Shown here: positions 1 through 21,645 of the stretch, in pieces
How positions within the stretch are numbered: the first letter of the stretch is position 1
How the letters are laid out: each line of letters opens with the position of its first letter
Source of the DNA: a virus
DNA: 21,645 nucleotides
Virus record (IMG/VR): IMGVR_UViG_3300020281_000135
Span: 1 to 21,645 of that record
Direction: 5' to 3' (one strand)
Notes under the pieces: generated by a model
Database searches by the model: none
What the model was told of the DNA's origin: nothing
Seen by the model: the letters and a program-made list of their open reading frames with translations, nothing else
Translations under genes and position numbers: made by a program

Positions 1-1158
1 GAACTACAACCTGTTCGTTACACCGCTATCCCTATGTATCAGATTACATTTGATGAGGGGCCAGACGGTAAACCCAACTATGTATTTAGAAAATTTAAAA
101 GGCCGTTTGAGGTTGTTGAAAAAGAGTTCCCAGGAGTAGAGTTTCCAGATGAGGTTCTGCAAAAGTATGCAGAGAAACCTATGGAATACATTGAATTGCT
201 GGAAGCTACCTATCCAAATGACAAAGGTAGATTTGATTACTGCCTTATGACAATGGAAGGTGACCACAAGATTTTGCACAGGGAACTGAAATCTAGCCCA
301 TGGGTTATTAGTAGGTTCATGGTAGCACCAGGTGAGATTTATGGCAGAGGCCCATGTCTCTATGCTCTTCCAGATATTAAGACCCTTAACAAGGTTATAG
401 AGTTAAATCTGAAAAACGCTTCACTCTCTATAGGCGGTGTGTTCACTGCTGTGGATGATGGGGTTCTAAACCCACAAGCAATTCAGATAGTGCCAGGTGC
501 AATCATTGGTGTTTCTTCTAATGGTGGGCCTAGAGGCCCAAGTCTGGCACCGCTCCCTAGAAGCGGAGATGCACAGCTATCAAATATTATTGCAAACGAT
601 TTGCGTATGAATGTGAAGAAGACTTTGTACGATGAAAGTCTACCGCCAGACAATATGTCTGCACGTTCAGCTACAGAAATCGTAGAGCGTATGAAGGAAC
701 TTTCACAGAACCTTGGTGCAGCGTTTGGACGTTTGATTACAGAAACTATGTATCCAATCGTTAGACGTTCACTAGAGTTAATGGATGAAGAAGGCATGAT
801 TGATTTGCCTTTGAAGGTAAACGGTCTGGAGGTTGTTATTGAACCACAGTCACCGCTTGCTATGGCATCCAACATGGAGAAGGTAAGCAACGTCTTGAAC
901 TTCTTGCAGATGTCACAGGCACTTGGTGGGGCAGGCAATGTTCTTATTAAACCTGAGGCAGTAGGTGATTACATACTTGATAACATGGGTATTGATGCAA
1001 CACTGAGAACGACACCTGAAGAACGTCAAGCAATTATGCAGCAAGCAATGGCTATGCAACAGCAGGCCATGCAGCAGCAACAAGGGGTCACTCCTGGGCA
1101 ACCAGTCCAGGATACCCCACCAGAAGGAGAGGTAGCTGGTGGCGAACCAAGCGGATAA
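1..1158 (+). CDS. Portal (head-tail connector) protein, 5' part missing
   Basis: The reading frame is open from base 1 to the TAA at 1156-1158, so the true start lies left of the window and 385 residues are visible. T7 gp8 has 536, so roughly the first quarter is probably missing. Portal proteins form the dodecameric ring at one capsid vertex through which DNA is packaged and ejected. The visible part carries the conserved podovirus connector signature SATEIVERMKELSQNLGAAF, followed by the helical FGRLITETMYPIVRRSLELM stretch. It then ends in a glutamine-rich, low-complexity tail (QQAMAMQQQAMQQQQ, then Pro/Gly/Glu). It is the first of the head genes, followed by the Bbp19-like, scaffold and capsid genes, the usual T7-like order. 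The last 20 bases overlap the next gene. Assignment to the T7-type head-to-tail connector family is from remembered family patterns. Confidence 0.9.
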   Translation, partial: ELQPVRYTAIPMYQITFDEGPDGKPNYVFRKFKRPFEVVEKEFPGVEFPDEVLQKYAEKPMEYIELLEATYPNDKGRFDYCLMTMEGDHKILHRELKSSPWVISRFMVAPGEIYGRGPCLYALPDIKTLNKVIELNLKNASLSIGGVFTAVDDGVLNPQAIQIVPGAIIGVSSNGGPRGPSLAPLPRSGDAQLSNIIANDLRMNVKKTLYDESLPPDNMSARSATEIVERMKELSQNLGAAFGRLITETMYPIVRRSLELMDEEGMIDLPLKVNGLEVVIEPQSPLAMASNMEKVSNVLNFLQMSQALGGAGNVLIKPEAVGDYILDNMGIDATLRTTPEERQAIMQQAMAMQQQAMQQQQGVTPGQPVQDTPPEGEVAGGEPSG

Positions 1159-1444
1159 GATTAGAGATATTAACTCTGTGGGATGGGATGGCCTAGAGGC
1201 TAACGTCCATCACCTCAGACTTAATGATGCAGATGCACAAATCAAACTTGATTATGCATATAGTAAATGTTTTGGAACACAAGAAGGCAAGGCTGTTCTT
1301 GAGCATTTGAAACAAATAACACTCGACCAACCTTGCTGGGTTCCTGGTGCAGATACTAGCTTTGGATATGCTAGAGAAGGCCAGAACTCTATTGTGAGAG
1401 AAATACAACAACGTATAAGGAGAGCAAATGAGCCAATCGAATGA
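1139..1444 (+). CDS. Bbp19-like small phage protein
   Basis: This 101-residue protein starts at a GTG preceded by AAGGAG at about 1124, and overlaps the portal end by 20 bases. Residues about 35-98 run DYAYSKCFGTQEGKAVLEHL, then a W-x-P-G-A-D segment, then REGQNSIVREI. This pattern (an aromatic-rich start, G-x-x-VL-x-x-L, a short variable loop and a final REGQ-x-S-[VI] helix) is that of the Bbp19-like domain found in small proteins between portal and scaffold genes of many podoviruses. Their role is not established. The position suggests a head-assembly or packaging accessory. The scaffold ATG lies inside the last 17 bases, so the two are probably translationally coupled. The gene is real with high confidence; the family name rests on pattern memory. 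Confidence 0.75.
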   Translation: MANQADKIRDINSVGWDGLEANVHHLRLNDADAQIKLDYAYSKCFGTQEGKAVLEHLKQITLDQPCWVPGADTSFGYAREGQNSIVREIQQRIRRANEPIE

Positions 1445-2249
1445 GGCACTGGCTGCGGAACCTGTAGAACAGGAACAGCAACAACCTGAACCTCAGGGTT
1501 TAATGGAACAAGCCAGACAGGAAAATCCTGTTTCACATGAAACAACTGAACAACCAGGAGACATTCCGCATCTAGAACCAGATGAGGATGCTGAACCAGA
1601 TGGGCCGTATGAACGCCCTGAATGGATGCCTGAAAAGTTTTGGGATGATGATGGCCCAGACCTAGAGAAGATGGCTGAAAGCTACAACAATCTTGAGAAG
1701 AAGTTTTCTCAAGGCAAACACAAAGCCCCAGAAAAATATGATGTCTCTTTTATGGAAGAGGCTGGCGTTCAATCTGACGATGAACTTGCAACATTTTTTA
1801 CTGGATGGGCTAAGGATAATGGTATTTCACAGGCAGCGTTTGAGGATTTGGCAGGCAAGGTTCTTGCGATGGGGAGCGAAACGGCTGAAACTGAAACGAT
1901 GTCTCTTGCACAAGAAAAGAAAATGCTAGGCGACAACGCAGATGAGATTATTAAATCTAATCTTACCTGGGCAGACGGCTTGATGAACAAAGGGATTATC
2001 TCTGAAGATGAATTGAATGAGATAGACATCTGGGGTGGCACCGCTGTTGGCGCACGACTTTTGCAAAAGGTACGAGCAATGACAGGAGAGAACGTCACCA
2101 TTCCTACAACAACAGCTTACTCAGCTGCAAAGGAAGGTGAAGACGATTTTAAGTCACGGATTAATGGTTTGATGGCTGACCCTCGTTATGGAACAGATGC
2201 TGCTTACACTCGTTCAGTAGAGAAGGAATTTGAGGAGCGATACAAATAG
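1428..2249 (+). CDS. Scaffolding / capsid assembly protein
   Basis: The 273-residue product sits immediately upstream of the major capsid gene. Start ATG 1428 has AAGGAG at 1417-1422. Residues 1-60 are Gln/Glu/Pro-rich and probably disordered. Residues 61-100 contain the hallmark of podovirus scaffolds: YERPEWMPEKFWD, then a LEKMAESYNNLEKKFSQGKH stretch (the P-E-W-[LM]-P-E-K-F-W plus S-Y-x-x-L-E-K-K pattern). The rest is acidic and helical, and the C-terminus is lysine/arginine-containing (VEKEFEERYK). Basic scaffold tails bind the coat subunit in well-studied phages. The protein should direct procapsid assembly as an internal core and leave before or during packaging (T7 gp9 analogue). No protease is visible nearby, so exit of intact protein is more likely than cleavage. 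Confidence 0.85.
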   Translation: MSQSNEALAAEPVEQEQQQPEPQGLMEQARQENPVSHETTEQPGDIPHLEPDEDAEPDGPYERPEWMPEKFWDDDGPDLEKMAESYNNLEKKFSQGKHKAPEKYDVSFMEEAGVQSDDELATFFTGWAKDNGISQAAFEDLAGKVLAMGSETAETETMSLAQEKKMLGDNADEIIKSNLTWADGLMNKGIISEDELNEIDIWGGTAVGARLLQKVRAMTGENVTIPTTTAYSAAKEGEDDFKSRINGLMADPRYGTDAAYTRSVEKEFEERYK

Positions 2250-2250
2250 C

Positions 2251-2279
2251 TTTACAAGATGGGCCTTGTATTGTATAAC
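2251..2279 (+). promoter_or_regulatory. Sigma70-like promoter ahead of the capsid gene
   Basis: TTTACA (2251-2256) and TATAAC (2274-2279) are separated by exactly 17 bases and match the TTGACA/TATAAT consensus at 10 of 12 positions. The element begins two bases after the scaffold stop (2247-2249), in one of only two long gaps in the late region. Transcription would begin near 2285 and carry the structured leader described next. Such a site would let host RNA polymerase boost capsid mRNA above its neighbours. A small inverted repeat, TACAAG/CTTGTA (2253-2258 and 2265-2270), overlaps the spacer and could be an operator or chance. Activity is inferred from sequence match only. Confidence 0.6.
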
Positions 2280-2295
2280 TTAGACTGAACGATAA

Positions 2296-2363
2296 CTGTA
2301 ACCAACAGCCGTTCTGGCAGCTGAGAAATCAGCCGTTGCGGTAGCGTATACCGTAGGTTACAG
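2296..2363 (+). promoter_or_regulatory. Structured leader RNA upstream of the capsid gene (cloverleaf-like)
   Basis: CTGTAACC (2296-2303) pairs perfectly with GGTTACAG (2356-2363), closing a 52-base interior that holds further hairpins. One is GCTGA-GAAA-TCAGC (2320-2333), with a GNRA tetraloop. Another is TGCGGTA-GCGTA-TACCGTA (2337-2355), with one G-U pair, directly stacked on the closing stem. A weak 3-bp hairpin CAG/CTG lies at 2306-2316. The 8-base word CAGCCGTT occurs twice (2306-2313, 2330-2337). The structure would sit about 10 bases from the predicted 5' end of the capsid transcript, and ends 58 bases before the ATG. It may stabilise the mRNA or regulate translation. It has no tRNA T-loop or anticodon features. 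No known family was recognised. Confidence 0.5.
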
Positions 2364-2421
2364 CCCAGGCTTTCTGGACAACTGTTGCGATTAACAATGT
2401 AACTTTTGCTAGGAGGCAAAT

Positions 2422-3282
2422 ATGACAACTAAAGCAAATCTGTCACCAGCCTTTGTGCAGCTTTTTGATGCCGAAGTACATCAGGCATATCAAGGAGCGG
2501 CAGTATTGACTGGTGCCGCCAGAACCAGAACAGGTGTTGTTGGTTCTACCGTAAACTTTCCCAAAGTAGGGAAAGGTCAAGCAAGTGTTCGTACTCCAGC
2601 TACCGATGTTGTGCCGTTAAACAGCACGTTCTCATCTGTGGCCTGTACACTTACTGACTATTATGCAGCTGAGTACAGCGATATCTTCTTGCAACAGAAG
2701 GTAAACTTTGACGAAAGGCGTGAACTTGCACAAGTGGTAGGTTCTGCTATTGGACGTAGGCAAGACCAAATCTTGCTTGATGCTCTTTCTACAGCATCCG
2801 CTGGCACAACTATTGCCAACACTGTTGTAACGTCAGGGTCTGCTTCAGCAAGTGACCTTAACATTGGTAAGATTATTGCGGCTAAGAAAGCACTGGACGC
2901 TAAGAATGTTCCAGGCGAAGGCCGACATATGATTATCCATGCTAACAACCTTGCTGCATTGCTTGGCGATGAACGTGCGATTAGTGCTGATTTCCAGACT
3001 ATTCGTGCCTTAGTCTCAGGCCAGGTAAGCACCATGATGGGCTTCCAATTCCACATTCTTGGAGACAGGGATGAGGGTGGTCTAAGCATTGACGGTTCTA
3101 ATGACCGTACTTGTTTTGCATTCCATCAGAGTGCAGTAGGTGTTGCTGTGGGTATGCCTGCATCAACTGAAATCAACTATGTGCCAGAGAAGACATCCTT
3201 CCTGGTAACAGGCAAGCTATCTATGGGCAGTATTGTGATTGATACAGACGGCCTAGTTGACGTTACTTGTCGAGAAAGCTAA
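2422..3282 (+). CDS. Major capsid protein
   Basis: The 286-residue product follows the scaffold gene and has a strong ribosome binding site (AGGAGG, 2411-2416, 5 bases before ATG). It forms the icosahedral shell, presumably with the HK97 fold shared by tailed-phage coats. The sequence fits podovirus coat proteins of the non-T7-length class. It opens with a helix and AYQGAAVLTGAARTRTGVVG (beginning at about residue 22). It continues with a strand-rich region around KVGKGQASVRTP, a helix with QVVGSAIGRRQDQILLDAL, and the characteristic end FAFHQSAVGVAVG...YVPEKTSFLVTGKLSMGSIVID. It is shorter than T7 gp10A (345). No slippery sequence for a gp10A/10B style frameshift is evident. It has its own promoter and leader, consistent with high expression. 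The stop is followed by the next gene's AAGGAGG, which begins inside the stop codon. Confidence 0.88.
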   Translation: MTTKANLSPAFVQLFDAEVHQAYQGAAVLTGAARTRTGVVGSTVNFPKVGKGQASVRTPATDVVPLNSTFSSVACTLTDYYAAEYSDIFLQQKVNFDERRELAQVVGSAIGRRQDQILLDALSTASAGTTIANTVVTSGSASASDLNIGKIIAAKKALDAKNVPGEGRHMIIHANNLAALLGDERAISADFQTIRALVSGQVSTMMGFQFHILGDRDEGGLSIDGSNDRTCFAFHQSAVGVAVGMPASTEINYVPEKTSFLVTGKLSMGSIVIDTDGLVDVTCRES

Positions 3283-3294
3283 GGAGGTACTGAT

Positions 3295-3576
3295 ATGGCT
3301 TTTGACAGAGATGGGTGGAACCCAATCGGTGGACAGTCCAAAAAAGGTACTGCTCCACAGCTGTTCACTTACACTACGACAGACGCAGTAGCAGATGTTA
3401 ACACAGCTGGTTACTTTAACGATGTGTCTTCAGAGGTATCTGTAGGTGATGTTATCATTTCAGTAACAAGCACTGGTGGTACATTGGCATCATCAATTCA
3501 CACTGTTGCATCTAATGCATCATCTGTGGTTGACGTAACTGATGGAACAACCATTGCACAAACTGACAGTGACTAA
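3295..3576 (+). CDS. Small capsid-associated protein (possible decoration protein)
   Basis: This 93-residue protein starts 12 bases after the capsid stop, with AAGGAGG at 3281-3287. It is rich in Thr, Ser, Val and Asp with one cluster of aromatic residues (LFTYTTTDAVADVNTAGYFN) and has the look of a compact beta-sheet protein (EVSVGDVIISVTSTGG). Similar small proteins with the pattern A-P-Q-L-F-x-Y-T-T-x-D...G-Y-F-N are often found just after podovirus coat genes. A role in decorating or stabilising the capsid is inferred from position and composition only. It ends immediately before a strong hairpin at 3586-3611, so it is the last gene of the capsid transcript. It lies in the same frame as the capsid gene, separated by the TAA and four sense codons. 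Confidence 0.7.
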   Translation: MAFDRDGWNPIGGQSKKGTAPQLFTYTTTDAVADVNTAGYFNDVSSEVSVGDVIISVTSTGGTLASSIHTVASNASSVVDVTDGTTIAQTDSD

Positions 3577-3585
3577 AACTAACAT

Positions 3586-3611
3586 GGTGGGGGGCGGAAA
3601 CGCCCCCTACT
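3586..3611 (+). terminator. GC-rich hairpin with GAAA loop after the capsid genes
   Basis: GGGGGCG (3590-3596), loop GAAA (3597-3600) and CGCCCCC (3601-3607) form a very stable stem that can extend to about 10 bp with flanking G-U, U-A and G-C pairs. It is followed by TACTAATATAA, not a true U-tract. It therefore fits a partial terminator, an mRNA 3'-end stabiliser, or a processing site. It lies where T7 has its terminator, between the capsid and tail tubular A genes, which would make capsid mRNA more abundant than tail mRNA. The next gene's ribosome binding site (AAGGAGG at 3617-3623) begins 6 bases beyond the stem. Confidence 0.65.
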
Positions 3612-3628
3612 AATATAAGGAGGACTAG

Positions 3629-4258
3629 ATGGCACAGGGCGATACTGACGTAAAAGTTTGTAACAAAGCGTTACTGCTTCTTGGTGTTGAAGCCATTACT
3701 AGTTTTTCTGACGGTACTCCAGCAGCAACAGCTTGCGATACCATTTACAAAGAAGTTAAGTTTTCCACATTGGGGATGTACCGTTGGTCATTCACCATTG
3801 CTAAACGTGAACTCTCAAGAGACACAGCAACCCCACAGAACGAATGGACGTACCAGTACATATTGCCAAACGATATGTTGATTGGTGTTCCTGAAGCTGT
3901 AAGGGTAACAAGCAACCCTGGTGGCTTGCTATATAAAAACTGGGAGATTGCACAAGCTACAGGCGGTTATTCAGTATTGATGACTGAAGCAACTGAAGTA
4001 CACATAGATTATCAGAAGGCTGTAAGTGAAGGCGGTATGCCTACCTATTTTATCCAACTTCTGGCTTATCAGATGGCTTGGCACCTGGCTGAGGTGCTTA
4101 CAGACCAAACAACTAAATCAGAGTATTGGCGTACTGTTGCACTAGGTACTCCATCTGAAGGACAAAGAGGAGGGTATTTCAGGCAAGCAGCATCTATAGA
4201 TAGTGGGGGGCAGACACCTTCTGTTGTTGGTGATTATCTGCTGACTGATATACGATGA
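3629..4258 (+). CDS. Tail tubular protein A (T7 gp11-like adaptor)
   Basis: The 209-residue product is close to T7 gp11 (196). T7 gp11 forms the ring that joins the portal to the tail nozzle and to which fibres attach. The N-terminal pattern is diagnostic: VKVCNKALLLLGVEAITSF (the N-x-A-L-x-x-L-G motif), then A-C-D-x-I-Y, then a M-Y-R-W-S-F-T-I-A-K-R helix and the QNEWTYQYILPNDML segment. The C-terminal part contains a Y-Q-M-A-W-H-L-A-E-V-L-T helix typical of the family, then a glycine-rich end. Start ATG 3629 has AAGGAGG 5 bases upstream. The ATGA at 4255-4258 joins stop and start of the next gene, so the two tail tube proteins are translationally coupled. Confidence 0.9.
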   Translation: MAQGDTDVKVCNKALLLLGVEAITSFSDGTPAATACDTIYKEVKFSTLGMYRWSFTIAKRELSRDTATPQNEWTYQYILPNDMLIGVPEAVRVTSNPGGLLYKNWEIAQATGGYSVLMTEATEVHIDYQKAVSEGGMPTYFIQLLAYQMAWHLAEVLTDQTTKSEYWRTVALGTPSEGQRGGYFRQAASIDSGGQTPSVVGDYLLTDIR

Positions 4259-6303
4259 GCCGTGTTCAGCAATACCAAGCGTCATTTAGTATAGGTGAGA
4301 TAGACCCTTTATTGAAAGGGCGTATTGACCTACAGCAATACTATACATCTGTCGAAACAGCTAAGAATGTTTTGTTTGAGCCACAAGGGGGTTTTAGCAG
4401 ACGACCTGGTTTAAAGTTTCTTCTAGACCTTACAAGTGATGGGGCAAACAACAGTCATCATCTAGTGCCTTTTGAGTTTTCATCAGAGACTAGTTTTATG
4501 ATTGTGATGTCTGCATTCAATTCGACATCAACCATTCGTATGCGGTTCTATAAGGACGGCACGTTACTTACGAACATCAATGGAAGCGGCAATGCTTATC
4601 TGGATTACAGCGTGGGTACTCTTTATAGCGTTAGTAATTTTGATTTAGCTAGGTTAAACTTTACTCAGTCAGCTGATACGTTAATTTGTGTTCATCCTAA
4701 CTTTGTGCCTTTCAAACTTGTTAGAGGTGCAACAGACACAACGTGGACAGCAACTAGTCTCGCATCTGAACTGACTGTTCCTAAACACGCATTCAGTCTT
4801 TCTACGTCCAGTCCATCTGGAACTATAACACCCAGCGGTGTAGATGGAACTGTTACTATTACTGCATCTGCAAGCATCTTCAGCAGCAGCAATGTAGACC
4901 AATTTCTTGAAATAGATAATGGTTTTGGCAGGGCCAGAATAACCAGGTTCAACTCTGCAACTGAGGTTGAGGCAATGGTAGAGATACCATTCTTTGATAC
5001 AGACGCCACAAGTAATTTTATTTTAGAAACAGGCTATGAGGATGCCTGGAGCAATACGAGAGGCTGGCCTTTCACCGCTACTTTCCATGAAGGTAGATTG
5101 TATTTTGGTGGCTCTGATAGTTTGCCTTCAACATTGTTCGGTTCAAAGGTTGCAGACTTTTTTAACTTTAAAGCAGCTGAAGGATTAGATGATGATGCTA
5201 TTAAAATCACGTTATCTACTGATAGCGTTAATACTATTACTGGCTTACGTTCTGGTAGAGATTTACAAATCTTCACCACAGGGGCTGAGTTTTTTATTCC
5301 ACAGGGTGATTTAGACCCAATCACACCAGCCAACATTGTTGCTAAGTCTAGTACGAAACGTGGAGCAAAACCTTTCATACGACCTCAGGCGGCTGAGGGT
5401 GGCACGTTGTTTATTCAGCGGTCAGGCAAAGCTGTTCGTGAACTGTTGTTTAGTGACGTAGAACTTTCTTATGTTGCCAACAACATATCTCTTCTCGCTT
5501 CTCATTTATTGATAGACCCAAAGAAACTGGCACTTAGGTCAGCAACTGATACTACTGAAGGCGATTTGTTCCTGGTAGTAAACGGAACCGATACAACTGG
5601 GTATCGTGCATCTAGCCTTACACATACAGGTGAGATAGCTGCATTTATGTTGAACAAAGGGCAGAACATTGTAGCACCATCACACTTTGTTACAGATGGT
5701 GACTTTGTTGATGTTGGCGTTGATATTGATGACATATATGTAATTGTAAAAAGAACTATAGGTGGCTCTGCTAAATACTACTTAGAAATATTTGATGATG
5801 ACTTTACGACAGATAGCGCAGTCCAACATTCGCCTAGCTTTGGTGCTACCACCTATAGCGGTCACTCCCATATTGATGGTAAGACAGCAAAAGTAATTAG
5901 GGATGACATTGTTGATGCGGATGTAACAGTTTCATCTGGCAACATAACAACTGCTGCTGTGCCTTTGAGTTATGTAGAAGCAGGGCTTGATTATACCGTT
6001 GAGGTAAAAACCAATCCAGTAGAGTTAAGATTACCTAGTGGCTCTGTTGCTAGTCAACAGAAACGAATTGTAGAGGTAACACCAAACTTATTTCTAACGC
6101 AGAACTTAACGATAAATGGCAGCACAACTCCCTTGCAACAAACAGGTGCAAGTGGCAGCGGTGGTGTTCCTAATTTTACAGGTAAGAAAAAAGTAAGTGG
6201 CCTTCTTGGGTACTCCAGGGATGCACAAATAACCATAAGCCAGAACCAGCCAGTCTTTATGACGGTTCTAAGTTTAGATTACAAAGTGAGTGTAGGACAA
6301 TGA
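4255..6303 (+). CDS. Tail tubular protein B (T7 gp12-like nozzle)
   Basis: The 682-residue product corresponds to T7 gp12 (794), the six-copy nozzle that closes the tail tip and is the conduit for DNA and ejection proteins. The N-terminus is the family signature: SFSIGEIDPLLKGRIDLQQY, then Y-x-x-x-V-E-T-A-K-N-V-L, then Q-G-G-F-S-R-R-P-G. The centre is beta-rich, with repeated T/S/D-rich strands and GWPFTATFHEGRLYFGGSDS near residues 268-287, a conserved beta-propeller segment of this family. The C-terminus contains the R-x-V-E-V-T-P...F-M-T-V-L-S-L-D-Y-K-V end typical of the group. Start and stop are both fused to neighbours through ATGA overlaps (4255-4258 and 6300-6303), consistent with coordinated translation of the tail block. 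Confidence 0.9.
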   Translation: MSRVQQYQASFSIGEIDPLLKGRIDLQQYYTSVETAKNVLFEPQGGFSRRPGLKFLLDLTSDGANNSHHLVPFEFSSETSFMIVMSAFNSTSTIRMRFYKDGTLLTNINGSGNAYLDYSVGTLYSVSNFDLARLNFTQSADTLICVHPNFVPFKLVRGATDTTWTATSLASELTVPKHAFSLSTSSPSGTITPSGVDGTVTITASASIFSSSNVDQFLEIDNGFGRARITRFNSATEVEAMVEIPFFDTDATSNFILETGYEDAWSNTRGWPFTATFHEGRLYFGGSDSLPSTLFGSKVADFFNFKAAEGLDDDAIKITLSTDSVNTITGLRSGRDLQIFTTGAEFFIPQGDLDPITPANIVAKSSTKRGAKPFIRPQAAEGGTLFIQRSGKAVRELLFSDVELSYVANNISLLASHLLIDPKKLALRSATDTTEGDLFLVVNGTDTTGYRASSLTHTGEIAAFMLNKGQNIVAPSHFVTDGDFVDVGVDIDDIYVIVKRTIGGSAKYYLEIFDDDFTTDSAVQHSPSFGATTYSGHSHIDGKTAKVIRDDIVDADVTVSSGNITTAAVPLSYVEAGLDYTVEVKTNPVELRLPSGSVASQQKRIVEVTPNLFLTQNLTINGSTTPLQQTGASGSGGVPNFTGKKKVSGLLGYSRDAQITISQNQPVFMTVLSLDYKVSVGQ

Positions 6304-6881
6304 GCGGCCCAACTTTAGCAGTAATGGCAATCGCATCAGCTGTCGTTGGCGGCTATGCACAAATACAAGCAGCCAAGGCGCAACGTACTATGTACAACCG
6401 TCAGGCTCAAATTACAGAAAGACAATCAAAATTAGATGGCCTTGCTTATAAACAGCAAGGTGTAAATGCTTTGAAGAAAATGAACAGGGTATTGGCAGCT
6501 AATACAGCAAGGGCAGCAGCAGGCAATCTAGACCCTTTCTCCTCAGGAGATAGCCACGATGTTATTGCAACCTACAACCTTAGACAAGGTGTAAATGATT
6601 TTACCATAGCAAGAGATAATCAAACTATCGCTGAGAAGATGGGTAAGTTTCAAGCAGACAACTATCGTTATGCAGGCCAGGTAGCTGTTTCAAATGCCAA
6701 GACCATGGCGGCAGTTAACATTGGTATGTCCTTTGTTACAGCTGGTCAGGTATATGGCACCGAAGGTTTATCAGGAATGTTTCAGACGGCAAGTGCCGCT
6801 CCAACTGTAGTAAGCCCAACAACATCATCAATGGCGGTTCCAGGGGTTGGAGGCTATTCGCCAACAACAATGTTTGGGTAG
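6300..6881 (+). CDS. Internal virion protein (T7 gp14-like ejection protein)
   Basis: The 193-residue product nearly equals T7 gp14 (196). It lies directly after the nozzle gene, where the first ejection protein is found in T7-like phages. Residues 5-22 (LAVMAIASAVVGGYAQIQ) form a hydrophobic segment, followed by the conserved pattern A-x-x-Q-R-x-x-Y-N-R-Q-A-Q. A central helix has R-A-A-A-G-N-L-D-P-F-S-S-G-D, and the C-terminus is Ser/Thr/Pro/Gly-rich. In T7 this protein leaves the capsid first and makes the pore in the outer membrane. The ATGA overlap with the upstream gene couples translation. No cysteine is present. The family call is strong by position, length and pattern, though T7-like gp14 proteins diverge quickly. 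Confidence 0.82.
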   Translation: MSGPTLAVMAIASAVVGGYAQIQAAKAQRTMYNRQAQITERQSKLDGLAYKQQGVNALKKMNRVLAANTARAAAGNLDPFSSGDSHDVIATYNLRQGVNDFTIARDNQTIAEKMGKFQADNYRYAGQVAVSNAKTMAAVNIGMSFVTAGQVYGTEGLSGMFQTASAAPTVVSPTTSSMAVPGVGGYSPTTMFG

Positions 6882-6887
6882 ATAACT

Positions 6888-8741
6888 ATGGCAGAGCAAC
6901 TTAGATATGAACAGCAACTACAACGGCTAAATATGCGGAATGTAGATTTTGCTGCTGAAAAAGAAATAGCCAGAGGCTACCAGCAGATATCTAACAAGCT
7001 AGACCAAATGTCTAATTTCTTTATGCGTCAAGCTGAAGGGATGGCAAAGATTGAGGGTGCCGAATACGGTGCAGAAAATGCGCCTACCAAACAACAAATT
7101 GAAGATGCAAAGTCTACAGGCGTTGAACTAGAACTGCCTGGAGATAAATTTACTGTATATGGCAGGGCTGCACAGAATGCCGCTCTTACATCTGTGTATG
7201 ATGATATAACCCTAGCAGCTAAGACACAAATACTTACCGACCTTACAGATTACGAGAAAAGAGAGTTAGACCCATCAGGGCTGCAAGAAAAGTTTAATAC
7301 CATCATTGATGGCTATGCAGCTACCTTTGATGAAACCTCACCAGCTTTAGCTAAAAAGTTTCGTGCTGAGTTAGGTCTGTACGCTTATGGTAAAGTAAGC
7401 ACAGAAAGCAGCGCATTTATTAAAAGGGAAAAAGACCAGCGTATTGCTACATATGCCACAGCAGCTGAACTATTCCTAGACAACGGTTTGCGTACATTGA
7501 TGCTTGGTGCCGTTAATCAAACAAATATTGTAGATACAGGAGAGGTAGAAGAAACAGCAACTTCTGCTGAAACTGTATCTGAATTAATTGTTACAGAAAA
7601 AAAGAAGATGCTGACTGGTGCTATTAGTGTAGGTATGTCATCCTCCCAGGTTAAAATTCTTGCTGATGCATTTGATGCTAGGGTTCTACAGATACAATCC
7701 AATCTTGTTCTAGAGGAGATGTATGCACAGGGGTCAGCTAACAGAGGTACTTTCTATGGCAGGGTCAAGCTGGCTATTGAGAAGGGTGCTAACAGTCCAC
7801 AAGCAAAAGAACTACCGCCTAGCGTACAGGCAGCTATCTTTTCTACAAAGGCAGATGACAGGCAGACTATCCTAAACAACTTGCGTACAGGATGGAATGC
7901 AATCATGGACGACCAAACAAAACAAATTTCTACAACGAACACCATCAGAGAAAATGATGTTGGTATAGCAACCAGGAACTTTGGCCTTGCTGTAACTGAC
8001 TACGCTAAAGCAGGCAATGAGCAACAGCTTAGTGGTGCCTTGAATAGAATGGACATTAACCTAGAGTTCATAAGAGTAAATGACCCTGGCAACTATGAAG
8101 AATACAAAAGAACGTATGACTTAATTACTGGGCCTAACAGCACCAAAGGTTTTGCTCTGCGTAATGACATCAACACAGAGGTTTTGTTTGAGACTGATAT
8201 GCAGAGGGTAAACCCTTTGTACACAATGAATGATGTAAACAAAGCACTAAACGACAAGAAGATTACTTTTGATTATTACAAGAAGGTGCTTGCTACTTAC
8301 AACACCATTTACGATGCAGAATTTTCTGATGCAATCAAACGGATGAAAGAAGAACTAGGCGTACCAGCTGATATGTACCTAGATAAGACATGGCTTAAAA
8401 GCCAAGAGGCAAACATCATTTCGTCAGCTATAGCACAGATGCGAGAGGCAAGAAGAAATGATACTACAGGCACGTTTGATGCAGACAAGTGGGTAACAGA
8501 CAACCTTCCTAATCTTATTAGAACACAGATACCAGGCAGTGGCGGTGACGAAACGGCTACAGTTACAGAAGCTAGTAGGTATACCAGACGTAGCGTTGTG
8601 AAGATGATACAGACGCTTGCAAGTGATGGCACTAACCCAGAAAGGCTAGAATACTTTGAAGACTTGCTTGAAAGAGTAGACCAGCTTATGGCAACGCCTG
8701 GCTTTGACCAAACTAAATTACCAGGGTGGGTTCAGCAATGA
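6888..8741 (+). CDS. Internal virion protein (T7 gp15-like ejection protein)
   Basis: This 617-residue protein is the second ejection protein by order (T7 gp15 has 747). It is almost entirely alpha-helical in appearance, rich in Ala, Gln, Asp, Lys and Thr, with no cysteine, no signal peptide and no clear membrane segment. Features expected of the family are the N-terminal QLRYEQQLQRLNMRNVDFAA amphipathic region, and a long central segment with many T-N-T-I and A-K-A-G helices. In T7, gp15 assembles with gp16 into a periplasmic tunnel through which the genome crosses the envelope. No enzymatic motif was recognised. The start ATG at 6888 has only a weak GGTAG upstream, so translation probably depends on the gene just before it, which ends 6 bases upstream. 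It ends in an ATGA overlap with the next gene. Confidence 0.75.
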   Translation: MAEQLRYEQQLQRLNMRNVDFAAEKEIARGYQQISNKLDQMSNFFMRQAEGMAKIEGAEYGAENAPTKQQIEDAKSTGVELELPGDKFTVYGRAAQNAALTSVYDDITLAAKTQILTDLTDYEKRELDPSGLQEKFNTIIDGYAATFDETSPALAKKFRAELGLYAYGKVSTESSAFIKREKDQRIATYATAAELFLDNGLRTLMLGAVNQTNIVDTGEVEETATSAETVSELIVTEKKKMLTGAISVGMSSSQVKILADAFDARVLQIQSNLVLEEMYAQGSANRGTFYGRVKLAIEKGANSPQAKELPPSVQAAIFSTKADDRQTILNNLRTGWNAIMDDQTKQISTTNTIRENDVGIATRNFGLAVTDYAKAGNEQQLSGALNRMDINLEFIRVNDPGNYEEYKRTYDLITGPNSTKGFALRNDINTEVLFETDMQRVNPLYTMNDVNKALNDKKITFDYYKKVLATYNTIYDAEFSDAIKRMKEELGVPADMYLDKTWLKSQEANIISSAIAQMREARRNDTTGTFDADKWVTDNLPNLIRTQIPGSGGDETATVTEASRYTRRSVVKMIQTLASDGTNPERLEYFEDLLERVDQLMATPGFDQTKLPGWVQQ

Positions 8742-11341
8742 GTGATATTTTTACAAAAACATTCAACGAACTTTACTTTGGCAGCAACTCTACCAAGGGT
8801 GGGCATGGTGAATATTCTATTTACCGTGACAAGAATACTGGTGAGGTAAAATATTATGATGGTGAACTCCCCCTCAAGCGTGGTCTTCCTGATAACATTG
8901 AGGAAGGTACGCCTGAGGCGTTTGCTTACAAACAGCAACAGATAGATGTCTGGGGTTTGCCTGGTGAGATTATTTCTGATGACAACATTGCAGCAATAAA
9001 GAAACAGCGACAAGAGACAGTCATCACTGACCCTGATTGGGCCAGGGCATCTAAGATGCTCTATAGCTACATGGAGCCAGACGGTAAAGACTTTACCTCA
9101 GACAAAGAAGCATCTGAATGGGGTATTGATTTTATGTCCTCTTTTGAAAACAACTTTGGTCACATGGTTGTTGATATTGCTAGGATGGAGAATGCACCGC
9201 CACAAATGTGGCACGCTATGTACTATCTAATGGAGACAGCTGACCGTGACGGTATGCTGTTTAAAAACTTTAAGAAAGGTTTGTATTACACACTTACAGA
9301 CGTAACAAATCTGGTTGGCCTTGCAACTATGGGCATTGGTCTTATCGGCAAATCAGCTGGTAAGCAGCTTACTAAGGTAGGTTTTAAAGAAGCACTTAAA
9401 CGTATCGTAATGTCTAAGCCTGATGCATCTGATTTGTTCATGATGGCTGAGGGTGCAACATATGCTGGTGGCTTTAACTTTGGTCAACAAACTGTAAGAG
9501 AAGGCGCAGGCAAGCAAGACGGTATAAATGTAGGTGAACTAGCTACAGCAACAGGTGTTGGTACAGTAGCTGGCCCTGTACTCAATAGGGCTGGTCAAGG
9601 TGTTATGGAAGGCGGCAAGCGGTTATTCAATGCAGCTGGCGACCTGGTATCACCAGAGACAAAGGCAGCACAAAACGTAGGTGAGATTATTGATGACACT
9701 GTAGGTGTAGACCCTAATGCATTTACACCAGTTAGTGTTACAGACCCTAAGAGGGTTGGAACTACAGGACAATATGTTGGCGCACCTAAAGGATTAGATA
9801 CACCAGCCAAGCTAGGCGCAATGCGTAGGAATATGGTGAATATCGCTAAGGAAGGTGAACAAGGACGTTTCTGGTATGAGCGTTCTAGTCAGGCAATCCT
9901 TGATGCAGTTAATGGTGACAAGGAAGCGGCTGACAAGATTGCACAAGCTATTGCTATTACTAGCGGTGGTCAAACACCAGTCATGTCAAACTTTGAGTTT
10001 GCTATTCAGGCTTACAATATGTGGAAGCAAGGCAAAGAGATTGTAACAGGACGTTTCCCAACGGCTATGGGGCCAAGACTTCAAACAGTGTTTGATGGCG
10101 GTAGCTGGGAAGGACGCAAGACTAACACCTTCTACAACAACGTCATGGTAGGCATTGACCCTACTAGGTCACAGGGTGTGACTGTAGATATGCACATGAT
10201 GCGTGTGTTTGGTTTCGACAGCGACAACCCAACACCAGCACAGTATGAGTTTGTTGAGAACGAAGTAAACAGAGTAGCTAACAAACTAGGATGGACACCT
10301 TACCAAACTCAAGCGGCTATGTGGGTAGTACAGAAAGCCAACAAGGAAGGTAAGTCTGTTAAAGAAATGTCTTTTGACTACAAAGACGCACTAGAGAATA
10401 CACTAGGACAAATCTCCTGGGAGACTAAACCATCAGCATCTAGTGGTCACATGAAAGAAATATTTGATGCGCCATTAAATCAGCAAGCAGAATATCATTT
10501 CACAATGTCCAAAGCCTTAACAGGTGACGATGGTGTTGACCTTATAGCTAAAGAGTTTGGTCTACTATCACCAGGCAGCTTTGATGCACCTGGTGTATTT
10601 GAAGGTGTGCTAAGTCCAGGCACTCAAACCTATGCTCTTATGCCCAAGAAATACAAGGGCCAGCCAGGTGAGGTTGATGAGGCTACGCTAGAACTTGTGA
10701 AGATGTACTCTGTTGCTAGAGGCATTTTATTGAAACAAGATGGTGTTGGTTTCCACCGTCCTTTCTATAAGAAAGGTACAGCAAAGAAAGATATGAATGG
10801 CTTTGATGTAAATGTTGGCAGACCATTTACTGAAGCAGAGATTATCCAGCTAGATAAACTAATCCAAGAAAAAACAGGCATGGACTTCCTAAGTCCAGTG
10901 TCTACAGAAAATGGCGTAAGGCTTCTAAACTTTACAGATGGTGAAGAGGGTCAGATACCTAATGTAGATTATCAGCGCATGATATTAGAGGCACTTGATA
11001 TTTTTGAGATATCTGATATAAAAAGAGAAGATGGTATGCAAGTTAAGCAATTCAAGGCTCAACTTGGATATGTAGCAAATAATTGGAAGGAGGCACCAAA
11101 TGGCGAAATATACCTTAACGATAGCTTCCCAGGACGACCCGATTTACAAGCAAGGGTTCAAGCTGTCGTCTCCAAGTTTATCGACAATGTCCAAGCAGTC
11201 GATGACGAATTCACAGCCAAGTACGGCTGGAGCCAAGGCGACTATAACACCAAATACAGAGGACAACAGCCTGGAAGTGAAAGTAACACTGGAGGAGTAG
11301 ACACAACTACACCTCCTGTAAACAATGAGGGGGGTGAATAG
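8738..11341 (+). CDS. Large ejection protein with HhH-GPD (DNA glycosylase)-like domain
   Basis: Starting at ATG 8738 (an ATGA overlap with the previous stop) gives 867 residues; the in-frame GTG at 8726 is less likely. The gene lies between the gp15-like and the largest ejection genes. Residues about 183-205 are hydrophobic (TNLVGLATMGIGLIG) and may enter a membrane. Residues about 366-535 resemble the HhH-GPD fold. There is an early helix IAQAIAITSGGQTPVMSNFE, recalling the LSAQ-x-T-x-V-x-x-N helix of endonuclease III. Next comes GRKTNTFYNNV (Lys461), recalling GVGRKTANVVL, and 23 residues on VDMHMMRV (Asp484, His486), recalling VDTH-x-x-RV. Lys and Asp at these places are the catalytic pair of endonuclease III. 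No iron-sulfur cysteines are present. The C-terminus is Gly/Thr/Pro-rich. The role as a virion protein is inferred from position. The glycosylase resemblance is by eye, and activity is unknown. Confidence 0.7.
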   Translation: MSDIFTKTFNELYFGSNSTKGGHGEYSIYRDKNTGEVKYYDGELPLKRGLPDNIEEGTPEAFAYKQQQIDVWGLPGEIISDDNIAAIKKQRQETVITDPDWARASKMLYSYMEPDGKDFTSDKEASEWGIDFMSSFENNFGHMVVDIARMENAPPQMWHAMYYLMETADRDGMLFKNFKKGLYYTLTDVTNLVGLATMGIGLIGKSAGKQLTKVGFKEALKRIVMSKPDASDLFMMAEGATYAGGFNFGQQTVREGAGKQDGINVGELATATGVGTVAGPVLNRAGQGVMEGGKRLFNAAGDLVSPETKAAQNVGEIIDDTVGVDPNAFTPVSVTDPKRVGTTGQYVGAPKGLDTPAKLGAMRRNMVNIAKEGEQGRFWYERSSQAILDAVNGDKEAADKIAQAIAITSGGQTPVMSNFEFAIQAYNMWKQGKEIVTGRFPTAMGPRLQTVFDGGSWEGRKTNTFYNNVMVGIDPTRSQGVTVDMHMMRVFGFDSDNPTPAQYEFVENEVNRVANKLGWTPYQTQAAMWVVQKANKEGKSVKEMSFDYKDALENTLGQISWETKPSASSGHMKEIFDAPLNQQAEYHFTMSKALTGDDGVDLIAKEFGLLSPGSFDAPGVFEGVLSPGTQTYALMPKKYKGQPGEVDEATLELVKMYSVARGILLKQDGVGFHRPFYKKGTAKKDMNGFDVNVGRPFTEAEIIQLDKLIQEKTGMDFLSPVSTENGVRLLNFTDGEEGQIPNVDYQRMILEALDIFEISDIKREDGMQVKQFKAQLGYVANNWKEAPNGEIYLNDSFPGRPDLQARVQAVVSKFIDNVQAVDDEFTAKYGWSQGDYNTKYRGQQPGSESNTGGVDTTTPPVNNEGGE
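11100..11300 (+). CDS. Possible nested gene, 66 residues
   Basis: An ATG at 11100 is preceded by AAGGAGG (11087-11093) with 6-base spacing, as good a ribosome binding site as any in the window. The 66-residue frame lies wholly inside the 3' end of the 867-residue ejection gene, in a different + frame. The product begins MAKYTLTIASQDDPIYKQGF and ends TPNTEDNSLEVKVTLEE. No family was recognised. The host frame in this stretch uses GTC for valine several times, whereas neighbours mostly use GTT or GTA, which may reflect the double constraint. Against it, the nested frame uses TCG, ACG and CTG codons more than other genes, and the AAGGAGG may simply encode Lys-Glu. Confidence 0.3.
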   Translation: MAKYTLTIASQDDPIYKQGFKLSSPSLSTMSKQSMTNSQPSTAGAKATITPNTEDNSLEVKVTLEE

Positions 11342-14300
11342 TGTCTATACCTAAAGACGAAATTGACAAAACAAGCATTCTAACTGAGCCTGTTAACCCC
11401 ACAGAAACATCTAGTGTAGATGCGCCACCAGTCATTGATGGCACAGGCAAAGAAGCTGACCCTAACTTTATTAGCCCTGTACAAACAGATGAGAACCAGG
11501 AAATCCAGGTTGCTGGCCTTAGCGGTAAGTTTGGCAAGAAGGCAGGCAAGGTAATAACAGATGGCGTAGATGCCTGGACAGATTATTTTGGCGGTACAGA
11601 TGTAACTCAATCGCCTAATCAAAAAAAGAAAGTAACGGCAACTATCAAAGGTGACAGCCCTGTAGCTACTGTTGATACAGAAGGCACTGTTGTTATTCGT
11701 CCTATGTCTATGGAGGAACTAACAGCTGTCAAGCAATATATGGGCCGTGATGACATCGACTTTGATGTAGTCTTACCCAACTTAAAAAATATAGACAGCC
11801 AGCTATCTGGCGATACAGCTGACGTTCAGTTTAAGAAACTGATTGCAGCAATGTATGAGCATTACAAAAAGACAACAGGCCCAGATGGAAAGCCTTTGTT
11901 GCAAAAGGGTGAGCGTGGGTTTGCTCAGATTATTGAAGACGCAAACAAGATTGGCTCTGTAGATATTATGTTGCAGCTGCTAGAGCGAGAGCCTGGTAAG
12001 CGTTTGTTTAATGATGCCCAACTATTAGCTGCAAGACGTACAGTATTGTCTTTTGAGATTATGGCTCAGAAGCAACTAAAGAAATGGGAAAAGACAGGCA
12101 GCCAGGTTGATTTAGCTTCAGCATTACAAGCCTTAAATATCAGCGCATATGCACAGATACAGCTTACTGGCGCACAGGAGGACATTGCTAGGGCGCAAGT
12201 ATCAAATCGTATTATTGCATCACCAGGCAAGGCTCGTATTAACTCTCTTAAAACCTGGATGGATACAAACACTGTATCTGATTTTTCAGCAGCAATCACA
12301 GACAAGAATGTAGCAGAGTTTCTTGAAGCCAATGGCGGTGAAGAGGCTGTCATGTCTATGCTGTATGCATACAAGAACCTACCCAACGATGCATCTAGAA
12401 ACAAATTTCTACGCAATACATTCCTAGAGACAGCCAAGCTAACACCTAAAATGATTATGGAAATCTACCAGACGGCCCTACTGTCTTCTGGCGTAACCCA
12501 TGCATACAACGCAGCTGGCACAGCTGTTATGATGGAAATGCAAATGATAGAGCGTTTCTTGATGGGCGAGTTTGGTGAAGGTATGCAGATGCTAAAGGCC
12601 CATGCAACGTACTTTCCTCAAGCACTAATGGCTATGTCTCATGCACTAATTTACGAAAAGTCAAAAGTAGAAAATGTATCAAAGCTAGATGTAGACGGTA
12701 GGGGTATATCTCGTCATGCTTTTGGTTTGCGTAATAGGCTAATGAATGAAGGTGGCGGTAATATTGAAAGCGCAGCTTCTATGGCTATAGATGGCTTTGG
12801 TATTTCAATGAGGGCTTTAGGCTATAGACCAATGATAGCCATAGATGAATTTTTTAAGACTATGGGCAGGGGCATGGAATTGTCAACTATCGCTCATAGG
12901 GCTGGTTCTGATGCAAGAAAAGCTACAACTGATAAGCTAAAGGCAGAAGGCAAAGATGCTGAGTTTATTAAAACGGAAGCACAAAAATCATACAAGATAG
13001 CTTACACAAAGACTTTGAATAGCCAGGATGCGTTTGAGGAAGCATCTGAATTTGCACGAATGATTACGTTCCAGGATGATTTGCCTGGTACATTGGGTAA
13101 AGCAAATGGCTTCTTCAACAATCCGCTTATAAAGATATGGGTGCCATTCTACAGAACGCCTACACAAATTGTAAGGCGTGTGTCTGAACGCACACCTCTA
13201 GCATTAATGATGCCTTCAGTTATGAGGGATAAGATTATTAACGGCAATGCTAGAGAGCGTAAAGAAGCTATGGTTCGTATCAGTACAGGCATGATGCTGT
13301 TCGCTACTACTATGTATTATGCCTCTGGTGGTGGCAGTGATGATTTTGTAATTACAGGCTATGGGCCTCGTGACCCTGACATTCGTAGACGCTGGCTAGA
13401 AAACAACGAACCGTACAGTATTGGTCTTAGAAACCCTGAAACTAATAAGTGGGAATTTGTTAGCTATGCAAGGTATGACCCTGTAGCTGGCACTTTGGCT
13501 ATGGCGGCTGATGCTACTGACATCATCTACAACACAGACGATGACGACACACTACTAGATATTATGATTGGTGGCGGCACAGCTACCATGAAATATACAG
13601 CTACTGCTTTGCCTATGACACAGTTTATAGGTGAGATGGTAAATGTTGCTGGTGCTAGGTATGAAAGCCATGAGAGTAAGGTAGAGCGTATTACACAGCT
13701 ACTAGCCAAACAAGTCTTTATGGCTGGCGGCATTGTAAAAGAACACGTTATGTCTGGCGGTATTGGTGGTGTGCAGCTAAAAGGCAGCATTGAGCGGTCA
13801 GGTCTAGGCGAAGGCACACAGTTTGGTGACATGACCCTGGGCAGTGAGTTTGGCTCAAGCATCATTCCACAAGACCAATACAAAGATATTCCTTTTTGGG
13901 ATAGACCTACTGGCTTGTACCCTATTACCAGAGCATACTATGAGATGCTGAACAGCATTTGTTCTAAAACATCTGGTTGTTCCTCTGAACTACCTCCTAA
14001 GGTAAATCGTTGGAATGAGCCTATGCCTCAGACAAGAGGTACTGGCTGGGAGTTTATGCAGCCTTACAGGGTAGTGAACAAGCCTGGTGCTGACATCATT
14101 AACAAAGAACTAGAAGATTTGAACTACGGCTTTCCAAGGCTATCCATTACTATGGGTGAACCTATGATTAAGCTAAATGCAGAGCAATATGCTAGGTATG
14201 TAGAACTATACAATGACCCATCTAAATCACCTTTTGCTAAGGAATATTTTAAGCTGGGTGTCTACACTGGTGGTGAAAGCCTGATGCCACCGTCAGCTAT

Positions 14301-14631
14301 TGAGGCTATGACTGACATCCTAGAAAACAGGTCTACCAATCAATACGATGATATGCAGATGCTGAACAACGTAACCCAGGGTTATGTGTTGGTGCCATCT
14401 TCCAGGAAACACAAGATAGATATTCTGAACGGTGTAGACAGTGAATACAAGTCATACGCCAAGGCACTAATGCTATTTGAGTATCCTGAACTTCAAGCCC
14501 TTGTGCAGCAGCGTGACAGCTTCAAAGAAGAGATGGGAAGGAACCCACGACTATTAGTTAAACCTACTGGTTCGGAAATAGTTAACGCACAAGAAGGGAA
14601 CATAAAGAGGTTATTTGGGGTAACAGAATGA
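11341..14631 (+). CDS. Large internal virion protein (T7 gp16 position)
   Basis: The 1096-residue product starts at GTG 11341, sharing one base with the preceding TAG, with a purine-rich GAGGGGGG just upstream. It is the last and largest ejection protein (T7 gp16 has 1318). The N-terminal 90 residues are acidic and low-complexity. The long middle is helical and Met-rich. Residues about 590-720 carry a conserved-looking block with FNNPLIKIWVPFYRTPTQIV, then RISTGMMLFATTMYYASGG (a likely membrane segment, 646-664), then ITGYGPRDPDIRRRWLENN and YARYDPVAGTLAMAADATD, a combination seen in large virion proteins of many marine podoviruses. No lytic transglycosylase motif was seen. The only cysteines are Cys874 and Cys880. 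It probably forms the inner-membrane part of the DNA channel. No enzymatic function is claimed. Confidence 0.75.
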   Translation: MSIPKDEIDKTSILTEPVNPTETSSVDAPPVIDGTGKEADPNFISPVQTDENQEIQVAGLSGKFGKKAGKVITDGVDAWTDYFGGTDVTQSPNQKKKVTATIKGDSPVATVDTEGTVVIRPMSMEELTAVKQYMGRDDIDFDVVLPNLKNIDSQLSGDTADVQFKKLIAAMYEHYKKTTGPDGKPLLQKGERGFAQIIEDANKIGSVDIMLQLLEREPGKRLFNDAQLLAARRTVLSFEIMAQKQLKKWEKTGSQVDLASALQALNISAYAQIQLTGAQEDIARAQVSNRIIASPGKARINSLKTWMDTNTVSDFSAAITDKNVAEFLEANGGEEAVMSMLYAYKNLPNDASRNKFLRNTFLETAKLTPKMIMEIYQTALLSSGVTHAYNAAGTAVMMEMQMIERFLMGEFGEGMQMLKAHATYFPQALMAMSHALIYEKSKVENVSKLDVDGRGISRHAFGLRNRLMNEGGGNIESAASMAIDGFGISMRALGYRPMIAIDEFFKTMGRGMELSTIAHRAGSDARKATTDKLKAEGKDAEFIKTEAQKSYKIAYTKTLNSQDAFEEASEFARMITFQDDLPGTLGKANGFFNNPLIKIWVPFYRTPTQIVRRVSERTPLALMMPSVMRDKIINGNARERKEAMVRISTGMMLFATTMYYASGGGSDDFVITGYGPRDPDIRRRWLENNEPYSIGLRNPETNKWEFVSYARYDPVAGTLAMAADATDIIYNTDDDDTLLDIMIGGGTATMKYTATALPMTQFIGEMVNVAGARYESHESKVERITQLLAKQVFMAGGIVKEHVMSGGIGGVQLKGSIERSGLGEGTQFGDMTLGSEFGSSIIPQDQYKDIPFWDRPTGLYPITRAYYEMLNSICSKTSGCSSELPPKVNRWNEPMPQTRGTGWEFMQPYRVVNKPGADIINKELEDLNYGFPRLSITMGEPMIKLNAEQYARYVELYNDPSKSPFAKEYFKLGVYTGGESLMPPSAIEAMTDILENRSTNQYDDMQMLNNVTQGYVLVPSSRKHKIDILNGVDSEYKSYAKALMLFEYPELQALVQQRDSFKEEMGRNPRLLVKPTGSEIVNAQEGNIKRLFGVTE

Positions 14632-14643
14632 TTATGTTCTCGA

Positions 14644-14672
14644 TTGAGCAAAAAGCAAAAATATTGTATATT
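14644..14672 (+). promoter_or_regulatory. Sigma70-like promoter ahead of the tail fibre gene
   Basis: TTGAGC (14644-14649) and TATATT (14667-14672) are separated by 17 bases, matching the consensus at 9 of 12 positions. The element occupies the 57-base gap between the largest ejection gene and the tail fibre gene. Its -10 region shares the 9-base word TATTGTATA with the promoter ahead of the capsid gene (2269-2277 and 14662-14670). Start would fall near 14679, leaving a very short leader before ATG 14689, with GTGAGG as ribosome binding site. Function is inferred. Confidence 0.45.
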
Positions 14673-14688
14673 GTTGGTGAGGTAAACT

Positions 14689-16458
14689 ATGGCTACGTTT
14701 GACGTAAATACACAAGTAAGGAAAGTTTCGACCACTGCGACTGGGCAAACTGAATTTGACTTTTCTTTTCAAGTAAACTCAATCAATGATATTGACGTTT
14801 ATGTTGATAGCGTATTGCAAACTAGTGGCTTTTCTATTGTAAATAGTAGCAATAACCCTGGGTTAAATACAGACGGAACAGGGCGAGTTAAGTTTACTAC
14901 AGCCCCAGCAAATGGCACGACTGTAGCCATCAAGTCGGATGTTCCCCTGGGCAGAACCAGTGTATACACAGCTGGCGGTAATATTACAGCAGCCTCACTA
15001 GAAACAGATTTTGACACCATTGCCATGAAGATTGGTGATGCAGACGAAACACTTAACAGGTCACTAAAAGCACCTGTTGGTGACCCTGACGATATTGATA
15101 TGACGATGCCAGTAAAGGCATCCAGGCTTGGGAAGGTGCTTGGTTTCAATGCAACAACTGGTAATCCAGAAGCTGGGCCTACCATTGCTGACGTTCAAAC
15201 CCTGGCAGCTATTACAGCTGACATAGGAACCCTGGCAGACATAGAAGATGGCACAGATGCTACTGATGCAATACAAACTGTTGCAGCTAATTCAGCTAAC
15301 GTCACAACAGTAGCAGGCATCAACACAACACACCTTGCTAATGTATCTGGTGTAGCAACAGAAGTTGGAAGGCTTGGCACAGCTGACGCTGTATCAGATA
15401 TGAACACACTTGGCACTAGTGCCATTGTAACAGACATGGATACCCTGGCTAACATTTCGGCAGACATCACTACGCTTGCCCACATTGAGGATGGCACAAC
15501 AGCTACCAATGCTATTCAGACGGTTGCCACAAATATAAGTTCTGTCCAAAGCGCACAAGCAAACGCAACTGCGGCTGAAGCAGCAAGGGATAGCGCAAAA
15601 GCTATCGCAGCTGCAATGGGTGCGGCTCTTGATAACTTTGATGACCGTTACCTTGGCACAATGGCTGACACTGTTGGCAATACTTTAAGTGTAAATAAAG
15701 TAACTACACTAACAAATGGCTCTGCTGAAATTACGGTTGCTGATAATACTGGCATTGTTGTGGGAATGAAGGCTACATTAAGTAACTATATTCCAGATGG
15801 CACTAATGTTATTGGTATTAGTGGCACAACTATTAGCCTAGACAATGCGGCACTACAGGCTGGTAGTGGGTTAACTGTTGTGTTTAGCGCACATGGTGTA
15901 ATTCAAGCGTTTAACACAAGCACTGACGGCCCATCTACTGACAATGACGGCAATGCCTTAGTTACTGGTGCGCTATACTTTAACACTACAGACAACGAAA
16001 TGCGTGTCTATGACGGAGCAAACTGGATAGCTGCATCAGCGGCTGGCTCTGCTTCTATGAATATCTTTGAATACACAGTATCAGGTTCGCCCACCGCCAC
16101 ATTTTCTGGAACAGATGATAACGGAGCAACACTATCCTATACTCAACAGAACATCCAGGTTGTTAAAGATGGTGTTATTCTTCATGCAGATGACTTTACT
16201 GCAAACAACGGAACGTCAATTACTCTAATTGATAGTGGCGGTAGTAACTTAAACGCAGCTGTAGGTTCTGAAATTGTAATCTATGCTTTTAAATCATTCA
16301 CGGTTGCTGACACAGTTTCTAAATCTTCAGGTGGCACATTTAGTTCTAACGTCACTGTGACAGGCACATTGAACGCAACCACAGATGTTCAAGTAAATGG
16401 AGCGTCTGTAGCAACAATGGGCAAATCAATCGCTATGGCAATCGTATTCGGAGGATAA
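14689..16458 (+). CDS. Tail fibre protein with T7 gp17-like N-terminal domain
   Basis: The 589-residue product begins with the T7 tail-fibre attachment domain. Residues 1-150 contain TTATGQTEFDFSFQVNSIND, I-D-V-Y-V-D, a K-F-T-T-A-P-A-N-G-T-T-V-A-I strand, the P-L-G-R-T-S segment, and L-E-T-D-F-D-T-I-A-M-K-I...R-S-L-K-A-P. T7 gp17 uses this part to bind the tail tube. Residues about 175-290 hold A-D-I-x-T-L-A-x-I-E-D-G repeats, likely a trimeric fibrous shaft. A coiled stretch with AEAARDSAKAIAAAMG follows, then beta-rich segments including ALYFNTTDNEMRVYDGANW, a motif common in phage fibres. The end is MGKSIAMAIVFGG. It should sense the host surface, probably together with the next three small proteins. 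It has its own promoter-like element. Confidence 0.88.
   Translation: MATFDVNTQVRKVSTTATGQTEFDFSFQVNSINDIDVYVDSVLQTSGFSIVNSSNNPGLNTDGTGRVKFTTAPANGTTVAIKSDVPLGRTSVYTAGGNITAASLETDFDTIAMKIGDADETLNRSLKAPVGDPDDIDMTMPVKASRLGKVLGFNATTGNPEAGPTIADVQTLAAITADIGTLADIEDGTDATDAIQTVAANSANVTTVAGINTTHLANVSGVATEVGRLGTADAVSDMNTLGTSAIVTDMDTLANISADITTLAHIEDGTTATNAIQTVATNISSVQSAQANATAAEAARDSAKAIAAAMGAALDNFDDRYLGTMADTVGNTLSVNKVTTLTNGSAEITVADNTGIVVGMKATLSNYIPDGTNVIGISGTTISLDNAALQAGSGLTVVFSAHGVIQAFNTSTDGPSTDNDGNALVTGALYFNTTDNEMRVYDGANWIAASAAGSASMNIFEYTVSGSPTATFSGTDDNGATLSYTQQNIQVVKDGVILHADDFTANNGTSITLIDSGGSNLNAAVGSEIVIYAFKSFTVADTVSKSSGGTFSSNVTVTGTLNATTDVQVNGASVATMGKSIAMAIVFGG
15217..15546 (+). repeat. Two related 87-base shaft repeats in the tail fibre gene
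   Basis: Bases 15217-15303 and 15460-15546 encode two 29-residue units, A-D-I-G-T-L-A-D-I-E-D-G... and A-D-I-T-T-L-A-H-I-E-D-G..., identical at 21 of 29 residues and offset by 81 residues. The DNA differs at many third positions, so the copies are old or held by selection on protein. The pattern of I/V/A every few residues fits a trimeric beta-helical or coiled shaft. The area between holds further T-V-A-G-I and N-V-S-G-V units of the same kind. Confidence 0.7.
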
Positions 16459-16459
16459 A

Positions 16460-16825
16460 ATGGCAGCACCAAACATAGTAAACGTATCAACCATTACCGC
16501 TAAAACAGTAGCGGCAGGACTTACCACAACAACTACCACAAACATTCTTGAAAATGCAGCATCGTCAGGCAAGGTTTTCAAAATCAACACAATCCTTGTG
16601 AGTAACATTGATGGAGCAAATAGTGCATCTGTTACTGTTTATTATAATGATGGTACGGCAAACAATTATTCTATTGCCACAACAATAGATGTACCAGCAG
16701 ATAGCACTCTTGTTCTGACTGACAAGAACAGTGTTATTTACCTTGAAGAAAACACACGAATTAGGGCTGGTGCTTCTGCTGCAAGTGATTTGATGATGCT
16801 GATTTCTTACGAGGAGATTTCCTAA
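16460..16825 (+). CDS. Small tail-fibre-locus structural protein
   Basis: This 121-residue protein starts one base after the fibre stop, with GGAGG at 16450-16454. It is Thr/Ala/Ser-rich with clear beta strands. GKVFKINTILVSNIDGANSA is followed by SVTVYYNDGT, IATTIDVPADSTLVLTDKN, then YLEENTRIRAGASAASDLM and a final ISYEEIS. The P-A-[DG]-x-T-L-V-x-x-D-K...Y-L-E-E-x-x-x-I-R-A pattern recurs in small virion proteins of marine phages, which are thought to be tail or fibre accessories with an immunoglobulin- or jelly-roll-like fold. Function is not established. Position between the fibre and collar genes supports a role at the tail tip. Confidence 0.65.
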   Translation: MAAPNIVNVSTITAKTVAAGLTTTTTTNILENAASSGKVFKINTILVSNIDGANSASVTVYYNDGTANNYSIATTIDVPADSTLVLTDKNSVIYLEENTRIRAGASAASDLMMLISYEEIS

Positions 16826-17319
16826 TGCCAAGGATTATCAATGGTAGGTCATCTTATTCTGATGACCGTGGAACTATCCTTCAGGCTCAACACGCTGAAA
16901 CCACTTCTGAAGTGACATTATCAGCAACAAAAACATATGAAGAACTTGGTGCTAATGTAACACTTGTATCGAAAGGGCGTAATAGTAAGTTTTTGTTGTT
17001 TGGTCATGGTCATATGTATGGCACTTCTAGCGGTGCAAATAGGATGAACTTAGGTTTTAGTGTAACCATTGGCGGCACAACAACTAGGATACTTGGAACA
17101 GATGGAGGTGCAGGGGATTCATGGGCAAATGAACAAGATGGTGCTTCTGGGCAAAACGGTGATAGATGTTATATGTACACTGTTACTGCGGCACCAGGAA
17201 CTAGCATGACCTTTAAGTTGCTAGCCGCAAGCTGGGATGTATCTGGTACTACTGGAAGATTTAATTTATCTGGGTATGCTTTCAAATCAATATTAGAAGT
17301 TTTGGAAATAGCAACTTAG
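16825..17319 (+). CDS. Hypothetical tail-locus protein
   Basis: The 164-residue product overlaps the previous stop by one base (TAATG). No family was recognised. It begins MPRIINGRSSYSDDRGTILQ, followed by several hydrophobic beta-strand-like stretches (SEVTLSATKTYEELGANVTLV, split by short turns) and a glycine/histidine segment LLFGHGHMYGTSSG. Near the centre is a Gly/Asp/Asn-rich loop around GGAGDSWANEQDG, and the end is a helix KSILEVLEIAT. The layout suggests a beta-sandwich that could be a fibre tip or receptor-binding accessory, based on position only. It contains the only GANTC site of the window (17116-17120), which may mean a recent arrival from another genome or a site tolerated here. 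Confidence 0.6.
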   Translation: MPRIINGRSSYSDDRGTILQAQHAETTSEVTLSATKTYEELGANVTLVSKGRNSKFLLFGHGHMYGTSSGANRMNLGFSVTIGGTTTRILGTDGGAGDSWANEQDGASGQNGDRCYMYTVTAAPGTSMTFKLLAASWDVSGTTGRFNLSGYAFKSILEVLEIAT

Positions 17320-17329
17320 GGGGGCAAGT

Positions 17330-17941
17330 ATGAGCAACGCAAGAAACTTATCAGACATTGTAGGCGGCAACTTTAACATTCCTGTTGGCTCACTTGGCAA
17401 TGCTCCCAACCCTATTGATGCTGGCACTATTGTTTCATGGGCAAAGGACAGTACGCCTACAGGCTGGCTTCAGTGTGATGGCTCTGCTGTTTCTCGTTCA
17501 ACATATGCTACTTTGTTTACTGCTATTGGCACAACCTACGGCACTGGTGACGGCTCGTCCACATTTAATATACCTGATTTAAGAGGGCGTGTTGTTGCTG
17601 GAAAAGACAATATGGGCGGCAGTGCAGCTAGTCGGATTACATCTGCGGTTACTGTTGATGGAGCAACGCTTGGTACAACTGGCGGCTCACAAAGTCACAC
17701 ATTAACTGAAGCGCAACTTCCTTCACACTTTCATAGACCAGGTGGTTATTCTGGCAATACTACCTATAGATTTTTTTATGGCTTAAACACTACCTCATCT
17801 GGTTATGCTTACCCTGCGGTTGGCGGTTCTGGAACTTTTTTAAATACATTACTTGGAACACAGACAGACCCAGTCGGTAGTGGCAATACTCATAACAACA
17901 TTCAACCTTTGTTGATTGCGTTGTATATAATCAAAACATAG
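17330..17941 (+). CDS. Phage tail collar domain protein
   Basis: The 203-residue protein starts after AGGGGGGC with normal spacing. Residues about 30-90 are a textbook tail collar domain: AGTIVSWAKDSTPTGWLQCD, then G-S-A-V-S-R-S-T-Y-A-x-L-F, then Y-G-T-G-D-G-S-S-T-F-N-I-P-D-L-R-G-R. The C-terminal part has the expected SHTLTEAQLPSHFHRPGGYS segment and closing NNIQPLLIALYIIKT. This kind of protein (T4 gp12-type short-fibre and microcystin-dependent-like proteins) forms trimeric fibre tips with histidine-coordinated metal. The S-H-x-H-type histidines near the end of QLPSHFH are consistent. It is likely a fibre tip or second receptor-binding component. C-terminal bases were checked for variable-repeat structure and none was seen. 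Confidence 0.88.
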   Translation: MSNARNLSDIVGGNFNIPVGSLGNAPNPIDAGTIVSWAKDSTPTGWLQCDGSAVSRSTYATLFTAIGTTYGTGDGSSTFNIPDLRGRVVAGKDNMGGSAASRITSAVTVDGATLGTTGGSQSHTLTEAQLPSHFHRPGGYSGNTTYRFFYGLNTTSSGYAYPAVGGSGTFLNTLLGTQTDPVGSGNTHNNIQPLLIALYIIKT

Positions 17942-17948
17942 GTGACTT

Positions 17949-18224
17949 ATGGCAGTATGGAAAATTATACGAGAAACTGACAACAAAGGCACTATCTACA
18001 AAGACGGTGTTCCTTATGGGGATTTAGACATTAGCTGGCTACCCTCAACAATCAGGGCTGTGCAAGGACAAGGTGACGGCTCTGCTTATCTCGAAAAAAT
18101 AAACACAGAAACAGATTTTGTATCTGATTTGTCGGCAGAAAGTTGGCACTCGAATATGTCAGAAACATGGCAAGATGCTGAAGATGCAGTGCAAAGTCCA
18201 CAACTATATGATGGGAGTGTGTGA
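17949..18224 (+). CDS. Small conserved tail-locus protein
   Basis: This 91-residue acidic protein lies 7 bases after the collar gene. It shows a compact N-terminal segment, AVWKIIRETDNKGTIYKDGV, then DLDISWLPSTIRAVQGQGDG, an aspartate-plus-W-L-P motif followed by I-x-A-V-Q. Similar segments occur in small proteins encoded beside tail fibre or collar genes in marine phages, and some are suspected fibre-assembly helpers. That function is inferred. The C-terminal third is Ser/Glu/Trp-rich (SAESWHSNMSETWQDAED). Its TGA overlaps the ATG of the next, very short gene. Confidence 0.6.
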   Translation: MAVWKIIRETDNKGTIYKDGVPYGDLDISWLPSTIRAVQGQGDGSAYLEKINTETDFVSDLSAESWHSNMSETWQDAEDAVQSPQLYDGSV

Positions 18225-18349
18225 TGCCGCATATTTATGATTTAAATCCAGGGCTAAATTCAAAGCCAAAAGACAAGAAACCTGAGGCAAAAACAAAACC
18301 AAAGGAGGAACCACCTAAAAAGAGGGGAAGGCCGAAGAAGGCCAAGTAG
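18224..18349 (+). CDS. 41-residue AT-hook protein
   Basis: An ATG at 18224-18226 shares one base with the preceding stop (TGATG) and opens a 41-codon frame ending TAG at 18347-18349. GGGAG lies a few bases upstream. After MPHIYDLNPGLNSK the product is mostly Lys, Pro and Glu, and it ends KKRGRPKKAK. That is an AT-hook: the G-R-P core flanked by basic residues that inserts in the minor groove of AT-rich DNA, known from HMG-I type proteins and some bacterial and phage proteins. A DNA-binding or DNA-condensing role is inferred. The frame is below the usual length cutoff but fills a gap that would otherwise be empty between tightly packed genes. Confidence 0.65.
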   Translation: MPHIYDLNPGLNSKPKDKKPEAKTKPKEEPPKKRGRPKKAK

Positions 18350-18358
18350 GTATGGAGT

Positions 18359-18829
18359 ATGTTGGAGTATGTAGCAGCAGCGAATGCGGCCTATTCGGTA
18401 GTGAAGAGGGCCATTCAAAACGGAAAAGAATTGCACAGCTGCGCCAAAGCCATATCTCAATTTACTCATGCATCAGATGACTTACGAAAAAGCCACGAAC
18501 AAAAAAAGCGTAGCATATGGACAAAGTTTCTGGGCAAGGAGGACAACGACCTAGAAACATTTATGCACCTTGAAGCTATCAAAGCAAAAGAAGACGAACT
18601 CAAACAGATGATGATATACCTGGGCCGACCAGGTTTACATAGCGACTGGGTCAAGTACCAGGTAGAAGCTAGAAAGCGCAGACAGCAAGAAGCTGAAGAC
18701 AAGAAGCGCAAGATAAGAGAACTCAAAGAAAATTTAGAGATAGCAGCAGCATGGGTACTGGGTGCGATTGCCCTTACCATTGTTGTTGCTTTTGTAGTGT
18801 GGGTTTTACAAAGGAAGGGCGTAATATGA
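18359..18829 (+). CDS. Membrane-anchored coiled-coil protein, unknown
   Basis: The 156-residue protein has a helical N-terminus (EYVAAANAAYSVVKRAIQNG), then a basic middle. Residues 100-127 are strongly charged and likely coiled coil (VEARKRRQQEAEDKKRKIRE). Residues 128-150 form a C-terminal membrane helix (AAAWVLGAIALTIVVAFVVW), ending in QRKGVI. Tail-anchored topology with the soluble part in the cytoplasm is likely. It is the first gene of a row of small membrane proteins that ends in the endolysin, so an accessory lysis role is possible. No known family was firmly recognised. The ribosome binding site is unclear (GGAG is only 1-2 bases from ATG, AGG further up). It ends in an ATGA overlap with the next gene. 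Confidence 0.6.
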   Translation: MLEYVAAANAAYSVVKRAIQNGKELHSCAKAISQFTHASDDLRKSHEQKKRSIWTKFLGKEDNDLETFMHLEAIKAKEDELKQMMIYLGRPGLHSDWVKYQVEARKRRQQEAEDKKRKIRELKENLEIAAAWVLGAIALTIVVAFVVWVLQRKGVI

Positions 18830-19059
18830 TAGGCAAAATTTTAGATGCATCAAAGAAACATCAGGTGCTTCCCAGGGTTATGATGATAGTGATGACCTAC
18901 CAGTATTTCGTTGTAACAAATTGGTTCATGTCACTTTCTTCACCAGAAAATTCTCAAGCGGCATTGGTCAGTGTGGTGACAGGTGCCATGACAGGGGCGT
19001 TTGGACTTTGGCTTGGGTCAGAAGGCAAACATATAAACGATGGCAGCAAAACTAAATGA
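18826..19059 (+). CDS. Small two-TM holin-like protein
   Basis: The chosen start is ATG 18826, which overlaps the preceding TGA (ATGA) and has AAGGAAGGG at 18811-18819. An in-frame start at 18751 would place a cysteine-rich, unrelated stretch inside the previous gene. The 77 residues contain two hydrophobic helices: 15-36 (LPRVMMIVMTYQYFVVTNWF) and 45-64 (AALVSVVTGAMTGAFGLWLG). A polar loop separates them and the tail is charged. Size, two helices and a short charged C-terminus fit a class II or III type holin, which would permeabilise the inner membrane for the endolysin. The pattern HK-x-LPR...W-F-M-x-L...Q-A-A-L-V-S is familiar from small proteins of marine phages. A holin role is inferred, since another holin candidate lies downstream. 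Confidence 0.6.
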   Translation: MIGKILDASKKHQVLPRVMMIVMTYQYFVVTNWFMSLSSPENSQAALVSVVTGAMTGAFGLWLGSEGKHINDGSKTK

Positions 19060-19450
19060 AAATACAGAGGTAGCTTTACCTCTTAGAAATATTATCAGCA
19101 TGGTTGCGGCAGCAAGTGTGGCAACCTGGGCATACTTTGGCATCATTGAAAGGCTAAATACCATTCAGACCAACCAAACAATGATGAAGGCTGACCTAGA
19201 AAAGAATACGGAGTTTCGTATCAAATGGCCCAGGGGTGAGATGGGTTCTTTGCCAGCCGACAGTGAACAGTTTATGTTGATTGAACACCTGGCAAAAGAA
19301 TTAGAAAAACTACAGGAACAAATAGAAAGTGGGCAGGCTCCATTTGACCAGCAACAAAAGTTAACTCTGGAATTTTATGAGAAAAGGATTAACGATTTAG
19401 AAGATAGGATAGAGGCTTTGCGGTCTAACGGATACGGTGGCATGAAATGA
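19040..19450 (+). CDS. N-anchored coiled-coil membrane protein (possible spanin-like)
   Basis: The 136-residue product overlaps the previous gene by 20 bases. Residues 16-36 are a membrane helix (RNIISMVAAASVATWAYFGI). After it come I-E-R-L-N-T-I-Q and an unusual conserved-looking motif KWPRGEMGSLPAD (62-74). Residues 78-126 are coiled coil (LIEHLAKELEKLQEQIESGQ and later ERINDLEDRIEAL-like heptads). A single N-terminal helix followed by a periplasmic coiled coil is the layout of inner-membrane spanins (Rz), which disrupt the outer membrane at lysis. No matching outer-membrane lipoprotein (lipobox) was found, and the W-P-R-G-E motif is not a spanin feature I know. The call stays open. Confidence 0.55.
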   Translation: MAAKLNENTEVALPLRNIISMVAAASVATWAYFGIIERLNTIQTNQTMMKADLEKNTEFRIKWPRGEMGSLPADSEQFMLIEHLAKELEKLQEQIESGQAPFDQQQKLTLEFYEKRINDLEDRIEALRSNGYGGMK

Positions 19451-19686
19451 TAGAGGCGGTATTTGTTTTATTGTTATGGACAGCTGGCGGTGATGAACCG
19501 CTAGAGTATACGCCATATGAAAAGTTATCTGAATGCTTGTCTACTAAGCGCAAGATAAAACAAAACACTAACGGTGGTGTGAACTTTGATAACCAGTGGC
19601 AGTGTAAAGAACTCAAGGTGCAGATGGAGCAAAGCAGTGATGGCACCTGGCATATAATTAAACTGATGGAGGAGGTATCAAAATGA
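19447..19686 (+). CDS. Small exported or membrane protein, unknown
   Basis: The gene is joined to the previous one by an ATGA overlap (19447-19450). The 79-residue product starts with a short hydrophobic segment (IEAVFVLLLWTAGG), possibly a signal peptide or anchor. It continues with YEKLSECLSTKRKIKQ and later QWQCKELKVQM, giving two cysteines (Cys30, Cys53) that could pair if the protein is periplasmic. The Y-x-x-L-x-E-C-L-x-x-K-R-x-I pattern resembles small proteins found in alphaproteobacterial phages near lysis genes, none of known function. No lipobox is present, so it is not an obvious outer-membrane spanin. Confidence 0.55.
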   Translation: MIEAVFVLLLWTAGGDEPLEYTPYEKLSECLSTKRKIKQNTNGGVNFDNQWQCKELKVQMEQSSDGTWHIIKLMEEVSK

Positions 19687-20075
19687 TTAACTTACTTGGA
19701 AATCTTGTTGGCCCAGTGACAGGGCTACTGGATAAATTTATTGAGGACAAAGACCAGAAGAATGCTTTGGCCCATGAGATTGCAACCATGTCACAACGCC
19801 ATGCTCAGGAAGCAATGCTTGCTCAGATTGAGGTATTGAAAGCTGACGCAAAAGGTAACTGGTTTCAGGCATCGTGGCGGCCCTTGATTGGCTGGATTTG
19901 TGGCTTGTCGCTAGGCATAAATTACATGGTATCGCCTATCGCTCATGGCTTTGGGATTACTATTCCCCAGGCTGATATGTCTGTAATGATGCCGTTGATG
20001 TTTGGGATGTTGGGGATTGGTGGAATGCGTAGTTTTGACAAGGCAAAGAAGACAGACACAAAGGTTATTAAATGA
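19683..20075 (+). CDS. Holin of the GTA 3TM type
   Basis: The 130-residue protein starts in an ATGA overlap, with GGAGG at 19669-19673. The N-terminal third is an amphipathic helix (VTGLLDKFIEDKDQKNALAH). Next come the family signature N-W-F-Q-A-S-W-R-P-L-I-G-W (59-71) and hydrophobic helices at about 67-90 and 100-116, ending basic (RSFDKAKKTDTKVIK). The Q-A-S-W-R-P-x-x-G-W motif marks the holin family first defined from gene transfer agents of Rhodobacter (GTA_holin_3TM), which is common in alphaproteobacterial phages. It should form the inner-membrane hole that lets the M15 endolysin downstream reach the cell wall. This supports an alphaproteobacterial host. Confidence 0.85.
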   Translation: MINLLGNLVGPVTGLLDKFIEDKDQKNALAHEIATMSQRHAQEAMLAQIEVLKADAKGNWFQASWRPLIGWICGLSLGINYMVSPIAHGFGITIPQADMSVMMPLMFGMLGIGGMRSFDKAKKTDTKVIK

Positions 20076-20314
20076 CAGCCCAGCTGAAGCTACAGCCTGG
20101 TGAGTTAACACCAACGGAAGAGCGACAGGCCAGGATGTATAAGGAGGTAGCGCACAAGTATGCAAGCAGACTGGCACAAAGCTATCAGCAGCTGGTAGTC
20201 GAGTGCAACATGACATGGCCTAACTATAGACAGGATTGTTATGCGTCTGCACTAGAGGAAATTCACGATATGTATTCAAGAGAGGAGGCACCATGCGTAA
20301 GTTTGATAAGGTAA
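20072..20314 (+). CDS. Small cytoplasmic protein, unknown
   Basis: The 80-residue product starts in an ATGA overlap with the holin gene. It is helical (LTPTEERQARMYKEVAHKYA and later LAQSYQQLVVEC). It has three cysteines (45, 56, 75) and no membrane segment or signal. I do not recognise it. The C-terminal 22 bases overlap the next gene, whose ribosome binding site (GAGGAGG) lies within this frame. Co-location with the holin and endolysin suggests late expression; function cannot be inferred. Confidence 0.55.
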   Translation: MTAQLKLQPGELTPTEERQARMYKEVAHKYASRLAQSYQQLVVECNMTWPNYRQDCYASALEEIHDMYSREEAPCVSLIR

Positions 20315-20478
20315 ATCGTGACAGCAAATACAAGGACATTCCATCTAAGTATCTTGCTGGAGCAAAGAACAAAGATAAAAGAGCGGCTGAGATTAGAAGC
20401 ACCAGGCGCAAGTATAAAATGAGTAAGCTGACATCAGCTGACTACGATAGAATTAGTATGATGAGAGCGAGGGGGTAA
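20293..20478 (+). CDS. Small basic protein, unknown
   Basis: The start ATG 20293 has GAGGAGG at 20282-20288. A longer in-frame start at 20236 would have no good site and would overlap the previous gene more. The 61-residue product is very basic (MRKFDKVNRDSKYKDIPSKY and RAAEIRSTRRKYKMSK). It contains the pattern I-P-x-K-Y-L-A-G followed by K-R-A-A-E-I-R-x-T-R-x-x-Y, which I have seen in very small proteins of marine phages, without known function. Such basic small proteins may bind DNA or RNA. The stop overlaps the next ATG (TAATG). Confidence 0.5.
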   Translation: MRKFDKVNRDSKYKDIPSKYLAGAKNKDKRAAEIRSTRRKYKMSKLTSADYDRISMMRARG

Positions 20479-20687
20479 TGGCAGCACCAGAAAAATATAA
20501 AAAGATGTTTGGCGAGAAGAGGGCCAACGCTATCTATAAACGTGGATTGGGGGCGTACTATTCAAGTGGCAGTAGACCAGGTATGTCAGCCCATGGCTGG
20601 GCAGTAGCTAGGCTCAAGGCCCATGCAAAGGGCAAGGCAACCGTGAAGAAAGCAGACGGTGACTTGTTCAGGAAAAAGAAAACATAG
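20478..20687 (+). CDS. Small basic protein (DUF5824-like)
   Basis: This 69-residue basic protein shares one base with the previous stop. Its core Y-K-R-G-L-G-A-Y-Y-S-S-G-S-R-P-G-M-S-A-H-G-W-A-x-A-R, about residues 20-45, is a very recognisable block in small phage and phage-derived proteins (the DUF5824-type G-A-[FY]-[YF]-S-S-G-S-R-P pattern). Its biochemical role is not known to me. The C-terminus is lysine-rich (GKATVKKADGDLFRKKKT). It lies directly before the endolysin gene. The family name is from pattern memory and should be confirmed by profile search. Confidence 0.6.
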   Translation: MAAPEKYKKMFGEKRANAIYKRGLGAYYSSGSRPGMSAHGWAVARLKAHAKGKATVKKADGDLFRKKKT

Positions 20688-20698
20688 GAGGAAGCAAC

Positions 20699-21154
20699 AT
20701 GGCTTTTAAATTATCTGACAGAAGTTTGGCAAGACTTGAAGGTGTAGAGGACAGTATGAGGGCTGTCACTGAACTTGCTATTGAATACACCAAGATAGAT
20801 TTTGGTGTAACCTGTGGACTGCGTACCATTGAAGAACAAAGAGAACTTGTCGAAGCTGGTGCATCACAAACAATGAACAGCAAACACATTCCAGGTTTGG
20901 CTGTCGATGTTGTGGCATACATTGGCCCCAGGGTTTCATGGGAAGTAAATCTTTATGATGATATCGCTGACGCATTCAAGATTGCTGCGATTGAACTTGG
21001 TACTGGAATACGCTGGGGTGCGGCATGGCATATCCCAGACATTCGTGAATGGAACGGTACAATGGAAGAGGCCATGAACTCATACGTTGATACTAGAAGG
21101 AAGGAAGGGAAGCGACCATTCATAGACGCTCCCCATTTTGAGTTGTCTTCTTGA
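20699..21154 (+). CDS. Endolysin, M15-family peptidase (VanY/T5-type)
   Basis: The 151-residue product has AGGAGG about 8 bases before ATG. It cleaves peptide cross-links of peptidoglycan at lysis (L-alanyl-D-glutamate or D-Ala peptidase activity). The zinc site of M15 is complete: S-K-H-x-x-G-x-A-x-D (His63, Asp70) and D-A-P-H-F-E-L (His146), with Asp143 in the D-x-P-H position as the catalytic residue. An upstream R-T-I-E-E-Q-R motif (42-48) and a W-G segment (R-W-G-A-A-W, 105-110) are also typical of the T5 endolysin type. No signal peptide is present, so release through a holin is expected, and two holin-like genes lie upstream. Its stop directly abuts a - strand gene. Confidence 0.92.
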   Translation: MAFKLSDRSLARLEGVEDSMRAVTELAIEYTKIDFGVTCGLRTIEEQRELVEAGASQTMNSKHIPGLAVDVVAYIGPRVSWEVNLYDDIADAFKIAAIELGTGIRWGAAWHIPDIREWNGTMEEAMNSYVDTRRKEGKRPFIDAPHFELSS

Positions 21155-21400
21155 TTAGCCCAGTACGGCTATACCTCTAGGGCTGTTAACCTCTTTGATG
21201 ATATAGCCTTTGCGTACCAAGCATTGAATTATACGGTGGGCATTACTGTATGCCGCCATCTTTTTGATGGCCTGCCTGTCACCAATCCTACCGTTACAGA
21301 TTTCTCTGACGGTGGGGTAAACACCATTCTCTTTTTGAAACGCAACAATGAACGCAAGGACTTGTTGCTGCCTTGGCGTTAGTCCAATCTTATTCTCCAT
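21155..21400 (-). CDS. LexA-type winged-helix DNA-binding protein without protease domain
   Basis: The 81-residue product is only a LexA-like DNA-binding domain. It reads G-L-T-P-R-Q-Q-Q-V-L-A-F-I (6-18), N-G-V-Y-P-T-V-R-E-I (25-34), L-V-R-K-G-Y-I (61-67) and R-G-I-A-V (75-79). These are the conserved helix-turn-helix and wing residues of LexA. The S24 peptidase/dimerisation half is absent, so it would not be cleaved in the SOS response and must dimerise in another way or bind alone. The segment 35-57 is longer and more basic than usual. A role as repressor of phage or host promoters is inferred. Its ATG overlaps the end of the upstream - strand gene by 11 bases, and its TAA abuts the endolysin TGA. 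Confidence 0.8.
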   Translation of the reverse strand: MENKIGLTPRQQQVLAFIVAFQKENGVYPTVREICNGRIGDRQAIKKMAAYSNAHRIIQCLVRKGYIIKEVNSPRGIAVLG

Positions 21401-21645
21401 CCTGGTTCTCCCTTAACATGATACTTAAACTCTTGTTCCAGGACAGCCTCTTGCTCTCTAACTCTTTGACTACGTCCTGGTCATCTAAACTTTCCAAAAC
21501 ATCCTGGTTCAAATCTTTCAGGTCTTTCATCTTGGTACGTTTAACATCAGGCGGTAGGTCTGGATGCGTTGACTGATACATGGCAAGCTGAAGGTCAGCG
21601 TATTTCTCCACCCATTCATTCTGCGTCTTGAACCATTCAACTCTT
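21390..21645 (-). CDS. Unrecognised gene, 5' part beyond window
   Basis: On the - strand an open frame runs from the window edge to a stop at 21390-21392, overlapping the LexA-like start. A GTG at 21611 would give 73 residues, but the frame continues upstream without a stop to base 21644 (R-V-E-W-F-K-T-Q-N-E-W), so the gene is probably longer. The visible product is helical and highly charged, with Q-S-T-H-P-D-L-P-P-D-V-K-R-T-K-M and repeated K-D-L-x-D-L. No family was recognised. It is likely the upstream member of a - strand operon with the LexA-like gene, in the early or regulatory half of the genome. Confidence 0.6.
   Translation of the reverse strand, partial: RVEWFKTQNEWVEKYADLQLAMYQSTHPDLPPDVKRTKMKDLKDLNQDVLESLDDQDVVKELESKRLSWNKSLSIMLRENQDGE

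What the first reader, a model, noticed from the sequence alone, without database searches (positions are those of the whole stretch)
9833..10342. DNA-glycosylase-like (HhH-GPD) domain inside an ejection protein
In the 867-residue protein the segments TSGGQTPVMSN, GRKTNTFYNNV and VDMHMMRV occur in the order and approximate spacing of endonuclease III (LSAQAT-x-V-x-x-N, GVGRKTANVVL, VDTH-x-x-RV). This retains a Lys (461) and Asp (484) where the enzyme has its catalytic pair. The domain would travel in the virion and enter the cell with the genome. It could act on DNA during entry (excising damaged or modified bases, or host-defence marks) or merely bind DNA. A virion-delivered base-excision activity would be new to T7-like ejection machines as far as I know.
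Basis: partly seen in the sequence, partly recalled or inferred. Interest (0 to 1): 0.78.

Follow-up and report, generated by a model that had tools for sequence, protein, structure and literature searches.

The report
Injected phage protein carrying DNA glycosylase
A marine T7-like phage protein that is probably injected into the host with the viral DNA contains a complete, conserved domain of the kind that cuts damaged bases (typically oxidised guanine) out of DNA, so some phages may deliver a base-excision enzyme with their genome; no activity has been measured yet.

Summary
The observation and the fold reading hold up. Residues ~340-535 of the 867-residue protein (ATG at 8738) form a domain of Pfam DUF7178 ('unknown function'). 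AlphaFold2 (pLDDT 91) plus structure searches place it among HhH-GPD DNA glycosylases: 47 of the 50 best PDB entries, led by 8-oxoguanine glycosylases (OGG2 Z 11.7; AGOG). Profile-profile alignment with an OGG2-like family gives E 1.8e-5 (3e-7 from a stand-alone relative); 100 shuffled controls fail. K461 and D484 are invariant in 87/87 virion-type and 35/35 family-wide sequences, as are F465 (K+4) and Q525/W529 (Q+4); D+2 is always His or Trp. These spacings match the 8-oxoG pockets of AGOG, OGG2 and OGG1. The protein is ejection-type: its N-part and the next gene match two ends of phage LUZ100 internal virion protein D, in T7 gene order. At least 188 viral contigs carry the domain, in gp16-like or giant polyvalent proteins. 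In one relative the flanks are 65-77% identical but the glycosylase only 25%, with the same catalytic set: a swapped cassette. Catalysis, substrate and virion delivery are inferred. Some depositors already call stand-alone DUF7178 proteins 'N-glycosylase/DNA lyase'; the virion-borne form appears undescribed.

The parts
8738..11338 (+). 867-aa ejection-type protein (alternative GTG start 8726, 871 aa)
   Evidence: ORF; ATGA overlap with the upstream gene; T7-like gene order; homology to LUZ100 internal virion protein D
9014..9529 (+). N-terminal part (res 93-264) homologous to residues 57-222 of Pseudomonas phage LUZ100 internal virion protein D
   Evidence: blastp E 5e-24, 35.8% identity; tblastn E 2e-17
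9755..10348 (+). HhH-GPD DNA-glycosylase domain (DUF7178 / phrog_3842), res 340-537
   Evidence: Pfam; AF2 pLDDT 91.3; PDB fold matches; HHalign to OGG2
10118..10120 (+). K461, predicted Schiff-base lysine; second residue of the helix after the hairpin in the model
   Evidence: 87/87 and 35/35; aligned to the OGG2 catalytic Lys
10130..10132 (+). F465 (K+4), predicted base-stacking aromatic (AGOG F146)
   Evidence: 87/87 and 35/35; AGOG pocket in PMC9638937
10187..10195 (+). D484 (catalytic Asp) and H486 (D+2; His or Trp throughout the family)
   Evidence: D 35/35, D+2 W 23 / H 12; His/Trp alternation in OGG1/OGG2, PMC3397491
10310..10324 (+). Q525-A526-x-x-W529, predicted base-recognition helix (OGG1 Q315/F319, OGG2 D194/W198, AGOG D208/W212)
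   Evidence: 35/35 each; Q and W fall on the OGG2 D and W in the HHalign alignment led by the Tunturi_3 protein
10349..11260 (+). C-terminal alpha/beta domain (res 538-841) that almost always follows the glycosylase; function unknown
   Evidence: Co-occurs in nearly all virion-type loci; conserved polar residues; AF2 pLDDT 92.7; no convincing fold match
11341..14628 (+). 1096-aa protein corresponding to the C-terminal part of LUZ100 internal virion protein D
   Evidence: Profile of 42 homologues vs LUZ100 gp47 res 786-1054, E 3.8e-17
6300..6878 (+). internal virion protein (gp14-like, phrog_418)
   Evidence: E 7e-7
6888..8738 (+). 617-aa protein in the gp15 (internal virion protein C) position
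   Evidence: gene order; conserved next to the domain gene in relatives
3629..6300 (+). tail tubular proteins A and B
   Evidence: phrog_394, phrog_376
14689..16455 (+). tail fibre
   Evidence: phrog_38058, phrog_1640

Best explanation
The domain is a lysine/aspartate (bifunctional-type) HhH-GPD DNA glycosylase with an 8-oxoguanine-glycosylase-like purine pocket, built into the first of two proteins that together replace T7 gp16 (internal virion protein D). It would be packaged in the virion, ejected with the ejection proteins, and placed at the cytoplasmic end of the entry channel. There it would flip an altered purine (most likely 8-oxoguanine or a related modified guanine) out of DNA, hold it between F465 and W529 with Q525 reading its edge, and use K461, helped by D484, to attack C1' and release the base, with or without strand cleavage. 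The most likely benefit is starting base-excision repair of the phage genome's own oxidised bases as it enters, before any gene is expressed. Shown here: the sequence, predicted fold, conserved catalytic and pocket residues, purifying selection, ejection-protein homology, module shuffling. Inferred: virion packaging, delivery, catalysis, substrate, benefit.
For: Fold: AF2 pLDDT 91.3, pTM 0.86. Foldseek's only confident PDB matches are 8-oxoG glycosylases (1xqp prob 1.00, E 0.016). VIA: MjOgg Z 11.7 (163 res, 3.0 A), TmOgg 11.5, SsOgg 11.2, AGOG 9.9; 47 of 50 entries are DNA glycosylases. Homology: HHalign to OGG2-like proteins E 3e-7 / 1.8e-5 with K on K and D on D; shuffles fail. Residues: K461, D484, F465, Q525, A526, W529 invariant, D+2 His/Trp only, matching the AGOG/OGG1/OGG2 pockets in PMC9638937 and PMC3397491. 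Selection: dN/dS 0.02-0.11 where dS is not saturated. Delivery: T7 gene order and LUZ100 IVP-D homology on both sides. Swap: in L225 the flanks are 65-77% identical to the window but the glycosylase only 25%, with K/F/D/H/Q/W all kept. Independent naming: depositors call stand-alone members N-glycosylase/DNA lyase or DNA glycosylase.
Against: No activity or virion proteomics was found for any member. Foldseek E is only 0.016, and Z 11.7 alone could be a common helical arrangement (tool note); the verdict rests on the uniform hit list plus HMM and residue evidence. The canonical G-h-G hairpin is missing. The AGOG Gln that reads N7-H has no identified counterpart, so 8-oxoG specificity is a guess. 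HHalign against EndoIII/MutY/AlkA profiles is not significant.
Confidence: 0.68

Rival explanations
1. Same enzyme, different target: the injected glycosylase acts on host DNA or on a modified base set by host or rival phage (attack, counter-defence or exclusion), rather than repairing the entering genome.
For: The module also sits in giant polyvalent-type proteins (L003 with LPD38, prophage L095/L096), a class tied to early conflict with the host (PMC5512222). Cassettes move repeatedly between protein types and one relative carries a 25%-identical replacement, as expected of an arms race. Bacteria use glycosylases against phages (PMC11078745).
Against: The pocket resembles enzymes for 8-oxoG, a common lesion, rather than for a bulky modification; no link to modification genes was seen in the window.
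Confidence: 0.25
2. The domain has lost catalysis and only binds DNA, helping to grip or ratchet the genome during entry.
For: T7 gp16-C has a cytoplasmic DNA-binding and ratcheting role (PMC8954989). HhH domains bind DNA backbones.
Against: K461, D484 and the base-pocket residues are invariant in 87/87 and 35/35 sequences, in stand-alone proteins and in the 25%-identical alternative cassette. A mere binder need not keep them.
Confidence: 0.12
3. An N-glycosidase on nucleotides or RNA, like the queuosine-salvage enzyme DUF2419/Qng1, which shares the fold.
For: DUF2419 structures score Z 9.1 and 8.5.
Against: OGG2 scores higher (11.7) and gives profile-level homology with the Lys, Asp and base helix aligned.
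Confidence: 0.06
4. Chance motif resemblance in an unrelated helical domain.
For: The motif alone is short and the EndoIII profile does not match.
Against: Fold, HMM and residue evidence together.
Confidence: 0.02

Closest known systems
DUF7178 (PF23802) / phrog_3842 stand-alone phage proteins (S-CBP42 gp36, prophiGD54-2 gp151, Shagrat gp113)
   Same: Same family over the whole domain; all catalytic and pocket residues shared. Some are deposited as 'N-glycosylase/DNA lyase'.
   Different: Those are ~200-aa free proteins, some encoded near a genome end (for example CRP-1 gp03). Here the domain is part of an ejection-type protein with a second conserved domain behind it.
OGG2-type 8-oxoguanine DNA glycosylase/lyase (MjOgg, TmOgg, SsOgg; PF22175)
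   Same: Fold Z 11.7-11.1; catalytic half aligned with K and D, and (Tunturi_3-led alignment) Q on D and W on W.
   Different: Does not match the PF22175 model; Gln instead of Asp on the recognition helix; no G-h-G hairpin; viral, not cellular.
AGOG (archaeal 8-oxoguanine glycosylase)
   Same: Best Foldseek hit (prob 1.00); Phe at K+4 and Trp four after the recognition residue, as in F146/W212; non-canonical hairpin in both.
   Different: Only a marginal NCBIfam match in one stand-alone member (E 0.16); AGOG Q24 not located; Asn (mostly) at K+7 where AGOG has Lys.
T7 gp16 / LUZ100 internal virion protein D
   Same: Gene position, and homology of the N-part and of the next protein to the two ends of LUZ100 gp47.
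   Different: Split into two proteins, with a glycosylase and a second domain added. The enzymatic domain known in T7 gp16 is a transglycosylase (PMC8954989); the word 'glycosylase' by itself does not occur in that review.
Phage polyvalent proteins (PMC5512222)
   Same: Relatives such as L003 (2658 aa, LPD38) carry the same module in giant proteins.
   Different: The word 'glycosylase' does not occur in that survey.

Membership tests
DUF7178 (PF23802) | Match above Pfam's curated cut-off | tested here: met
   41.2 bits vs 27
HhH-GPD DNA glycosylase superfamily | All-helical fold of the superfamily | tested here: met
   AF2 model and PDB searches; predicted, not solved
HhH-GPD DNA glycosylase superfamily | Conserved Asp of the GPD segment | tested here: met
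   D484 in 35/35; aligned to the OGG2 Asp
HhH-GPD DNA glycosylase superfamily | Lys of bifunctional members at the start of the helix after the hairpin | tested here: met
   K461 in 35/35; model helix begins at the preceding residue
HhH-GPD DNA glycosylase superfamily | Base excision activity on DNA | not testable with these tools
   needs biochemistry
Endonuclease III / MutY | C-terminal 4Fe-4S cysteines | tested here: not met
   no such cysteines in the domain sequence
Endonuclease III / MutY | Canonical L-P-G-h-G hairpin and profile similarity | tested here: not met
   GGSWEGRKT; HHalign E 0.2-0.3, window-led
OGG2 (PF22175) | Match to the family model | tested here: not met
   no PF22175 hit in Pfam scans at E <= 1 (window) or <= 10 (stand-alone members); homology only at profile level
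AGOG | Phe (K+4) / Trp base sandwich | tested here: met
   F465 and W529 in 35/35; by sequence spacing, not by coordinates
AGOG | Match to the AGOG family model | tested here: inconclusive
   E 0.16 in one stand-alone member only
T7-like internal virion protein D (gp16) | Position between gp15-like protein and tail fibre, and sequence homology | tested here: met
T7-like internal virion protein D (gp16) | Present in virions and ejected | not testable with these tools
   needs virion proteomics and ejection assays
Phage polyvalent protein | Large multidomain protein with characteristic domains | tested here: inconclusive
   the window protein has no LPD domain hit, but the same module lies beside LPD38 in L003

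The most novel reading that the evidence does not exclude
A class of phages carries interchangeable DNA-glycosylase cassettes in the injected part of the virion and delivers base excision into the cell before any phage gene is expressed. The cassettes are swapped (25% identity, same catalytic set) because the target base differs between hosts or rivals, so this would be an injected counter-defence or attack enzyme on a modified guanine, the mirror image of bacterial defence glycosylases.
Probability: 0.25. Interest if true: 0.9.

Novelty: new variant of a known kind. Interest (0 to 1): 0.75.

Why it matters
If active, this would be, as far as the literature searched here shows, the first base-excision enzyme delivered by a phage virion. 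It gives a family of unknown function (DUF7178, on at least 188 viral contigs and in well over 100 sequenced phage records) a testable activity with named residues. It would raise a new question about genome entry: do marine phages repair light- or oxidant-damaged DNA on the way in, or strike a host or rival base?

Tried and rejected
Chance hits set aside: Synechococcus phage ACG-2014a (the matched protein lacks the family's residues) and Klebsiella plasmids (E 8). Profile comparison with EndoIII/MutY/AlkA alignments was not significant; a shallow virion-only profile (Neff 2.6) was too weak and the family-wide profile with OGG2 was needed. hmmsearch of the virion profile against PDB sequences: no hit. 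Fold of the C-terminal domain (res 538-841): good model, but best PDB matches are efflux-pump domains (Z 8.3) and a phage SAM lyase (Z 7.8), at the level of chance; no function proposed. No Pfam or PDB sequence match there either. Bacterial distribution: DUF7178 in 1 of 274 genomes of the same class, that one being the seed genome itself, so essentially viral. Literature: no paper names DUF7178. In the record of L017, two ends of one contig carry two versions of the same ejection gene with near-identical N-parts; I read this as strain variants joined in assembly, not as tandem genes.

Full report
WHAT IS THERE. The window is a 21.6-kb virus record. Genes run in T7 order: portal fragment, scaffold, major head protein, tail tubular A and B, a gp14-like internal virion protein, a 617-aa protein at the gp15 position, the 867-aa protein of the finding, a 1096-aa protein, tail fibre, then lysis genes. 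The 867-aa start (ATG 8738) overlaps the upstream stop codon.

OBSERVATION. The three motifs are present at the stated residues. Residue numbers here follow the 867-aa protein; one search uses 871-aa numbers (plus 4).

HOMOLOGUES. Alignment-led scans found 188 viral contigs and 3 bacterial-genome contigs with the virion-type domain. Stand-alone DUF7178 proteins of about 200 aa occur in more than 100 sequenced phage records from cyanobacteria, roseobacters, actinobacteria and others. Some are deposited as 'glycosylase', 'N-glycosylase/DNA lyase' or 'DNA glycosylase', an independent opinion, not an assay.

FOLD. AF2 from 49 natural homologues gave pLDDT 91.3, pTM 0.86, ten helices. K461 is the second residue of the helix that follows the hairpin and D484 immediately precedes the next helix, as in HhH-GPD enzymes. 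Foldseek's only confident PDB hits are 8-oxoguanine glycosylases (1xqp AGOG, probability 1.00, E 0.016). VIA-align gives OGG2 enzymes Z 11.7-11.1 over 163-173 residues, AGOG 9.9, DUF2419 9.1, EndoIII-3 9.0, NTHL1 8.1, MagIII 8.0, MutY 7.5, OGG1 7.1; 47 of 50 rows are DNA glycosylases. The Z values alone are not beyond what helical models can give (tool note); the uniformity of the list is what counts.

HMM EVIDENCE. A 35-member family profile aligns to four OGG2-like bacterial proteins (found with PF22175) with score 50.6, E 3e-7, probability 93% when led by S-CBP42 gp36, and 40.5, E 1.8e-5, probability 78% when led by the window. One hundred column shuffles reach at most 19.6 and the reversed profile 16.3. 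Catalytic Lys falls on Lys and Asp on Asp; in the alignment led by the Tunturi_3 protein Q525 falls on the OGG2 recognition Asp and W529 on the OGG2 Trp (my reading of the printed alignment). EndoIII, MutY and AlkA profiles do not match significantly.

ACTIVE SITE. Invariant in 35/35 family-wide: W379, Y380, S409, N418, K461, F465, D484, Q525, A526, W529; position 486 (D+2) is Trp in 23 and His in 12, nothing else. In AGOG the 8-oxoG base is sandwiched by F146 (K142+4) and W212 (D208+4) (PMC9638937). OGG1 Q315/F319 and OGG2 D194/W198 are the equivalents, and the residue that contacts the nucleotide's phosphate is His in hOGG1 and MjaOGG2 and Trp in CacOGG1 (PMC3397491; that it is D+2 is my reading of the residue numbers). 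The viral family thus has an AGOG-like aromatic pair with an OGG1-like Gln. Selection is purifying: dN/dS 0.02-0.11 among relatives where dS is not saturated (the values with dS above 2 are rough).

EJECTION PROTEIN. Residues 93-264 match LUZ100 internal virion protein D 57-222 (E 5e-24). A profile of the following 1096-aa protein matches LUZ100 IVP-D 786-1054 (E 3.8e-17). The gp16-like protein is therefore divided in two here, with the glycosylase in the first part. Presence in virions is inferred from this homology.

MODULE. In nearly all virion-type loci the glycosylase is followed by the same 300-aa domain. That domain has a confident alpha/beta model and conserved polar residues but no convincing fold match. 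The pair sits either in gp16-like proteins (about 700-1000 aa) or in giant proteins (1600-3600 aa), one with the polyvalent domain LPD38. On a tree of 73 domains the two contexts need 8 changes, at least 5 forced by well-supported branches (some proteins are cut by contig ends, so a few labels are uncertain).

CASSETTE SWAP. Seven contigs carry, in the corresponding ejection gene, a different glycosylase. In L225, from the same sample code as the window's nearest relative, the neighbours and N-part are mostly 65-77% identical to the window while the domain is about 25% identical; HHalign links it to the DUF7178 family at E 6e-22. It keeps K, F at K+4, D, H at D+2, Q, A and W, and lacks the 300-aa domain. 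Replacement by a distant homologue with the same catalytic set argues that enzymatic function is what is selected.

MECHANISM. Shown: sequence, conservation, predicted fold, profile homology, gene context, swaps. Inferred: packaging, ejection, catalysis, a purine substrate. The most likely role is excision of oxidised guanine from the entering genome; counter-defence or attack on a modified base is the main rival, favoured by the shuffling and the polyvalent context. Bacteria are known to use DNA glycosylases against phages (PMC11078745).

NOVELTY. The superfamily is well known and the stand-alone family is partly annotated. The reviews of ejection proteins and of polyvalent proteins do not contain the word glycosylase, and no paper in the library names DUF7178. 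A virion-borne form therefore appears undescribed, within the limits of an open-access library.

Noticed in passing
window 10349-11260: 300-aa alpha/beta domain that almost always follows the glycosylase, with near-invariant E562, Q630, Q667, H673, R695, E701, G726; good model, no convincing fold or family match.
   Followed up: partly
L225 4001-4684; L223 2107-2790 (also L226-L230): Alternative, 25%-identical glycosylase cassette in the same ejection gene, without the 300-aa domain.
   Followed up: yes
L017 (1-1170) and L223 (982-2973), two ends of one contig: Two versions of the same ejection gene with near-identical N-parts but different glycosylase cassettes; probably strain variants joined in assembly.
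   Followed up: partly
L003 2781-10757: 2658-aa giant protein with LPD38 that contains the same glycosylase plus 300-aa domain (72% identical in the glycosylase to the window).
   Followed up: partly
L207 (Virus Rctr197k, protein APU88970.1): A protein of about 2040 aa with more than one DUF7178 match.
   Followed up: no
L195 2647-3243 (Tunturiibacter phage Tunturi_3 gp111): Deposited as 'portal protein' but is a stand-alone DUF7178 protein (Pfam E 1e-39).
   Followed up: yes
[quoted passage not shown]
   Followed up: partly
window 20699-21151: Endolysin (phrog_465, E 3e-50); a holin-like gene lies at 19683-20072.
   Followed up: no
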